From Chlorobiota bacterium (GTDB lineage: Bacteria; Bacteroidota; Ignavibacteria; OLB7): a DNA stretch of 64,000 nucleotides. Below, piece by piece: positions 1 through 64,000 of this stretch; the stretch's first letter is position 1; the number at the start of each line of letters is the position of its first letter. A program made the translations under genes and the position numbers. Location: NCBI GenBank assembly GCA_028287785.1, contig JAQBOZ010000028.1, forward strand, positions 248,001 to 312,000, read 5' to 3'. The notes beneath the pieces are model-generated. The model ran no database searches. It was given only the letters and a program-made list of their open reading frames with translations, and was not told the DNA's origin.

Positions 1-200
1 GCGATGTGGAATTGCAGGGCTACACTCCGTACCGTGTGCTTCACTTATCGCTCGACTACAACCTCGTGGAGATGCTCCCCGATCTGGGGCCGTTCGGCAA
101 CTGGCTTATTCAGGGGATCAACGCGTTTCATCTCCCGGCACCAGCCCTTCAGTTGTGGCCGAAGGTGAAGTTCGAGCTCATTTACCCTTTCCATCTGTGA
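1..200 (+). CDS. C-terminal end of an unidentified protein (5' truncated)
   Basis: An open frame enters from the left edge and stops at a TGA at 198-200, so only about the last 66 residues are visible. The tail contains 'YRVLHLSLDYNLVEMLPDLG' and ends '...KFELIYPFHL'. No family is recognised from this fragment. The next gene, a glycosyltransferase, starts about 35 bases downstream on the same strand, so both may lie in one envelope or glycan transcription unit. The GTG at 6 could be read as a start, but a leaderless 64-aa protein beginning at the window edge is less likely than a truncated longer gene. Confidence 0.5.
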   Translation, partial: DVELQGYTPYRVLHLSLDYNLVEMLPDLGPFGNWLIQGINAFHLPAPALQLWPKVKFELIYPFHL

Positions 201-235
201 GAGAATCCGACGCCGCCGATACCGGCACCGTGAGC

Positions 236-1033
236 ATGAAGTCCGCAGCCACCGCCTCCCCGCGCGGACCGGGCCGGGCGGTCATAGATGTCGATCCCAT
301 CATCAGCATCGTGATTCCCGCGTTGAACGAGGAGAAGCTGATCGAGCAGACGCTCCGGGTCTTCTCGCCGGAACTGCGGGCGCGCCACGGCATCGAGCTG
401 ATCGTGAGCGATGGGGGAAGTCGCGACCGGACGGTGGAGATAGCCCGCGAACATGCAGATATCGTGGTGGAACATCGGGAGGAACGGCGGCAGACGATCA
501 GCGAGGGACGCAACAGGGGGGCGGAGGTGGCGACGGGGACGCTGCTGGTCTTTATCTGCGCCGACACGATCCCGCGCGATCCCGAGAAATTCATGCAGGG
601 GCTGGCGCGGTTCGCCAGGAGCGCCCCCGGCAGCGGAAAAATCGCGGCCATTGCCTGCCCGGTGGAGATCGCCCCGGAAGAGCGGCGCACCAGCGATCTC
701 CTCTTTCATGCCTTCTTCAACAACTACGTCCGCCTCCTCAACCTTGTCGGCATCGGCATGGGACGCGGGGAGTGCCAGGTCATCCGTCGCGAGTCATTCC
801 TCGCCGTCGGCGGGTACGATTCCGCGATGGTGGCCGGCGAGGATTTCGATCTCTATTCCCGCCTCGCCAGGATAGGCCGCATCGGGCACAGCAACGATCT
901 CCGCGTCTACGAATCCCCCCGCCGCTTCCGGCGCTACGGCTATCTCAGGGTGCTTGCCTCCTGGACCACCAACGGCCTGGCGGTGATGCTCCTGCATCGC
1001 TCGGTTTCCAAGGAATGGGAGGAGATCCGCTGA
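236..1033 (+). CDS. Glycosyltransferase family 2
   Basis: About 265 aa. The fold signature is clear: 'ISIVIPALNEEKLIEQTL' near the N-terminus is the nucleotide-sugar-binding strand of GT2 (GT-A fold) enzymes, 'IVSDGGSRDRT' is the first Asp motif, and 'GGYDSAMVAGEDFDLYSRL' carries the acceptor-side ED motif. Such enzymes transfer a sugar from a nucleotide- or polyprenyl-linked donor, usually at the inner membrane during glycan assembly. The frame is open from 155, but that stretch overlaps the preceding gene and looks unlike GT2 sequence, so the ATG at 236 was chosen. No clear Shine-Dalgarno marks it. The C-terminal 'WTTNGLAVMLLHRS' is hydrophobic and may touch the membrane. The sugar and acceptor cannot be told from sequence. 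Confidence 0.85.
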   Translation: MKSAATASPRGPGRAVIDVDPIISIVIPALNEEKLIEQTLRVFSPELRARHGIELIVSDGGSRDRTVEIAREHADIVVEHREERRQTISEGRNRGAEVATGTLLVFICADTIPRDPEKFMQGLARFARSAPGSGKIAAIACPVEIAPEERRTSDLLFHAFFNNYVRLLNLVGIGMGRGECQVIRRESFLAVGGYDSAMVAGEDFDLYSRLARIGRIGHSNDLRVYESPRRFRRYGYLRVLASWTTNGLAVMLLHRSVSKEWEEIR

Positions 1034-1243
1034 TCCCCCCGTCCCGATCCCGTAACCACCGGCCCCGCCGGCATGGTGTTCAACATCCCACCCAGTCAGA
1101 TTCCACCCCATTCATGGCGTGCCCATGACCGATGTTCCACTCGCCGACGGGGCCGCAATCGCAACGATGCCGCTCCTTCGCCGGGTCAGCAGGGTGTTGA
1201 ACTGCTTCCGGCGCTCAGCCTGTTCAACAACGAATGGGGGGAT

Positions 1244-1374
1244 GGTACGCTCCGATGGAGCTTGAGCGGGAACGGGGACATCGTTGCTACAACCGGCGCG
1301 CTCCGATGGAGCTTGAGGAGTGGTAAAGGGATCGATGATCGTTCGGGGGGACGGGTTCGACATGAGTCACTACC
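1244..1374 (-). repeat. Interspersed palindrome-rich repeat, copy A
   Basis: The copy has two palindromic cores GCTCCGATGGAGC (1249-1261 and 1300-1312), the linker GTTGCTACAACCGGCGCG between them, and the end motif GAGTCACTACC at about 1364-1374. Read on the minus strand it starts GGTAGTGACTC, as do copies B (13000) and D (59500). The unit was found by eye from recurrence of these blocks at four places in the window. It lies in an intergenic region and codes for nothing convincing. Confidence 0.7.
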
Positions 1375-1422
1375 GAACCTGAGCAAGCGAGGCGTCCTTC
1401 CCGGACGCGCAATGAACGAACG

Positions 1423-1465
1423 GTGAAGGACAACGCCGCAGATGACGTTGTTCAAGGGCCTGTTA
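1423..1465. repeat. Short CAACGCC/GGCGTTG-type repeat, copy 1
   Basis: This roughly 43-base block recurs, with a few substitutions, at 30618-30660. It contains an inverted repeat (CAACGCC...GGCGTTG in the second copy, CAACGCC...GACGTTG here) and ends TTGTTCAAnnGCCTG. Both copies are intergenic. Too few copies are visible to define its true ends. Confidence 0.5.
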
Positions 1466-1659
1466 GAGATATCTTGAAGTTTCTGACAAAATCGGCCATC
1501 GATCCGTTCTTTCGGGAACCCGGCAGGAAGCCCGCCGGAGCTATTCCCTCGAAGGGCCGCCTTTAACCGGCCGACGGCCCGTTCTGTTGGGAGCTTTTAG
1601 TAAATTGGCCGAATGGCGCCCCCCGAGCGCTCCGTCCCCGGTACATTTCAGGTATACTC

Positions 1660-2187
1660 ATGATGAATGTTCTTACGCGTCTCCCTCTCCTTTCGGCTCC
1701 TCTGGGGGCCCTTTCGCTGATGCTCGCATTGTCGTCCTGCGCGGTCGATACCACCTCTCCGACCACGGTCGGATCGGGGAATCTTTTCGACGCGACGATC
1801 CGCGGAAGCAGAATCTCGTTCGATCCGGAGAGCCTTGCGCTTCCGCCGTCGTACGATGCATCGGCGCACCGCGGCACGTTCACCGGCACGGTTGTCGGCG
1901 ACACGACCCGCACGCTGGTGGTGGCGTTTACGTACGATATCGATAACGCGAGCCTTCCGAAAACCCTCACCGGCTCCGATGTCTCGATCACCTATGCGGA
2001 GAAGGTGGGAACCACGAACCTTACGTACGACTGCGCCGTTGGCGGCACCGACTGCGCCATCACGCTGACCGCGACGGACAAGCATACCGTGGATGGCACG
2101 TTCACCGCGAAGCTCACCAGCGCCGTGGCCCCCACCAGGTCGCTCTCGATCACGAACGGCAGTTTTTCCGTGAAGCTGAATCGGTAG
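1660..2187 (+). CDS. Lipoprotein of unknown function
   Basis: 175 aa. The N-terminus has basic and hydrophobic segments followed by 'LALSSCAVD', a lipobox that places a lipidated Cys at about residue 27, so the mature protein is probably anchored in a membrane facing the periplasm or surface. The mature part is Thr/Ser/Asp-rich with short alternating segments ('FTGTVVGDTTRTLVVAFTYD', 'GTFTAKLTS', 'ITNGSFSVKLN'), typical of an all-beta domain; the 'DGTFTAKL...NGSFSVKLN' ending recalls DUF6252-like Bacteroidota lipoproteins. Two Cys ('YDCAVGGTDC') lie close together and may form a disulfide. ATG occurs at 1660 and 1663. No catalytic motif was seen and no function is assigned. Confidence 0.7.
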   Translation: MMNVLTRLPLLSAPLGALSLMLALSSCAVDTTSPTTVGSGNLFDATIRGSRISFDPESLALPPSYDASAHRGTFTGTVVGDTTRTLVVAFTYDIDNASLPKTLTGSDVSITYAEKVGTTNLTYDCAVGGTDCAITLTATDKHTVDGTFTAKLTSAVAPTRSLSITNGSFSVKLNR

Positions 2188-2335
2188 CAAACCGAAGCAT
2201 GGCGCACACGCCGGCATCATCCCGGCCGCGTGGTTCCCTTCCCCCCCGATCCGATAGATTGTTCGAAAAGATATGCGGTGGCCCGGCGTTGTCCGGCCCA
2301 CCGCATTCAGCAGTCCACTCCAGACCTCGCCTCCT

Positions 2336-5170
2336 ATGCCGATCAGCACCAGACGTTCCTGGGTCCTCCTCGTACTCCTCCTGACCGGCATCGCCAGGCT
2401 GCGGGGACAGGCGCTGTTTACCCCGGAGGCGCTCACCAACCGACCGCTCGGCGCCCTTAACGATGCCTCGGCCACCGGCTGGAATCCCTCCCTCCTCGGC
2501 ATCACGTCGAGCGGGGTGGATGTGATGCTCGCCCTCCCGTTCAGCAGCCCGTTCAGCTTTTCCGGCAATGCGTACGGGGCATTCGGAAAGTTCAGCTACT
2601 TCGGGCTGGGGATTATCGGCCCGCTGCGCGACAGCATTCCCACCGGGGAGATCCCGGTACGGAAGCAGTATTTTGCCGGGTTCGGCCTGCCGATCGTCGA
2701 TGACTATCTCTGGATGGGAGCCGGGGTCCGCTGGTTCGATGGCGAGGGCTTCGGCCACTCCGGGGAGTGGTCGCTCTCCGGCACGCTCCACCCCGCATCG
2801 AAACTTCTCGCCTCGGTGACGCTCGCCAACCTGACGCTCAACAATGAGGGGGGGCTGAGGGTGAACGCGCACGCGGCATATCGTCTGCTGGACTGGGCCA
2901 CGCTGTTTGCCGGGACCGGCTACGACAAGGAGGATACGCTCCACGGATGGTCCCCCTTCCGATTGAACATCGGGCTTGGCCTGGGGATCTTCAGCAACCG
3001 GCTGCGCGTGAGCGGCCAGTACGATCCCACCCGCTCCTTCTATCGTCTGGGGGCCGAGTTCTTCTTTACGGGGGATGATGCCGATATCGGCGGCGGGGTG
3101 ATCTCCGACGGCGAAACGGGGGGCGGCGGCGCGCGGGGAGGCGTGGTGCTGGCCCGCTATACAACCGTCTCCGACCCGCTCGACGCCGACAAATCGGATG
3201 ACTTCCCCACATTCCACAACGACAACAAGGGGTGGGCGCCCGACCGCGCCTATACGCCGACCGGCCTCTATTACAAGACCCCGACAAATGATGCCCAGGC
3301 CTCCGGCGACGCGCTGATAGCGCCGTGCGACGGCACGGGGCAGGAGATGGACACGCCGAAGGGAATGGCCCGCGCCATCACCCAGGCCGGGGCCGCCTAC
3401 GCCGGGCTGGCCGACAAGCTCAAGAAGCTCTCCCCCAACCTGAGCAATCTCTATCGCTCCATCCGGCAGGAATACTACACATCCCGCGTCAGAAATCGCG
3501 AGCTGATCCACGGCGATTCCCTCTCCCTGATCTCCCGTCAGGGATATACCATCGGCATCCAGAGCACCGATGCGTCGAAGTTCCCGGAGGTCTCCCTGAT
3601 CATGCAGGTGACCGATGCCGCCGGACGAAACGTGGAGGGGCTGGGGAAGAACGATTTCGCCTTCCGCGATTCATCCACCAGCATCATCTCGGTGCGGCGA
3701 ACCGATTCCAGTTTCAATGTGCCGGTCGATATCGTCCTGATCCTGGATTGCTCCGGCAGCATGAAGGAGGAGATCGAATCGGTGCGGGCGAACGTGCAGA
3801 GCTTCGTGGATACGATGGCGGCGCGCGGCGCGGATTACCGGATCGGCGGGGTGCTCTACGGCGCCATCATCTACGATACGCTCCATCCCACCGGCGATCT
3901 CAAACGCTTCAAGCAGTTCGCCGCCAACGCCGACGCCATCGGCAGCGACGAGATCACGACGCTCGCCATCAAGGCGGCCACCGAGATGAACTTCCGCCCC
4001 GGCTCGCAACGCGCCTTCATCCTGATCACCGATGACTGGCAGGTGCAGGATAATGCCAGGCTTACCGAGCCGGATCTTGTGGAGATGCTCTGGAACGTCG
4101 GCGCGCGACTCTACACCATCGGCTCCCCATGCAAGAACAACGGCGCCGTGATGACCCGCCTGGCGCTCGGTCGCGAGTATAAGATCACATCCCCGTTCAG
4201 CTCGATCCTTGACGATATCGGCGCCGATGTCACCACGCTCTACCAGCTCGTCTACCGCTCGCGCATGCAGGAGGCGGCCCCGAAGGTGACGATCCTCCGC
4301 GGAAAAGTCCGCGACGAGATGGGGAGGCCCGCGGCCCCGGAGCTGCGCCTGAAGGATGCATCAGGCCGGCAGCTCCCCCCGATCACCGTGAACCCGACCA
4401 CCGGCGAGTACGAGACGGAGATCGCCGAGGGGATGGACTACTCCGCCGATCTCTCCGGCGGCAGATACCTGCCACTTTCCGAACCGGTGGACCTGCGGAA
4501 TGCCCGCAAGGGGGATACCGTGGTCCGTGACTTCACGCTCCGCCTCCCACGCACCACGCTGGCCGGCACCGTCACCGATGAGAACGGAGCCCCGGTCAGC
4601 GCCGAGGTGCGGATCGATGACGCATCGGGGACGCGGATCGCCACGGTCCGCAGCGGCGCCGACGGACATTACGAAACACCGCTTGCCGAGGGACGCAGCT
4701 ACCGCCTGGAGGCGTTCAATGCGGACTACATCCCGACCCCGGCCGATCTGGACGCGCGCGGCGTGGAACGTGGAACGAACATGCGGCAGGATCTGAAGGT
4801 CACGTCCATCACCACGGCGATCAACAGCGGCGCGACGTTCAAGGTGCAGAACATCTTCTTCGATTTCGGCAAGGCCGATCTGAAGCCTGAAAGCTTCGCG
4901 GAGATCGACCGTCTGGCGGCGCTGCTGAACGAGTATCCCCGCATCAACGTGGAGATCGGCGCCCATACCGACGCGGTCGGCAGCGACCGGGACAATCAGA
5001 CGCTGTCGCAGAGCCGCGCCCGCTCCGTGGTGGACTATCTGATCCGCAAGGGGATCGACGAAAGCCGCCTCCACGCGAAGGGCTATGGCGAATCGGTTCC
5101 GGTGGCAAGCAACGACAATGACGAGGGACGCGCGCTGAATCGTCGCGTGGAGTTCAAGCTGGTCCGCTGA
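2336..5170 (+). CDS. Outer-membrane barrel / VWA / OmpA-like fusion protein
   Basis: About 944 aa with an N-terminal signal peptide ('SWVLLVLLLTGIARLRGQ'). Residues 25-260 look like a beta-barrel of the PorV or 'conserved barrel' type ('ALNDASATGWNPSLLG', repeated aromatic strands). A von Willebrand A domain follows, with the MIDAS motif DCSGS near residue 471. Two carboxypeptidase-regulatory-like beta domains ('GKVRDEMGRPAAPELRL', 'GTVTDENGAPVSAEVRI') fill about 650-810. The C-terminus (about 839-944) is a clear OmpA peptidoglycan-binding domain: 'FFDFGKADLKPES', 'IGAHTDAVGSDRDN', 'LSQSRARSVVDYL', 'NRRVEFKLV'. The protein probably spans or docks at the outer membrane and grips peptidoglycan. 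The VWA domain could bind a partner through a metal ion. The frame is open from 2273, but ATG 2336 gives a proper signal peptide. Confidence 0.85.
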   Translation: MPISTRRSWVLLVLLLTGIARLRGQALFTPEALTNRPLGALNDASATGWNPSLLGITSSGVDVMLALPFSSPFSFSGNAYGAFGKFSYFGLGIIGPLRDSIPTGEIPVRKQYFAGFGLPIVDDYLWMGAGVRWFDGEGFGHSGEWSLSGTLHPASKLLASVTLANLTLNNEGGLRVNAHAAYRLLDWATLFAGTGYDKEDTLHGWSPFRLNIGLGLGIFSNRLRVSGQYDPTRSFYRLGAEFFFTGDDADIGGGVISDGETGGGGARGGVVLARYTTVSDPLDADKSDDFPTFHNDNKGWAPDRAYTPTGLYYKTPTNDAQASGDALIAPCDGTGQEMDTPKGMARAITQAGAAYAGLADKLKKLSPNLSNLYRSIRQEYYTSRVRNRELIHGDSLSLISRQGYTIGIQSTDASKFPEVSLIMQVTDAAGRNVEGLGKNDFAFRDSSTSIISVRRTDSSFNVPVDIVLILDCSGSMKEEIESVRANVQSFVDTMAARGADYRIGGVLYGAIIYDTLHPTGDLKRFKQFAANADAIGSDEITTLAIKAATEMNFRPGSQRAFILITDDWQVQDNARLTEPDLVEMLWNVGARLYTIGSPCKNNGAVMTRLALGREYKITSPFSSILDDIGADVTTLYQLVYRSRMQEAAPKVTILRGKVRDEMGRPAAPELRLKDASGRQLPPITVNPTTGEYETEIAEGMDYSADLSGGRYLPLSEPVDLRNARKGDTVVRDFTLRLPRTTLAGTVTDENGAPVSAEVRIDDASGTRIATVRSGADGHYETPLAEGRSYRLEAFNADYIPTPADLDARGVERGTNMRQDLKVTSITTAINSGATFKVQNIFFDFGKADLKPESFAEIDRLAALLNEYPRINVEIGAHTDAVGSDRDNQTLSQSRARSVVDYLIRKGIDESRLHAKGYGESVPVASNDNDEGRALNRRVEFKLVR

Positions 5171-5184
5171 GAGCGCGTAACGTC

Positions 5185-5239
5185 GGGGTACGTTTGAAAC
5201 GTACCCCGATAGTTTCAAGGGTACGTTTGAAACGTACCC
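5185..5239. repeat. Two tandem near-perfect palindromes (GTACGTTT.AAACGTAC)
   Basis: GGGGTACGTTT, one central G, then AAACGTACCCC forms a 23-base palindrome at 5185-5207. A 21-base version, GGGTACGTTT G AAACGTACCC, follows at 5219-5239 after the spacer CGATAGTTTCAA. The block lies 15 bases after the OmpA-like gene. It could act as a terminator hairpin, but there is no T-tract. It looks more like a short palindromic repeat (REP-like) or a protein-binding site. Confidence 0.7.
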
Positions 5240-5353
5240 CGACGCGTAACTATCTTCTCCGTCGAGAGTTCTACCATCCCACTCCATCGTGGAGGCCCGG
5301 CACGGTCCATCTCCCCCGCCGGCTCCGTTCCGTTCACGCTATTCCCGGGTGCT

Positions 5354-8314
5354 ATGAGGCGACTTCCTACCCTTTGCGTTCTGCTCGGCATCATCCCGCT
5401 CCTTGCCCATTCCCAGCCGCTGGTAAACCCATTCCCGTTCGTGGTTCCCAGCTACGACTCCACAAGCTCCGACTGGCTTCCCCGCTTCCCGATGGCCGAC
5501 ATCGACAGGCAGGGATTCCTGAAGATGTCGGACAACGGCCATTTTCAATGGGCGGATGGCTCGCCGGCGCGATTTATCGGCGCAGGGGTGATCGGCTCCG
5601 GCTGTTTCCCGGACAGCGTCTCGGCAATCGTCTCGGCCGGGCACCTGCGGAAGCTGGGAGTGAACATGGTCCGCTTCGATTACTTCGATTATCACAACAA
5701 CGACGCCGCGTCGCTGCTGGCACCCGGCACCCGGTCCGATTCCCTTTCCCCCGCGCAGCTCAAAAAGCTGGACTGGTTTATCTATCAGCTCAAGCTGAAC
5801 GGCATCCATGCCCACTTCGTCCTGAAGTCGCGCAACGGGCCCCGCAAGGATGACGGCGTCCCCGGCTGGGATTCCACCTACAACAACGGCCAGTACATCA
5901 CCTATTTCTCCGAGCCGTACCAGCGGATGCAGCGGGCCTATCTCTCCAAACTCCTCAACCACGTCAACCCCTACACCACGCATCGCTACGGCGATGAGCC
6001 GGCAATCGCGCTGATGACGATCAACGACGCCAACTCCTTCTACGACCGCTGGGTGAACGACCGGCTCTCGCAGTCGAACGGCGTCCTGAGCTACGCGCAC
6101 GCGCGCCTGCTGGACACGCTCTTCACCAACTTCCTGAAGCGGCGCTACGGCACCACCGCGAACCTGCGGAATGCCTACTTCGAGGGGATCGCCAGCCCCG
6201 GCCCGAACACACTCAGGAACCCAGGGTTCGAGAGCTTCGCCGATAACTGGACGCTCCAGGTGGGGGAAGGGGCGCAGGCCAGCCAGGTGATCGTGCAGGG
6301 GTCCGATGTGGCGCCGGGCGATGGCCCCAACTCCATGCGGATCGTGGTGCGGAAGGTGAACGGCAACGAGGGAAGGATTTACCTGGAGCAGACCGCGGAA
6401 CGGGTGCGGCAGGGGGGAATCTACCAGTTCCGCTTCCGCGCCAAGACCGATTCGGCCGTCGGGCGCACGCTCCACGTCACCAGCAGTTTCGGGCTGGATA
6501 CCACCGTGGCGCTGACGACGGCGTGGACAACGTACGGGCTGATCTTCCGCTCCACCATCACCGACAGCCTGGGAACGTATATCCGTTTCCTCGCGGGAAA
6601 ATCGATGGGCGATGTCTTTCTCGACGGCATATCGTTCCAGGAAACCGGGCGGAGCGGGCTGACGGGGAACGAGACGCTTGAGGCTTTTTCGGTCTACCGC
6701 GCCAAGTACCGCGAGGCGCCGAAGATCGCGCTGAAGCGGATGCTGGACCAGGGTGATTTCTACGATTCGCTGGCACGCGCCTACTACCGCGGCATGCGAT
6801 CGCACCTGCAATCGCTCGGCGTGAAATCCCCGATTGCCGGCACCAACAGCGGCACCGGCAGCGCCGATACATGGGCGCAGTCGGAGTTCGATTTCACCTC
6901 CAAGGGGGGTGTGCAGTGGGATTTCACCTCCACCCGCGCCGGCATGCCGGGGAGCGATTCCACCTGGGTGATCCGCAATTACTCGGTCCTCAAGAACAAG
7001 GACAAGCTGGTGGAGTTCACCAAGAGCGCCATCTACGGCAAGCCGTTTATCGCGGAATCGTATCTCCAGATCTTCCCCAACGCCCACCGGTCGGAGTCGA
7101 TGCTCTACCTTCCCGCCTATGCCGCATTGCAGGGATGGGACGGCGCGTACTTCTACTGCTATACCGACCGAACCACGGAGCTGGCGGACCGGCGCCGGGT
7201 GATCAAGGATGATTATTCGAGCATCGTGGGCGATCCATCGCTCACCATCCTTCTGCCGCAGGTTTCAGCGATGTTCCGCGGGGGATGGGTGGCCCCGGCC
7301 ACGCGGACGCTCCGCATCCATCACGATACGGCCGATCTCCGCCGCCTCCCCGTCAGCTATTTCTCGCGCGGCTCCTACAGCATCGATGGCTCGTTCAACA
7401 ACGTCTCCAACCTGGTGGACGCCATCCGCGTGGACTCCCTCAACGCATCGCACCACTACACCTCCGGCGATTACTACGTGACCGTCCCCGCCGATGACGC
7501 CATCGAAAGCGACACCAGGGAGATCCGCCTGGACGCGATCAAGGGGATCATGCAGCTCAACACGCCAAGGATTCAGGGGGCGGCCGGCGCAATCGGAACG
7601 GCCTCCGCCATCAAGACCGATCAGTTGAGCGTAAGCTGGATCGATGGCGGCGTCAATGCCACCTACTTCTGGAGCTCGCTCGACTCATTCAATCTGGACA
7701 GCGCCCGCCGCTCGCTGCTGACGATATCGACGCGCGCGCTCAACACCGGCGCGGCCTGGCAGTTCGGCGATTCCAGCCTCGGAAAGAACTGGGGCACCGC
7801 CCCCACGCAGCTTGAATCGGTAAAGCTGGGGATCAACTTCGCCACCGCCGCCGACTCGGTGATCCTCCACCCGCTCGATACGCTCGGCAGAGCCACCGGC
7901 AGGACGATCCCGACCACGCGCGGCACATCCGGCTCATGGCGTGTAACGCTCGATCTCTCGGTCGAGAAAACCCCGTGGTTCGGGGTCGAGCAGGTGTTCC
8001 ACGGTGGACCGGACAGCAGCATCGCCGCGGTGCCGGCAACCGGCGGCTCCGCGCTCGCGGTGGGCGATATCTATCCGAACCCGGCATCCGGCACCGCGGC
8101 GCTCGATGTCACGGTCCCTCCGGGGGGAGCGGTTGTTAGCGCCAGCGTGGTGGACATGCTGGGCCGCGTGGTGGCGGTTGTGGCGGAACATCGCGGGGTG
8201 CCGGGGCGGGGCGCCCTCCCGCTTGAGCTGCGCGGGCTTCCCGCCGGCGCCTATGTCTGCCTGGTCCATGTGGGCGATCAGATCGCCGCGCGACGGTTTG
8301 TGGTGAGGCGGTAG
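5354..8314 (+). CDS. Secreted glycoside-hydrolase-like protein with T9SS sorting domain
   Basis: 986 aa: signal peptide ('LCVLLGIIPLLAHSQ'), then a TIM-barrel-like glycosidase region ('GFLKMSDNGHFQWADGSPARFIGAGV', 'LGVNMVRFDYFDYH') as in GH5-type and related clan-A enzymes. A jelly-roll carbohydrate-binding-like insert follows ('LRNPGFESFADNWTLQVGEG', about 285-435), then more of the catalytic half with 'KPFIAESYLQ', where the Glu sits like a clan-A nucleophile. The last 80 residues ('VGDIYPNPASGTAALDV...GLPAGAYVCLVHVGDQ') are a type A T9SS sorting domain, so it is exported through SprA and anchored or released at the surface. Where the acid/base motif 'NE' is expected the protein has 'MTINDANSFY', so activity is uncertain. 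Substrate unknown. Confidence 0.8.
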   Translation: MRRLPTLCVLLGIIPLLAHSQPLVNPFPFVVPSYDSTSSDWLPRFPMADIDRQGFLKMSDNGHFQWADGSPARFIGAGVIGSGCFPDSVSAIVSAGHLRKLGVNMVRFDYFDYHNNDAASLLAPGTRSDSLSPAQLKKLDWFIYQLKLNGIHAHFVLKSRNGPRKDDGVPGWDSTYNNGQYITYFSEPYQRMQRAYLSKLLNHVNPYTTHRYGDEPAIALMTINDANSFYDRWVNDRLSQSNGVLSYAHARLLDTLFTNFLKRRYGTTANLRNAYFEGIASPGPNTLRNPGFESFADNWTLQVGEGAQASQVIVQGSDVAPGDGPNSMRIVVRKVNGNEGRIYLEQTAERVRQGGIYQFRFRAKTDSAVGRTLHVTSSFGLDTTVALTTAWTTYGLIFRSTITDSLGTYIRFLAGKSMGDVFLDGISFQETGRSGLTGNETLEAFSVYRAKYREAPKIALKRMLDQGDFYDSLARAYYRGMRSHLQSLGVKSPIAGTNSGTGSADTWAQSEFDFTSKGGVQWDFTSTRAGMPGSDSTWVIRNYSVLKNKDKLVEFTKSAIYGKPFIAESYLQIFPNAHRSESMLYLPAYAALQGWDGAYFYCYTDRTTELADRRRVIKDDYSSIVGDPSLTILLPQVSAMFRGGWVAPATRTLRIHHDTADLRRLPVSYFSRGSYSIDGSFNNVSNLVDAIRVDSLNASHHYTSGDYYVTVPADDAIESDTREIRLDAIKGIMQLNTPRIQGAAGAIGTASAIKTDQLSVSWIDGGVNATYFWSSLDSFNLDSARRSLLTISTRALNTGAAWQFGDSSLGKNWGTAPTQLESVKLGINFATAADSVILHPLDTLGRATGRTIPTTRGTSGSWRVTLDLSVEKTPWFGVEQVFHGGPDSSIAAVPATGGSALAVGDIYPNPASGTAALDVTVPPGGAVVSASVVDMLGRVVAVVAEHRGVPGRGALPLELRGLPAGAYVCLVHVGDQIAARRFVVRR

Positions 8315-8334
8315 AGTAGCAGCAAGGGATCATC

Positions 8335-8652
8335 GTGACCTATCTCGGCTTTCATCTCATCTTCAACATCCCGGCGATTCTGCTGCTGCTCTGGCTGGGG
8401 CGGAAGCGGCTGACCCGCGTCCACATCCGCTGGATCGCGGCGGTCTGCGGCATCGTCCTCCTCTTCACATTTCCCTGGGACAGTTGGGCGGTCGGCAGAA
8501 GGATCTGGGAGTTCGATAACGCCCGCGTCCTCTTCCGCATCGGGAATCTGCCGGTCGAGGAGATCCTCTTCTTCATTCTGGAGACGATCGTGGTCGGGCT
8601 GGTGACCATCCACTTCCTTCCACGCCCGGACGCGGCGGGGAAGGAGGGATGA
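8335..8652 (+). CDS. crtYc: Lycopene cyclase domain protein, first subunit (CrtYc type)
   Basis: 105 aa, GTG start, 20 bases after the previous gene. Three hydrophobic segments plus the family signature 'FPWDSWAVGRRIWEFDNARVLFRIGNLPVEEILFFILETIVVGL', matching the PWD...W.F....PVEE.LFF pattern of heterodimeric lycopene beta-cyclases (CrtYc/CrtYd, CarR-like). These integral membrane enzymes cyclise the psi-ends of lycopene to beta-ionone rings in carotenoid synthesis. Its stop codon overlaps the start region of the second half, so the two are translated together. No phytoene synthase, desaturase or ketolase gene is in the window. Confidence 0.88.
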   Translation: MTYLGFHLIFNIPAILLLLWLGRKRLTRVHIRWIAAVCGIVLLFTFPWDSWAVGRRIWEFDNARVLFRIGNLPVEEILFFILETIVVGLVTIHFLPRPDAAGKEG

Positions 8653-8966
8653 TGGCATCGACGAACTATCTCTTTCATGTCCTGGTCTGGATGCTCCCGG
8701 TGATCGCGATTCAGTGGGGGCTGGCGTGGCGTGCCTATCTCCGCAACCTGAAGGCGGTCCTGCTCCCGCCGCTGATTGTCGGGACCTATTACTCCATCGC
8801 CGATTCGTTTGCCGTGCGGGATGGGATCTGGTATTTCGATCCGGCGCAGATCACCGGGGCGAAGGTCGGCCCGCTGCCGATCGAGGAGATCCTCTTCTTC
8901 TTCCTGACGGCGCTGATGGTATCGCAGAGCCTTGTGATGTTCCTCCCCCGCAGCCACAGGAGATAA
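8652..8966 (+). CDS. crtYd: Lycopene cyclase domain protein, second subunit (CrtYd type)
   Basis: About 104 aa, three transmembrane segments. It repeats the family signature: 'IADSFAVRDGIWYFDPAQIT...VGPLPIEEILFFFLTALMV' (D..AV..GIW.FDP, LPIEE.LFF). Two ATGs are possible, 8649 and 8652; the strong AAGGAGG at 8641-8647 favours 8652 by spacing. The start overlaps the stop of crtYc (TGA at 8650-8652), so the stoichiometry of the heterodimer is probably set by translational coupling. Together the pair gives the six-helix lycopene cyclase that is one fused protein in some other bacteria and in the N-terminal half of fungal CarRA/AL-2 types. Confidence 0.87.
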   Translation: MASTNYLFHVLVWMLPVIAIQWGLAWRAYLRNLKAVLLPPLIVGTYYSIADSFAVRDGIWYFDPAQITGAKVGPLPIEEILFFFLTALMVSQSLVMFLPRSHRR

Positions 8967-9107
8967 CGCCCCATCGCCACGGCGCGCGCGATCCCGTGAG
9001 ATGGAGCATCGCGGGCGCCGCCGTGATCCACGCCGCGCCCACGATCCTGTCCGATTCATCCTCCACATTCTTCTCCGGCATCATGATATCGGATCATCCA
9101 TCCATTG

Positions 9108-9848
9108 TTACGGTATCATGATGCTTACCTCGTTCGAGGCGGGGAGGATGTTCAGCGGATAAAACTGCAGGCCATCATGTCCACCGTTGATCGTGCTGGG
9201 CCCGGGATAAGCGACCATGTAGACTCTGGTGCCGCTCGGGAGCGTCAATTGGCTATGGGAGCTTCCGTTGATCTGGGCGCCGGGGCCTGGCAACTCGACA
9301 TCATCGGAACCGAAGGAAGCTGATCTGGATGCGGGTGATGTTGTCGAGTAGAACACGGTCACATCCCTGCTGATGCCATTGACCGGTGGAGAGGAGATCG
9401 CGCCCGTGAAAATAACGTTCCTGTCGCGGTCCACCGACGCGGAGAACGATGTGACGGTGTAGTCCGGCCTCCTCCACAGATAATAACCATTATTCATACG
9501 ATCGTAGGTCACAGTTCCCCCTCCCACGAACTGGAACGAGCTGTCCACATAGGTCATGTATCCCTGTTTGGACATCGTCAGGATATACGTCCCCTGCGGC
9601 AGATTCTTTATGCTCCAGGTTCCATTGGCGGCGGTCGTCGTGGAGTATGGTGTTCCCTGCATGGCGACCGTGATGCCGCTGAAATCGCCTGTCGCGCTGA
9701 ATCCCTTCTTCCAATTCTCCCCCATCAATCCCACGCGGCCGCCGAGGGTTCCCTTCGCGTCCGCGTTCGCGGGGTTGTTGCCGCACGATCCCACCGCAAC
9801 CGCGATCATGATCGCTCCGATCATCAAGGCCCATGGCTTTCGTTTCAT
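9108..9848 (-). CDS. Lipoprotein with carboxypeptidase-regulatory-like domain
   Basis: 246 aa. The start was set at ATG 9848 because it gives a lipoprotein signal ('MIGAIMIAVAVGSCGNN', Cys near residue 22); the frame stays open to 10304, but that stretch has no signal character. Residues about 35-110 ('GTLGGRVGLMGENWKKGF...GITVAMQGTPYSTTTAANGTWSIKNLPQGTYILTMSKQGYMTY') form a carboxypeptidase-regulatory-like (transthyretin-like) beta-sandwich, common in Bacteroidota surface lipoproteins. The C-terminal 130 residues are beta-rich and unrecognised. It lies convergent with crtYd and divergent from mtgA. Probable role: envelope-associated structural or binding protein. Confidence 0.75.
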   Translation of the reverse strand: MKRKPWALMIGAIMIAVAVGSCGNNPANADAKGTLGGRVGLMGENWKKGFSATGDFSGITVAMQGTPYSTTTAANGTWSIKNLPQGTYILTMSKQGYMTYVDSSFQFVGGGTVTYDRMNNGYYLWRRPDYTVTSFSASVDRDRNVIFTGAISSPPVNGISRDVTVFYSTTSPASRSASFGSDDVELPGPGAQINGSSHSQLTLPSGTRVYMVAYPGPSTINGGHDGLQFYPLNILPASNEVSIMIP

Positions 9849-10101
9849 CGATGTGCTCCCGATATGGTTTATGAGAATTGTCATCAACACGTGACTCCCC
9901 CCGGGCAATCGGCGGCCACCGATCCGCCCCCCCTTCCGACGGCTGCGGTTGCGGCTCCGACAGGGTAAAGAACCCGCCACCCGGCGGAATGTCGCAGATC
10001 GCGCCGGAAGGGAATCGAAACGCGGGATGTGAGGAACCTCTTTTCCCGCCGCCGAACTCTCGCTACCTTTGCTCTCTCCGACACAATTCGAGAATCGAAC
10101 G

Positions 10102-11043
10102 ATGGGGAAGAACTCCCGTGGCCGCCGCGCAGTCGCGGAGCAGCTTGGACTGATTGACCAGCACGATGAAGCTACCGGCGCCGGGAGCCGGACGGGATCG
10201 CGCGGAGGGAATGGCGGAAGTACGCCACGACCACGGGCGAAGAGCGGATCGGGAGGCCGCCGGCGTGGCGCGCTTCCATCGGATGGAGCCATTGCACGTA
10301 CCATGATCGGACGCTTATTCAGATGGGCCGTACGGCTTGTCGCCTTCTTCTTTCTCGCCTCGATCGCGCTGGTGGTGGTCTACCGTGTCATCGATCCGCC
10401 GCTGACGCCGCTGATGCTGATACGCCCGCTGGAAGGGGTGGCCGGCATCAACCTGGTCGGCATCAACAAGAAATGGATCAGCATCGACGATGTCTCCCCG
10501 GCGCTTCTCCGCTCGGTGATCGCGGCGGAGGACGGGCGGTTCTTCATTCATAATGGAATCGACTGGAAGGCGGTGGACGCGGCGCAGAAACGGAACGAAC
10601 AATCCAACGGCAAGAAGCTCTACGGCGCCAGCACCATCACCATGCAGTGCGCGCGGAATGTCTTTCTCTGGCAGGGACGGAATTACGTCAGGAAGGGGCT
10701 GGAGATCTACTTTACCTATCTGATGGAGTTCCTCTGGAGCAAGCGCCGCATCCTGGAGGTCTATATCAATGTGATCGAGTGGGGCGACGGCGTCTATGGC
10801 GTCGAGGCGGCATCGCAGAAGTATTTCGGCATCTCGGCGTCGCAGCTCAGCGCGCATCAGGCCGCGCTGCTGGCCTCCGTCCTCCCGAACCCGCGCGTCT
10901 GGAACCCGGCCAGCCCCACATCCTACATCGGCCGCCGGGCGGCCATGATCCAGGGACGCGCGGCGGGCGTGGGCCTTGGCCCGCTCCAGAAGGCGAAGAC
11001 CGGAACCGACGCGCCGGCGCGCCTGGAGAAAAAGAAGCGCTGA
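10102..11043 (+). CDS. mtgA: Monofunctional peptidoglycan glycosyltransferase
   Basis: About 313 aa. A disordered basic Gly/Arg-rich N-terminus (1-70) precedes one transmembrane helix ('WAVRLVAFFFLASIALVVVY'), then a GT51 domain: 'VIAAEDGRFFIHNGID' (catalytic Glu about residue 143 in the ED..F..H.G motif), 'LYGASTITMQCARNVFLW', 'KRRILEVYINVIEWGDGVYGVEAASQKYFG' and 'QAALLASVLPNP'. This enzyme polymerises lipid II into glycan strands at the periplasmic face. No transpeptidase domain follows, which identifies the monofunctional form MtgA. The frame is open from 10069; ATG 10102 is preferred. The long charged N-terminal tail is longer than in most family members. Confidence 0.92.
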   Translation: MGKNSRGRRAVAEQLGLIDQHDEATGAGSRTGSRGGNGGSTPRPRAKSGSGGRRRGALPSDGAIARTMIGRLFRWAVRLVAFFFLASIALVVVYRVIDPPLTPLMLIRPLEGVAGINLVGINKKWISIDDVSPALLRSVIAAEDGRFFIHNGIDWKAVDAAQKRNEQSNGKKLYGASTITMQCARNVFLWQGRNYVRKGLEIYFTYLMEFLWSKRRILEVYINVIEWGDGVYGVEAASQKYFGISASQLSAHQAALLASVLPNPRVWNPASPTSYIGRRAAMIQGRAAGVGLGPLQKAKTGTDAPARLEKKKR

Positions 11044-11090
11044 TCTCCCTCCCCTGCCCCCTCCGATACGTTCATCAACCCGATTCCCAC

Positions 11091-12962
11091 GTGCAGTACC
11101 GAAAGCCTCATCATCGCGGGACGCTCGCCGTCGCCTCCGTGATCCTCCTTGCCGGCGCCTATCGCGCCGCCGCCCAGCCGCCCGACGACCGCGGCTACGA
11201 CGTGCTCCACTACGACGCCATCATCCAGGCCGATCCCCGCAGGGGGACGATTACCGGCGATGTGACGATCGAGCTGGAGAGCACCACCGATGATCTGAGA
11301 TTTATCGAGCTGGACGCGGAGGAGCTTCGCATCGATGCTACATTCGAGGAGGAGCGCGAGGTGGAGGGGGATCAGGAAGAGCCAAGGGAAAAGGAAGAAG
11401 AGCATCGGAAAGAGGAACATAAGGAGAAGGAGGCGCCGCGGCTCCTTCCCTGCCGCCACGAGCTGGCGGGCGGACGATTGAAGGTGTGGCTGACGCGCGA
11501 CGCCGCGCGACGGGAGAAGATCGCCATACGGATACGCTACTCGGGATCGCCGAAGAAGGGGATCACCTTTTCCCCCGATCTTATCTACACCGCCTTCCAC
11601 ACCCATCACTGGCTGATCTGCAAGGACGATCCCGCCGACAAGGCAACCCTCTCGCTCGGGCTGACGCTTCCAAAGGGGCTTGTCGCCATCGCGAACGGCC
11701 GCAGGGTCGGCAGCGAAACGCTCCCCGGAGGTCTTGCCAGAACAACGTGGATGCTCGATCATCCCCACTCCCCCTATCTCTTCGGCTTCGCCGCGGGAAA
11801 GCTGGCCGATACCACGATCACCGTGGATGGCAGGGGGCTCAGGCTTCTGGGAGCCGCCAGCCGTGATGAGGCGGCGACCATTCTCGCGCTCACGACCGAG
11901 GCATTCCGGTATTTCGAGCGACGCTCCGGGACCAACCTGCCGGAGGGGCTTTACGGGCAGGCGCTTGTGAAGGCCGATATCGCGCAGGAGCTTGCCGGCT
12001 TCTCCACCATCAGCGCGGAATATGGAGCCGGCCTGGCCGCCGAGCCGCGTGAGGACTGGATATTCGTTCACGAGCTGGCGCATCAGTGGTGGGGGAACCT
12101 GATCACCTGCCGGAGCTGGTCGGAGATATGGCTGAACGAGGGATTTGCCACGTTCATGGAGGGGACGTTCAAGGAATTTCGATGGGGAGCCGATGAGTAC
12201 GATCGCGATATCACGCTGGCGCGGCTCCGCTACGAGCGCGCGCGGGAGGCGGGAAAGGACAGGCCGCTGATCTTCACCGGCTGGCGGGCTCCCGAGGAGG
12301 CAAACGGCCTTATCCCCTACAACAAGGGGGCGCTGGTGCTCCACCTTCTCCGCTATGAGCTGGGGGAGGATGCGTTCTGGGAGGGAATCCGTCGCTATAC
12401 GAGAAACGGCGCGGGGGGAAACGTCACCAGCTACGATCTCCGAAAAGCGATGGAGGAGACCAGCGGCCGCGATCTCTCCGGCTTCTTCCGGCAATGGGTG
12501 GAGCAATCCGGCGTTCCCCCGCTGACGGCGCGCCACGCGATGCGAAACGGCAGGCTGGTGGTGGAGATCGATGGCGAATGGGATGGCGCGATCCAGGTCG
12601 CGGTGGAGACGGCGGGCGGACGTGAAACCCGGCGGGTACGGGCGAGCGGCGGACGAACCGAAGCCACGTTCACCATCGATACCACGCTTCTATCGGTCAG
12701 GATCGATGATGGCGGGCATCTTCCGTTCAGGGTGCCGCACGAGCGGACGCCGGACATGCTGCTCCATCAGCTTGCGTCGGAGCCCGACGTGGCCGGACGG
12801 ATCGACGCGATGCTGGAACTGCGGAAGATTTACGCGACGCTTCCGGGAGCATCCCAGGTCGATATCAGAAACGGGCTGAAGGATCGGAGCGGGCTCGATG
12901 GATCGCGGCTGGTGCGGGAGATGGCCGCGCGGACGATTGGGGAGATCACGACGGGGAAATAA
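11091..12962 (+). CDS. M1-family (aminopeptidase N-like) metallopeptidase
   Basis: About 623 aa from a GTG at 11091, which gives a signal peptide ('LAVASVILLAGAYRAAAQ'). The zinc motif is intact: HELAH at about residues 327-331 with the third ligand Glu 350 in 'NEGFATFMEG', and 'PYNKGALVLHLL' offers the transition-state Tyr near 410. An N-terminal beta domain precedes the catalytic domain. Two oddities: the exopeptidase motif GXMEN, expected about 30 residues before HEXXH, is replaced by 'AGFSTISAEYG', and a highly charged Glu/Lys insert occupies about 86-117. Likely periplasmic; peptide specificity may differ from true aminopeptidases. Starts 47 bases after mtgA and could be co-transcribed. 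Confidence 0.85.
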   Translation: MQYRKPHHRGTLAVASVILLAGAYRAAAQPPDDRGYDVLHYDAIIQADPRRGTITGDVTIELESTTDDLRFIELDAEELRIDATFEEEREVEGDQEEPREKEEEHRKEEHKEKEAPRLLPCRHELAGGRLKVWLTRDAARREKIAIRIRYSGSPKKGITFSPDLIYTAFHTHHWLICKDDPADKATLSLGLTLPKGLVAIANGRRVGSETLPGGLARTTWMLDHPHSPYLFGFAAGKLADTTITVDGRGLRLLGAASRDEAATILALTTEAFRYFERRSGTNLPEGLYGQALVKADIAQELAGFSTISAEYGAGLAAEPREDWIFVHELAHQWWGNLITCRSWSEIWLNEGFATFMEGTFKEFRWGADEYDRDITLARLRYERAREAGKDRPLIFTGWRAPEEANGLIPYNKGALVLHLLRYELGEDAFWEGIRRYTRNGAGGNVTSYDLRKAMEETSGRDLSGFFRQWVEQSGVPPLTARHAMRNGRLVVEIDGEWDGAIQVAVETAGGRETRRVRASGGRTEATFTIDTTLLSVRIDDGGHLPFRVPHERTPDMLLHQLASEPDVAGRIDAMLELRKIYATLPGASQVDIRNGLKDRSGLDGSRLVREMAARTIGEITTGK

Positions 12963-12999
12963 ACATCATCGCCCGCTCATATCGAATGACCCGATAACG

Positions 13000-13147
13000 G
13001 GTAGTGACTCAATTTGAATCCAGCCCTCCGGTTGACAGCGCAATGATCCATCGACGATCCTCTGATCACTCTTCAAGCTCCGCCAGGAGCGTGCCGGTTG
13101 CAGCAACGATGCCTCCGTTTTTCACGCAAGCTCCATCGGAGCGTACC
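13000..13147 (+). repeat. Interspersed palindrome-rich repeat, copy B
   Basis: The copy begins GTAGTGACTC, passes CTCCGGTTGACAGCG, and contains the cores GCTCCGCCAGGAGC (13077-13090) and GCTCCATCGGAGC (13130-13142), ending GTACC. The arms of both cores pair perfectly although the loops differ. It fills the gap between the M1 peptidase and the first T9SS cargo gene. Confidence 0.7.
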
Positions 13148-13164
13148 ATCGACCCGATAACGAC

Positions 13165-13194
13165 GGAAGCCCCCGGCGCTAACCGGAGGCTTCC
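13165..13194 (-). terminator. Terminator-like hairpin after T9SS cargo gene 1
   Basis: GGAAGCCCCCGG (13165-13176) pairs with CCGGAGGCTTCC (13183-13194) with one mismatch, 35 bases past the stop of the minus-strand gene. There is no T-tract. The same hairpin follows its paralogue at 16708-16737. Confidence 0.6.
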
Positions 13195-13229
13195 TGATTG
13201 TCTATCACATCCACGCGAAACGATACCGC

Positions 13230-16196
13230 CTAGTCGCGCACCAGCACAAGCGGCTTGGTATCGACCACGCCATCGCTCTCCACGCGATAGAAATAGGTGC
13301 CGCTGGGAATGATCTCGCCGTTCTGGTCGTGACCGTCCCATGCCACCGAGTTCGCCCCCTGCTGCATCGGAGCGGCATCGAGGAGGGTGCGGATCTCGCG
13401 CCCGGAGGCATCGATGATCTTCACCGTCACCGGAGCGCTCGCGGCCAGGTTGAAGCCGATCGTCGTCGTGCTCTTGAACGGGTTCGGATAGTTCTGCATC
13501 AGCGAGAGCGAAGGCTCGCCGGTGACAGCGTTGGTTCCGTTGTTCAGATGCTTCTTCTGGAAGCCGTCGTTGTTGCCGCGGGTAAGCGAGTTCACCGGGC
13601 TGAAGTACGTGACATTCACATCGTAATCGCTGGTGATCGACTCACCCCAGAAGCGGCCGAACAGATCGGTCCCCTTGCCAAGATCGATCTTCCCATCGGG
13701 GGCGAACACCTGACCGTGAAACTCCGTCCGCTCGTTGAACGCCACGGAGGCATCGTTCGTGCAGAGGGCATCGGAGCGGACCAGGAAGAGCGCCGCGTCG
13801 TACGGGCCAACATAACTGTCGTCATCGATCGAGAGCTTCGAGGCGATGCGGATCTTCGAAGCCACGTTCGTGTTGATATGCGAATGCTTTCCGGCAATCA
13901 GCGACTTGATGTTGTAGATGCCGGCCGCCAGGTTCAGTGTGCCGCCATCGCGCACCGTAACCGTTCCATACTTGCCCGGAGCAAGCGTCATGGTCCCGTT
14001 GATGGAGCCGGTGACGTTGTTGCAGCCGTAGGTGAAGCATGGAATCACCGGCAGACTGCAACTGCTGATGATCGGGAAGGTGACGCAGGTGGAGGTATTC
14101 CGATGCCGTTTGATGGCGGTTGACGTGGCGCCGGTTGCCCGGTTGGAATAGAGATCGTAGACGCTCACGCGGGAGCCGCCCAGATCCACATAATCACCGA
14201 TCACGCGATACTCATCGTTCACATACACCCCGTGCGGCGTGCAGCCGCCACCGAGCGTCAGGTTCGGCTGCGAGCCGGAGCAGGTGCTCCTGGCCTTGTT
14301 GTTCACGCCGACATTGCCGTCGATGATGCCGCGCGTGGCATCGGTATAGCGTCCCTTGAAGTAGAGATTATCGTAGGCGAAGAGCGCAAAATCGATCCCC
14401 GCGACCAGGATGGTCTTCGAGAAGGTCCTCGTCGATCCGTTCTTGGTAACGGTGGCCTTCACCGTGAAGCTGCCGAAGTTGCTTGTGATGATATCGACGG
14501 TCGATCCATTGGCCGGCCCGCTGATCACCCCGGCGCCCGTAACGGTCCAGAGGATCGTCGCATCGGTCTGGTTGGTGGTGATCGTGTAGGTGAAGTCCGA
14601 TGATCCGGTCACCGTATCCGGGCCGGCGATCGAGCCGGTCAGGTTCTGGTGGTACCCGAACTTGCCGCTCGGATGCTGATGCGTTGCGTCCAGCGTCACG
14701 CCCCATGTATTCGGGGTCGCCACGCCATCGGGATCGGCCGTGGCGGTCTGATCGTTGCCGATCGATGCGCTGCTGACGGCGACGTTGGCGCGGCCGAGCT
14801 TCAGGCCGCCGAAGAGGAAGTGCCCGTTATCGTCGGTCTCGGTCGAGTACGTCTGGTCGGCCGTGCCATCGTTGTTGTTATCGATGGTCAGAAGCACCGT
14901 CACGTCGGGGATACCAAGCTCGGTGGCATCCTGAATTCCGTTGCTGTTGCCGTCGTAATAGATCGTGCCGGAGATGCCGGCGGTATCCGGCGGAAGCGGC
15001 GATGGAGGAAGCACCGGACTGCCGGCGGCATCCACGCCGAGCGCGATCATCGCGTTCACGCCGAGCGACTGGCTGCCGAACCGCCAGGCGTTCAGATTCT
15101 GCATATCCATGCCGGTCATCCGCACCTGGTAGATACCGGCGGGGATGCTGTCGGCATGATAATCCATCTTTGTCCTGTCGAACGGAGCGGTGCTTATCAG
15201 GAACTGCTCCCACTCCAGGTTGCCCGACGGGTTGTTGTTCGCGTAATAGTTGCCGTACGGATCGATCACCTCATACACCACGCTCGGCGAGCGGCGATAG
15301 CCCGGATACGATGCGTCGTCGGTCGGATTGCCCGACGCGCTGTCGCCGGTGAGGCAGATGTTGGAGCTGCTGGCAACCCCCTCCGGGACCGCCGATGAGC
15401 CCACCGCCCACGGCGGAAGATCGGTCGGGGTATCGGGATCATCCACATCCTTGTTGGAGCAGTCCCACGAGCCGAAATCCATGTCACCATCCCAGATCAC
15501 AAGCTGCGATGTGGCGTTCGGAACATTGAGATAGAAGGTCCATGTTCCGTCGTATGTCGTCGGCTCCAGAGCGGGCCAGCTCGGGTAGATCACCTGCGCC
15601 GACGCCAGGCTGGTCAGCGGCGCGGTAACGGAGAAGGCCTGTCCGGCGCGGAGCGCGATGGTTCCGCTCGCGCGGATCTTGAAATTGCTCCAGCTTGTCA
15701 CGGAGGCATCGGTGCTGCGGACCTTCATCACGTAGAAATAGCCGCCGCTGGCGCCGCGTGCCTGGGGAACGTTGTTCACGATGATCCCGAACCATCCGTT
15801 ATCGACCATCGAATCACCACGCCATGTTCCCACCCTGAACGTGCCGCTGCCGTCGGCTGTGGGATCGGCATAGAGAGAGAACTCGAGCGGGATGTTCGCC
15901 GCCTGATCCCACATGCCGCCGGTCTCGCCATCGAAGATGCCGATTTCGAGCGTCGACGCGGTGGCCGGAGCGGTCAGGGAGATGGAGACGGTTTCACCGG
16001 CAAGGGTGAAGATTCCCGCTCCCGCGACCGAAAGGAAATGTCCGTCGGTCTCGCTACAGGTTGGGAAGCAGACATACGTTGCGGGCGTCTGTCCGGAAGC
16101 GGTCCTCGTCAACAGACCGAGTCCGGAAATCAAGAGCGTCACGAGTAGCAGAATCGAGCGTGCCGCTGCGGGCAGTCGATAATCATGCTGGACCAT
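13230..16196 (-). CDS. Large T9SS-exported protein with SdrD-B-like domain (cargo paralogue 1)
   Basis: 988 aa. ATG 16196 is preceded by GGAGG and gives a signal peptide ('ARSILLLVTLLISGLGLLTRTASGQ'); the frame is open further up without such features. The N-terminal 400 residues are beta-rich and unrecognised ('FDGETGGMWD', 'NNNPSGNLEWEQFLIS', 'HADSIPAGIYQVRMTGMDMQN'). Residues about 408-490 match an SdrD-B/collagen-binding-B-like unit ('ISGTIYYDGNSNGIQDATELGIPDV...NDGTAD'), probably calcium-binding. About 620-880 resembles a right-handed beta-helix or ice-binding-like repeat ('TLNLAAGIYNIKSLIAG', 'FHGQVFAPDGKIDLGKG'). The C-terminus ('LSLMQNYPNPFKSTTTIGF...SGTYFYRVESDG') is a type A T9SS sorting domain with a FlgD-like fold. 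Probably a cell-surface or secreted adhesin or matrix protein. Confidence 0.85.
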   Translation of the reverse strand: MVQHDYRLPAAARSILLLVTLLISGLGLLTRTASGQTPATYVCFPTCSETDGHFLSVAGAGIFTLAGETVSISLTAPATASTLEIGIFDGETGGMWDQAANIPLEFSLYADPTADGSGTFRVGTWRGDSMVDNGWFGIIVNNVPQARGASGGYFYVMKVRSTDASVTSWSNFKIRASGTIALRAGQAFSVTAPLTSLASAQVIYPSWPALEPTTYDGTWTFYLNVPNATSQLVIWDGDMDFGSWDCSNKDVDDPDTPTDLPPWAVGSSAVPEGVASSSNICLTGDSASGNPTDDASYPGYRRSPSVVYEVIDPYGNYYANNNPSGNLEWEQFLISTAPFDRTKMDYHADSIPAGIYQVRMTGMDMQNLNAWRFGSQSLGVNAMIALGVDAAGSPVLPPSPLPPDTAGISGTIYYDGNSNGIQDATELGIPDVTVLLTIDNNNDGTADQTYSTETDDNGHFLFGGLKLGRANVAVSSASIGNDQTATADPDGVATPNTWGVTLDATHQHPSGKFGYHQNLTGSIAGPDTVTGSSDFTYTITTNQTDATILWTVTGAGVISGPANGSTVDIITSNFGSFTVKATVTKNGSTRTFSKTILVAGIDFALFAYDNLYFKGRYTDATRGIIDGNVGVNNKARSTCSGSQPNLTLGGGCTPHGVYVNDEYRVIGDYVDLGGSRVSVYDLYSNRATGATSTAIKRHRNTSTCVTFPIISSCSLPVIPCFTYGCNNVTGSINGTMTLAPGKYGTVTVRDGGTLNLAAGIYNIKSLIAGKHSHINTNVASKIRIASKLSIDDDSYVGPYDAALFLVRSDALCTNDASVAFNERTEFHGQVFAPDGKIDLGKGTDLFGRFWGESITSDYDVNVTYFSPVNSLTRGNNDGFQKKHLNNGTNAVTGEPSLSLMQNYPNPFKSTTTIGFNLAASAPVTVKIIDASGREIRTLLDAAPMQQGANSVAWDGHDQNGEIIPSGTYFYRVESDGVVDTKPLVLVRD

Positions 16197-16766
16197 GCAG
16201 TATCCTCCAAGATGGGAAATGGCACCAGAGAGGGGTCTCGAGTGCAGTTGATATGAAAAACGCGTCATGTCCGCCACGTCAAAGCACACCACTGCTCCTG
16301 ACAGACATTTCGGTTAGGAAAAAGCGAACGGAATCCGCCGTCCGATGACATCGAAATCATCCGGACAAACGGAACTATCGGCTTCGAGCATCCGCGAAAC
16401 ACGCGAAACTGCGGAAGGGAGTGATTGCCGATCCCGGGCGGATCAGCCTGAAGCAGAAACTGGGAACCTGAGAATGGGCCACCTGACGAGCCCTGGACAG
16501 AGCTGCGCCGATGGATAACGAGCGGTCAATATAGAGAGGAAAAGTGGTGATGCCAAATGGGGAGCGCCGATCGTTCACGGACCATCGACCTCATCCGGCG
16601 GGAGAGATCGATGATTTTCAAGGAAAAAATGGGCTGGCGGCTCGAAAAGCAGCATTCGGGGATACGGCATCATCATATCATTATCCCCGCCCCCACCCTG
16701 TAACGACGGAAGCCCCCGGCGCGAACCGGGGGCTTCCTGTATGAATCATCGAACGTTGATACCGGA
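16197..16766. other. 570-bp gap between the two T9SS cargo paralogues
   Basis: No gene is supported. It contains the upstream region of cargo gene 1 and, at its right end, the terminator-like hairpin of cargo gene 2 (16708-16737). Because cargo 2 ends with its own hairpin and cargo 1 has a good Shine-Dalgarno, the two genes are probably transcribed separately. Confidence 0.5.
16708..16737 (-). terminator. Perfect 12-bp hairpin after T9SS cargo gene 2
   Basis: GGAAGCCCCCGG (16708-16719) and CCGGGGGCTTCC (16726-16737) pair perfectly around the loop CGCGAA, 29 bases past the stop. No T-tract follows on the minus strand. Confidence 0.65.
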
Positions 16767-19727
16767 TCAGTCGCGCGTCAGCACGAGCGGCCTGGTATCG
16801 GAAACACCATCGGACTCGACACGGTAGAAGTACGTGCCGCTCGGGAGGATCTCGCCGTTCTCGCCGTGGCCGTCCCATGCAACCGAGTTCGCACCCTGCT
16901 GCATCGTGGCCGCATCGAGAAGCGTCTTGACCGTGTTACCGGAGGCGTCAATGATCTTGACGGTCACCGGAGCGGCTGCCGCCAGGTTGAAGCCGATCGT
17001 CGTCGTGCTCCTGAACGGGTTCGGGTAGTTCTGCATCAGCGAGAGCGAAGGAGCATCGCCGGTAACAGCACCGTTCTCCAACTGCTTCTTCTGGAAGCCG
17101 TCGTTGTTGCCGCGGGTAAGCGCGGAAACCGGGCTGGCGTAGGTGACGTTCACATCGTAATCACTGGTGATCGAAGCGCTCCAGAAGCGACCGAACAGAT
17201 CGGTTCCCTTGCCAAGGTTGATCGTACCATTCGGTGCAAAGACCTGACCATGGAACTCCGTTTCGTCGTTGAAGTTCACCGATGCATCGTTCGAGCAGAG
17301 GCCGTCGGAGCGGACGATGAAGAGCGCGTAGTTGGCCGGGCCAACGTAGCCGTCATCATCGATCGAGAGCTTCGTGGCGATACGAACCTTCGTTGCCGTG
17401 TTCGTATTGATCTTCGTGTGCTTTCCGGCGATCAGCGACTTGATGTTGTAGATGCCGGCCGCCAGATTGAGCGTGGCGTTGTCGCGAACCGTGATTGTTC
17501 CATACTTGCCCGGAGCAAGCGTCGTGGTCGAGGAGACCGTGACGTTGTTGCTGCCGTAGGTGAAGCTGGGGACGATCGGCAGATTCGAGGAAGCGATGAT
17601 CGGAAGCGCCAGGCTCGTGACGTACGAATGACGCTTGATCGAGCTCGACGAGGCGCCGGTTGCGCGGTTGGCGTAGAGATCATAGACGCTCACCTTGGAG
17701 CCGCCCAGATCGACGTAATCGCCCATCACCTTGCTGCCGTCGGAGACATACACCGAGTGCGTGGAGCAACCGCCGCCGAGCGTCAGGTTCGGCTGAGCGC
17801 CGCCACAACCGCCGGTCTTGGTCCTGTTGTTCACACCGACGTTGCCGGTGATGAAGCCACGGGTGTTATCGGAGTACCTGCCCTTGAAGTAAAGGGTGTT
17901 GTAGGCGAAGAGGACGAAGTCCGTCCCCGGAACGATAACCACAACCGTCTTCTTGATCGTGCGGCTCGAACCGTTCTTCGTGATCGTCACGCTCAGCGTG
18001 TAGGTGCCGGCGGAGCAGGCTGCGTTAACCGTGACCGTCGCCGTGGTCGCGGTTCCGGAGATCGTGCCGGAGCCGGTGATGGTCCACCGGTAGGTCGGGG
18101 TCGTCTGGTTGGTCGTCACCGTGAAGTTGGTGGACGTGCAGTTGACCACCGTATCCGGGCCGTTGATGCAGCCGGTGATATTCTGATGATAGCCGAAGTT
18201 CGCAACCGGACGCTGATGAGTTGCATCGACGACGATCACTGCCACGTTCGGGGTGGCGATGCCGTCGGGATCGTACGTCGGCGTAAGATCGGAGCCAAGC
18301 GATGGCTGATCGATGGTAATCGTATACCGTCCGCTCTTCAGATTGGCGAACACATAGCGACCGTTTTCGTCGCTAACGGTCGAGAAGCGCTTATCGACGA
18401 CGCCATCGTTGTTATAATCAACGGCCAGGTTCACGGTCACCATATCGATGCCGAGGTCAACGCCCGCATCCTGGGTGCCGTTGCTGTTGCCATCATAGAA
18501 AAGCGTACCGGTGATCACGGCGGTATCCTGCGGAGCCGGGCTTGGCGGAACAACCGGGGTTCCGGTGGAATCGACGCCCAGCGGGGTCATCGCAAGCACG
18601 TTGGCAGTGTTGCCGAAGCGCCATGCGTCCAGGTTCTGCATATCCATGCCGGTGATATGCACCTGATAGATGCCGGCGGGAAGGCTGTCGGCATGATAAT
18701 CCATCTTCGTCCGGTCGTCCGGGGCCGTGCTGATCAGGAACTGCTCCCACTCCAGGTTGCCGGAGGGGTTGTTGTTCGTGTAGTACTCACCGTTCGGGTC
18801 GATCACTTCATAAACGATGCTCGGCGAGCGACGGTAGAAGAGCGAGAGTGCGTCATCGGGCGGCTCGGACGTGGCGGTATCGCCATCGATGCAGGCCATC
18901 GATCCACGTGCAACGCCTTCGGGAACGGCCGGCGTGCCGGCGGTCCATGCGGGAAGGCTGTCGCTCGGGGTGTCGGGATCATCCGAGTCCATGGTGGAGC
19001 AGTCCCAGGAGCCGAAATCCAGATCGCCATCCCACATCTCGAACTTCGCAATCGGGGTCGGGACATTGAGATAGAAGGTCCAGCTTCCATCGTAGTTCGT
19101 CGGCTCGAGGACCGGATAGAGCGGATAGACAACCTGTGCCGTGGCGAGGTTGGTCAGCGGCGCGTTGATGGCGAACGGCTGACCGGCGCGCAGCGTGAGC
19201 GATCCATCCGTACGAATCTTGAAGTTGCTCCAGCTCGTCACCGTGGGATCGGTGCTGCGAATCCGGAGGGTATAGAAATATGCACCACCGGCGCTTCTCG
19301 CGGCCGAGGAGTTGGCAACCGTCATGGCATACCAGGCATTATCGGGCATCGCATCACCGCGCCATGTCCCAACCTGCGTGGCTCCCGTTCCATCAGCCGT
19401 GGGATCGGCGAACAGGGTATACTCAAGCGGAACCGTGCCCACATCCCACATGCCACCGGTCTCACCATCGAAAACACCGATTTCGAGGTTGGCTGCCGTT
19501 GAAGGGGAAGTAAGGGTAAGGTAGATGTTCTGGCCGGCGAGGGTTGCAATGCCGGATCCGGCGATCGAAAGGAAGTGGGCATCCCGCACATTATAGGTGG
19601 GGAAGTAGACATATCGCTTCTGAGCAGAGGCAGTCTGCGTCAAACCGAAAAGACCGGATGCGATAAGCACTGCCAGCAGTAGAATCGATCGGCCCAAGGA
19701 AGGCAACCGATAGGTTTGCAGTATCAT
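16767..19727 (-). CDS. Large T9SS-exported protein with SdrD-B-like domain (cargo paralogue 2)
   Basis: 986 aa and clearly a duplicate of the preceding minus-strand gene: same length, same domain order and long identical stretches, above all in the last 90 residues. Signal peptide 'SILLLAVLIASGLFGLTQTASAQ'. SdrD-B-like unit 'ITGTLFYDGNSNGTQDAGVDLGIDMV...NNDGVVD'. An Ig/PKD-like segment ('GPDTVVNCTSTNFTVTTNQT', '...TITKNGSSRTIKKTVVV') precedes the beta-helix-like region ('LNLAAGIYNIKSLIAGKHTKINTNTATK'). The T9SS sorting domain 'LSLMQNYPNPFRSTTTIGF' ends the protein. The paralogues differ most in loop residues and Cys positions: copy 1 has extra Cys around 'STCVTFPIISSCSLPVIPCFTYGC', where copy 2 has none. 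Surface adhesin or matrix role inferred. Confidence 0.86.
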   Translation of the reverse strand: MILQTYRLPSLGRSILLLAVLIASGLFGLTQTASAQKRYVYFPTYNVRDAHFLSIAGSGIATLAGQNIYLTLTSPSTAANLEIGVFDGETGGMWDVGTVPLEYTLFADPTADGTGATQVGTWRGDAMPDNAWYAMTVANSSAARSAGGAYFYTLRIRSTDPTVTSWSNFKIRTDGSLTLRAGQPFAINAPLTNLATAQVVYPLYPVLEPTNYDGSWTFYLNVPTPIAKFEMWDGDLDFGSWDCSTMDSDDPDTPSDSLPAWTAGTPAVPEGVARGSMACIDGDTATSEPPDDALSLFYRRSPSIVYEVIDPNGEYYTNNNPSGNLEWEQFLISTAPDDRTKMDYHADSLPAGIYQVHITGMDMQNLDAWRFGNTANVLAMTPLGVDSTGTPVVPPSPAPQDTAVITGTLFYDGNSNGTQDAGVDLGIDMVTVNLAVDYNNDGVVDKRFSTVSDENGRYVFANLKSGRYTITIDQPSLGSDLTPTYDPDGIATPNVAVIVVDATHQRPVANFGYHQNITGCINGPDTVVNCTSTNFTVTTNQTTPTYRWTITGSGTISGTATTATVTVNAACSAGTYTLSVTITKNGSSRTIKKTVVVIVPGTDFVLFAYNTLYFKGRYSDNTRGFITGNVGVNNRTKTGGCGGAQPNLTLGGGCSTHSVYVSDGSKVMGDYVDLGGSKVSVYDLYANRATGASSSSIKRHSYVTSLALPIIASSNLPIVPSFTYGSNNVTVSSTTTLAPGKYGTITVRDNATLNLAAGIYNIKSLIAGKHTKINTNTATKVRIATKLSIDDDGYVGPANYALFIVRSDGLCSNDASVNFNDETEFHGQVFAPNGTINLGKGTDLFGRFWSASITSDYDVNVTYASPVSALTRGNNDGFQKKQLENGAVTGDAPSLSLMQNYPNPFRSTTTIGFNLAAAAPVTVKIIDASGNTVKTLLDAATMQQGANSVAWDGHGENGEILPSGTYFYRVESDGVSDTRPLVLTRD

Positions 19728-20387
19728 AAGTACTAACCTCGGAGTTTATAAGACACCCGAGATTGAGGGATCTCAGGTGCAGTTCATAAATATTATGAAC
19801 GAGTAGGGCTTTCTCAGACGATAAGCCATGCACGGGAAGCAGCCATCAACCGAAGAGCCGGGCATGAATTGCCGGAACTTCCATTCGGAAAGGCGCTCGC
19901 AGCCGGAATGGCCTCGAACACAGCAACGAACGCATACGCGGAACTCGCGCTCCATAACGCACGCACGATCGTTGCCCTAAATTTTACCTGGACCTGGAAA
20001 ATTGGACACGGATGGACCACTGCACATGCCGCCAGCGGCTGTCGTGAGCCACAAATATAGAAATTCCCTGCTCTTAAGCAAAATCAATCTTTCATAACCG
20101 AACAGGGCATTTGTAACAATACGTGGCATTTTTCGACAGAAACGGGCTTTTTCGGATATGGAAGCCGATATCCGATGGTTTCAGCCGGGCGACCCCACTC
20201 GGCCAGCACGGCCGTGTCCCGGCGGGGAAACAACGTCCGGACAGTCAGGTATTGCGATCGATTTGCCGCCATCGTTTGCCTGGAATTGCGATATTCGCGC
20301 GCACAGAGTGAACATGCCCGCCTGTCCCGATCTGATCTGGATATGGACGGGTTGCAGGACCAGCCACATTGCATCCCCGGGATTGTC
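19728..20387. other. 660-bp divergent intergenic region
   Basis: It lies between the divergent T9SS cargo 2 gene and the dicarboxylate carrier and must carry promoters for both. A GAGG near 19739 (minus strand) serves cargo 2. It is somewhat more AT-rich around 20050-20150 than its surroundings. No gene or repeat copy was recognised. Confidence 0.45.
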
Positions 20388-21857
20388 ATGGATTTCACGG
20401 TAGAGACGGCTGAGAAGGATGCTCCACCTTCCGCGCCGGGAGATGGGTTCTCGCGACGAGAAAGGATGATCCGCTGGGGAATCGTTCTCCTCTCGGGCCT
20501 CGCGGTGACGCTTATCCCCGTGCCGACCGGGATCGAACCGGCGGCATGGCGCCTGCTCGCGATCTTCGTCGCCACCATCGTCGGCTCCATCGCGCGACCC
20601 ATCTCCGGCGGCGCAATGGTCCTCCTCGGCGTATCGGCATCGGCGCTGAGCGGCGCCAACCCGATTGAAACGGCGTTGAAGGGATACTCCGACCCGATCG
20701 TCTGGCTTGTGCTGGCGGCGTTCTTTATCTCCGCCGGCATGGTCAAGACGGGGCTGGGGCGCAGAATCGCCTTTCTCTTCATCAAGGCAATCGGCCACCG
20801 ATCGCTTGGCCTGGGCTACGCGATGGTCGGCACCGATATGCTCCTTGCCTCGGTGATCCCGTCGAACGGCGCCCGGAGCGGCGGCATCCTCTTCCCCATC
20901 GCCACCAGCCTGGCCGAGGCGTACGATTCCCGCCCCGGCCCCACCGCGCGGCGGCTCGGGAGCTTTCTCATGGTGCTGATCTATCAGTGTGAGGTGATCA
21001 TCTGCGCCATTTTTCTGACCGGCCAGGCATCGAACGCGCTGATCGCGAAGTTCGCCAGACAGGTCACCACGCTGGATCTCAGCTATACTCGATGGCTGAT
21101 CGGCGGCATCGTTCCGGGAATCGTCTCGCTGCTGGTGGTTCCGCTCATCATCTACAAGATCTACCCGCCGACGATCAAACGGACGCCGGAAGCGTCGATC
21201 CTCGCGGCAAAGGAGATCGAGAGGATGGGGCCGATCTCCCGCAACGAGAAGCTGATGCTCCTGGTGTTCCTGCTGGTGGCCGGGCTCTGGATCACCACCG
21301 GGGTCCACGGGATTCACTACGCGGCGGTGGCCCTTCTGGGGATCTGCGTGCTTCTCCTTACCGGCGTGGTAACCTGGAACGATCTCCTCGCGGAACGGAG
21401 CGCATGGGATGTCTTCGTCTGGTACGGCGGGCTGCTGGAGATGGCGGAGCGGCTGGGGCAGTATGGCATCACCCGGAAGTTCGCCGATTTCGCCGCCGGT
21501 TTCACGGTCGGCTGGAGCTGGTGGTGGGCGCTGGCGCTCCTGCTGCTGATCTATTTCTACGTCCACTACGGGTTTGCCAGCATCACGGCGCATGTCACGG
21601 CGATGTTCATCCCGTTTCTGATGGTGATCCTCGCCGCCGGCGCGCCGCCATGGCTCGCGGTCCTCTCGCTTGCCTATCTTTCCAATCTGAATGCATCGCT
21701 TACGCACTACGGCACCACCCCCGCGCCGATCTACTTCGGCGCGCATTATGTGAGCCAGGGGACATGGTGGCGGATCGGGCTGATAGCATCGGTGGTGAAT
21801 ATCGCCATCTGGATGACGATCGGCGTGGCGTGGTGGAAACTGCTGGGATGGTGGTGA
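20388..21857 (+). CDS. DASS-family anion (2-oxoglutarate/malate-type dicarboxylate) transporter
   Basis: About 489 aa with roughly 12 hydrophobic segments. Family hallmarks: 'WRLLAIFVATIVGSIARPISGGAMVLLG' near the N-terminus, 'ASVIPSNGARSGGILFPIATSLA' (first SNT-like anion/Na site) and 'LSNLNASLTHYGTTPAPIYFGAHYVSQGTWWRIG' (second site, typical of the DiT1/YflS/SodiTl group that exchanges 2-oxoglutarate, malate or citrate). It acts in the inner membrane. The start is uncertain: the frame is open from 20175, ATG 20388 was chosen as the first that leaves a short cytoplasmic N-terminus, and 20466 is also possible. The next small gene starts 3 bases after the stop, suggesting co-transcription. Confidence 0.88.
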   Translation: MDFTVETAEKDAPPSAPGDGFSRRERMIRWGIVLLSGLAVTLIPVPTGIEPAAWRLLAIFVATIVGSIARPISGGAMVLLGVSASALSGANPIETALKGYSDPIVWLVLAAFFISAGMVKTGLGRRIAFLFIKAIGHRSLGLGYAMVGTDMLLASVIPSNGARSGGILFPIATSLAEAYDSRPGPTARRLGSFLMVLIYQCEVIICAIFLTGQASNALIAKFARQVTTLDLSYTRWLIGGIVPGIVSLLVVPLIIYKIYPPTIKRTPEASILAAKEIERMGPISRNEKLMLLVFLLVAGLWITTGVHGIHYAAVALLGICVLLLTGVVTWNDLLAERSAWDVFVWYGGLLEMAERLGQYGITRKFADFAAGFTVGWSWWWALALLLLIYFYVHYGFASITAHVTAMFIPFLMVILAAGAPPWLAVLSLAYLSNLNASLTHYGTTPAPIYFGAHYVSQGTWWRIGLIASVVNIAIWMTIGVAWWKLLGWW

Positions 21858-21860
21858 GAG

Positions 21861-22109
21861 ATGGCCGATATATTCCAGAGAGATATCCCGGAGGATGGCA
21901 TGAACCAGAATGAAATCCCCCCCGCGATCTGCCCGATCTGCGGCAAGGAAAACGCATGCGCGATGGAGATCTCCCCGCGACCGGAAGCGCCATGCTGGTG
22001 TACGTCGATGACGTTCACGGAGGAACTGCTCCGCCTGGTCCCGGCAGCCGCGCGCGACCGGGCCTGCATCTGCCGGAACTGCGCCGGGAAGCATCCGCCG
22101 GAGCGATAG
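21861..22109 (+). CDS. Cysteine-rich CWC family protein
   Basis: 82 aa (69 aa if ATG 21900 is used, which skips a poorly conserved N-terminus). Eight Cys are arranged CPICG...C...PCWC...CICRNC (residues 24, 27, 33, 45, 47, 69, 71, 74), the Cys-rich CWC pattern, presumably a small zinc-binding domain. The biochemical role of the family is not established. It begins 3 bases after the transporter stop, so it is likely read on the same mRNA. Confidence 0.75.
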   Translation: MADIFQRDIPEDGMNQNEIPPAICPICGKENACAMEISPRPEAPCWCTSMTFTEELLRLVPAAARDRACICRNCAGKHPPER

Positions 22110-22133
22110 AGCCCGAGGGATGATCCCTTATCG

Positions 22134-22646
22134 ATGCCACGAAATCCCGTGCGGCATTTATCCATGACCCTTACCGAAGCCAGAGATATTCTCGAAGCGA
22201 TCGAGCCGGCGCTTCCCTCCGCGCCGTTCGTCACGGCGCATACGTTCGCGCGCGACGGGCGGGCGCTGCATCTGGCGCTGACCGAACGCTTCATGCGGCG
22301 GACACGAAAGGGAAGGGTCTGGAAATCGGGGCCGCTCCTTACCGCGCTCAAGAACGCGGCCTACGGTTTCGATGAGGATCGGGCGCGAAGCACCGGCGGC
22401 TCCGACGGGATATTTCTGCTGGACCGCTCATTTACGCCCCGCAATGAGATGATGCGGAAGATCTTCGATCGCTATCTCGATAAACCCGGAAGCGGCGCAA
22501 CGGATGTGGCGGAACATCTCAAAGCATCCCCGGACGATCTTCTCGCCGTCCGACTGGTGTCGCACCACATGCGGCTTCTGGGAGTCCTTCACCGGACCCG
22601 CGATGAGGACTGGCTTGTGCTGGTGGATTATGATGACACGAAATGA
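22134..22646 (+). CDS. Conserved-looking hypothetical protein
   Basis: 170 aa (160 from ATG 22164, where 'MTLTEARDILEAIEP' reads as a natural N-terminus). No signal peptide or membrane helix. It has a basic patch 'RFMRRTRKGRVWKSGPLLTALKNAA' and a C-terminal half 'ATDVAEHLKASPDDLLAVRLVSHHMRLLGVL...DWLVLVDYDDTK' that could be a small helical or winged-helix domain. No family is recognised. Its TGA overlaps the ATG of the next gene (ATGA), so the two proteins are translationally coupled and may work together. Confidence 0.6.
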   Translation: MPRNPVRHLSMTLTEARDILEAIEPALPSAPFVTAHTFARDGRALHLALTERFMRRTRKGRVWKSGPLLTALKNAAYGFDEDRARSTGGSDGIFLLDRSFTPRNEMMRKIFDRYLDKPGSGATDVAEHLKASPDDLLAVRLVSHHMRLLGVLHRTRDEDWLVLVDYDDTK

Positions 22647-23047
22647 TGGATGATACCGACGGCGCGCGATCGCGGGCGGGTGAGGCCTACTCGCTCGATG
22701 AGCGACGGAAGATCCTGCTGGAACATCGATACTTCCTTGCGGCTGATGAGGTCTGCGCGAAATGGAAGATCACCCGCTACCGGCTCCGGATATGGAAGCG
22801 GGAATTGCGCTATGAGTATCTGATCGGCGATCTGGCGGAGATGACGGTGGTAGCGCTCCGCAATGGCTCCGGGACGATTCCCATGATCATCGAGCATCTC
22901 GATTATCTGAACCACGCGCGATATTCCGAGGCGAAAGTAATCGCGATTCTCGAAGGGCTGCGGATCGCGGGAATTGCGGCCACGGAGCAAGGTCGCTGGT
23001 TCTGCGATCCCTCCCACTCACGCAGCGGGACATCCTTCATTTTCTGA
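22643..23047 (+). CDS. Small protein with transposase-type helix-turn-helix
   Basis: 134 aa, starting inside the stop of the previous gene. Residues about 15-55 ('AYSLDERRKILLEHRYFLAADEVCAKWKITRYRLRIWKREL') match the helix-turn-helix at the start of IS3-type transposase OrfA and related regulators, which bind DNA. The rest ('ALRNGSGTIPMIIEHLDYLNHARYSEAKVIAILEGL') is helical and unrecognised. No catalytic transposase partner, inverted repeats or target duplication were seen, so it looks like a domesticated DNA-binding protein, not an insertion sequence. It overlaps the 3' end of the convergent peptidase-like gene by 11 bases. Confidence 0.6.
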   Translation: MMDDTDGARSRAGEAYSLDERRKILLEHRYFLAADEVCAKWKITRYRLRIWKRELRYEYLIGDLAEMTVVALRNGSGTIPMIIEHLDYLNHARYSEAKVIAILEGLRIAGIAATEQGRWFCDPSHSRSGTSFIF

Positions 23048-23795
23048 CTCCCCGGCCCCCCTCCCGTCCCACCGCGCCGTAGGCATCGGCGAACGCATCC
23101 CCCCGTTCCATCAGTTTCAGGAAGTCCGCCAGCCCGGCCGTCCCCACGATATCCAGCCATCGCCGCACCTCATGTTTGGACGTGGCGAAGGCACGCCAGT
23201 ATCCTTCCGATGTAAACGCGCTCTCGCCTGTCAGATCCTCCAGCGGCGGCGCAAGCGCTCCCCCCCTGGTCTCCCGTTGCCATGCCTCTTCGCGGTAATC
23301 CTCCCAGTCATCGGCCTGCATTGCCAACCCCTCATCGAACCACGCGGGTATCCTCACATCGCGAACCCACCAGCCAAGGCGGGCGCGCAGCTCGGCGTGC
23401 ATGAGTTCATGCGCCATCACATCCACGTTCATCCCATCCGGGCCAAGCACAACATACGTCTCGCCGAGGACGAAATGGGTCGCCGCCGTGCGATTTCCAT
23501 GCCCGCCGAAATCCTCGATCACCCGTTCATCGGTTCCTGCGATCACCTGCGGCGCTGACCGGAGCGATCCGTAGAACCCGGCATCGCGGGCGCGGGCATC
23601 GGAGAGGAGGATGCCTATACGGTCAACATCGCCGGCCGTCATCGCGGGATCGACGTAGAGAGAGCCGTTCACCTGCCTGAGGGTGGACCACGCAACAAAA
23701 CGGCAGCGAAGCTGGCTGGCGAACAGCGTGCAGGAAACCGTGAGGATCATCATGGCAGCCACGGCAAGCACGATCCTCCTGATTCGTTTGTTCAT
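23037..23795 (-). CDS. Membrane-anchored gluzincin-type metallopeptidase-like protein
   Basis: 252 aa from ATG 23795, which sits 8 bases after AGGGG; ATG 23801 is the alternative. One N-terminal hydrophobic segment ('IVLAVAAMMILTVSCTLFA') acts as signal anchor or lipoprotein-like signal. 'DVMAHELMHAELRARLGWWVRDVRIPAWFDEGLAMQ' contains HExxH followed 18-19 residues later by 'DEG', the arrangement of zinc peptidases of the gluzincin (MA) clan. The rest matches no family I can name. It is the last of three metallopeptidase-type genes on this strand, separated from the next by 52 bases. Probable extracytoplasmic location; substrate unknown. Confidence 0.65.
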   Translation of the reverse strand: MNKRIRRIVLAVAAMMILTVSCTLFASQLRCRFVAWSTLRQVNGSLYVDPAMTAGDVDRIGILLSDARARDAGFYGSLRSAPQVIAGTDERVIEDFGGHGNRTAATHFVLGETYVVLGPDGMNVDVMAHELMHAELRARLGWWVRDVRIPAWFDEGLAMQADDWEDYREEAWQRETRGGALAPPLEDLTGESAFTSEGYWRAFATSKHEVRRWLDIVGTAGLADFLKLMERGDAFADAYGAVGREGGRGVRK

Positions 23796-23847
23796 CGTCA
23801 TGACCCCTGGTGTAGATGAGGCGCCGCCGCCGCGCGGGGAGGATCGA

Positions 23848-25707
23848 TCAGAAATTCAACATCTTCTTCCGAAGCTCCACGGCGGCCGGCGGGGCCGCGT
23901 CGTCGATCGCCATCTCGTTGATATCGAAAATCCCGAGCGATACCGTCACCCGCTTCGTATCGGAATTGCCGTTCCGCTCCACCGCAAGATCGATGGTCAA
24001 CTCGGATGGGATCTCCGCGAAGAGAGGATCGATATTCGCGCTCGGAAACTCGCTCAGATCGTAGCGGACCCCCTGTCCCTGATAGGTTACCTGGAGCCTG
24101 GTCAGGATATCGCCGGCCTTGATGCCGCTGTTGTAGAGGCTTCCCCCCGGCACCACGCTGAGGACGCGGAGCCCTTTCTTATCGACCATCTGAAGGGCCG
24201 CGCCAAGGGTTGGCCGCCGGGTGCGTTTGGAGACGATCTTCATGCCGATCTGCGGAAGAAAATCCGCGTAGGGAATCGGGTTGATGCCGTCGATATACTT
24301 CCTGTAGAAATCCTCCAGCTTCACGCCGGCGAAATTCTCCATCATTCCGATGATCTCCGTATCGGTGAATGTCCGGCCGGACTTCCCGTACTCCTCGTTG
24401 AACCGCCGCATCACATCATCGAGCGAGACTTTTCCATTGCTTCGCTGGCGGATGATGATATCCAGGAGCATCCCCAGGACCGGCCCCTTGGTATAGAGCA
24501 TCTCCGATTCGCTCGGGGGAAGATCCGGGAGCTTTACGCTCAGATCGGTGATTGCCAGACGCGGGGACTTCCCGAAGGTGGGGCTTACATATTCATCGTT
24601 CGCCTCCCTGAGAAAACGGTCCTTGTCCATCACCCCGCTCCGGAGCATGAAGAGCTTGGCGTAGTACTCGGTAAGCCCCTCGGCAAACCAGAGGGAGATG
24701 GTGCGGGGCGGATGCTGGTAGTCAAACGGGCCAAGCTGCGCCACGTGAATCCGCTTCGGGCTCCAGAGATGCCAGAACTCGTGGGCGATCACCGGCGCCA
24801 GTTCCCTGACGATATCGCTCTGCTCCGAGTAGGGCATGCGATAGGTGGAGCTGTTCCGGTGCTCCAGCGCGCCGTAATCGTGATCGCCACGAACCGGCCG
24901 CACCAGATAATGCTGGAAGACATAGCGATCGTACGGCATCTCGCCGAAAAACGTCGTCTCCTGTTCCACGATCCGCCGCGTCATCTCCACCAGCACCCTG
25001 CCGAGCGAATCGTTGAACGGCACGGGAGAATGAAGGTTGATGGTATGCGGCTTTCCCCCCACCATGAACTCGTATCGCTGAACTTTTCCCATGTCCAGGG
25101 GCGCGTCCACAAGCTCATCGTAATCGCGCGCCCGGTAGGTGTTCCGGGAGGCGCCGGGAACCGGGTCAAGGCCGATGGCGATATCCCATCCGGCCGGGAC
25201 TTCGTAGTGAACCGTGTACGGCAGGCTTTTCCCGCCCGACGGATAGCCGAAGAGCGCGGTGCCGACCGCGAAGGCGGACGTGGGGCTGATATCCGCAAGG
25301 CCGAACCAGAGGGAGTTCGGGATAAGCCCGATGGAGCGGACCTTGTAGGCGATCTTCACATCGCCGGCCTTCGCGCCGGCAAGGGTAAAGGAGTTTGAAT
25401 CGGGATGCCCCACCGTCAGCGCCGATCCGTCGGCATTGACGGCCGTGAAATCGCTGACATACTTGCCGAAGTTGACGATATCGTAGGCGCCGGGGGCCCA
25501 GATCGGAAAGTAGAACGTGGTGGTATCCTGAATCACGCCGTGGAGCATCGCCGATACCTCGAACATCTTCGACGCGGGATCGGGAACCGAGACGGAGTAG
25601 TCGATCGTGGGGAAGCTCTCCCCCGCGCGCAACGGAGTATGGAGGCTGGAGAGATGGAAAGCCCCCGCCAGGGCAAGGGCCGTAATGGGCCGTGATAGCA
25701 GACGCAT
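23848..25707 (-). CDS. M61-family (glycyl aminopeptidase-like) metallopeptidase with PDZ domain, paralogue 1
   Basis: About 619 aa with a signal peptide ('ITALALAGAFHLSSLHTPLRAG'). The M61 N-terminal beta domain is recognisable ('YFPIWAPGAYDIVNFGKYVSDF'), then the catalytic motif 'PVIAHEFWHLWSPKRIHVAQLGPFDY' (HExxH) with the third zinc ligand in 'LWFAEGLTEYYAK'. A PDZ domain is near the C-terminus ('GLRVLSVVPGGSLYNSGIKAGDIL'). M61 enzymes release N-terminal Gly or Ala in the periplasm or outside. The protein ends 'RKKMLNF', as does its neighbour ('RKQMLNF'), so the two are tandem duplicates. ATG 25707 is used because 25716 adds only three residues. Confidence 0.9.
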   Translation of the reverse strand: MRLLSRPITALALAGAFHLSSLHTPLRAGESFPTIDYSVSVPDPASKMFEVSAMLHGVIQDTTTFYFPIWAPGAYDIVNFGKYVSDFTAVNADGSALTVGHPDSNSFTLAGAKAGDVKIAYKVRSIGLIPNSLWFGLADISPTSAFAVGTALFGYPSGGKSLPYTVHYEVPAGWDIAIGLDPVPGASRNTYRARDYDELVDAPLDMGKVQRYEFMVGGKPHTINLHSPVPFNDSLGRVLVEMTRRIVEQETTFFGEMPYDRYVFQHYLVRPVRGDHDYGALEHRNSSTYRMPYSEQSDIVRELAPVIAHEFWHLWSPKRIHVAQLGPFDYQHPPRTISLWFAEGLTEYYAKLFMLRSGVMDKDRFLREANDEYVSPTFGKSPRLAITDLSVKLPDLPPSESEMLYTKGPVLGMLLDIIIRQRSNGKVSLDDVMRRFNEEYGKSGRTFTDTEIIGMMENFAGVKLEDFYRKYIDGINPIPYADFLPQIGMKIVSKRTRRPTLGAALQMVDKKGLRVLSVVPGGSLYNSGIKAGDILTRLQVTYQGQGVRYDLSEFPSANIDPLFAEIPSELTIDLAVERNGNSDTKRVTVSLGIFDINEMAIDDAAPPAAVELRKKMLNF

Positions 25708-25918
25708 GCCGGACAACGATAAGATGGATATTTGGCGATCCTTCCTGAAAGCTCTTCACGGAATGGGCCGTTGACATGCTGGTCGAGGCGCTTCCGGCGG
25801 GCAGCCCATCGGGCTCCCTGTCGTGAACTCCTGGGGATCGAAGCCGGGAATCTACCGCGTGGGAAGTTGGCGGCAAATGAAATCTCTCGGGCAGATTCCC
25901 GGCAACCGGTCGTGCGGG

Positions 25919-27772
25919 CTAGAAGTTCAGCATCTGCTTCCGCGCCGCGACCGCGGCGGCGGGCGCATGATCATCCACCGCGATAAGATGGAGGGTCACG
26001 TTGCTGGTCGCATAGTTCACCGGCACCGTGACCTCACCGCCGTTCCTCCGCACGATAAACGAGAGCTTCACCGATATCGGGACCTGGGCCAGCACCTGAT
26101 CCAGCGCGTTCAACGGGGCATCGTTCAGATCGAACGTCTGCCCCTGCCCGTCGGCGCCCAGCCCGATCTTCTCCAGCACATCCCCGACCTTCAACCCGGT
26201 GGAGTCGAGCGTTCCCCCCGCGCTTACGCTGGCAACCCGAAGCCCGTTCGCCACTTTCTCGAACGTCCCTCCCACCACCGGCCGCTTCACTTCCTTGGAG
26301 ATTATCTTCAACCCGACCGCGGGGAGGAATTCATCGTAGGGGAGCGGCTCGTGCCCGGCGATATACTTCGTGTAGAAATCGCCGAGCTTCACGCCGGTGA
26401 TCTTCTCCATTTCCGGGATGATCTCCTCATCGGTAAATGTCCGGCCGGTCTTCCCGTACTCCTCGTTGAACCGCCGCATCACATCATCGAGCGACATCTT
26501 TCCGCCGGTCCGCTGGCGGATGGCGATATCGAGAAGCATCCCGAGAATCGGCCCCTTGGTGTAAAGGCCGATTGTCTCCTGCGTGGGAAGATCGGGAAGC
26601 TGCATGCTCAACTCGGTCATCGAACGGGTCTGCGGCTGCCCGTACGATGGCGCCACAAAGCTGTTGGTCTCCCCCAGGAATCGCTCGCGCGAGCCCATCC
26701 CGTTCCGAAGCATGAAGACCTTGGCGTAGTACTCGGTAAGCCCCTCGGCAAACCAGAGCGATGCCGTCCTTGGCGGATGCTGGTAATCGAACGGGCCAAG
26801 CTGCGCCACGTGAATCCGCTTCGGGCTCCAGAGATGCCAGAACTCGTGCGCGATCACCGGCGCCAGCTCCTGAATCAGATCCTCCCCCTCCACATACGGC
26901 ATGCGATAGGTGGAGCTGTTCCTATGCTCCAGCGCGCCGAAAAAGCTGTCCCCCGGCTGCGGGTCCACCAGATAGTGCTGGAAGATGTAGCGATCGTACG
27001 GCATGTCGCCGAAAAACGCCGTCTCCTGCTCCACGATCTTCCTCGTCATATCCACGATCGACTTCCCCGCCGCACCGCTAAGGGGTTTGGGGGAGTGGAC
27101 GGTGATCACATGGGGCTTTCCGTTCACCTTGAAATCGTAGCGCTGGAACTTCCCCATATCGAGCGGCGCATCGATCAGCTCATCGTAATCGCGCGCCCGA
27201 TAGGTGTTCTTCCCGCCGGACATCGGATCAAGGCCGATGGCGATATCCCATCCCGCCGGAACGTTGTAGCGGACCGTGTAGGGAAGCTCCTTGCCGCCGG
27301 ACGGATAGCCGAAGAGCGCCGCCCCGACCGCGAACGCGAAGTTCGGCTCGATGTCGGAAAGGCAGAACCACATGGAGTTCGGAATCTGGCCGATGTCGTG
27401 AACGCTGTAGACGATCTTCACATTGCCGTTCTTCGCGCCGGAGAGGGTGAAGGAGTTGGAATCGGGACGGGTTACCGTAAGGCGGGAGCCGTCGGTGTTG
27501 GTCGCCGAGAAGTCGCGAACGAACCGGCCGAAATTCACGATATCATAGGCACCGGGCGCCCAGATCGGGAAATAGAACGTGGTAGTGTCGTGGATCACAT
27601 TGTGAAGCGTCGCGGTGACGAAGAACGTCTCGGCCCCAAGGCTCGGAATCGAAACGGTGTAATCGATGGATGGGACCACACTCGTCCCCGCGAGGAGCGA
27701 TGGCGACGCAGTTCCCGCGGAGAGCGCCCCCGCCAGCGCGATAAGCGCAATCGTTCGTGTTGATAACCGCAT
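25919..27772 (-). CDS. M61-family (glycyl aminopeptidase-like) metallopeptidase with PDZ domain, paralogue 2
   Basis: 617 aa. ATG 27772 gives a signal peptide ('TIALIALAGALSAGTASPSLLAG'); the frame continues upstream to 27937 without signal character. Same architecture as the next gene downstream: 'YFPIWAPGAYDIVNFGRFV', 'PVIAHEFWHLWSPKRIHVAQLGPFDYQH' (HExxH), 'LWFAEGLTEYYAK', PDZ segment 'LRVASVSAGGTLDSTGLKVGDVLEKI'. The motif regions are identical between the copies, while the segments before and after PDZ diverge, as expected of paralogues with different peptide preference. A 211-bp gap separates them, enough for a separate promoter. Confidence 0.9.
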   Translation of the reverse strand: MRLSTRTIALIALAGALSAGTASPSLLAGTSVVPSIDYTVSIPSLGAETFFVTATLHNVIHDTTTFYFPIWAPGAYDIVNFGRFVRDFSATNTDGSRLTVTRPDSNSFTLSGAKNGNVKIVYSVHDIGQIPNSMWFCLSDIEPNFAFAVGAALFGYPSGGKELPYTVRYNVPAGWDIAIGLDPMSGGKNTYRARDYDELIDAPLDMGKFQRYDFKVNGKPHVITVHSPKPLSGAAGKSIVDMTRKIVEQETAFFGDMPYDRYIFQHYLVDPQPGDSFFGALEHRNSSTYRMPYVEGEDLIQELAPVIAHEFWHLWSPKRIHVAQLGPFDYQHPPRTASLWFAEGLTEYYAKVFMLRNGMGSRERFLGETNSFVAPSYGQPQTRSMTELSMQLPDLPTQETIGLYTKGPILGMLLDIAIRQRTGGKMSLDDVMRRFNEEYGKTGRTFTDEEIIPEMEKITGVKLGDFYTKYIAGHEPLPYDEFLPAVGLKIISKEVKRPVVGGTFEKVANGLRVASVSAGGTLDSTGLKVGDVLEKIGLGADGQGQTFDLNDAPLNALDQVLAQVPISVKLSFIVRRNGGEVTVPVNYATSNVTLHLIAVDDHAPAAAVAARKQMLNF

Positions 27773-28104
27773 AAGTATGACCGTTGGATTTGGATGCGGG
27801 CGATTCAATCCACCGGGAGGGGGATAGCGTTCGGGAATCGACCAGCGTGGATAATTGGCTCGTATCGTGAGAATGTATAGGATTGTTTCAGAAGCGGGGA
27901 AATATCTCATCAGCTCCAAGGGCGCCCGCCGCGACATTTCCGGGCATGGCGGGTCAATAAGGAGCTGTGATGGAACCCCTTTTGTTGTTGGAGGGTTTCA
28001 ATGAACGGCCCGCAACCCGTGCCCTCCCCGCTCCACGGCCTGGCCGCAACTTTTTCCGGCCCGCGCCACGGAAAGGACATTTTCTCAACGATCCCGGCAT
28101 CTTC
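27773..28104. other. 332-bp divergent intergenic region
   Basis: It lies between divergent genes (M61 peptidase 2 and an outer-membrane protein) and so should carry both promoters. No repeat or hairpin stands out. Confidence 0.4.
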
Positions 28105-28953
28105 ATGAAAACAGTTCGAGCTCCCCGGTTCGCGGTGTTTCTCTCGCTCCTTGTTCCGATTCTTCTCGGCGGTCGCGCGGAGGCGCAGCTACGGGTGGTC
28201 CCATCGATCGGCCTTCAGACGATGTGGCTGAACGGGGACTATCCGGCAAGCGACGATATCAGCCCCGGAAAGGAATCATCGCTTCAGCTTGGCGGCGGCA
28301 TCATGGGTTCGAGCAACGGGCTCCATCTCCAGGCCGATCTTGTTCCCGACACCACATGGCGCTTCCGCTTTCCCATAACGTTTGAGGCGTTCCATCTTGT
28401 CGGCGCCACCACATATGTCGGCGGCCGCAACGGCGAGCGGCTGCAATATCTGCGGATCACCAACACGGCGAACATCTTCTCGTTCGGCGCCGGCGTCACC
28501 GCCACGTTCCATAAATCGCCCGATGTCTATGTGAGCGCCGATGCCCGGATGAACTACATCCCCCCGAGCGAGCTGCATTCGCTGCGCTATCATCCCGACA
28601 ACGACGAGGTGCTCGCGGACAGCCTTCAGCATCCCGACCCGAACGGCGAAACCCGCGTCGGGGCCTATCTGAAGGTGGGGACGCGGGTGAACTTCTTCGG
28701 GCCCCTGTCGCTCGATTTCAGCGTCGGCTACGGCGCGATCAATCTTCTGGGAAGGAATGGCAACGGGCTTGGACGGAGCCTGCTGACGGTGGACAACCAG
28801 TATCACGCGCCGGAGATCACGCTGGGCTATATCGGGTTCGGGTTGAGCGTGGTGTGGACGGGATATCGCGCCGATGAAGACGAGGAGGAGAATGCATCGA
28901 CCCCGCTGAAGGCGCACCCGGACACGGGACATCCCGCGCCGTCCGGCAATTGA
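28105..28953 (+). CDS. Outer-membrane beta-barrel protein, unknown role
   Basis: 282 aa from ATG 28105; the frame is open from 27967, but only this start gives a signal peptide ('FAVFLSLLVPILLGGRAEAQ'). The mature part alternates hydrophobic and polar residues in strand-sized pieces with frequent aromatic ends ('SLDFSVGYGAINLLG', 'ITLGYIGFGLSVVWTGY'), typical of an 8-12-stranded outer-membrane barrel. The last about 25 residues ('DEDEEENASTPLKAHPDTGH') form an acidic, disordered tail beyond the final strand, which is unusual because barrels normally end on an aromatic strand residue. No family name can be given. Confidence 0.7.
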   Translation: MKTVRAPRFAVFLSLLVPILLGGRAEAQLRVVPSIGLQTMWLNGDYPASDDISPGKESSLQLGGGIMGSSNGLHLQADLVPDTTWRFRFPITFEAFHLVGATTYVGGRNGERLQYLRITNTANIFSFGAGVTATFHKSPDVYVSADARMNYIPPSELHSLRYHPDNDEVLADSLQHPDPNGETRVGAYLKVGTRVNFFGPLSLDFSVGYGAINLLGRNGNGLGRSLLTVDNQYHAPEITLGYIGFGLSVVWTGYRADEDEEENASTPLKAHPDTGHPAPSGN

Positions 28954-28957
28954 AACA

Positions 28958-28981
28958 CCGACCCCGAAAGTTCGAGGTCGG
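28958..28981. terminator. Bidirectional terminator-like hairpin
   Basis: CCGACCCCGAA pairs with TTCGAGGTCGG (one mismatch) in the 59-bp gap between convergent genes ending at 28953 (+) and 29013 (-). No long T-tract. Confidence 0.6.
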
Positions 28982-29012
28982 CGCGGCGGATCATCCGGGG
29001 CGCTTCCGGCCG

Positions 29013-29552
29013 TTACCGGAAGTAGAAGAAGAAGCCGGCCTCGGGGACCGGATACACCTTGCCGGTATTCGGGAACACGGTGATCGGAAGGGCGACCGAG
29101 AAGACAAGCTGATCGCCGATAAAGCTCTCATAGCCCGGCCCTATCCCAAAGCGGAAGGGATCGGAGATGCGGTTGCCGGGGAAGGCGGTATCGCTGGTGT
29201 GGGAGCTGTAGAAGCCCATGCCGAAAAGCCCATAGAGCCGCCACGTGTTCTTCCGTATAAACGCATACTGCACCTCACCTCCCAGATTGAAATGGGTCCA
29301 GTTCCCCACCGTGATCACAAACGCCGTGGCCTGCGCCGCGAACCCTCCGGGAAACGTCGCCCGTCCGGAGAGGCCGGCGCCCGAGGTCAGCCCCGCCATC
29401 AACCCGATCCCGTACGATGGGTTCCTGTAGAAATCCTGGCCGTTCATGCCGGTATCGGCCACCGCGATCGGCGTGGAGCCCTGCGCGCGCAGGGTGCCGG
29501 CACAGCAGAACAGGGCAAGCAGCGTAAGGGAAATCGCTAGAGTTCGTTTCAT
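29013..29552 (-). CDS. Small outer-membrane beta-barrel protein
   Basis: 179 aa with a clear signal peptide ('ISLTLLALFCCAGTLRAQ'). The mature 155 residues are Gly/aromatic-rich with strand-like pieces ('YGIGLMAGLTSGAGLSGRATF', 'FAAQATAFVITVG', 'FNLGGEVQYAFI', 'WRLYGLFGMGFYSS') and end '...AGFFFYFR', with an aromatic residue at the C-terminus as in true outer-membrane barrels. The size suits an eight-stranded OmpA/OmpW-like barrel. Function unknown. Confidence 0.7.
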   Translation of the reverse strand: MKRTLAISLTLLALFCCAGTLRAQGSTPIAVADTGMNGQDFYRNPSYGIGLMAGLTSGAGLSGRATFPGGFAAQATAFVITVGNWTHFNLGGEVQYAFIRKNTWRLYGLFGMGFYSSHTSDTAFPGNRISDPFRFGIGPGYESFIGDQLVFSVALPITVFPNTGKVYPVPEAGFFFYFR

Positions 29553-29582
29553 GAATGATTCCTAAAATTGACGGAAAGAGAA

Positions 29583-29606
29583 GCGCCGCCTGATTGAGGG
29601 CGGCGC
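29583..29606 (-). terminator. Rho-independent-type terminator of the lipoprotein gene
   Basis: GCGCCGCC (29583-29590) and GGCGGCGC (29599-29606) form a perfect 8-bp stem. On the minus strand it is followed by TTCTCTTTCC, a T-rich run. It lies 61 bases past the stop of the gene ending at 29667. Confidence 0.7.
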
Positions 29607-29666
29607 AACTTCGACACTCGCGTGGACTCTTGCAAAAGATGTTCCAACAAAGCACCGGAAACCGTT

Positions 29667-30353
29667 TCAATGATGGCTGCTCGCCACATCCCCGCGAAGC
29701 GTCTCGCCGATCTCCCGTCCCACTTCCATCGCGGCGTTATCCACCACGGTCCGTATCTCCTCCTCGCTCAGCGTCAGAAGCTGGACGGCATTGAAGATGC
29801 TGGCGCCGGAGGCGATGGCCCTGGGGGCGAACGCCGCCAGATAGGTCTCCGAAAGCTGCACCGTCCTGTTCTCGGAATCCTCCCAGACGATCTGCCCCGT
29901 GGCACGATCGATCATCCTGGATTTGCCGCTGACATACAGCGCCAGCCCGGCTGATGCCGAGAGAAGTTTGTATTCGGTGATCTCCGTCTCAACAATGATA
30001 TCGGGATCATCCTGCATCCCGGCCACCGCCCGGAGGCTCAGATAATCGCTGGTGGCATTCTGCGTTCCCAACGAAACCGACTGCGCTATCGAGTCGCCGT
30101 TGACGGCGTGCTCCAGCTTGTGCCTGGCCTGGCCCGATATCACCACCGAGCCGACCGCGGCGATAAGATCCACAACGGTGTTCTTGACCGGGCTCTCCAC
30201 CACGCTGATCGATGATGCCGCGTCGGGGACGGCGTGAACGCGAAAGAGGGCCTTTTTCCCGGCGACAGGGAACTTGGCGAGATTGTTTGTGTGCCCGCAT
30301 GCGGCCAGCAGCCCGGCCAGCGGTAGCAGAAGGAGGATGTGCAAATGCTTCAT
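29667..30353 (-). CDS. Lipoprotein of unknown function
   Basis: 228 aa from ATG 30353. Lipobox 'LLPLAGLLAACGHTNN' gives a lipidated Cys near residue 19. The mature protein has 'VVDLIAAVGSVVISGQARHKLEHAV', a beta-rich middle ('DDPDIIVETEITEYKLLSASAGLALYVSGKSRMIDRATGQIVWEDSENRTVQL') and a C-terminal helix ('LSEEEIRTVVDNAAMEVGREIGETLRGD'). The middle, with 'MIDRATGQIVWED', resembles the YajG/LpoB-like or CsgG-related lipoprotein pattern in which a stress or export partner binds a beta sheet, but I cannot assign it. Outer-membrane inner leaflet likely. Confidence 0.65.
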   Translation of the reverse strand: MKHLHILLLLPLAGLLAACGHTNNLAKFPVAGKKALFRVHAVPDAASSISVVESPVKNTVVDLIAAVGSVVISGQARHKLEHAVNGDSIAQSVSLGTQNATSDYLSLRAVAGMQDDPDIIVETEITEYKLLSASAGLALYVSGKSRMIDRATGQIVWEDSENRTVQLSETYLAAFAPRAIASGASIFNAVQLLTLSEEEIRTVVDNAAMEVGREIGETLRGDVASSHH

Positions 30354-30500
30354 GATGCTTCCATGGTTCAACGTGATAGTTCAGTCCGTCCCCGCCTGCT
30401 TGCGCTGTTCGAAACGCGCCTGGTGTATCGGGACGACGGCTGATGGGCTATCGATCCCCCTTCACCCGCATCGGTTTAACGCATCATGCAATATTTTGCT

Positions 30501-30545
30501 GCGCGGGGCAGCGCCCCGCGCAACAGGGATTGCGCCCCTCCGGGG
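30501..30545. repeat. GC-rich double palindrome
   Basis: GCGCGGGGC (30501-30509) and GCCCCGCGC (30513-30521) pair perfectly around AGC. GCCCC TCC GGGGC follows at 30533-30545. It is intergenic between two minus-strand genes and resembles the GC-rich cores of the interspersed repeat. Confidence 0.55.
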
Positions 30546-30617
30546 CTTGGGGAGATTGCTCGGCACACGTGGTGGGTGACATTGTCAATTCCCGGATAAC
30601 GGCGGCCGAGCACGAGC

Positions 30618-30660
30618 GTGAAGGCCAACGCCGCGGATGGCGTTGTTCAACAGCCTGCTA
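30618..30660. repeat. Short CAACGCC/GGCGTTG-type repeat, copy 2
   Basis: This is the second copy of the block at 1423-1465. Here CAACGCC and GGCGTTG pair perfectly around GCGGAT, followed by TTCAACAGCCTG. It overlaps the last codon and stop of the downstream minus-strand gene, so it may form that gene's 3' end structure. Confidence 0.55.
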
Positions 30661-31344
30661 CAGGCTGAAACCAAGCATCAGCCGCAACCCAATCGTCAGC
30701 GATTTGAAATCGGTGGAGCCTCCCCCCACCGGTACCACATAGCCCGCGCTCACGCCGAGGCTGGCAATGGGGGAGGGCATGTAGGCCATCACAACCTGCG
30801 GTCGCAGAAGAAAATAGTTCTGATTACGGACCTCCTCCAGGATGGTCCCCGCCGCCGTCACGCTCAATTCCGGACGTCGCCGGATTGCCGTCAGCCCGCC
30901 ACCGCCAACCAGCACCGATGACTGAAGATAGAAATTACGCCCCTCGGACAGGCTGAACTCGTAGCCGAGAAGCACCCCCGCATAGCTGTAGGTGAACTGA
31001 TAGGTGGCGGGATTCGCGTTGTACAGATGGGCGCTTCCCCCGGCCCCTCCCACCATCAGACCGTTGAGCAGCAGCAGCCCCTCCTCACCGATCAGCACCG
31101 GCGTCCCCCCCAGATCGGGGGCCACTGCCGATGGGCCGAGGCTCATGTAGTCCACGGTCAGACCGATGTAGGCGCCGGCGCGACTGGTCCGTGGGGGAAC
31201 CCGCGGCGATGCGGAAGGCCCGTCCTGACGAAGATAGCCGAATCGACCGCTGCCGACGGAATCGCCGGAGCTCTGGGCCCGCAGGCCGACGTGAAGAGCT
31301 GAGAAAAGCAGCGTAACCAGCAGTGCGAGATGCGTTCTGTTCAT
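30658..31344 (-). CDS. Outer-membrane beta-barrel protein (paralogue of next gene)
   Basis: 228 aa from ATG 31344, with a signal peptide ('LALLVTLLFSALHVGLRAQ'). It shares with the 257-aa protein upstream the central pattern 'GLLLLNGLMVGGAGGSAHLYN...YQFTYSYAGVLLGYE' (there 'GFTLLNGLLIGGGWSGAHLYN...DQFSFDYGGVLLGYD') and the end 'LGVSAGYVVPVGGGSTDFKSLTIGLRLMLGF'. Both look like outer-membrane barrels with the last strand at the C-terminus. Only 40 bases separate the two genes. Their position right after the RiPP genes, on the same strand, leaves open a shared transcript. Function unknown. Confidence 0.7.
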   Translation of the reverse strand: MNRTHLALLVTLLFSALHVGLRAQSSGDSVGSGRFGYLRQDGPSASPRVPPRTSRAGAYIGLTVDYMSLGPSAVAPDLGGTPVLIGEEGLLLLNGLMVGGAGGSAHLYNANPATYQFTYSYAGVLLGYEFSLSEGRNFYLQSSVLVGGGGLTAIRRRPELSVTAAGTILEEVRNQNYFLLRPQVVMAYMPSPIASLGVSAGYVVPVGGGSTDFKSLTIGLRLMLGFSL

Positions 31345-31384
31345 GCGCGATAATGTTCCTGAATTCCGGCGGGGCCGATACCCA

Positions 31385-32158
31385 TCACTCGCCGATACCG
31401 AAAGCAACCCGTATGCCGTAGGTGAGGTTTCGCAGATCGGTGAGCGAGCTTCCGCCAAGCGGCAGAAGGTAGTCCACGCCGAGACGAAGATCGAAATACT
31501 GGATCGGCGATATCCCGATGCTGATGCCGGGGCGCAACGCATAGAAGCCCTCATGCCGAACCCGCTCCAGAATCTCGCGACCGGTGGAAAGCGTGAGCGC
31601 GCTATCCTTTCTGATCATCTCCAGCCCTCCTGATGCCACCATCACCGCCCCGCGCACGGAGAGCCCGAGTGGACGAAGACGGGCATCGTAGCCGAGAAGA
31701 ACCCCCCCGTAATCGAAGGAGAATTGATCGTAGGCCGCCGGTGGATTGTAGAGATGGGCGCCGGACCAGCCGCCGCCGATCAACAGCCCGTTGAGGAGGG
31801 TGAAGCCCTCGAAGCCGTAGAAGACAAGGCTTCCCCCCTTCAGCCGGGGATCCAGCGCCTCCAGCGACAACCCCGATCCGGCAACCAGCCCCGTCAGGTA
31901 GATAAGGCCGCTCCTCCCCTTGATAAACGGATCGGGCTCCTTGGCGAAGAACTCGACGGTATCGGTGCTGATGCCGCTGAGGAACGAGCTGTCCGCGCTG
32001 AATGCTCCGGTGGTATCCACGGTCATCGATGTGTCGCTCGGGAAGAGCGTATCCCCCCGGCGGGTTGTGTCGGTCTGGGCAGGGGCCGGCAGCGCGAGCA
32101 TCATGAGGAACAGAGCGATGGCGGGAACCATGCGGCGCGATATCCGAAGTAGATTCAT
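31385..32158 (-). CDS. Outer-membrane beta-barrel protein (paralogue of downstream gene)
   Basis: 257 aa with signal peptide 'IALFLMMLALPAPAQ'. A Thr/Asp/Ser-rich spacer (about 28-75, 'DTTRRGDTLFPSDTSM') precedes a barrel-like region with 'IYLTGLVAGSGLSLEALDPRLKGGSLVFYGFEGFTLLNGLLIGGGWSGAHLYNPP'. It ends 'DYLLPLGGSSLTDLRNLTYGIRVAFGIGE'. Homologous to the protein encoded 40 bases downstream. It starts 139 bases after the stop of the lasso B2 gene on the same strand; an export or immunity role for the RiPP locus is possible, but the sequence does not show it. Confidence 0.7.
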   Translation of the reverse strand: MNLLRISRRMVPAIALFLMMLALPAPAQTDTTRRGDTLFPSDTSMTVDTTGAFSADSSFLSGISTDTVEFFAKEPDPFIKGRSGLIYLTGLVAGSGLSLEALDPRLKGGSLVFYGFEGFTLLNGLLIGGGWSGAHLYNPPAAYDQFSFDYGGVLLGYDARLRPLGLSVRGAVMVASGGLEMIRKDSALTLSTGREILERVRHEGFYALRPGISIGISPIQYFDLRLGVDYLLPLGGSSLTDLRNLTYGIRVAFGIGE

Positions 32159-32297
32159 CTGTTGATTCTCAAAGAGTTCCTGACGGAAAGAGCCTCGGTC
32201 ACTGAACCAGAAGCCCCTCCGGGATAGATCGTTATATGCTTACTGCCTGGTGAGACGCTTCGCATCGGGAACGGAAACATCCGGCCGGATTCGGTAA

Positions 32298-32729
32298 CTA
32301 TCGCGATCGTTCGTAATCGAAATGCGGAAGTGGCGTAAACTCCTCCCCATCCAGATCCCCGATCACCACGCGACCCTCGCACTCCACCCAGGCATGAGCC
32401 TGAAAGCCGCCATCGCGACCCTTTGCAACGCCCAGCCTCAGCATGGCCGGATAGCCGCTGCGGACAAGCAGGAACTGCGCCGCGAACGCCTGCGTCAGGC
32501 ATGTGGCGTTCGGCACATACCGGCTTGCGGCCGTCACAGCCCAGGCGATCCTCTCGGCCGCATGCCGCCTGGGGCTGATGCAGGCGGGAGGCCGCATCAG
32601 CCTGGCAAGGAGCTTCCGGAGCGTTCCGAACGGCAGAATGGTCAGCGCGGACCGCACTCCTCCCACCAGCAGGAGCGCGCCGAGCAGCAATCGCTGCTCG
32701 GCACCGGGAAGGCGAAGGAACCTACGCAC
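32298..32729 (-). CDS. Lasso peptide biosynthesis B2 protein (transglutaminase-like leader peptidase)
   Basis: 143 aa, full length for the family. The Cys-His-Asp triad of the Transglut_core3 fold is visible: Cys in 'VPNATCLTQAFAAQFLL', His in 'GGFQAHAWVECEG', Asp in 'VVIGDLDGEEF'. The family cleaves the leader from lasso-type precursors, two residues after the conserved leader Thr, guided by the B1 recognition protein. It overlaps the end of the B1 gene by 8 bases, so B1 and B2 are translationally coupled as in other split-B lasso clusters. A hydrophobic N-terminal stretch ('QRLLLGALLLVGGVRSAL') may contact the membrane. Confidence 0.88.
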   Translation of the reverse strand: MRRFLRLPGAEQRLLLGALLLVGGVRSALTILPFGTLRKLLARLMRPPACISPRRHAAERIAWAVTAASRYVPNATCLTQAFAAQFLLVRSGYPAMLRLGVAKGRDGGFQAHAWVECEGRVVIGDLDGEEFTPLPHFDYERSR

Positions 32730-33012
32730 CCTTTCCGTTGCTCACCTCGATGAGCCCTTTGGATTCCAACTGCTCCAGCAGCGCCGTCACATCCCGCTCG
32801 CACTCCCCGGCGTCAACGTCGAACTCCGCCATCACGCCACGGCAGATCGCGTCGAATCCGGTCGGCTGGCTCAGCATGTTCCAGATAAGCGCCCCCACCG
32901 GGTCCAGCCCGTAGTAGACGCCATCGGCCAGATTGAGAATGGCGGCCTCGCCCGCAAGGTCGCATGAAACCTGCTCGCGCGATGCCACGATGATCGATTG
33001 GCGAGATATCAT
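32722..33012 (-). CDS. PqqD-like RiPP recognition element, lasso B1 protein
   Basis: 96 aa from ATG 33012. The frame is open to 33207, but the extra N-terminus is not family-like, and the GAGGAGA before 33012 supports this start. The sequence follows the PqqD/B1 pattern: 'EQVSCDLAGEAAILNLADGVYYGLDPVGALIWNMLSQP', then 'CERDVTALLEQLESKGLIEV'. This winged-helix RRE domain binds the leader peptide and presents it to the B2 protease. It lies between the kinase gene (266-bp gap) and B2 (8-bp overlap). Its recognition sequence in the leader would be the 'YxxPxL...G' motif of the two precursors upstream. Confidence 0.88.
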   Translation of the reverse strand: MISRQSIIVASREQVSCDLAGEAAILNLADGVYYGLDPVGALIWNMLSQPTGFDAICRGVMAEFDVDAGECERDVTALLEQLESKGLIEVSNGKGA

Positions 33013-33278
33013 TCTCCTCGTCTCTCTTCGGGTTGATGGAATAGCCGTCGCCAATGTGACGGGCGCATGGCAACCGCTGAATAATTTCATCGGCTTCCGT
33101 GGCATCCCGGCATGCGCCGGCGGCCACGGAAACAGCGTTCCGCAAGATAGAGCACAACCGGCAAATCCCGATGCCCGCGCGGCCACGGTACGACAATTGG
33201 CACTCACGGTTACGCCGGATCGCCGGGATTGAAGGGATGAATGATGGGGATGAATCGTCGATGCTCAACGACGGGAGA

Positions 33279-34172
33279 TTATCGCGGCGGATCGCCGAGA
33301 TCCTGCTCGATGAGGTCAAGCAGAGCGGGAAGAGCGGTGATGGAGCGATGAACATGGAGGCGAAGCACCGGAACCCGCGCGGCCAGGCCGGCGCACTGCA
33401 TCATGTTTGCGGGGGCGGCCCCCATCCGTTCGAGGATCGGGGCGATATATGAATGGCGCATCAGCTCGATCATCCCGTCGCGCGGCGTCAACGGCTCGAT
33501 GGCGTTCGTTTCGCCGGTTGTGATCGCGTAGATTCTCAGCGGATGGAGCGGAGCCGAGGGAAAGTCTCCATGCAGTTCGAGCGCGCGCTTCTCAGCGTCG
33601 GGACGAAGGATCGGCATGACGAGCGGATCATATCCCAACCCTGCCGCGGCGTCGGGCCATAGCTTCAGAAGCGGAAAACCGGGGTCGATGGCGGGTGGTT
33701 CATGAGCGGGGTCGATCGACACAAGATCATCGGCAACCGCGGGGTATCCCCGACGGTGAAGCCCGGCGGCGATGGTCGATTTCCCCGCGCCGGATTCTCC
33801 CAGAAACGCTGCCACGCCGGATGCCGTGGCAACGGCGCTTCCATGCAGCACAAGCCTTCCGCGCTGCTGAAGCAGCAACCCCAGCACCGGCCCGAGGAGA
33901 TAGAGCCGGAGCACGCGCTCGTCGGCATCGCCGACCGGGTCGACGATCACCTCATTGCCACCGCGTATCAGAAATCTTCCAGCCCCTTCCCAGAGGAAAA
34001 GGGCCTCATCGGGCGTGGCGTGGAGGCAGCCATCCACCGACTCCGATGCAGAAAAAAAGGCGAGATCACCCGCCTTAACGACAACATCCGCTTCCCGGTC
34101 GAGGGTTCGAAGCTCGGGAAGCGGAATAAAAGAGCTGATTGAAAGACCGTGGGCGAGAAACGCGCCGGGCAT
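33279..34172 (-). CDS. HPr-kinase-like enzyme of the lasso RiPP cluster
   Basis: About 297 aa from ATG 34172, which overlaps the stop of precursor A1 (TGATG); TTG 34175 is an alternative. The P-loop 'FLGESGAGKSTIAAGL' (about 125-132) is preceded by 'RLVLHGSAVATASG' and followed by 'YPAVADDLVSID', the layout of HPr serine kinase/phosphorylase (HprK) catalytic domains. HprK homologues next to lasso genes (paeninodin and thermobacillin-type clusters) phosphorylate the precursor's C-terminal Ser. Here both precursors end in Gly, so the target must be another Ser or another partner. The N-terminal 100 residues lack the HprK regulatory domain, as in lasso-associated kinases. Confidence 0.82.
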   Translation of the reverse strand: MPGAFLAHGLSISSFIPLPELRTLDREADVVVKAGDLAFFSASESVDGCLHATPDEALFLWEGAGRFLIRGGNEVIVDPVGDADERVLRLYLLGPVLGLLLQQRGRLVLHGSAVATASGVAAFLGESGAGKSTIAAGLHRRGYPAVADDLVSIDPAHEPPAIDPGFPLLKLWPDAAAGLGYDPLVMPILRPDAEKRALELHGDFPSAPLHPLRIYAITTGETNAIEPLTPRDGMIELMRHSYIAPILERMGAAPANMMQCAGLAARVPVLRLHVHRSITALPALLDLIEQDLGDPPR

Positions 34173-34339
34173 CAACCGGCGAGATGCGATCCCATCGGGA
34201 AATCGACCGGGCCGCTGCCGACGTTTTTCGTGATGTCGGAAAGCGATCCCAAAACTTCGAGGTTGGGGGCAACGTACGGCTTCTTAGCCTGCGTCTCATC
34301 CACGTTACCGGTGGAATGCGACGGATTCTCGTTTGTCAT
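34172..34339 (-). CDS. Lasso-type RiPP precursor A1
   Basis: 55 aa from ATG 34339. The leader (about 38 aa) carries the lasso recognition motif 'KKPYVAPNLEVLGSLSDITK' (YxxPxL...G...T). With the conserved Thr at position -2, the predicted core is NVGSGPVDFPMGSHLAG (17 aa). Asp8 is the only acidic residue at ring position 7-9, giving a predicted 8-residue macrolactam Asn1-Asp8 with a 9-residue tail. Asn as residue 1 is uncommon among characterised lasso peptides, where Gly, Ala, Ser or Cys dominate. The stop overlaps the kinase start, so the kinase is coupled to this precursor. Core and ring are predictions; no mass data are available here. Confidence 0.82.
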   Translation of the reverse strand: MTNENPSHSTGNVDETQAKKPYVAPNLEVLGSLSDITKNVGSGPVDFPMGSHLAG

Positions 34340-35182
34340 GATAATGCCCTGCGTAAACTGATGATAGATCGGATATCTGAGGGATCGGAGCGCGCCGATC
34401 ACGCTTCGTGCTGGAATTGCGCTTCACATCAGGGGCGTATCGTGTCGGAGCAACGTCGTCTACATCGCCCCACAACTTCCCCAACCTGAACCGCGCAACA
34501 CGAAAAACAACACAATCCCAACCATGAGCGACGTTCCAGACGTCCCCACTGGGATTTCATTGCCTCCTGAACAGAGTTCAAGTTCGCTATTCTTCCCCAC
34601 ATGAACAACCCTTCATGAGAACTTTACGGCAGAGCCCGCACCGTCATCCCTCGGAACGGAGCTTCGGCAAGCCATCCTCCGCTGGTGGAGCCCGGTCGCG
34701 TGAGTTGAGTTCTCCGCGCCGGGCTCCGTGCCGAGAAACGGAGCCAAGCCGCATGGCATGGACGGGTCAGGGATGGAAGACCCGGTCACATACACATCAG
34801 AACCGTGCCCGGCCTGACTGCGGCACCAGCATCACACACTTCAACGGCGCATTTCTTCGAGGTTCCGCGACGGAAACTGCTTTGGAGAACATGAGGGGAT
34901 GGACGCCGGCCCCTTCTTGAAGAAGGCCCTTCCAGTGCCCATCGCCATGAAACTCCCAGCCCGCAGGCTGAAAACAGCTTCGTCATCGGCTCCACGGAAA
35001 CGCGCATCATCAGGGTTCGCGGAAAGAGCGCGGCCGGCGGATATCGCGTTCAGGAATTGATTACATCGGCACGCACCAGTTCCGGGGAACGCGCTGATAC
35101 ATCGCCCGCCAGTACAGGACGGGTTCCCGAACGTAGGGATGGGATCGATATCCGGAATCGACCGCGGGATGCGCGAAGGATA
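34340..35182 (-). other. 843-bp region between the two precursor genes, with competing hairpins
   Basis: No protein gene is supported. GGAGCCCGG (34687-34695) can pair with CCGGGCTCC (34719-34727), while the overlapping GCTCCGT (34723-34729) pairs perfectly with ACGGAGC at 34738-34744 and also with an earlier copy at 34656-34662. These pairings exclude each other, as in an attenuator or a structured leader RNA of the A1-kinase message. No known riboswitch was recognised. Confidence 0.4.
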
Positions 35183-35350
35183 TCAGCCCGCCAGATGCGA
35201 GCCCATCGGGAAGTCGACTGAGCCGCTTCCGATATTCTTCGTGATCTCCTTCAACGAACCGTGAATAGTCAGCTTGGGCGTGTGATACGGTTTCCGGGCC
35301 TGAGCACGATAGATGCTCTCCTCGGAATATGGCTGGTTCTCGCTGTTCAT
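35183..35350 (-). CDS. Lasso-type RiPP precursor A2
   Basis: 55 aa, the same length as A1. ATG 35350 is chosen because GGAGG lies 8 bases upstream; 35365 is also in frame. The leader carries 'ARKPYHTPKLTIHGSLKEITK' features (YxxPxL...G...T) and the predicted core is NIGSGSVDFPMGSHLAG, differing from A1 at 2 of 17 positions (V2I, P6S) by hand count, while the leaders share only 17 of 38. The core is therefore more strongly conserved than the leader. Predicted ring Asn1-Asp8. It is the first gene of the minus-strand RiPP block, 833 bases upstream of A1 and 430 bases after hemL. Confidence 0.82.
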   Translation of the reverse strand: MNSENQPYSEESIYRAQARKPYHTPKLTIHGSLKEITKNIGSGSVDFPMGSHLAG

Positions 35351-35779
35351 GGACTGGACCTCCATAATGCTGAAAATGAATCGGAAACGCGGTGATCGGA
35401 TAGATTCCGATCGCTTCGGGAAGGCTCCCAACTGGAACCTCGGGCCTTCCGGGGAGATGCCGCGCCTGCGCCGACGGGGTTGGATCGATACGTATCACGC
35501 GGCGACGAAATCGCGATAAGCCGTGGCATCCAATTGACAAACAACGTCAGCGCTGAGAGAAAACGGTGTGGAAAGTCCTGCCGGCGGTTGGATGAATCAC
35601 CCTGAAACGATCCCGGCGTCTGGATTACGCGGGCCGCTGGGCTCTCCTGAAAACCGGGAACTGGACATCCACGGAAGCGTTCGTTCGCGCATCGATGAGA
35701 TCATCGACGTTGGACCGTGTCCGAACGCAGGGTCCAAGATCGCAATTATGGATATATCAAGCAACAATTCAGCCAGACT
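35351..35779. other. 429-bp gap upstream of precursor A2
   Basis: It should hold the promoter of the RiPP genes (minus strand) and the terminator of the heme operon, which reads into it from the right. The only site I can name is the Shine-Dalgarno GGAGG for A2 at about 35359-35363. No long hairpin stands out. Confidence 0.4.
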
Positions 35780-37135
35780 TTATCGGAAATTTTTCGGGGC
35801 GATCTCCCCGAACGATTCATCGACCGCCGCCAGCGTCCGCTCGATCTCCGCCTCCCCATGCGCCGTGGAGATGAAGAGCGCCTCGTACTGCGATGGCGGC
35901 AGATAGATCCCCCGACGGAGCATCGCGTGGAAGAACGCGGCGAAACGGGATGCGTCGCACATCATGGCGCCCGCGAAATCGTTCACCGGCCCTTCGGTGA
36001 AAAACGGGGTCAGCATGGAGCCCACCCGGTTGACGCGCAGCGGGATGCCGTGACGTTCCGCTGCCTCCGCCAGCCCCAGCGCGATACGCTCCGCGGTCCG
36101 CTCCAGCGCGGGATAGGGATCATCATTCATCAGTATCCCGAGCGTGGCAAGGCCGGCTGCCACCGCGAGCGGGTTCCCGGAAAGGGTGCCGGCCTGATAG
36201 ACCTTCCCCACCGGCGACACCATCTCCATGATCTCCCGGCGGCCGCCGTAGGCCGCCGCCGGAAGCCCGCCGCCGATGATCTTGCCAAGCGTGTACATGT
36301 CCGGGGTGATGCCGTAGAGCGATGCGGCCCCCCTCAGCGCCACCCGGAAGCCGGTCATCACCTCATCGAAGATCAGCACGGTTCCATGCTCCGTGCAGAG
36401 CCGGCGCAGTTCCGCGAGGAATCGCGGCGTGGAGGGGACCACCCCCATGTTGCCGCCGATCGGCTCGATGATCACCGCGGCAATCTCCCCCCCGTTCGAT
36501 TCAAACAGATCGCGGACGGAGGCGATATCGTTGAAGGTCGCGTTCAGCGTATCGCCGGCCGCGCCGCGCGTTACCCCCGGAGAGCTTGGCGCGCCGTGCG
36601 TCAGCATCCCGCTTCCCGCCTTGATCAGAAAGGAATCGCCGTGGCCGTGATAGCATCCCTCGAACTTGATGATCTTCTCCCGCCCGGTAAACCCGCGCGC
36701 AACCCGCACGGCGGACATCGTGGCCTCCGTGCCGCTGGATACCAGACGGACCATCTCCAGCCCCGCCAGCAGCCCCGTCAGCAGCTCCGCCATCTCCACC
36801 TCCAGCCTGGAAGGGGCGCCAAAGCTGGTGGCGCGGTCCGCCTGCCGGTGGATTGCATCGATCACCCGATGATCGCCATGCCCCAGAATGAACGGCCCCC
36901 ATGACCCCACATAATCGATATAGCTGTTCCCGTCGGCATCGGTCAGATACGCGCCGCGCGCCTCCTCGAAGAAGACCGGCGTGCCGCCAACCCCGCCGAA
37001 ACCACGCACGGGGGAGTTCACGCCTCCGGGAATGGCCCGTCGCGCGCGCGCAAACAGCGCATCGCTTTCCGTCCGCATTCCGCTATTATCGGTCATGGGA
37101 TCGTTCTGATTGCCGGTTCCTGATGATGGCGTCAT
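35780..37135 (-). CDS. hemL: Glutamate-1-semialdehyde 2,1-aminomutase
   Basis: 451 aa, PLP-dependent class III aminotransferase fold. It converts glutamate-1-semialdehyde to 5-aminolevulinate, the last step of C5 tetrapyrrole entry. Hallmarks: '[51 protein letters not shown]' at the N-terminus, '[19 protein letters not shown]', '[20 protein letters not shown]', '[11 protein letters not shown]' and the PLP Lys in '[18 protein letters not shown]'. The start at 37135 overlaps the hemB stop by 4 bases (ATGA), so the two are coupled. HemL shows that this organism makes ALA by the C5 (glutamyl-tRNA) route; the partner hemA is not in the window. Confidence 0.96.
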
Positions 37136-38136
37136 TTCCGCATCCCCTGGGCAAGCCGTTTGGCGAAATAGGTGACGATGATCGATGCCCCCGCCCGCCG
37201 GATGCAGAGGAGCGATTCCTTCATGGCGCCGTCCAGATCCAGCCAGCCGTTCCGCGCCGCGGCGTGGATCATGGCGTATTCGCCGGAGACCTGGTAGGCG
37301 GCAATCGGGACGTCGGTGGTATCGTACAGCGTCTTGATCACGTCCAGATAGGGGAGCGCCGGCTTGACCATGATGATGTCGGCCCCCTCCGCCAGATCGA
37401 GCCGTGCCTCGCGGAGCGCTTCCCGGAAGTTGGCGGGGTCCATCTGGTGCGAACGCCGGTCGCCGAAGCTCGGCGTGGAACCGGCTGCTTCGCGGAACGG
37501 GCCGTAGAAACTGCTTGCGTACTTGACGGCGTAGGAGATGATCGGGATGTCGTGATATCCCGCCGCGTCCAGCCCGCGCCGGATGGCGCCGATACGGCCG
37601 TCCATCATGTCGGACGGGGCGATGATATCGGCGCCGGCATCGGCGTGGGAGATCGCCGCGCGGACGAGAAGATCCACTGTGGGATCGTTCAGGATATGCT
37701 CGCCATCCAGCAGGCCGCAGTGGCCGTGGTCGGTATACTCGCAGAGGCAGACATCGGTCACCACCGTCATCCCGGGCACGGCCGCCTTGATCGCCCGGAT
37801 CGCCCGCTGCACAATGCCGTCATCGGCATACGCGCCGGTCCCCTCGGCATCCTTCGATTCCGGGATGCCGAAGAGGATCACGCTCTTCACGCCAAGCCCC
37901 AGCAGCTCGCGACTCTCCTCCACAATCTGATCCACCGAAAGCTGATAGACCTCCGGCATCGATCCCACCTCGGCGCGGATGCCGGTGCCGGGGCAGACGA
38001 AGAGCGGCTGGATAAGGCCGTCAAGTTCCAGCCGGGTTTCGCGGACCATCCCGCGGATGGCTGCTGTCCGCCGAAGCCGGCGGGGACGATTTGTGAGATG
38101 ACCGGCAGTGCCGATCGATGCGGTTGTATCGTTCAT
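37132..38136 (-). CDS. hemB: Porphobilinogen synthase (5-aminolevulinate dehydratase)
   Basis: 334 aa. It condenses two 5-aminolevulinate molecules to porphobilinogen. Family landmarks: '[20 protein letters not shown]', '[10 protein letters not shown]', the metal-site Cys cluster '[17 protein letters not shown]', the first Schiff-base Lys in '[21 protein letters not shown]' and the second in '[14 protein letters not shown]'. Three Cys in the '[14 protein letters not shown]' motif indicate the zinc-dependent form. It is third in the heme operon, 83 bases downstream of hemG and overlapping hemL by 4 bases. Confidence 0.96.
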
Positions 38137-38219
38137 GGTTTGAGCAGTAGCGGAATGGCTGAAAGGGAGCCCATCGGGGAGCGCCGGGGAGAAATCGGCC
38201 GCGGGGGATCGGCGCCGGA

Positions 38220-39650
38220 TCAGCTCTCCTCGTAGAGATCATCAGGAGCCTGAGCGTCCGTGGCGACCGCGACCCGCGCGCCGCTGCGGCGGAGAAGCCG
38301 ATCGGCAAGCGCGCGACCGGATTTCACGCAGTCCCCCACCGACACGCCCCCCCTGTAATTGCCGAGCAGATGCATTCCCGGAAGGCGCTCCTCCGCCAGC
38401 TCGATCGCCTCGATGATGGCGCCATGCCCCAGGTTGTACTGCGGTATCGCCCGGTTCCAGACGCGCAGATCGAACGATTTCGGGCGGGCGCAGATGCCCA
38501 GCGTCCGCCGAAGCTCCGCGTGAACATCGTACGCGATCTCCTCGGACGAACGGAGCGCCAGCGCCGGCTCCCGCGCGCCACCCATGAACGCCGTCAGCAG
38601 CACGGTTCCCTCCGGGGCGCGATTCGGAAAAAGCGTGGATGAGAAGATGGTCCCGAGGATGCAGCGCCGCTCCACCTCCGGCACCAGCATGCCGAAGCCA
38701 TCCAGCGGATGAGTGACCATGGAACGATCGTACAGAACCGAGGCAACCGCGAGCGCCGGATATTCTATCGACCTGAGCGCGGCGGCGGCGGCCGTCTCAT
38801 GCTCGGCGATCAGCCCGGCGGCCGTCGCCGCGTCGGTGGCGATCACCAGGTTCGGCGCCACGAAGCGCTCGCCACGAGCCACCACGTGCCAGCTCCCCCC
38901 GATCCTGTCGATCCGCTCCACATCGACGCCGGTGTGGATGCACTCCCCCCAGCGTTCCTGAATTCTTCCGGGCAACTCCCCCATCCCCTCGATAAAGGAG
39001 AAGAGCCCCTTGCGCTCCGGTGCCTCCCCGCGCGCGCGCGCCTTCCTGCCGGCGCGCATCCGCTTCAACCCGCCACGGAGAAGGCTTCCGGCCTCCCGCT
39101 CCAGATCGTGAAGCATCGGCATGGCATGGCGGACGGAGAGGCGTTCGGGGCGGCCGGCGTAGACGCCGGAGATAAACGGGTTGATGGCGTAATCGAGCAT
39201 TTCGCGACCCAGCCGCCGCTCGACAAACTGGGCGATGCTCTCCTCCGCCTCACCGACGGCGGCGCGGATAAAGGGCTCGCGCAGCAGCCGTCGCTTGGCC
39301 GCGCCGGAGAAGAGTCGCGAGCGGAAGAACGCCTTCGGGCCGGTCGGCACCGGCATCAGGCGGCCGTCGCGGAGGATATAGCGGTTGGCCGCCTCGGCGG
39401 CGGGATGCACCAGACGATCCCCGAGATCGAGATCGTCGATCAGCTCCGAGAGGAGCGGCGTATTGAACTGGGCGCTGTTCGGCCCGGATTCCACCAGCGC
39501 GCCAAGCTCGTTTCTATGCGAGCCCATGACGCCCCCCACGGCCTCCCCCCGTTCGAAGAGAACCACATCGGCGCCCCCCTTTGCCAGCCAGTGGAGCGCG
39601 GAGGCGCCGGAGATTCCGCCGCCGATAATGATCACATCGAGATTACGCAT
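38220..39650 (-). CDS. hemG: FAD-dependent protoporphyrinogen/coproporphyrinogen oxidase
   Basis: 476 aa from ATG 39650; the frame is open to 39692. N-terminal FAD motif '[37 protein letters not shown]' (GxGxxG plus the Glu that binds ribose), then '[19 protein letters not shown]', typical of the HemY-type oxygen-dependent oxidase (the gene is called hemG in HemY-type operons and hemY in others). '[26 protein letters not shown]' is the C-terminal FAD-binding motif. It oxidises protoporphyrinogen IX to protoporphyrin IX, or coproporphyrinogen III in the coproporphyrin branch; sequence alone does not decide. Overlaps hemH by 8 bases, so ferrochelatase is coupled to it. Confidence 0.9.
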
Positions 39651-40692
39651 CGGCTTTCTCCCTCCCCGGCCCGTTCTCCAGCGGAAGCTCATCGCGATAG
39701 CGGGCCTCCACCAGATCGGCGAGCGCGGCTATGAATGTTGGCGTATCGTTCAGCGCGTACATCACTTCATATTTATGAATCCCCGCCTTCTCCGCGACCT
39801 CCCGCAGCTCCATCCCCAGCTCGTGCAGGGTTTCGATATGGTCGGTGACAAAGGCGATCGGGACGATCAGCAGGCTCTTCACCCCTTCGGCGCCAAGCCG
39901 CGCCAGGGCATCCTGCGTGTAGGGCTCCAGCCATTTCACCGGCCCCACCCGGCTCTGGAACGAGAGATGGTGGGGATAATCCCCTCCGCGCAGCGCCATC
40001 ACCGCATCGACAGTCGCGGCGATCTGTTTCGAGTAGGGATCGCCGGCCTGCACATCGGAGATCGGGGTGCCGTGGGCGGAGAAGAGAAAATGCAGATCCC
40101 GCCGCTCCTCCCCGGTAAACCGCTCGCGCAGCGTCGCCTCGATCCGGTCGTTGATGGCGGAGATATAGCGCGGATGGAGATGATAATCCTTGACCGATTT
40201 CACGCGGAAGCCGCGGCCGTAGCGGGTGCGATGGAGATCGCGCCACTCCTTGAAGCTGGAGCCGGTGGTGGTGCGGGAGTACTGCGGATAGAGGGGCATC
40301 AGAAAGATCTCCCTGATCCCCTTCCCCTTCAACTCGTCGGCCGCCTCGGTGGTAAACGGATGCCAGTAGCGCATGCCAAGCCTGACGTGAAACCTGGCGG
40401 CCCCGGCAAAGCGCCTGTTCAGCTCCGCCTCCAACGCCGCCCCCTGCTCCCGCGTCCGCTCCACCAGCGGCGATTTCCCGCCGATCGCCGCGTAGTTCGG
40501 TATCACCTTCGGCGTCCGCCGCCGCGCCACGAACTCCGCGAAGAGACGACGCGGAAAAAGCCGGCCAAGCAGCCCCGGCAGGGGGATCTTGATGATCTCG
40601 GGGTCGAGAAACAGATTGGTCAGGAACGGGCGGATCGCATCGAGCGATGTAGGCCCACCAAGATTATAGAGGATCACCCCAACCTGCTTCAT
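39643..40692 (-). CDS. hemH: Ferrochelatase
   Basis: 349 aa from ATG 40692. It inserts ferrous iron into the porphyrin (protoheme or coproheme ferrochelatase). Landmarks: 'MKQVGVILYNLGGPTSLDAIRPFLTNLFLDPEIIKIPLPG', 'MRYWHPFTTEAADELKGKGIREIFLMPLYPQYSRTTTGSSF', the catalytic His in 'LHFLFSAHGTPISDVQAGDPY', and 'LSFQSRVGPVKWLEPYTQDALARLGAEG' with the conserved Glu in 'FVTDHIETLHELGMELREVAE'. It opens the minus-strand heme operon hemH-hemG-hemB-hemL; about 370 bases without a gene precede it, where the promoter should lie. Confidence 0.95.
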   Translation of the reverse strand: MKQVGVILYNLGGPTSLDAIRPFLTNLFLDPEIIKIPLPGLLGRLFPRRLFAEFVARRRTPKVIPNYAAIGGKSPLVERTREQGAALEAELNRRFAGAARFHVRLGMRYWHPFTTEAADELKGKGIREIFLMPLYPQYSRTTTGSSFKEWRDLHRTRYGRGFRVKSVKDYHLHPRYISAINDRIEATLRERFTGEERRDLHFLFSAHGTPISDVQAGDPYSKQIAATVDAVMALRGGDYPHHLSFQSRVGPVKWLEPYTQDALARLGAEGVKSLLIVPIAFVTDHIETLHELGMELREVAEKAGIHKYEVMYALNDTPTFIAALADLVEARYRDELPLENGPGREKADA

Positions 40693-41061
40693 ACGATTTC
40701 TTCGAATGTCGATGCCGGAACCATCCCCCGAGCCACGGGGGAGCACGATGGGGCATCGGATGGATCGAACGTCATGGAAAAATAATCATGGAGAGAGCTT
40801 CCCCCCGTCTCAATTCGTCAAGAGCGGGCCTCGGAGAGGAACGATTTGGAAGCACCTTCCTCCCGGTGAGATGCTCCGGGGAGAACTACCGATGGGATCG
40901 GCCCGGCGGGCATCCTCAATAATAGAGAATTCCTTCGTCCCGGCGAGGAGCGGAGCGCGGGTCCGCGGATCAGGTTAACTTGTCGCGACCGGGCGCCTGG
41001 ACGGTTTCGCCGGGGCGATGTTGCCAGGGGCGCGCGGATTTCGATCAACAATATCGATGGG
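40693..41061. other. 369-bp divergent intergenic region
   Basis: It separates the heme operon (minus) from the acyltransferase genes (plus) and should carry both promoters. No repeat copy or gene is visible. Confidence 0.4.
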
Positions 41062-41778
41062 ATGAACGTTCGCGGCAGGCTGCTGACCCGCTATTTTCGC
41101 GGGCGCGCCGGAAGGAGATTTGCCAGGGTGATGGTCCGGGGAATCGACCGGATGGCGCCGTGGGAGCCGGACGGCGCCGCGCGGGAGCCGCTGGTGATCG
41201 TGGCGAACCACTCATCGTGGTGGGACGCGGTGATGCCGGTGATCATCTCGCGGAGCATCCGCCATCATGACGGCTACGGGCTGATGGACCGCGGGCAGTT
41301 CGAGCGATATCGCTTCTTCCGCCATGTCGATATCCTCCCGATCGACCGCGGGAACCCGCGCGCCGCAATGCGCTCGCTCCACGAGATAGCGGAGCTTCTT
41401 CGCGACCGGAAGCGGATGGTCTGGATGTTTCCGCAGGGAAAAATCGCCCCGAACGATATCCGCCCGCTGGTCTGCGAGTCAGGCGTGGCGCACCTTGTGG
41501 GGATGCTCGGCGCCTGCTCCGTGATCCCGGTCGCCTTCCGCTACGAGGTCGGGAGGGATGAGCTGCCGGTGGCATATGCGGGGATCGGGGAGGCGCGATC
41601 ATTTCGGGATGCGCCGCCGGCAAGGGAGCTGACCGCGCTGATCGGCGGGATGCTGACCGGGGAGCTGGACCGGCTGCGTGATGATCTTCTCGCCGAGCGA
41701 ACCGACGGGTTCCAGGTGGCGCTGCAAGGCTCGGGCTCCGTCAACGACCGATGGGACCGGGCGCGGGGGCTGGAATAG
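41062..41778 (+). CDS. Lysophospholipid-type acyltransferase (PlsC superfamily)
   Basis: 238 aa. Motif I 'VIVANHSSWWDAVMP' (HX4D) and the motif III region 'RMVWMFPQGKIAPND', where the usual FPEG is FPQG, place it in the glycerolipid acyltransferase superfamily; motif II-like 'DILPIDRGNPRAAMR' lies between. No transmembrane helix is obvious, unlike typical PlsC. Relatives transfer acyl chains to lipids or to carotenoid glycosides (CruD-like). Since a lycopene cyclase is encoded in the same window, a carotenoid-ester role is a guess. The next gene starts 45 bases downstream and encodes a second, more canonical acyltransferase. Confidence 0.75.
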   Translation: MNVRGRLLTRYFRGRAGRRFARVMVRGIDRMAPWEPDGAAREPLVIVANHSSWWDAVMPVIISRSIRHHDGYGLMDRGQFERYRFFRHVDILPIDRGNPRAAMRSLHEIAELLRDRKRMVWMFPQGKIAPNDIRPLVCESGVAHLVGMLGACSVIPVAFRYEVGRDELPVAYAGIGEARSFRDAPPARELTALIGGMLTGELDRLRDDLLAERTDGFQVALQGSGSVNDRWDRARGLE

Positions 41779-41822
41779 CGCCGGCGGATCGATGGAACGA
41801 ATTCACCTGATTATCTTTGCCC

Positions 41823-42560
41823 ATGCTCTTCTATCTGGCGCTTCCATTCGTGGTCCTGGTCACGATCTATCATACCTTTTCATCGATGGTCGCCGCGCTC
41901 GTGGACAAGAGCGGGGTGCGCTACCACAATGTGCTCCGGCGCTGGTCGAAGAACCTTCTCTGGCTGCTGCGGGTAAAGGTGCACGCGCACGGCGCGGAAA
42001 ACCTGCCGCTGACCACCAACTACGTCTATCTGGCAAGCCACTCCAGCTATCTGGACATCCTGGCGCTGGGGGCCACGGTCCCCGACCCCATCCGGTTTAT
42101 TTTCAAGGAGGAGATCACCAGGGTGCCGATCTTCGGCTGGGGGCTGGCGCTTGGGCCGTACATCCAGATCGACCGGGCGGACGCGCGGAACGCGATGGCG
42201 AGCATCGAAAAGGCGGCCGGCGAGATCCGCGACGGCGCATCGGTGGTGATCTTCCCCGAGGGAACCCGCACCTCCGACGGCAGGCTTGGCCCGTTCAAGC
42301 GCGGCGGCTTCATGCTGGCGACCCGATCCGGCGTGCCGATGGTCCCGGTGGCGATCCAGGGGAGCTACGAGCTTCTCTCCCGTCGCGACTGGAAGGTGAA
42401 GCCGGGGACGATCGATATCACCTTCGGCACGCCGATTCAGGGAAAGCAGAACCTGAACCGCGCGGAGGAGCAGGGGATTCAGAAGGCGGTGAGGGAGCAG
42501 TTGCTGGCGATGCTGGGGCAGGAGGACGCGCCGGTCGTGAGCAAGGTTGCGGAGGGGTAG
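41823..42560 (+). CDS. plsC: 1-acyl-sn-glycerol-3-phosphate acyltransferase-type protein
   Basis: About 245 aa from ATG 41823; the frame also has TTG 41817. One N-terminal transmembrane helix ('LFYLALPFVVLVTIYHTF'), then the PlsC motifs: I 'VYLASHSSYLDILALG' (HX4D), II 'GPYIQIDRAD', III 'SVVIFPEGTRTSDGRLGPFKRGGF', IV 'VPMVPVAIQGS'. It makes phosphatidic acid by acylating lysophosphatidate at the inner membrane. It follows another acyltransferase gene by 45 bases, so the pair is probably one unit in phospholipid synthesis. Confidence 0.85.
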   Translation: MLFYLALPFVVLVTIYHTFSSMVAALVDKSGVRYHNVLRRWSKNLLWLLRVKVHAHGAENLPLTTNYVYLASHSSYLDILALGATVPDPIRFIFKEEITRVPIFGWGLALGPYIQIDRADARNAMASIEKAAGEIRDGASVVIFPEGTRTSDGRLGPFKRGGFMLATRSGVPMVPVAIQGSYELLSRRDWKVKPGTIDITFGTPIQGKQNLNRAEEQGIQKAVREQLLAMLGQEDAPVVSKVAEG

Positions 42561-42834
42561 GGCGTTATCAGGCGTAGTAAACCGGGAGACGGAATCCGAC
42601 CCGAAAACGGTTGTGCCGAAATGGATGCTTCGCCGGACCATCACCTATTACTGACCGTCCTCCTGTCAGAAGTCGTAACCATCATCCGCTCTATCTCCGC
42701 TCCGCGTTGCGAGTTCGGGGCTCCTTCGGTAAGTTTGCCGTCTGTGTTCGTTACGGCCGCTGCCGGACCGGAGCCCGGGCATTGCCCGATCCGTCCGTCG
42801 CCGGCCCATCAGGTTCATTAGAAGGATCAACATC

Positions 42835-44133
42835 GTGAAGGATCGCGTCGAAGTCCGCTCGCTGAAGGATCATGTCGGGGAAGAGGTTACGCTCGGAGGC
42901 TGGTGCTACAACTCGCGTGGCAGCAAGAACGTGAAGTTCCTGCAGCTCCGCGATGGAAGCGGCACCGTCCAGTGCGTGTTCGGGGGAAACAGCGCGCAGA
43001 ATAACGCGTTCGAGCGGTTCGATGAGATCACCCAGGAAACAAGCCTCTATGTCACCGGCGTGGTGGTGAAGCATCCGAAGAAGGAGGGCGTGTACGAGAT
43101 CGACGCGCGCGATTTCGAGATCATTCAGGTGGCGGTCGATTACCCGATCACCCCGAAGGAGCACGGCATCGACTTCCTCTTCGACCGGCGGCACCTCCAT
43201 CTCCGCTCCTCCCGGCCGCACGCCATCATCCGCGTCCGCCACAGGATCATCAAGGCCATCCGCGATTATTTCGACTCGCACGGCTTTACGCTCCTCGATT
43301 CGCCCATCCTCACCGCCAACGCCGGCGAGGGGACCAGCACACTCTTCGCCACCGATTACTTCGATCTGGGAAAGGCCTTTCTGGCGCAGACCGGGCAGCT
43401 GTACGGCGAGGCCGGGGCGATGGCGTTCGGCAAGGTCTACACCTTCGGGCCGACCTTCCGCGCGGAGAAATCGAAGACGCGGCGCCATCTGACGGAGTTC
43501 TGGATGGTGGAGCCGGAGGTGGCGTTCATGGACCTGGATGGGGATATGAACCTGGCCGAGGATTTCATCTGCTACGTGGTGGAGTGCATCCTTGCCGATT
43601 GCCGCGAGGATCTTGCGACGCTGGAGCGGGATATCGCGAAGCTGGAGAGCGTCCGCAAGCCCTTCCCCCGCGTCACCTATACCGAGGCGGTGGAGATCCT
43701 CCGCAGGAAGGGACGGGAGTTCGAATGGGGAGATGATTTCGGCGCCCCGGACGAGACGATGGTGAGCGAGGATTTCGACAGGCCGGTGATCATCACGCAT
43801 TACCCGACGGTGATCAAGGCGTTCTACATGAAGCGCGATCCCGACAACCCGAAGGTGGTAAAGGCGATGGATGTGATCGCGCCGGAGGGATACGGCGAGA
43901 TCATCGGCGGGTCGCAGCGCGAGGATGATATCGATCTGCTCCGCGAGCGGATCGAGCATGAGAAGCTCCCGATGGAGGTGTTCGAGTGGTATCTCGACCT
44001 CCGGCGGTACGGCTCGGTGCCGCACGCCGGGTTCGGCATGGGGCTGGAGCGGATGGTGGCGTGGCTCTGCGGCCTTGAGCATATCCGCGAGGCCATCCCG
44101 TTCCCCCGCACGCTCGCGCGGCTCACGCCGTAA
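42835..44133 (+). CDS. asnS: Asparagine-tRNA ligase
   Basis: 432 aa, GTG start. N-terminal OB-fold anticodon-binding domain ('EVTLGGWCYNSRGSKNVKFLQLRDGSGTVQCVF'), then a class IIb catalytic domain: motif 1 'RHRIIKAIRDYFDSHGFTLLDSPILT', motif 2 'TFGPTFRAEKSKTRRHLTEFWMVEPEVAF' and motif 3 'GFGMGLERMVAWLCGLEHIREAIPFPRT'. Asn-type specificity is supported by 'NAGEGTSTLFATDYF' and 'SGDGAP'-like spacing, as in bacterial AsnRS. It is not the asparagine synthetase-type cyclase expected for the lasso cluster. Confidence 0.94.
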   Translation: MKDRVEVRSLKDHVGEEVTLGGWCYNSRGSKNVKFLQLRDGSGTVQCVFGGNSAQNNAFERFDEITQETSLYVTGVVVKHPKKEGVYEIDARDFEIIQVAVDYPITPKEHGIDFLFDRRHLHLRSSRPHAIIRVRHRIIKAIRDYFDSHGFTLLDSPILTANAGEGTSTLFATDYFDLGKAFLAQTGQLYGEAGAMAFGKVYTFGPTFRAEKSKTRRHLTEFWMVEPEVAFMDLDGDMNLAEDFICYVVECILADCREDLATLERDIAKLESVRKPFPRVTYTEAVEILRRKGREFEWGDDFGAPDETMVSEDFDRPVIITHYPTVIKAFYMKRDPDNPKVVKAMDVIAPEGYGEIIGGSQREDDIDLLRERIEHEKLPMEVFEWYLDLRRYGSVPHAGFGMGLERMVAWLCGLEHIREAIPFPRTLARLTP

Positions 44134-44199
44134 CCGGCGGCCGTCCACGGCCTCCCGATGGATCGTTCCAGAATCTACAGTATTCCATATAGTCTCGTC

Positions 44200-44712
44200 A
44201 TGGCACTCCAGACCGTTCTCTTCTCGATCCTCGCCGCGATGGCGGTGATCTCCGCGCTGATGGTGGTGACCCGCAAAAGCCCCATCTCCGCCACGATGTT
44301 CCTTGTGATGCATTTCATGACGCTCGGCGGGCTCTACCTGACGCTCCATGCCCAGTTCATGGCCGTGATCCAGGTGCTTGTCTACGCCGGGGCCATCATG
44401 GTGCTTGTGGTGTTCGTGATCATGCTTCTGAATCTCGGCAAGGAGGAATCGCTGAGCGACAGGGTAACGTCGCGGGAATCGATCAGCGTGGGGCTGGCGA
44501 TGATCCTGGGGGGCGTAGTGATCTACGCATTTACGCGGGGGCTCCATCCGGCGTCCACGGTGGCAAAGGAGATCGTAAACCGGAATGGAACGATCGAGGC
44601 GGTTGGAAAGGCGCTCTTCACGACCTATGTCTTCCCGTTCGAGATGGTCTCCATGATCCTCCTGGCCGCCGCCGTCGGCGCCGTGGTTCTGACCAAGCGT
44701 CATCTGGCCTGA
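44200..44712 (+). CDS. nuoJ: NADH-quinone oxidoreductase subunit J
   Basis: 170 aa from ATG 44200; the frame opens at 44158, but the membrane helix starts here. Five hydrophobic helices; family pattern '[74 protein letters not shown]' is diagnostic of NuoJ, a membrane-arm subunit of complex I. '[11 protein letters not shown]' is the pi-bulge helix linked to coupling. It is followed 77 bases later by nuoK. The other nuo genes are absent from the window. Confidence 0.93.
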
Positions 44713-44789
44713 GCCCGGCCCCCCTTACCGGCCCGGCGGCCGATCGACTTCGAACGGTCAACGAATCATTCTCTTTTTCCTCTGCAGCT

Positions 44790-45098
44790 ATGCTTTCGCT
44801 TCCCATAGAATATTATCTGGTGCTGAGCGCGGTGGTCTTCCTGATCGGCATGGCCGGCGTGCTGACCCGTCGCAACGCGATCATCATCTTCATGTGCATC
44901 GAGCTGATGCTCAACTCCGTCAACCTGACGCTTGTCGCCTTCAGCCAGTATATGGGTGATATGGCCGGGCAGATCCTGGTTCTCCTGGTGATGACGGTTG
45001 CCGCCGCCGAGGCCGCCGTGGGCCTTGCCATCGTCCTCTCGCTCTTCCGGAACAAGCAGACCGTCTACCTGGACGAGATCAACCTTCTGAAGTGGTAG
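44790..45098 (+). CDS. nuoK: NADH-quinone oxidoreductase subunit K
   Basis: 102 aa, three transmembrane helices. Conserved pattern: '[43 protein letters not shown]' with the essential Glu in 'MCIELMLN', and '[21 protein letters not shown]' with the second conserved Glu. It carries part of the proton path of complex I. Its end overlaps the GTG start of the next gene by 7 bases. Confidence 0.95.
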
Positions 45099-46189
45099 AC
45101 GGCCCCCCCCTGAGTCCCCGCCGCTCCGTCTGGATCGGCCGGATCAGGATCATCGTCATCGTGGCGATCATCGGGTTCGCCGTCTGGTACATGCTGGCGC
45201 ACACCAACCGCGACGATCTTCTCAACGGGCTTGCAACGATGAACACCGGCTGGGTGCTGGCCGGTGTCGGCGCGACGCTGGCGGCGCATCTGGCCCGGAG
45301 CATCCGCTGGCGTCTGATGATAGCCGAAGGAAACACCATCCGCCTGTCCAATGCCTTCTCCGCCACGATCATCGGCTATATGATGAACAACATCATCCCG
45401 CGCAGCGGCGAGGTGGCGCGCCCCTACGTCCTCTCCCGCAGCGAGTCCCGGCCGATGGGGACGCTCCTGGGGACGGTGCTGGCCGAGCGGGTGATCGACG
45501 GCATCACGCTGGCGATCATCGTGGCGGCGCTGATCGTGGCCGAACCGGGAAACTTCGACAGGATCTTCGCCGGCTACAGTCGTGGCGGGATCATCGCAGC
45601 GGTCCTGGTGCCGCTTGCGCTGGTGATCGGGATCATCGTCGTGATGGTGCGGACGCGGCTGGGGGAGCGGGCGATGGCGGCCATGGTGAAACGGCTTCCG
45701 CCCCGCATCGGCGGGAGGATCAGGACATTCCCGGAGGATTTCCGGGCGGGAATCGCCGTCAGCGGCTGGAAGGGGGCGCTGGGGCTGATGGGCTGGACCA
45801 TCGCCATCTGGACGGGATATCTGCTTGCCATCTACTGCTCGTCGCTCGCCTTCGGGTTCGACCGGCTCTACGGTCTGGGGCTGGCCGGCGCCCTCCCGCT
45901 GCTTGCCGTGACCGCCATCGCCGTGGCGATTGCCCCGACGCCGGGCGGATTCGGCGTTTACCACGCCCTCTGCTTCGCCGCGCTGACGGTTCTGTACGGC
46001 GTTCCGGCCGGGAAAGCTGCCGCGTTCGCGGCGGTGGCACACGGAGCGCCCTATCTGGTCGTCATGATTACCGGCTCGCTCTTCTTTTTCCGCGAAGACC
46101 TTTCCTTTGGCGACACCTTCCGCCGGGGCATGGCATCTACCGCCCCGCGGCCCGCCCTGACACCGGACGACGACTCCCCACGGATCTGA
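45092..46189 (+). CDS. Flippase-like (LPG synthase TM-region family) membrane protein
   Basis: 365 aa with about eight hydrophobic helices. '[26 protein letters not shown]', '[28 protein letters not shown]' and '[31 protein letters not shown]' match the lysylphosphatidylglycerol synthase transmembrane-region / flippase-like family (TIGR00374), which moves lipid-linked molecules; no soluble transferase domain is present. It overlaps nuoK by 7 bases, which places it in the nuoJK transcript, an odd partner. The substrate is unknown; a role in lipid or glycan translocation with the Wzc-type kinase downstream is possible. Confidence 0.82.
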
Positions 46190-46315
46190 GCCGAAACGGG
46201 GCTCCCGACATCTCTATACTATCTTCTGAATTTGCTTTGCCCGTCCCCCGGGACAGGGATATATTGCTCGATGGGGTCGTGTAGCTCCCATGCATCGTAT
46301 ATAATTCATGCTCCT

Positions 46316-48871
46316 ATGAAGACTTCGAACAACGGTTCAGGACCGGATGATTACGGAAAGGGATCGCCCTATGGAAACGGCGATTCGGGTCGCGGACAGT
46401 CCAGCCGCGCGCTCGCCCGGCGTTCAGGTTCGCTCGGCTCCTTCCGTCGCCAGGGGTCGATTCAGGAGGCGAACATGATCCCCTCGTCGCTGATCGAGCA
46501 GCAGGAGAAGCGCCGGTTCAGCTTCGGCGACTACATGGGGTTGCTCTGGCGGGGAAAATGGATCATCCTCTGCTGCATTATCGTGGCCGGCGTGGCCGCG
46601 GCGTACTACACCTATTCCCAGCCGTTCGTTTACAAGTCATCGCTCCAGATCATCATCAATGAGCAGGACCGGAACATGTCCCCGCTTCTCGGAAGCGAGA
46701 CATGGTACTGGCAGCCGCCGGAGCGGGTGCTCAAGAAGGAATTGCAGATCCTGACATCGCAGCCGATCCTCCAGCAGACCGCCGAGCGGCTTATCGCGCA
46801 GCGCTATCTGGACACCATCAAGCGGGATACGGTGATCCCGGTGGTTGTCTCCAGCGAGCGGGCACTGGGCGCGCGCCATGTGCAGGCGACGCCGGAGGAG
46901 AAGCAGGCGGCGCTGGCAACGCTCGTCGCCAGCAGCATCCGTGCGCTTATCACCTTCCGGCCGTCGAAGGAGGCGGATATCATCCAGATCGTCACCCTGG
47001 CGGGCGATCCGAGGGAGGCGGCGCTGATCACCAACGTCTACGCCCAGGTCTACGCCCAGGACAACCAGGAACAGAACCGCTCGAAGGCAAAAGCGGTGAA
47101 GGATTTCCTCGCCGAACGGCTGAAGTCCACGCGCGACTCGCTGAGCAAGCAGGAGATGGATCTGCGGAACTACCAGCAGGGGAACAGCATTCTGGGAATG
47201 GGGGAACAGACCACCGATCTGATCAGCGCCAACTCCAAGCTGGAAACCGACGCGGCGGAGACACAGATCCAGATATCGACCATCGCCAAGAAGATTCAGG
47301 AGTCAAAGCGCCAGTACAGGAACTACGATTCCACACTCCCCGCCGAGATATCATCGGCCGTGCCGCTGTATATCGAGCAGATGCAGCGGGAGCTGACGCA
47401 GCTCGATGTGGACGAGCAGTTGATCAAGGCGACCAACCAGGCGCGCGCCAGCGAGGAGTGGTATCAGAAGGAGATCCGGAACCGCGATGAGAAAATCCGC
47501 GTGCTCCGCGAGAAGCTCTTCACCGAAGTCTCGAAATACAAGGCGTCGATGGTCAACTCGATGGGGAGCGGCACCAAGGGGGATGGGAGCTCCACGTCGG
47601 CGCTCGGGGTGCTCCGGCAGCAGATCTTCGATGACGAGATTCAGCATCAGGCGCTTCAGGCGAAGCTCTCGGCCATCACCGGAAAGCGGGCGGAGATCCA
47701 GGGAAAGATGTCGCAGGTGCCGGGGCAGATGCTGGACATGGAGCGGCTTCAGCGGGACAAGGCGGGGTTTGAGAAGATCTACATGCAGCTCAACGAGGAC
47801 TACAACCGGAAGGTGCTGGAGGAGCAGTCGGTCTTCTCCAGCGTCCGTCTGCTGGAAACCGCGCAGGTGCTCCCCTCCCCCATCAGCCCGAACCGTCCCG
47901 CGGATATCGCCACCGGCTCGTTCGCCGGGCTTGGCCTGGGGATCGGCATCGTGCTGCTGATAGCGTTTATCGACACCACGATTCATACGCCGGAGGAGCT
48001 GGAGAAGAACGGCTTTGTGATGCTGACGGCGATCCCGACGATCCGCAGCGACATGTTCGACACCAACGCCGTGCGGGAGGATATCACCGTTACCGGCAAG
48101 GTGTCCCCGCATCTTATAACGCAGGTCAACCCGAAATCGCCGGTGGCGGAGGCGTACCGATCGCTCCGAACCGGCATCCAGTATGCATCGATCGAGGAGG
48201 CCACGCGGACCATCCTGGTCACCAGCTCGACGCCGCAGGAAGGGAAGTCCACCACGTCGGTCAACACGGCGATCGTCTTCGCGCAGAGCGGATCGAAGAC
48301 CCTGCTGATCGATTGCGATCTCCGGCGCCCGATCGTCCACTCCGTCTTCGGCATGGCGAAGGAGCCGGGGCTGGTGAACTGCCTGATCGGCAGCGTCCCG
48401 ATCGACGAGGCGGTCTATCACACGATGATCCCGAACCTGGATGTGCTCGCCTCCGGCTCCATCCCGCCGAACCCGTCGGAGCTGCTCGGCTCGCGACGGA
48501 TGCGCGATCTTCTGGATGAGCTTCGCCTCCGGTACGACACGATCATCCTGGACTCCCCCCCCACCGCCGCCGTTACCGACGCGGTGATCCTCTCCACGCT
48601 CGCCGATATCACCATCGTGGTGGTGCGCGCGCACAAGACCAAGCTGGAATTCCTGGAAAAGACCAGGACGGAGCTTGAACGGGTCTTCGTCTCCCCGCTC
48701 GGCGTGGTGTTGAACGATTTCGATGTATCCCAGAGCTATGGTTCCGCCTATAAGTATTACCGGTACTACAAGTATTATGGGTACTACGGCCAGTCCACCG
48801 ATGCCGGCAGCCGGCGGAAGCAGCGCCGCGCCGACGCCGTCCGGAACCTTCCACCGGCCGATGGAGTCTAG
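46316..48871 (+). CDS. Wzc-type polysaccharide biosynthesis tyrosine autokinase
   Basis: 851 aa from ATG 46316. A Gly/Ser-rich N-terminal tail leads to the Wzz/chain-length domain with two transmembrane helices ('IILCCIIVAGVAAAYYTYS' and one near 47900-47960) around a long periplasmic coiled coil ('ERLKSTRDSLSKQEMDLRNYQQ'). The cytoplasmic BY-kinase domain has Walker A 'VTSSTPQEGKSTTSVNTA' (about 635-650), Walker A' 'TLLIDCDLRRP' and Walker B 'IILDSPPTA'. The C-terminus bears the Tyr cluster YGSAYKYYRYYKYYGYYG, ten Tyr in 18 residues, for trans-autophosphorylation. It controls export and chain length of capsule or exopolysaccharide. No polymerase or export porin gene is adjacent. Confidence 0.9.
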   Translation: MKTSNNGSGPDDYGKGSPYGNGDSGRGQSSRALARRSGSLGSFRRQGSIQEANMIPSSLIEQQEKRRFSFGDYMGLLWRGKWIILCCIIVAGVAAAYYTYSQPFVYKSSLQIIINEQDRNMSPLLGSETWYWQPPERVLKKELQILTSQPILQQTAERLIAQRYLDTIKRDTVIPVVVSSERALGARHVQATPEEKQAALATLVASSIRALITFRPSKEADIIQIVTLAGDPREAALITNVYAQVYAQDNQEQNRSKAKAVKDFLAERLKSTRDSLSKQEMDLRNYQQGNSILGMGEQTTDLISANSKLETDAAETQIQISTIAKKIQESKRQYRNYDSTLPAEISSAVPLYIEQMQRELTQLDVDEQLIKATNQARASEEWYQKEIRNRDEKIRVLREKLFTEVSKYKASMVNSMGSGTKGDGSSTSALGVLRQQIFDDEIQHQALQAKLSAITGKRAEIQGKMSQVPGQMLDMERLQRDKAGFEKIYMQLNEDYNRKVLEEQSVFSSVRLLETAQVLPSPISPNRPADIATGSFAGLGLGIGIVLLIAFIDTTIHTPEELEKNGFVMLTAIPTIRSDMFDTNAVREDITVTGKVSPHLITQVNPKSPVAEAYRSLRTGIQYASIEEATRTILVTSSTPQEGKSTTSVNTAIVFAQSGSKTLLIDCDLRRPIVHSVFGMAKEPGLVNCLIGSVPIDEAVYHTMIPNLDVLASGSIPPNPSELLGSRRMRDLLDELRLRYDTIILDSPPTAAVTDAVILSTLADITIVVVRAHKTKLEFLEKTRTELERVFVSPLGVVLNDFDVSQSYGSAYKYYRYYKYYGYYGQSTDAGSRRKQRRADAVRNLPPADGV

Positions 48872-48894
48872 AGAAGCACGGTTCCCCCGCGGAA

Positions 48895-48930
48895 CATCGG
48901 GCGCCCGTCACTCCATGACGGCGCCCGATG
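48895..48930 (+). terminator. Terminator-like hairpin after the tyrosine autokinase gene
   Basis: CATCGGGCGCCCGTCA pairs with TGACGGCGCCCGATG around CTCCA, with one bulged C. It starts 23 bases past the stop. No T-tract follows. Confidence 0.6.
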
Positions 48931-49325
48931 GCATGAGGCCGCCGATAAAGGGGATGGCGTTTTACACTGCATGGCCGGCTTCCGGCTTTGTATGCTTGTA
49001 ACTCCCCGCGGGAGCGGTTTATCGTTGTCGGGAACCGCTGTAAAAATTTATCTTGTGACGCTTACACCAATGCACTAGACCGAGGCTTTTATCGCTCATT
49101 AGTTACTATTGTTGCCCAGTTCCCCCATGATATCCGAATTTCGGGCCCCGCGCGGAAGCGCGTGGAGACCTGATGCCGTAGCCGGCCTGTTCGTTACAAA
49201 CACCGAGCGGGGTCGTTTATAGGAGCACGGCGCTTATCTCCCCGCGTGGAGTGGCGGCGGTTCGGAGTATCCCACGGCATCATCTGGCATATGTAGTTCT
49301 CTCTCACTTTCGAGATCCTTCTGTT
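48931..49325 (+). other. 395-bp upstream region of sprA
   Basis: No gene is supported. It is locally more AT-rich at 49030-49110 than its surroundings, which may mark the sprA promoter. No confident promoter boxes can be named. Confidence 0.35.
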
Positions 49326-52300
49326 TTGAGCGATAGATTTACGCTTCCCGAGACTCCTCTCCTGCGTAGCCTCTGCCTGGTTCTACTCTTCCTGGCGGTG
49401 GCATCCCATGCCCACGCGCAGCCCGATACCGGGCGGGGAAGCGAGCCTACACCGGTGACACCACGTTCTCCGCTTTCGCCGTTGAGCGAGCCATTTCCGT
49501 ACTCCGCCTACAGGCATTCCGTGGAATTCGATTCCACCTCCGACTCCGTGCATCTTCGCGAGGAAGTGTTCGGCGTGGGGATTGGACAGCCGCAATCCCT
49601 TTCGCTGGATGATTTTCTCGCGCAGCGCCGCCGGGAACAGGAGCGGGAGATGTGGGAGCAGCGGGCGGCCAACTATTCGCTGGGCAAGGCCCCGGTGCCC
49701 CCCAAGGACGCGCTGGACCAGCTTATCAACAACGGAACCACATTCGAGTTTCCGATTCCCCAGGGCCTGTCAACGATCTTCGGCGCGCCGACGGTGAGCA
49801 TCAACGTCAACGCCGCGGTCAACGTCTCGGCGGGATGGCAGATCGACAACAACAACCTGACATCGATCAACGCCATCGGCTCATCGCAGTCGGCGCCGTT
49901 CTTCAATCAGAACATCACGGTTTCCGCGTCCGGCAAGGTTGGCGACAAGCTGAAGCTGAACGCCGATTTCGACAACGGCCGCTCCTTCGATTTCGATAAC
50001 CAGTTGAAGATCGCGTTCGGCGGCGGCCCGGAATCGGATGACGATATCATTCAGGGGGTGGAGGCGGGGAATGTCCAGCTCAACACGCCGAGCACGCTGA
50101 TCGGCGGAGCCCAGGCCCTGTTCGGCGTAAAGGCGAGCTTCAAGTTCGGCCCCCTGCTCCTTACCACGATCGCATCGCAGAAGCGGGGCGAACGGAAGAC
50201 GGTGACGGTATCCGGCGGATCGGTGAAATCGACCATCTCCATCAAGCCGTACGAGTACGCGCCAAACCATTTCTGGCTCGATACCGCCTACAAGCGCTTC
50301 TACGACATCTACTACAGCGGAATCCCCCCGACAGCCACGCCGGAAATGCAGCGGTACACGATCAAGGATCTTGAGGTGTACGAGCAGGTAAAGGATGGCG
50401 CCATCGCCGGACAGTTTCAGGCGATAGCCTATGCGGATCTTCGCCCTCGCGGCAGCGGCTATTCCCCCGAGATGCGGAGCTATCCCACCATTCCCCCCCC
50501 CGCCGGAAGCGTGGCGCAGGGCTCGTTCAAGAAACTGGATCTGGGAACCGGCTACGAGTACGATCGCGTGCTTGGCACACTGACCATCAAATCGCTCCAG
50601 CAGGATAAGATCTACGCGGTGGCCTACACCACCGACAAGGGCCAGGAGGAATACGGCGAGCTATCGAACACGCGCAGCGATTCCTCGAAGCAGCGCGCCA
50701 TCCTGAAGCTGGTCTATATCAACAATATCCAGCCGCAGTTCACCACGCTCTGGAACCGGCAGATGAAGAACATCTACCAGCTTCAGGGCGTCCGCAATGT
50801 GGACCTCCAGAACTCGCATGTCAGAATCACCTTCGGCATTCCGCCGGATACCAGCGAGGTGCTGAAGAGCGCCGGCGGCGCGCGCCTGGTTACAGCGCTC
50901 GGCGTCGATCTCTATAACAGCGCCAACGACGCTCAGCCGGATGGCGAGTTCGATATCCGCTCCCAGTTTTTCTTCGATCCGATCAAGGGGGAGATCATCT
51001 TCCCCTCCACCGAGCCGTTCCGCAAACAGCTTCGGAAGTCCCTTGGCGTCAACGCCGAGCCGTACGTCCTGAATTCGATCTACGACGAGACGCGCGAAAC
51101 CGCCCGCCGCGACGCCACCGTGAACGAGTACACGATCGGCGGCGAAATCGCCGGGGCGGGTGGAAGTAAAATCCCCCTCAACGCCTACGGCATCGCCCCC
51201 GGCTCCGTTCATGTTACAAGCAACGGCGAGCTGCTCCGGGAGAACGAGGATTACAGGGTGGATCAGACGTTCGGCGAGGTCACGCTCCTCTCCCCCAAGG
51301 CCCTGAGCGGCACCGGCAACGTGGTGGTGGAATACGAGCAGAACGATTTCTTCACCACCGCGGTGAAAACCCTGCTGGGCGTCCGCGCGGACTACGATCT
51401 GTTCCACAAGCGGAACCTGACATCGAAGATCGGCATGACCTTCATGCGCTACTCGCAGTCGATCCAGACCAACAAGGTGCAGATCTACTCGGGCGATGAG
51501 CCGACCACGAACATGATGCTCGGCTTCGACGGAAGCGTGGAGTACAAGGCGAACTTCCTGACCAAGGCGATCGACGCGTTGCCGCTGATCGATACCAAGG
51601 AGCCGTCAAACCTCCGCCTGAGCGGCGAGTGGGCGATGGTGATGCCGAACCCGAATACCAAGGCGAGCCTGGTGGCGAGCGATCTGGGAAAAGGCGCCGC
51701 CTATATCGACGACTTCGAGTCGGGAGCAAAGCGGCAGATCCAGCTCAGCACCAGCTATACCTACTGGCATCCGGCCAGCGCGCCAGTGGATTCCTCGATC
51801 GGCCCCGATGAGCTTTCCCGCGTCGGCCACAAGGGACAATTCTACTGGTACAACCGCCTGCCGGCCGTCACGCCGATCAAGGAGATCTGGACCAATCGCG
51901 ATGTCTCCCTCGAATCGCAGAAACAGACGGTGCTCGATCTGATCTTCGATCCATCCCACCGCGGCATGTACAACCCGAACTTCGGGTTCGACAGCGGCGC
52001 CGTCTCCCCCGATTCCGTCTGGGGCGGCATGATGCGGAGCCTCTCCTTCTATACGACCAACCTGGACGAGGAGAACATCGACTACATCGAGGTGACGATG
52101 AAGGTGGATACCTTCGGCACCAACTCGAAGATGTATATCGACCTGGGACAGATCTCCGAGGATGTGATCCCCGACCAGCAGCTCAACACCGAGGATGGCA
52201 TCACCGCCACCAACCCCCAGCGTGACGATATCCTGAACGAGGGGGAGGATGTGGGAATCGACGGCATGAACAACGACTCCGAGCGCGTGTTCTACCACAG

Positions 52301-55300
52301 CACGCTGGATGATCCCTCGGGGGATGATTACGCGTCGTACACGGACGTGGGGACGAAGAACGTGGACAACTACCGCGACTACGTCAAGGTGGATGGGATG
52401 GAGAAGAACGTCGGGCAGGAGCGCGGGCCGTTTCCCGATACCGAGGATCTGAACGGCAACAAGGGGCTCGATCTGGATAACACCTATTTCCGCTACGAGA
52501 TCAACCTGGACCCCGATCCCCGGCGCAACCCGCAGATCGTTGGCGGCGGCGACAACCAGAGCGGCTGGCGCCAGTATCGCATCCCGATCCGCACCGGATA
52601 CAGGAAGGTCGGCGATCCCTCCTTCGCCAACGTGCAGTTCGCCCGCATCTGGTTCAAGAGCCCCGGCGCCGTCCGCGTCCGCATCGCCGAGATGAACCTG
52701 GTCGGCAGCGACTGGCGCGATCTGAACGCTCCGGCCGACAGCAGCGCGCACGATCCGAAGCTGAACATCGCGTTTGTGAACGTGGAGGACAACGCCGATC
52801 AGCCCGACTTCTACACGATCCCCCCCGGAGTGCAGCAGGAGCATGAGTATTATTCCGATGTCCTGAAGAACGAGCAGTCGCTGGCGATCCAGGTGAACGG
52901 GCTGGACCGTGGCGAGTCGCGCGGGGCGGTCCGCGTCCGTCCGCGCGCGTTCGATGTCTTCAACTACAAGCAGATGAAGTTCTTCCTCCACGGCGGCGGC
53001 GACATGGATGACGCGCAGACGCCGGGGGCGCCGGCCAAGGTGATCGCCTTTATGCGTTTCGGATGGGACTCGCTGAACTATTACGAATATCGCGTTCCGC
53101 TGCTCCGCGGCTGGAACGAGTACGTGGTCAACTTCAACGATCTGGCCGCCATCAAGCAGGCGATCCCGCTCAGGAAGGATGGCTCCGGCAAGAGCTTCTT
53201 CCCGATCGCCGATCAGCCGGGAAATCAGTTCGCGCTTCGCGGCGTTCCATCGCTTACCCGCATTCAGTTTATCGCGTTCGGCGTGGAGAACAACGCCTAC
53301 CCCGGCGCGCTTACCACCACGATGTGGGTCGATGAGCTTCGCGCCGTCGGGGCGGAGGATTCGCAGGACTGGGCGGCGACCGTGGCCGCCGATGCCAAGC
53401 TGGCGGATCTTGGGCGCATCAGCTACAACGCATCGCGCTACAACCCGAATTTCCATCGTCTGGATGAACGATTCGGCAACCGCGTGGAGACCACGAACTG
53501 GGCGATCAACTCCACATTCCAGCTTGAGAAATTCCTCCCCGGACCGCTGAAGGAATCAACCATACCGTTTGTGTACAACCACGTGGAGCGCGTCGAAAAG
53601 CCGCGCTACGTGTCGGAGTCCGACGTTGAAGTGGACGCGGCCGTGCGGCAGATCGAGAACTCCAACGCGCCGCCGGCCGAATCGAGCCGTCGTGCCGACA
53701 GCCTTCGCACGGCCACGCAGACGCTTCAGGTGAAGGACGGGTTCTCCTTCTCCAACTTCCGTCTCAAATTCCCCGGCAAGGGATGGGCGGTGCGCGATAT
53801 CTTCAATCGGTTCACCTTCGGCTACAAGTATGATCAGACGCGGGAACGCTCGCCGCTGATCGAACAGCGCTTCAACTGGAACTGGGACGCCATCGGCAGG
53901 TATGCGGTGGATATCCCGCAGAACTTCGATATCCAGCCGTTCAAGAAGGTGTTCGAGACCACACCGATCCTGAACTTCTGGAAGGACTTTCGTATCAATT
54001 TCCTCCCGAGCCAGTTCTCCGCGAACGCGGAGGTCTATCGCGAGCGAACCATCGAACAGCTTCGCGACGTGGAGGTGCCCAGCCCGGTGCAGCGCGATTT
54101 CCACGCCATCCGCGGAACCGCCTTCACCTGGCGGATGACCGAAGGGGGGCTGATCAACCTGACGACCGATTACACGCTCGATACCCGCAGCTCGCTGACC
54201 CATCTGGAGACCGACCCGGATGGACAGCAGCGCACCGCCAGGGAGATCTCCAAGGAGCTCTTCTTCAAGGAAGGGCGCATCTTCAACTTCGGTCGCGATA
54301 ACGATCTCCAGCAGAGCATCAGGTTCAGCACGCGCCCGCGCATCCCCTTCTTCCCCGATGCCGATCGCTACCTGACCCCGTCGGCAAACTACACGGTGAA
54401 GTATAGCTGGAATGACCAGCTTACGCCCACCGTGACGCCGGGAAGTGTGACCAAGACCGCGCAGTGGGCAAGCACGGCGACGCTCGGCATGGATATCCGC
54501 CTCTCATCGATCGGCAACGCCATCTTCGGCGACTCGCCGAACGGCAAGGTGGACAGCACCGAGGGGATCATCACATCGATCCTCCGCTATCTGATCAAGG
54601 TGCCGATCCTCGACTTCCAGAACCTCCGGTTCGGCTACACGCAGGGGAATACATCGAAGAACCCCGGCGTGGTCGGCTCCACCGGCGTCTCCAACCTCTG
54701 GGGACGGACGCTCCTCTTCCGCTCGGAGTCGCCGGACTTCGGGCCGGGAACGGCATACCAGCTCGGCCTTACATCCGATCCGCACGGCACGCTCGACTTC
54801 GGGCTGGGATCGGCGTTCCCGTTTATCCATGTGACCAAGCATCAGGGGATTCGCGCGCCGAACATCCCCATCCAGCAGGACAACTTCTCGCAGAAGAACA
54901 ACCTGACCGCGTCGACCGATCGGACGCTCTGGCCGGGGGCGACACTGGCGCTGAACTGGAGCGTGGACTGGGGATATAATCGGAACGTCCTGATCTCGAC
55001 CGACGGCAACGGCATCGTCACCGAGACCAGCCCGAATGTCACGGGGAACCTGACGCGCTCCTATCTGAGCCTTCCGAACTTCCTCTTCTTCAGCGTGTTC
55101 AACAACGATATCGACGGCGTGGTGAACACCTACGCTCAGAAGAAATCGCAGATCCCGCTGCCGACGCTGGCCGGCGGCACGGCGGCGGATTCGGCGGCGT
55201 ACAACCTGGCGACGACGACCTACAACAAGCAGATCACCGACCTTCTCTCGACCACGTTCGAGCAGCAGCTGGAAGCGCTGAACTGGCTCCCCGGAAACAT

Positions 55301-55967
55301 CAGCCGATATCTCCCCCGCGTCAACTGGCGCTTTACCTGGAACGGCCTGGAGAAGCTCCCCTTCCTGAACGGCTGGGCGCAGAGCATCTCGCTCCGGCAC
55401 GAGTACAAGAGCACGTTCACCCGGAACTTCACCCTCTCCGACGATGGCGAGACGCCGCAGACGGAGACGGTATCGCGCGGGTTCTCCCCGCTGGCGCAGA
55501 TCACGATCACCGGCAAGCCCGATGTGTTCAAGGGAACATTCACCGGATCGATCGGCTATAACACGACAACCGATTTCGCGCTGATCGCCGGCGCCCGCTC
55601 GGAGATCTCGAAGGAGCTCAAGAGCGAGCTTCAGACGCAGTTCAGCTACCAGAAGCGCGGGCTGAGCCTCCCGCTCTTCGGGCTCAACCTGAAGAACGAT
55701 ATCGAGTTCGCGCTGACCTTCAGCCTGAGCCGGACAAACCGGAAACGCTTCGATCTGACGAACTTCCAGCCGGATGGCAACAACGATGGATCGACCCGGA
55801 TCAACTTCCGTCCAAGCGCCCGGTACTCCCTCTCGAACACCGTGCAGGCCTCGGCGTTCGTCAGCTATGAGGCCACGCTCCCCGATTCCGAGGGATCGCG
55901 CGATATCCGGCGCAGCACGACGAAGATCGGCGTCGATATCAGAGTCGGCATCTCCGGCGGACGCTGA
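49326..55967 (+). CDS. sprA: Type IX secretion outer-membrane translocon SprA (Sov)
   Basis: About 2,213 aa. The start is uncertain: TTG 49326 gives a normal signal peptide ('LLRSLCLVLLFLAVASHAHAQ'), while GTG 49251 would add 25 residues. The size and many passages match SprA/Sov: 'ASGKVGDKLKLNADFDNGRSFDFDNQLKI', 'GIPPDTSEVLKSAGGARLVTALG', 'AAYIDDFESGAKRQIQLSTSYTYW', 'LNGNKGLDLDNTYFRYEINLDPD', and a C-terminal run of amphipathic strands ending in an aromatic-poor tail. SprA forms the giant single-chain beta barrel through which T9SS cargo crosses the outer membrane; the three proteins with 'PNPF' or 'PNPA' domains in this window would be its clients. Other T9SS genes (porK, L, M, N, V) are not here. 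Confidence 0.92.
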   Translation: MSDRFTLPETPLLRSLCLVLLFLAVASHAHAQPDTGRGSEPTPVTPRSPLSPLSEPFPYSAYRHSVEFDSTSDSVHLREEVFGVGIGQPQSLSLDDFLAQRRREQEREMWEQRAANYSLGKAPVPPKDALDQLINNGTTFEFPIPQGLSTIFGAPTVSINVNAAVNVSAGWQIDNNNLTSINAIGSSQSAPFFNQNITVSASGKVGDKLKLNADFDNGRSFDFDNQLKIAFGGGPESDDDIIQGVEAGNVQLNTPSTLIGGAQALFGVKASFKFGPLLLTTIASQKRGERKTVTVSGGSVKSTISIKPYEYAPNHFWLDTAYKRFYDIYYSGIPPTATPEMQRYTIKDLEVYEQVKDGAIAGQFQAIAYADLRPRGSGYSPEMRSYPTIPPPAGSVAQGSFKKLDLGTGYEYDRVLGTLTIKSLQQDKIYAVAYTTDKGQEEYGELSNTRSDSSKQRAILKLVYINNIQPQFTTLWNRQMKNIYQLQGVRNVDLQNSHVRITFGIPPDTSEVLKSAGGARLVTALGVDLYNSANDAQPDGEFDIRSQFFFDPIKGEIIFPSTEPFRKQLRKSLGVNAEPYVLNSIYDETRETARRDATVNEYTIGGEIAGAGGSKIPLNAYGIAPGSVHVTSNGELLRENEDYRVDQTFGEVTLLSPKALSGTGNVVVEYEQNDFFTTAVKTLLGVRADYDLFHKRNLTSKIGMTFMRYSQSIQTNKVQIYSGDEPTTNMMLGFDGSVEYKANFLTKAIDALPLIDTKEPSNLRLSGEWAMVMPNPNTKASLVASDLGKGAAYIDDFESGAKRQIQLSTSYTYWHPASAPVDSSIGPDELSRVGHKGQFYWYNRLPAVTPIKEIWTNRDVSLESQKQTVLDLIFDPSHRGMYNPNFGFDSGAVSPDSVWGGMMRSLSFYTTNLDEENIDYIEVTMKVDTFGTNSKMYIDLGQISEDVIPDQQLNTEDGITATNPQRDDILNEGEDVGIDGMNNDSERVFYHSTLDDPSGDDYASYTDVGTKNVDNYRDYVKVDGMEKNVGQERGPFPDTEDLNGNKGLDLDNTYFRYEINLDPDPRRNPQIVGGGDNQSGWRQYRIPIRTGYRKVGDPSFANVQFARIWFKSPGAVRVRIAEMNLVGSDWRDLNAPADSSAHDPKLNIAFVNVEDNADQPDFYTIPPGVQQEHEYYSDVLKNEQSLAIQVNGLDRGESRGAVRVRPRAFDVFNYKQMKFFLHGGGDMDDAQTPGAPAKVIAFMRFGWDSLNYYEYRVPLLRGWNEYVVNFNDLAAIKQAIPLRKDGSGKSFFPIADQPGNQFALRGVPSLTRIQFIAFGVENNAYPGALTTTMWVDELRAVGAEDSQDWAATVAADAKLADLGRISYNASRYNPNFHRLDERFGNRVETTNWAINSTFQLEKFLPGPLKESTIPFVYNHVERVEKPRYVSESDVEVDAAVRQIENSNAPPAESSRRADSLRTATQTLQVKDGFSFSNFRLKFPGKGWAVRDIFNRFTFGYKYDQTRERSPLIEQRFNWNWDAIGRYAVDIPQNFDIQPFKKVFETTPILNFWKDFRINFLPSQFSANAEVYRERTIEQLRDVEVPSPVQRDFHAIRGTAFTWRMTEGGLINLTTDYTLDTRSSLTHLETDPDGQQRTAREISKELFFKEGRIFNFGRDNDLQQSIRFSTRPRIPFFPDADRYLTPSANYTVKYSWNDQLTPTVTPGSVTKTAQWASTATLGMDIRLSSIGNAIFGDSPNGKVDSTEGIITSILRYLIKVPILDFQNLRFGYTQGNTSKNPGVVGSTGVSNLWGRTLLFRSESPDFGPGTAYQLGLTSDPHGTLDFGLGSAFPFIHVTKHQGIRAPNIPIQQDNFSQKNNLTASTDRTLWPGATLALNWSVDWGYNRNVLISTDGNGIVTETSPNVTGNLTRSYLSLPNFLFFSVFNNDIDGVVNTYAQKKSQIPLPTLAGGTAADSAAYNLATTTYNKQITDLLSTTFEQQLEALNWLPGNISRYLPRVNWRFTWNGLEKLPFLNGWAQSISLRHEYKSTFTRNFTLSDDGETPQTETVSRGFSPLAQITITGKPDVFKGTFTGSIGYNTTTDFALIAGARSEISKELKSELQTQFSYQKRGLSLPLFGLNLKNDIEFALTFSLSRTNRKRFDLTNFQPDGNNDGSTRINFRPSARYSLSNTVQASAFVSYEATLPDSEGSRDIRRSTTKIGVDIRVGISGGR

Positions 55968-56160
55968 CAGGTCAGCCGGCGGCGGCCGGACAACAGAGTC
56001 ATCGAACGAGCCGGGATCATCCAGCGCCGCGGGCGGGGATCGATCCCGGCTCCGTTCTATCTCCCCCACCGCGATTGGGGAACGGAAATTGCGAGATCCC
56101 ATGGCAGCATGATGTATTCCAGCGCGGAATACACCGATCCGATGAACCGAAACAGGTGAT

Positions 56161-56574
56161 ATGATGATACAGCTCTTCGGCCACGCCGAAACCTCCGCGA
56201 GCCATTCATGGCGATCGCTCAGAACCAAGCGCTACGCCGCCCCTCCCGAGGAGATCGCCCGGCGTCTGAAGGCATCGGTCCCCGCGATGCCCCGCTGGAA
56301 CTTCGTCGGTTACGACAAAATCACCGGCACGATCCACCTGGAGCATGTCACCCCGATAGGCGGTTTCACCGATGATATCCTCCTTCATCTCCAGCCGGAT
56401 GGCGATGGCACCTCCGTTTCCGGGCGGAGCAGATCGCGCGTCGGCTCGTTCGATTTCGGCGTCAACATGATGAACCTCCGCTCCATCCTTCGCGCGCTGG
56501 ACCGCGTCATGGCCGCCCCACCCGTGCGGGCGGAGACGGCCGGTACGCCGGTCGCGACATCATCGGGAACGTGA
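56161..56574 (+). CDS. DUF1499-type small protein
   Basis: 137 aa; ATG occurs at 56161 and 56164, after AGGTG. The middle matches the DUF1499 pattern: 'GTIHLEHVTPIGGFTDDILLHLQPDGDGTSVSGRSRSRVGSFDFGVNMMNLRSILRALDRV', in which 'SRVGSFDFGVN' is the most typical run. The family's biochemical role is not known; members are often envelope-associated. No signal peptide is visible in this protein. A small ORF with a perfect Shine-Dalgarno follows 30 bases downstream. Confidence 0.75.
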   Translation: MMIQLFGHAETSASHSWRSLRTKRYAAPPEEIARRLKASVPAMPRWNFVGYDKITGTIHLEHVTPIGGFTDDILLHLQPDGDGTSVSGRSRSRVGSFDFGVNMMNLRSILRALDRVMAAPPVRAETAGTPVATSSGT

Positions 56575-56604
56575 AGGTTGGGTTGTGATTCTGAAGGAGG
56601 AAAC

Positions 56605-56688
56605 ATGGAACAGGCCGGATATCATCGCCATTTTCGGCAGAATATCCGGCCTGTCAGCGATGACGTTTATTATTATCGGGCCTCGTAA
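56605..56688 (+). CDS. Possible 27-aa small ORF with strong ribosome-binding site
   Basis: ATG 56605 is preceded by AAGGAGG four bases upstream, a near-ideal Shine-Dalgarno. The frame runs 27 codons ('MEQAGYHRHFRQNIRP...') to a TAA and covers a 12-bp-stem hairpin (56611-56653). It is antisense to the end of the frameshifted gene. It could be a small protein or a chance frame with a regulatory hairpin; only proteomics or conservation can decide. Confidence 0.3.
   Translation: MEQAGYHRHFRQNIRPVSDDVYYYRAS
56611..56653. terminator. Perfect 12-bp inverted repeat between convergent genes
   Basis: CAGGCCGGATAT (56611-56622) and ATATCCGGCCTG (56642-56653) pair perfectly around a 19-base loop. It sits 37 bases after the DUF1499 gene and 20 bases beyond the end of the converging gene. 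No T-tract follows; it may serve as a terminator in both directions. Confidence 0.5.
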
Positions 56689-57040
56689 TAGGTCCCATCG
56701 CCTTTGCGTCCCCAGGCCCGAACAAGGGTGCCTCCATCCATATCGATTTTTACATACCAGGGATTCCCCTGAGCGTCATTGCCTGAATACATGTAGTTAT
56801 AGGTATACCCGAGGTCGGCAGAGCGGGCAACGATCGAGAAAACCTTATTCCACGGATTTCCGTTACAGCCGACGCCGAACTGCTGATCAATGCACCGAAA
56901 TCCGTATTTATCACGGTGACGATATAAGCGCCCCCATACCCATTGGAGCAGGTGACCGCCTGATAGAAGCTCTGTGTGGCAGCAAAGGCCGAACTGGTTA
57001 TCAACCCGAGCAGCATTATGGTGGCAAGTGCTTTTCTCAT
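56673..57040 (-). pseudogene. Frameshifted small secreted protein (paralogue of upstream gene)
   Basis: ATG 57040 opens a signal peptide ('ALATIMLLGLITSSAFAA') and reads 'TCSNGYGGAYIVTV', then runs out of frame into an unnatural tail that stops at 56750. In the neighbouring frame the sequence continues sensibly as 'DKYGFRCIDQQFGVGCNG', 'NPWNKVFSIVARSADLGY', 'NPWYVKIDMDGGTLVRAWG' to a TAA at 56673-56675. One missing base (a G on the minus strand) at about 56912-56913 restores the frame. The restored end ('WYVKIDMDGGTLVRAWGRKG') resembles 'WWVRFNVNSYGQITDMWGV' in the intact gene 36 bases upstream. Real mutation, phase-variable switch or assembly error cannot be told apart here. Confidence 0.7.
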
Positions 57041-57075
57041 ATGATTCCTGTTCTTCAGAATGTGATAGTCGCCGT

Positions 57076-57459
57076 CTAATTCAGAATGTGTTGATTGTCG
57101 GATGCACCCCAGTATTCTCCATAGGCTGTAACTCCCCACATATCGGTGATCTGTCCGTAGCTGTTAACGTTGAATCGTACCCACCAATTTGCGCCGGATT
57201 CGATACAGGTACTGGAAGATCCTAGTGCCCTGGTAAGGGATATTTTATATCCAGGGCAGCCGCAGCAGTCGGTCCAGTGGGTGCCTCCGCATGACGAACC
57301 TTCCCGGCGAATTACGTTTCCGTCCCCATCGTAACTAATCACAATGAGCCAGTTGCCCCCTCCGACACAAGGGCCGCTGTAGCCCTCCGCTGTTACTGCC
57401 AGTGCCGAGAGCGGAAGCAGCAGCGCGAAGGCTAGCGCGACGAGTAATGCCTTAACCAT
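57076..57459 (-). CDS. Small cysteine-rich secreted protein, unknown function
   Basis: 127 aa from ATG 57459, with a clean signal peptide ('VKALLVALAFALLLPLSALAVTA'). The mature protein is Trp/Gly/Cys-rich: 'GPCVGGGNWLIVISYDGDGNVIRREGSSCGGTHWTDCCGCPGY' and 'CIESGANWWVRFNVNSYGQITDMWGVTAYGEYWGASD'. Six Cys in the mature part suggest disulfides in the periplasm or outside. The motif 'D.DGN.I/G.I.D.WG' recurs twice and in the frameshifted neighbour, so these are duplicated small domains. No family is recognised. Confidence 0.65.
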   Translation of the reverse strand: MVKALLVALAFALLLPLSALAVTAEGYSGPCVGGGNWLIVISYDGDGNVIRREGSSCGGTHWTDCCGCPGYKISLTRALGSSSTCIESGANWWVRFNVNSYGQITDMWGVTAYGEYWGASDNQHILN

Positions 57460-57671
57460 AATGTTGTCTCCTCTCGTTTTATTGGATGCCAAAATCAGCA
57501 GTTCAAGAATAGCGCATTCTCAAGGCTGATGGGAGTACATCTTCGTGCACCACGCATCTATGATAACATATGAAAAAAAATAACCTGTAGACTTTACGCT
57601 CACTTCAATTCCCGGTCGTGACTCATTTAGAGATGCTGCAGATGATGCTCAGAGCCATATCCGGCATCTGG

Positions 57672-57917
57672 CTTCCCAGCCCCATCGGGGCGTACCGATT
57701 GTAGTAATACCACACCTCCCATGATTCCAGGCTCCAGAGGAGCGTACCATGCTGCCGGCATGCGAGGATGGTAGGCTCCGGGTAGTGACTCAGTTTGAGA
57801 TACGGTTCATGCTGTTCGGACTCATGGAGGGCATTCCGCATCTCTCCTTCCAGCCCCATCGGGGCGTACCGGTTGTAGCATCGCCATGCCCCCCATGATT
57901 CCAAGCTCCATCGGAGC
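57672..57917. repeat. Interspersed palindrome-rich repeat cluster, copy E
   Basis: Four cores: GCCCCATCGGGGC (57679-57691), GCTCCAGAGGAGC (57731-57743), GCCCCATCGGGGC (57853-57865) and GCTCCATCGGAGC (57905-57917), each followed by GTACC, with a GTAGTGACTCA edge motif at about 57781. The T-A and C-G changes in the two arms of the cores are matched. Confidence 0.7.
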
Positions 57918-57943
57918 GTACCATTCGGCACTGATGCGGGGAT

Positions 57944-58090
57944 GGTTCGCTCCGATGGAGCTTGAGCGGGAGATGGGAGCATTGTTGCTACAACCGGCGC
58001 GCTCCTGACGGAGCTTGAAGAGTGAAGGAGGGATCGCCGATCGATGATTGTTCAGCAGACGGAAGAGTGGATTCAAACTGAGTCACTACC
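57944..58090 (-). repeat. Interspersed palindrome-rich repeat, copy C1
   Basis: Cores GCTCCGATGGAGC (57949-57961) and GCTCCTGACGGAGC (58001-58014), linker GTTGCTACAACCGGCGCG, end motif GAGTCACTACC. Same order as copy A. Confidence 0.7.
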
Positions 58091-58235
58091 AGACTCCTCT
58101 GGAGCTTGCGTGGGAAGCGGAGGTATCGTTGCTACAACCGGCGCGCTCCTGACGGAGCTTGAAGAGTGACCAGAGGATCGTCGATGGATCGGTGGGCTGT
58201 CAACCGGAGAGCTGGATTCAAATTGAGTCACTACC
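58090..58235 (-). repeat. Interspersed palindrome-rich repeat, copy C2
   Basis: Directly follows copy C1. It contains GACTCCTCTGGAGC, GTTGCTACAACCGGCGCG and GCTCCTGACGGAGC (58145-58158), then CTGTCAACCGGAGAG and the end GAGTCACTACC. It faces copy D across the dehydrogenase gene in inverted orientation. Confidence 0.7.
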
Positions 58236-58501
58236 TTCCGGGCAATCATCGCGTGGATCTCCTCTCTTGTCGTCGCGGTCGATAGATCGAGCGGGCGACG
58301 TGCAGATTCACCCGCCTCTCGTGCGGTATATGGGTGAATCTTGTGGCAATACGCGGGCGGAATGCCTTGCAGGCCAGGGACTCAGGGAAATCGCGGTTGA
58401 GACGCCTGATCGCCGGAAGTAATTCAACAGATTGCTATGTTTGGCGACGGACGTTCCCGGCCGGATAACATCTTCGCGAACATCATAATCATCGCCCGCT
58501 C
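58236..58501. other. 266-bp gap upstream of the dehydrogenase gene
   Basis: No gene or repeat copy is seen. It should contain the promoter of the following gene. Confidence 0.35.
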
Positions 58502-59482
58502 ATGGTCATCCTCAGCAGCTATCTCCTCGACGAGGCCGGCAATTCCCGGATCGAGGAGGCAATCGCGCCGCATGGCGACACGTTCATCCGCGCGCCGGAA
58601 GCGCGGGAGGAGAGGATTGCGCTGCTGGACGAACGGATCGCCGAGGCGGATATCCTTTTTGGCGGAAGGCTGAGCGCGGAACAATGGAGGCGAGCGGCAC
58701 GGCTCCGGTGGATTCATGTCCCGTGGGCCGGCGTCAACTCGCTGCTGGCGGTGGAGGAGATCGGCGCGAGCGATGTGATCATCACCAACTCCTCCGGCGT
58801 GATGAGCGACGCGGTGGCCGACCAGGTGATGGGCTATGTCATCGCCATCGCCAGGGATTTCCCGGCCCAGATGCGCGCGCGCGCACGACGCGAGTGGAGC
58901 GGATACGACGTGCAGAGCCCGCGAAGGAGGATACTTCGGGGGAGCACGATCGGCATCATCGGCTACGGCGCCATCGGCCGGGGGGTGGCGGAGCGGGCAA
59001 GGGCGTTCGGGATGAAGGTGATCGCCACGAAGCGCGACATCGCCGGCATCGCCGACGGGCCGGACCGCGTACTACCGTCGACGGAGCTGGGGACGCTGCT
59101 GTCGGAATCGGATTATGTGGTGGCAACGCTTCCGCTGAGCGCCGGGACGCGCGGGATGATCGGCAGGAAGGAATTTGCGATGATGAAGCCATCGGCATAT
59201 TTCATCAACATCGCCAGGGGAGCCATCGCGCGGGAGCCGGAGATGATCGTCGCGCTTGAGGATGGAACGATTGCCGGCGCCGCGCTCGATGTGTTCGAGC
59301 GGGAGCCGCTTCCGGCGGAATCGCCGCTGTGGGATATGGAGAACGTGATCATCACCCCCCATTCCAGCGGCGGGTTTCAGGGTTTCTGGAGCGCGACGGT
59401 CGATCTGTTCCTGGAGAATCTGGCGCGCCGGCGCAACGGAGAGCCGCTGCTGAATCGCGTGGAGAGCGGGCGGGGATACTGA
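58502..59482 (+). CDS. D-isomer specific 2-hydroxyacid dehydrogenase
   Basis: 326 aa. NAD(P)-binding Rossmann motif 'GSTIGIIGYGAIGRGVAERARAFGMKVIATKR' and the catalytic trio of the family: Arg in 'YFINIARGAIAREPEM', Glu in 'LDVFEREPLPAESPLW', His in 'VIITPHSSGGFQGFW'. It reduces a 2-oxo acid to its D-2-hydroxy acid or the reverse; the specific acid (glyoxylate, hydroxypyruvate, phosphoglycerate-like) cannot be told. The protein is cytosolic, with no signal peptide. The gene stands alone between inverted copies of the interspersed repeat (58090-58235 and 59500 onward), which may have helped it move. Confidence 0.88.
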   Translation: MVILSSYLLDEAGNSRIEEAIAPHGDTFIRAPEAREERIALLDERIAEADILFGGRLSAEQWRRAARLRWIHVPWAGVNSLLAVEEIGASDVIITNSSGVMSDAVADQVMGYVIAIARDFPAQMRARARREWSGYDVQSPRRRILRGSTIGIIGYGAIGRGVAERARAFGMKVIATKRDIAGIADGPDRVLPSTELGTLLSESDYVVATLPLSAGTRGMIGRKEFAMMKPSAYFINIARGAIAREPEMIVALEDGTIAGAALDVFEREPLPAESPLWDMENVIITPHSSGGFQGFWSATVDLFLENLARRRNGEPLLNRVESGRGY

Positions 59483-59499
59483 GCCTCCACTGCCGGAAT

Positions 59500-59760
59500 G
59501 GTAGTGACCCGGTTTGAATTCAGCTCTCCGGTTGACAGCGCGATGATCCATGGATGATCCTCTCTTCAAGCCCCGTCAGGAGCGTGCCGGTTGCAGCAAC
59601 AATTGCGGCATCGATAGCTCCGTTTCTCATTCAAGCTCCAGAGGAGCGAACCATCCTGCCGGCATGCGAGGGTGGTTTGCTCCTCTGGAGCCTGGAATCA
59701 TGGGGGACGTGGCGATGCTGCAACCGGCACGCCCCGAGGGGCTGGAAAGCCAGATGCCGG
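59500..59760 (+). repeat. Interspersed palindrome-rich repeat, copy D
   Basis: It begins GTAGTGACCCGGTTTGAATT, passes CTCCGGTTGACAGCG, and contains the near-palindrome GCCCCGTCAGGAGC, then GCTCCAGAGGAGC, GCTCCTCTGGAGC and GCCCCGAGGGGC cores. The second half (about 59670-59760) is an inverted partner. It fills most of the gap between the dehydrogenase and the beta-propeller gene. Confidence 0.7.
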
Positions 59761-59887
59761 AATAACTCCGGGCATCATCCACAGCATCTCAAACTGAGCC
59801 CCCAATGCCGGAATCCCCGGCTTCCGCACGTCTCGCCTAATGCCTATCTTGGCCGATGATCGTATCCACATTCATCAATCCAGCCGC

Positions 59888-60748
59888 ATGATGTTCCCGC
59901 ATGATCGGAATCCGCCGATCGCCGGAGTTCTCCTCGCTCTCCTGTTCCCGCTTCTTGCAATGATGCCGGCGCGGCTTGCCGGGCAGACCCTGTACGCAAC
60001 GGTGCTGGGAAATCAGAAGTATGTGGTCGGCTCCAGCACGCTTCACAGCGGGTTGTTCAGGAGCAGCGATACCGGAAGGACATGGGAGCATCTGGGGCCG
60101 GAAAACCTGAAGACGTACTCCATGGACGCGATCGATTCCAGTCGCGGAAGGATTCTCTATATCGCCGCCGGAAACGGCGTGCATCGCTCCACCGATTTCG
60201 GCCGGACGTGGAAGATCATCACCGGCTGGCGGATGACCGAGGTGATGGATCTGGCGGTGGATCAGCGCGATCCCCGCACCATCTACGCGGCAACCGCATT
60301 CGGTTTCTGGCGCTCCACCGATGGCGGAACCACCTGGGAAAACCCGGCCGGGCTCCTTGCCGAACGATATGTGCGCGCCGTGAAGATTCATGACGGGGAG
60401 ATTGCCGCCACCGGCTCCGATACGCTCTATCGATCGAACGATCGCGGGACCACCTGGCGGGCCACGGCGCGGATAACCGACCGGCAGTACGATACCGCCG
60501 TCATCGGCCGCTGGCGCTATACCGCGGGGGTGAAGGGAATCGCGAAGACGAGCACGGACAACCCCGGACAACCGGTCGATATCACCGATGATCTGCCGAA
60601 CCGCGTTGTCCACGCCATCGCGACGGTTGGAGATGCGCTGATTGCCGGCACGTTCGGCGACGGGCTGTTCAGGCTGAAGGGGGGATCATGGAAGCCCTCG
60701 GGGCTCCCCGGAAGCCAGATCTGGAGGCTGGTGGTGAAGCCATGGTGA
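59888..60748 (+). CDS. Secreted BNR/sortilin-like beta-propeller protein
   Basis: 286 aa from ATG 59888; the frame opens at 59840, but the signal peptide ('IAGVLLALLFPLLAMMPARLAGQ') fits this start. Repeats of the Asp-box type recur: 'SSDTGRTWEHLG', 'STDFGRTWKIITG', 'STDGGTTWENP', 'SNDRGTTWRAT' (S.D.G.TW). These mark a beta-propeller, often a binding scaffold in surface or exported proteins. No catalytic residues stand out. It is the first gene of an overlapping trio: its end overlaps the next gene's start by 7 bases. Confidence 0.78.
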   Translation: MMFPHDRNPPIAGVLLALLFPLLAMMPARLAGQTLYATVLGNQKYVVGSSTLHSGLFRSSDTGRTWEHLGPENLKTYSMDAIDSSRGRILYIAAGNGVHRSTDFGRTWKIITGWRMTEVMDLAVDQRDPRTIYAATAFGFWRSTDGGTTWENPAGLLAERYVRAVKIHDGEIAATGSDTLYRSNDRGTTWRATARITDRQYDTAVIGRWRYTAGVKGIAKTSTDNPGQPVDITDDLPNRVVHAIATVGDALIAGTFGDGLFRLKGGSWKPSGLPGSQIWRLVVKPW

Positions 60749-62550
60749 AACGGACGATCGCCATCATCATGCTCGCGGCGTTCCCGCTGATCGCCGGCTG
60801 CTCCGGTTCGCGAAACCTCGGCACCGAGCCATCGCGACCGGAGCGTGAGAACAGGGAAAAGGCGCTGCGTCACGTCGCGGAGCAGAAGAGCGGCACATTT
60901 CAGAGCATCACCGCCCGGCTCCGGCTTGGCATGGACACGGCGCATGCGTTTCATCAGCTCGATTCTCTTCTGACCAACCCCTCCGGCGACATGTTCTGGA
61001 TGTATCCGGCCGTCGCCTGCTACCTCGACTGCCGGGCGCAACTGGATGCCGGATGGCGCGCCCGATTCAGGAACACGCTCAGGCGCTACACGCCGTATCG
61101 CGGCGACACGGAGAATCACTTCCTGATGTATTATTCCACCATCCTTCTCTTCAGCCAGGAATGGCCGGAGATGACGGGTGATGAATGGTTCAACGGCAAA
61201 AGCTCGCGCGAGAACTACGCGGAGGCCGAAGATTATCTGAACCACTGGATCGATGAAACCGTCCGCTACGGCACCACCGAGTGGGATTCCCCCCGCTATC
61301 TCTACTTCTATATCACCCCGCTTATCACGCTCCGCGACTTCACGGCCGATACGCTCCTCCGTCGCCGCTGCGAGATGATGCTCGAATACCAGCTTGCCGA
61401 TTACGCCGCCGAATACCTTGACGGCTCCTACTGCGGCGCCCATTCCCGTGACGGCGACAACTCCGTGATCAACCCGCGCAACAGCGAGGCGGCCAGCTAC
61501 GGCCAGTTCTATTTCGAGGATTCCCTCGGCTTTATCCTCCCCGATCTCGCGTTCGCCGCGTGCAGCGGTTTCCAGTGCCCGCCGATCATCAGCGCGATAG
61601 CCCACGATCGCGATACCGCGTTCGTGCATACGGAGCGGAAACGCTCGCGCGCCAGAATCAGATTTGCCGATGGGAAATACGCGCCGGCCATGAAGTACGA
61701 TTATATCACCCCGGATTACGGCATCGGCTCGATTCAGGGAGGGCTGCTCCAGCCGATCCAGCAGCACTCGTGGTCCGTCACGTTCGCCTCCGCGCGGCCG
61801 AACAACACGCTCTTCGGCCTCCACCCGCAGGTCTCGGCAACGGAGCTGGGGATGTTCTTTCCGGAGGAGCCGGAGCTGATGGTCGATGGCGTGTCGAAAT
61901 CGAAGGCGAGCTACGGCAGCGAGGATAAATGGGTGGGAGGCTCCCCGTACGAGCGGATCTTCCAGGATAGCGGCACGCTCGTCGCCGTGTACGATATCCC
62001 CTCATCGGCCCTCTTCCCCCATACCGATCTCTTCTTCCCGAACAGCCTGGACACGCTGATCCGCGACGCCTCGGGATGGATATTCTGCCGGATGGAGGGG
62101 GCATTTGTCGCGGTGCGACCCCTTGGCGGCACGGAATCGGGGATGACATGGACGGAGGAAACCGGATGCCGGCGCCTTCGGAACCGATCGCTGGCGAACG
62201 GCTATATCGTCGAGTGCGCGTCCGGGCGGGAGATGAGCTTCGATCGGTTCATGGAGAAGCTCCGGCCGCTGAGCATCGCGGTCGCCGATCCGATGAAGGG
62301 CTTCACCTACCGATCGCTCCGCGGAACCACCATCTCGGCGATCGCTCCGCGCTCCGATCCATCGGCCGGAAGTTCCCGCCTCCTCTTCTTCTCGATCGCC
62401 GGAGCCGGTCGCAATGCCGGGCCGCAGGTGGGAAGCGATCTCTTTCACGGCCCGAACCTCCGGAGCGCCTACGATAGCGGCGTGCTGGAAATGCGCTGCC
62501 ACGGCGCCACCCGCACGCTGGACTTCATCCGCAACGAGGTGCGCCGATGA
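60742..62550 (+). CDS. Large lipoprotein of unknown function, possibly a helical-toroid carbohydrate-active protein
   Basis: 602 aa from ATG 60742, overlapping the propeller gene. Lipobox 'LAAFPLIAGCSGS' gives a lipidated Cys. The N-terminal 280 residues are helical with Trp/Tyr/His-rich segments ('FWMYPAVACYLDCRAQL', 'SRENYAEAEDYLNHWIDETV', 'YCGAHSRDGDNSVINPRN', 'SYGQFYFEDSLGF'). The C-terminal half is beta-rich ('SRARIRFADGKYAPAMKYDYITPDYGIGSIQGG'). This order (alpha/alpha toroid, then beta sandwich) resembles polysaccharide lyases and heparinase-type proteins, but no family motif is certain. It ends in an ATGA overlap with the DUF4097-type gene. Confidence 0.6.
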   Translation: MVKRTIAIIMLAAFPLIAGCSGSRNLGTEPSRPERENREKALRHVAEQKSGTFQSITARLRLGMDTAHAFHQLDSLLTNPSGDMFWMYPAVACYLDCRAQLDAGWRARFRNTLRRYTPYRGDTENHFLMYYSTILLFSQEWPEMTGDEWFNGKSSRENYAEAEDYLNHWIDETVRYGTTEWDSPRYLYFYITPLITLRDFTADTLLRRRCEMMLEYQLADYAAEYLDGSYCGAHSRDGDNSVINPRNSEAASYGQFYFEDSLGFILPDLAFAACSGFQCPPIISAIAHDRDTAFVHTERKRSRARIRFADGKYAPAMKYDYITPDYGIGSIQGGLLQPIQQHSWSVTFASARPNNTLFGLHPQVSATELGMFFPEEPELMVDGVSKSKASYGSEDKWVGGSPYERIFQDSGTLVAVYDIPSSALFPHTDLFFPNSLDTLIRDASGWIFCRMEGAFVAVRPLGGTESGMTWTEETGCRRLRNRSLANGYIVECASGREMSFDRFMEKLRPLSIAVADPMKGFTYRSLRGTTISAIAPRSDPSAGSSRLLFFSIAGAGRNAGPQVGSDLFHGPNLRSAYDSGVLEMRCHGATRTLDFIRNEVRR

Positions 62551-63533
62551 ATCTCGGGAAGATGCTGGCCGGCACGGCGGTGATTCTCCTTTCGGCGGCA
62601 TGCGGCCTGGTCATCGTCCACCATTCCATCACCGGCGAATGGCCGGCGACCCCCGCCGATCTGGCCTTCTGGCACGATGACGCGGTCCGCGAGGGGGATG
62701 AGACCAGGCGAAGCTGGACATTCCCGATGCGCGACTCCGCGACGATCGTCGTGGACGCCACCGACGCCGATATCCAGATCAGCCCCACCGACAGCGCCGC
62801 CGCGACGGTGGAGATCTGGCTGGCCGGCATGACGACCGATCCCGACAACTACGCATCATCGGTCAGGATGGCCGACCCCGGCATGCTCCGCGTCAACGCG
62901 AAGGCGACGGAAAGCTGGCAGAACTGGCAGGAGGGTCATGCGAGAATTATCGTCCATGTCCCGCGCGCGACGGCGATCACCGTCACCTCCATTCGGGGAA
63001 ACACGACGATCGGCGAGATGAAGGGGCGGACGATTGTTCAGGCATACGGCGGGGGAATCAGGCTGATGGCGGGCGAGGGGCCGATCGATCTGCAGAGCAA
63101 CGGCGGCTCGGTCGCGGTGGAACGGCATATCGGCGCGGGGAGAATCGTGGCGAAGAAGGGAACGGTGATGACGAACATGATGCAGGGAGCGCTGACGATT
63201 TCCGCGACCGGCGACATCGGCGTCCGCCGGCATTTCGGACGGCTTACCGCCACGTCCGATGGCGGAGCGATCACCGCCGATCTTCTCTCCGCCGACTCCA
63301 CCTGCACGCTGACAACCCATCTCGGCGATATCTCCCTCCGCATCCCCCAGGACGCGCAGACAACCGTGGATGCGTTCACGTCCGAGGGGACAATCATCAA
63401 CCAGCTTTCAGTCGGCGAACATCAGGGGGAACGGGTGGCCGGATCGTGGGTCCAGCTTCTCGGCGGCGGCGGATTTCCGATGATCCTCCGCTCCTACCGC
63501 GGCACCATCACCGTCGGCGAATATTTCGAATAA
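62547..63533 (+). CDS. DUF4097-type beta-strand repeat envelope protein
   Basis: 328 aa. One N-terminal hydrophobic helix ('LAGTAVILLSAACGLVIVHH') anchors or exports it. The rest is a row of short beta strands with DUF4097-like spacing: 'TTIGEMKGRTIVQAYGGGIRLMAGEGPIDLQSNGGSVAVERHIGAGRIVAKKGTV', as in adhesin-like or putative envelope-sensing proteins with a right-handed beta-helix shape. Start and previous stop overlap (ATGA), so it is translationally coupled to the lipoprotein. A hairpin with T-run follows at 63544, ending the three-gene unit. Function unknown. Confidence 0.75.
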   Translation: MNLGKMLAGTAVILLSAACGLVIVHHSITGEWPATPADLAFWHDDAVREGDETRRSWTFPMRDSATIVVDATDADIQISPTDSAAATVEIWLAGMTTDPDNYASSVRMADPGMLRVNAKATESWQNWQEGHARIIVHVPRATAITVTSIRGNTTIGEMKGRTIVQAYGGGIRLMAGEGPIDLQSNGGSVAVERHIGAGRIVAKKGTVMTNMMQGALTISATGDIGVRRHFGRLTATSDGGAITADLLSADSTCTLTTHLGDISLRIPQDAQTTVDAFTSEGTIINQLSVGEHQGERVAGSWVQLLGGGGFPMILRSYRGTITVGEYFE

Positions 63534-63543
63534 ATACCACGAT

Positions 63544-63571
63544 CGGGCGGGATGATTTTTTCGCCCGTTTT
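63544..63571 (+). terminator. Terminator of the envelope operon
   Basis: CGGGCG (63544-63549) pairs with CGCCCG (63562-63567) around a T-rich loop, and TTTT follows. It starts 11 bases past the last gene's stop. Confidence 0.55.
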
Positions 63572-63709
63572 ACCACCGATCCGGGCACGCCGAATTACCC
63601 GACGCAATTCGCGATTCAGCCTTGCGCCACCGCATCCGGGAATTGTAGACTTGTGCCCGTTAAATAAGCCGGAAATTATCCGCACGATTAATTATCAGCA
63701 CCCAATCGA

Positions 63710-64000
63710 TGGCAGAAAAAATGCGTATCGGGATTCTCGGCGGCGGCATTGCCGGCGTGGTGGCGGCCAGAGAGCTTTCGAATGACCCGGATCTCGAGAT
63801 CGAGCTGGTGGAAAAGGCGGATCGGCTCGGCGGATTGCAGCGGAGCATGGAGGTGAACGGCGCGTGGTACGATATCGGCGCGTTCGTATTCGATCGGGAG
63901 CATCAACTGCTGAGGACATTTCCGGAACTCTACGAAATATTCGTGATGGTCGATCACTCCAACAAGGCGATCAAGCCGGGGGGCGGGCTCGATTATTATC
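63710..64000 (+). CDS. FAD-dependent oxidoreductase, N-terminal part (truncated by window end)
   Basis: 97 residues are visible from ATG 63710. 'MRIGILGGGIAGVVAARELSNDPDLEIELVEKADRLGGLQRS' is a Rossmann FAD-binding motif (GGGIAG, then Glu after the second strand and GG), as in amine-oxidase, protoporphyrinogen-oxidase-like and UDP-galactopyranose-mutase-like flavoproteins. 'YDIGAFVFDREHQLLRTFPELYEIFVMVDH' follows. The substrate cannot be judged from the N-terminus. It starts about 140 bases after the terminator of the preceding operon. Confidence 0.8.

Follow-up and report, generated by a model that had tools for sequence, protein, structure and literature searches.

Whether a lasso-type peptide can be made from a locus that carries no gene for a lasso cyclase is the question raised by positions 32298 to 35350 of the window, by which we mean the whole 64-kb stretch of DNA that was analysed. 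A sequence-only reading of this stretch had described two precursors, an HprK-like kinase, a B1 and a B2 protein, all on one strand. Each of these parts was indeed present, and on the minus strand, read from 35350 to 32298, they follow one another in this order:

35183..35350, minus strand: precursor A2, MNSENQ...KPYHTPKLTIHGSLKEITK, with the predicted core NIGSGSVDFPMGSHLAG after the putative cut site
34172..34339, minus strand: precursor A1, MTNENP...KPYVAPNLEVLGSLSDITK, with the predicted core NVGSGPVDFPMGSHLAG after the putative cut site
33279..34172, minus strand: HprK-like kinase, recognised by Hpr_kinase_C and by its kinship to kinases of lasso clusters
32722..33012, minus strand: B1, PqqD-like leader-binding protein of 96 amino acids counted from the ATG, recognised by Pfam PqqD
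32298..32729, minus strand: B2, transglutaminase-fold leader peptidase, recognised by NF033537, Transglut_core3 and alignment

The start of the kinase gene overlaps the stop codon of A1 (TGATG), an arrangement of translational coupling, and B1 and B2 overlap by 8 bp, so that packing is close at these junctions. Wider gaps lie between A2 and A1 (about 840 bp) and between the kinase gene and B1 (about 270 bp). Directly upstream of the precursors, on the same strand, the window contains the haem genes hemL, hemB, hemG and hemH (35780-40746, named by ORF reading). Downstream of B2 there are two tandem outer-membrane-type proteins homologous to each other (30658-32158), which were not counted as parts of the system because family members without B2 carry homologues of them.

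The two precursors, the only ones counted in this genome, are 58% identical to each other. By motif scan both of them matched the lasso leader motif that had been read in them, YxxPxL together with Thr at position -2, and so did a precursor (core NVGNGFVDFPNGSSIAG) of the congeneric genome G001, which is 56% identical to A1 and is encoded about 8 kb away from B1 and B2. The presence of B1, B2 and this precursor on one contig of the congener indicates that the locus is not a product of chance. Scores with curated precursor models lay near or under the cut-offs: with NF033521, a model of the lasso leader, A2 just reached the required 19 bits (19.6 bits) and A1 stayed under them (14.9 bits), and against NF033528 (lasso_cyano) A2 scored 31.8 bits, under the cut-off of 33, with a sub-threshold match for A1 as well. 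If B2 cuts after Thr-Lys/Arg, the cores of A1, A2 and the congener all have an Asp at position 8, within the range of positions 7 to 9 where an Asp or Glu is looked for in a lasso core. The three cores end in Ala-Gly and so offer no C-terminal Ser as a phosphorylation site; Ser12 is the only Ser common to all of them. Other precursors of the same cyclase clade would also begin with a residue other than Gly if they are cut at the equivalent place.

In B2, the intact Cys-His-Asp triad that had been proposed was recovered by alignment (Cys in NATCLTQA, His in FQAHAW, Asp in VVIGDLDG). The protein scored 117 bits with NF033537 (lasso_biosyn_B2, cut-off 33) and 92.8 bits with Transglut_core3, and its gene is the only B2 gene of the whole genome. 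B1 was likewise verified as PqqD-like (Pfam PqqD, 68 bits, cut-off 23.4), and it scored under the cut-off of NF033536 lasso_PqqD_Bac (65.9 bits, cut-off 80). The assignment of the kinase as HprK-like stood as well, by a match to Hpr_kinase_C that lies under the Pfam cut-off (E=4e-5) together with its kinship to kinases of lasso clusters, the nearest relative in the tree set being the kinase of a cyanobacterial (Scytonema) lasso cluster with 39% identity. Its Walker A motif GESGAGKST is intact. The window thus combines a precursor with an HprK-like kinase, as paeninodin-like systems do. At the locus of the congener, no kinase was found, which suggests that phosphorylation may not be essential, and the kinase's target is uncertain given that the cores end in Ala-Gly. 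The two species also share a second HprK-like kinase, as orthologues that lie beside MoxR/VWA-type genes (G000:C3:696-1538, L056, in this genome and G001:C29:73589-74452, L057, in the congener); it was not assigned to the system, as there was no precursor in reach and it formed its own branch in the tree.

A C gene in the same gene cluster is usual for lasso systems, with no strict requirement for it. ORF and profile checks agreed with the earlier observation that neither a cyclase nor an ABC exporter is encoded in the window: no PF00733 protein was found on the contig to which it belongs, and the pair of ABC Walker A and signature motifs occurred in no ORF of the 64 kb. A genome-wide search for AsnB-like cyclases, as the sequence-only reading had recommended, covered the full assembly (4.75 Mb in 37 contigs, 95% complete, contamination 0.18%) and revealed an intact lasso cyclase of 637 amino acids on another contig (C1:208887-210800). 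This protein scored 756.5 bits with NF033535, the NCBI model of lasso isopeptide cyclases (cut-off 525), keeps the ATP motif SGGLDSS and has Ser in place of the glutaminase catalytic Cys2 (MSGIV). It is the only lasso cyclase among the three full-length asparagine-synthase-type (PF00733) proteins of the genome. The other two, both encoded on contig C14, were rejected: L001 is a Cys2-bearing (MCGIAG) protein of the AsnB/XrtA type with 269 bits against the cut-off of 525, and the second reached about 200 bits.

Downstream of C there are four tRNA genes followed by nusG, rplK, rplA and rpoB (names by ORF reading), and neither a precursor, a leader motif nor a B gene was found near it, precursors having been sought in both species. 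Judged by contig ends, the distance between C and the B locus is about 238 kb or more, of which C1 contributes 38 kb and C2 200 kb. Since the genome has a single B2 and a single lasso C, and since C has no precursor or B gene nearby, the only available partner of each half is the other half. The description of a system without a cyclase gene holds for the locus and not for the organism, and of the explanations offered earlier it is that of a cyclase encoded elsewhere that was supported, by a C protein above the curated cut-off in both this genome and its congener. The earlier reading had also named, as grounds for giving it up, a product mass showing an ordinary lasso peptide made by a distant C gene; such a gene has now been found at the level of sequence, and not by product mass.

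The distribution of these genes was surveyed in 61 genomes, comprising this one and its relatives from genus to class. B2 was detected in two of them, this genome and G001, its one sampled congener, and an NF033535 cyclase above the cut-off was present in the same two only. The outer-membrane-type and lipoprotein genes that come after B1 and B2 in the window do so in G001 as well, and upstream of C both species have the same lipoprotein gene and the same secreted gene, the latter presumably DUF4331-like. Motifs are kept between the two species at 46-48% identity and all frames are open. The C proteins of both genomes are sisters with 99% SH-aLRT support, as are their B1 and B2 proteins with 81%. 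Because the two genomes belong to one genus, this co-occurrence may go back to a single event. What remains new in the observation is a lasso gene set that is split over two conserved chromosomal places.

The closest relatives of the cyclase are encoded in compact clusters. The comparison set consisted of 80 cyclases retained from GTDB genomes as the nearest, with cyanobacteria, Mesorhizobium and a few other groups as sources. B1 and B2 were located within 10 kb in 77 of these loci and an HprK-like kinase in 79; the cyclase locus of this set that lacks B1, B2 and kinase is that of G001 itself. In many of these loci an ABC exporter is encoded beside the kinase. The simplest history would be that a compact cluster came apart in this genus. 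A full lasso locus of the type B1-B2-C-A-K with an exporter-like gene was also seen in two contigs labelled as Euryarchaeota MAGs (L095 and L097), by transfer or misbinning. As for an exporter in the present genome, none was found at either locus, nor did a search with the ABC protein of a relative disclose a dedicated one elsewhere in the genome. The best match reached 326 bits here compared with 315-322 bits in lasso-free family members, and an exporter was not assigned because this match is no better than theirs.

Taken together, these data make it highly probable that the genes form a kinase-type, paeninodin-like lasso system, with precursors, kinase, B1 and B2 in the window and the cyclase at a second place of the chromosome, where the distant C would act on the A1 and A2 precursors. 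In the proposed pathway, B1 would bind and present the YxxPxL leader, the kinase would probably phosphorylate the precursor at a Ser ahead of ring closure, and B2 would cut after Thr(-2)-Lys(-1). The remote C would then activate Asp8 with ATP and join it to the amine of Asn1, and the predicted result is an 8-residue ring (Asn1-Asp8) with a 9-residue tail, FPMGSHLAG. The calculated neutral masses would be 1640.76 (linear), 1622.75 (lasso) and 1702.72 (phospho-lasso) for the A1 core, and 1644.76, 1626.75 and 1706.71 for that of A2. It counts against the lasso reading that the exporter was not found, that the kinase has no counterpart at the locus of the congener, that the cores end in Ala-Gly, and that the co-occurrence of B2 and C comes from a single genus.

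The best surviving alternative, to which we give a small chance, is that the B1, B2 and kinase of this genus yield a linear, cleaved and phosphorylated peptide, and that the distant cyclase is unrelated to it and serves some other or occasional purpose. The product would then be a B2-using counterpart of the linear polyphosphorylated peptides (LPPs) of Bacillota, whose biosynthesis uses an RRE, an HprK-like kinase and a peptidase and involves no cyclase (PMC13381572). This precedent keeps the alternative alive at low weight, and it is also favoured by two genomes of the same phylum that have a precursor, kinase, B1 and B2 without a convincing lasso cyclase. However, LPPs are defined by an SpI-like peptidase, a WxxP leader and the lack of a lasso cyclase, whereas B2, a YxxP leader and a genomic cyclase were found here. 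The linear peptide is disfavoured because a dedicated lasso cyclase co-occurs with B2 and because Asp8 is kept in the three precursors.

We regard it as improbable, and somewhat more so than a linear phosphopeptide, that these genes are the decaying remains of a cluster which has broken up and has ceased to make a product. The dispersal of the cluster, the exporter that was not found and, in the congener, the position of the kinase away from the precursor would all suit such a state, but the frames are open, the motifs have survived between the species at 46-48% identity, and the cores are conserved. It is very unlikely that the ring is closed by a ligase unrelated to C, such as an ATP-grasp enzyme: the idea arose solely from the lack of a C gene in the locus, no such ligase was found among the ORFs read around it, and the genome has a true lasso cyclase. 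This earlier proposal gained no support. That C truly lies beside the locus and was displaced by assembly or binning is barely credible. Both genomes are multi-contig drafts, and in G001 about 120 bp lie between C and the end of its contig. Against this, the B locus is far inside a contig of 484 kb, C lies 38 kb from the end of one of 249 kb, contamination is at 0.18%, and G001 has the two halves apart as well, each with the flanking genes seen here, so that one and the same error would have had to arise twice with identical neighbours.

In the phylum at large, 395 sampled genomes were also screened for B2 genes. They were present in 35 other genomes, in 19 of which a PF00733 gene lies within 10 kb by coordinate comparison and in 16 of which it does not. 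Fourteen regions in which B2 has no such neighbour were read; in most of them a motif scan gave no recognisable lasso precursor, and these may be other systems. B1-B2-kinase loci without C, with lasso-like precursors and an NTP-transferase-like gene (ORF reading), were found in two genomes of family f45:

3901-6973 of L177 (genome G175): lasso-like precursor ..GDVESLTQAEYGGLDAATHGLLFAMASP..
7700-11225 of L179 (genome G221): lasso-like precursor ..GNLDQLTKAEYGGLDQLLFGSLFAMASP..

No cyclase was found within 8 kb of either locus, and the genome-wide PF00733 matches were limited to one of 22.6 bits in G175 and to an AsnB-like one in G221. These two look truly cyclase-less and would be better candidates for such a system than the window. 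In four genomes of genus g86 (G063, G099, G105 and G195; L168-L171) genes resembling B2 and B1 occur away from any PF00733 gene, and no lasso leader motif was recognised around them; they possibly belong to a different peptide system.

In genome-mining surveys, a lasso locus is scored as incomplete if the cyclase is not adjacent. Conservation of the split in two species means that, counted over the whole genome, a locus of this kind can lack nothing, and that C is not bound to move together with A and B. The split also gives a natural setting in which to test the precursor specificity of a lasso cyclase encoded in trans. The strangest readings of the cyclase-free locus are not needed. In the open-access literature on split, dispersed or kinase-type clusters, no report was found of a lasso cyclase gene that lies away from the rest of its cluster.

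Compared with known systems, the genes described here are closest to the kinase-type clusters of cyanobacteria and Mesorhizobium (precursor model NF033528, lasso_cyano), with which they share the cyclase clade (NF033535), B1, B2, an HprK-like kinase and the YxxPxL...G...T leader; those clusters are compact and often include an ABC exporter, whereas here C is remote and the exporter was not found. Paeninodin and pseudomycoidin likewise have a split B1/B2 and an HprK-like kinase, which in those systems acts on a precursor. PadeK of the paeninodin cluster (PadeA-K-B1-B2-C) phosphorylates the linear precursor at its C-terminal Ser, and the kinase target is a C-terminal Ser in both of these systems, in contrast to the Ala-Gly ends of the present cores. 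The LPPs resemble the locus in having an RRE and an HprK-like kinase with the cyclase absent from the locus, and differ from its B2 and YxxP leader by their SpI-like peptidase, their WxxP leader and the NTP transferase and exporter of their cluster (PMC13381572). Asn as the first ring residue is odd at first sight, yet it has a precedent in metanodin, a lasso peptide whose Asn1 has mass-spectrometric support and which also has Thr at -2 (PMC12670498). Metanodin is gammaproteobacterial and was obtained from soil DNA by expression of a refactored cluster, and its paper mentions no kinase (PMC12670498); if the product predicted here is confirmed, it will be another lasso peptide closed on Asn1.
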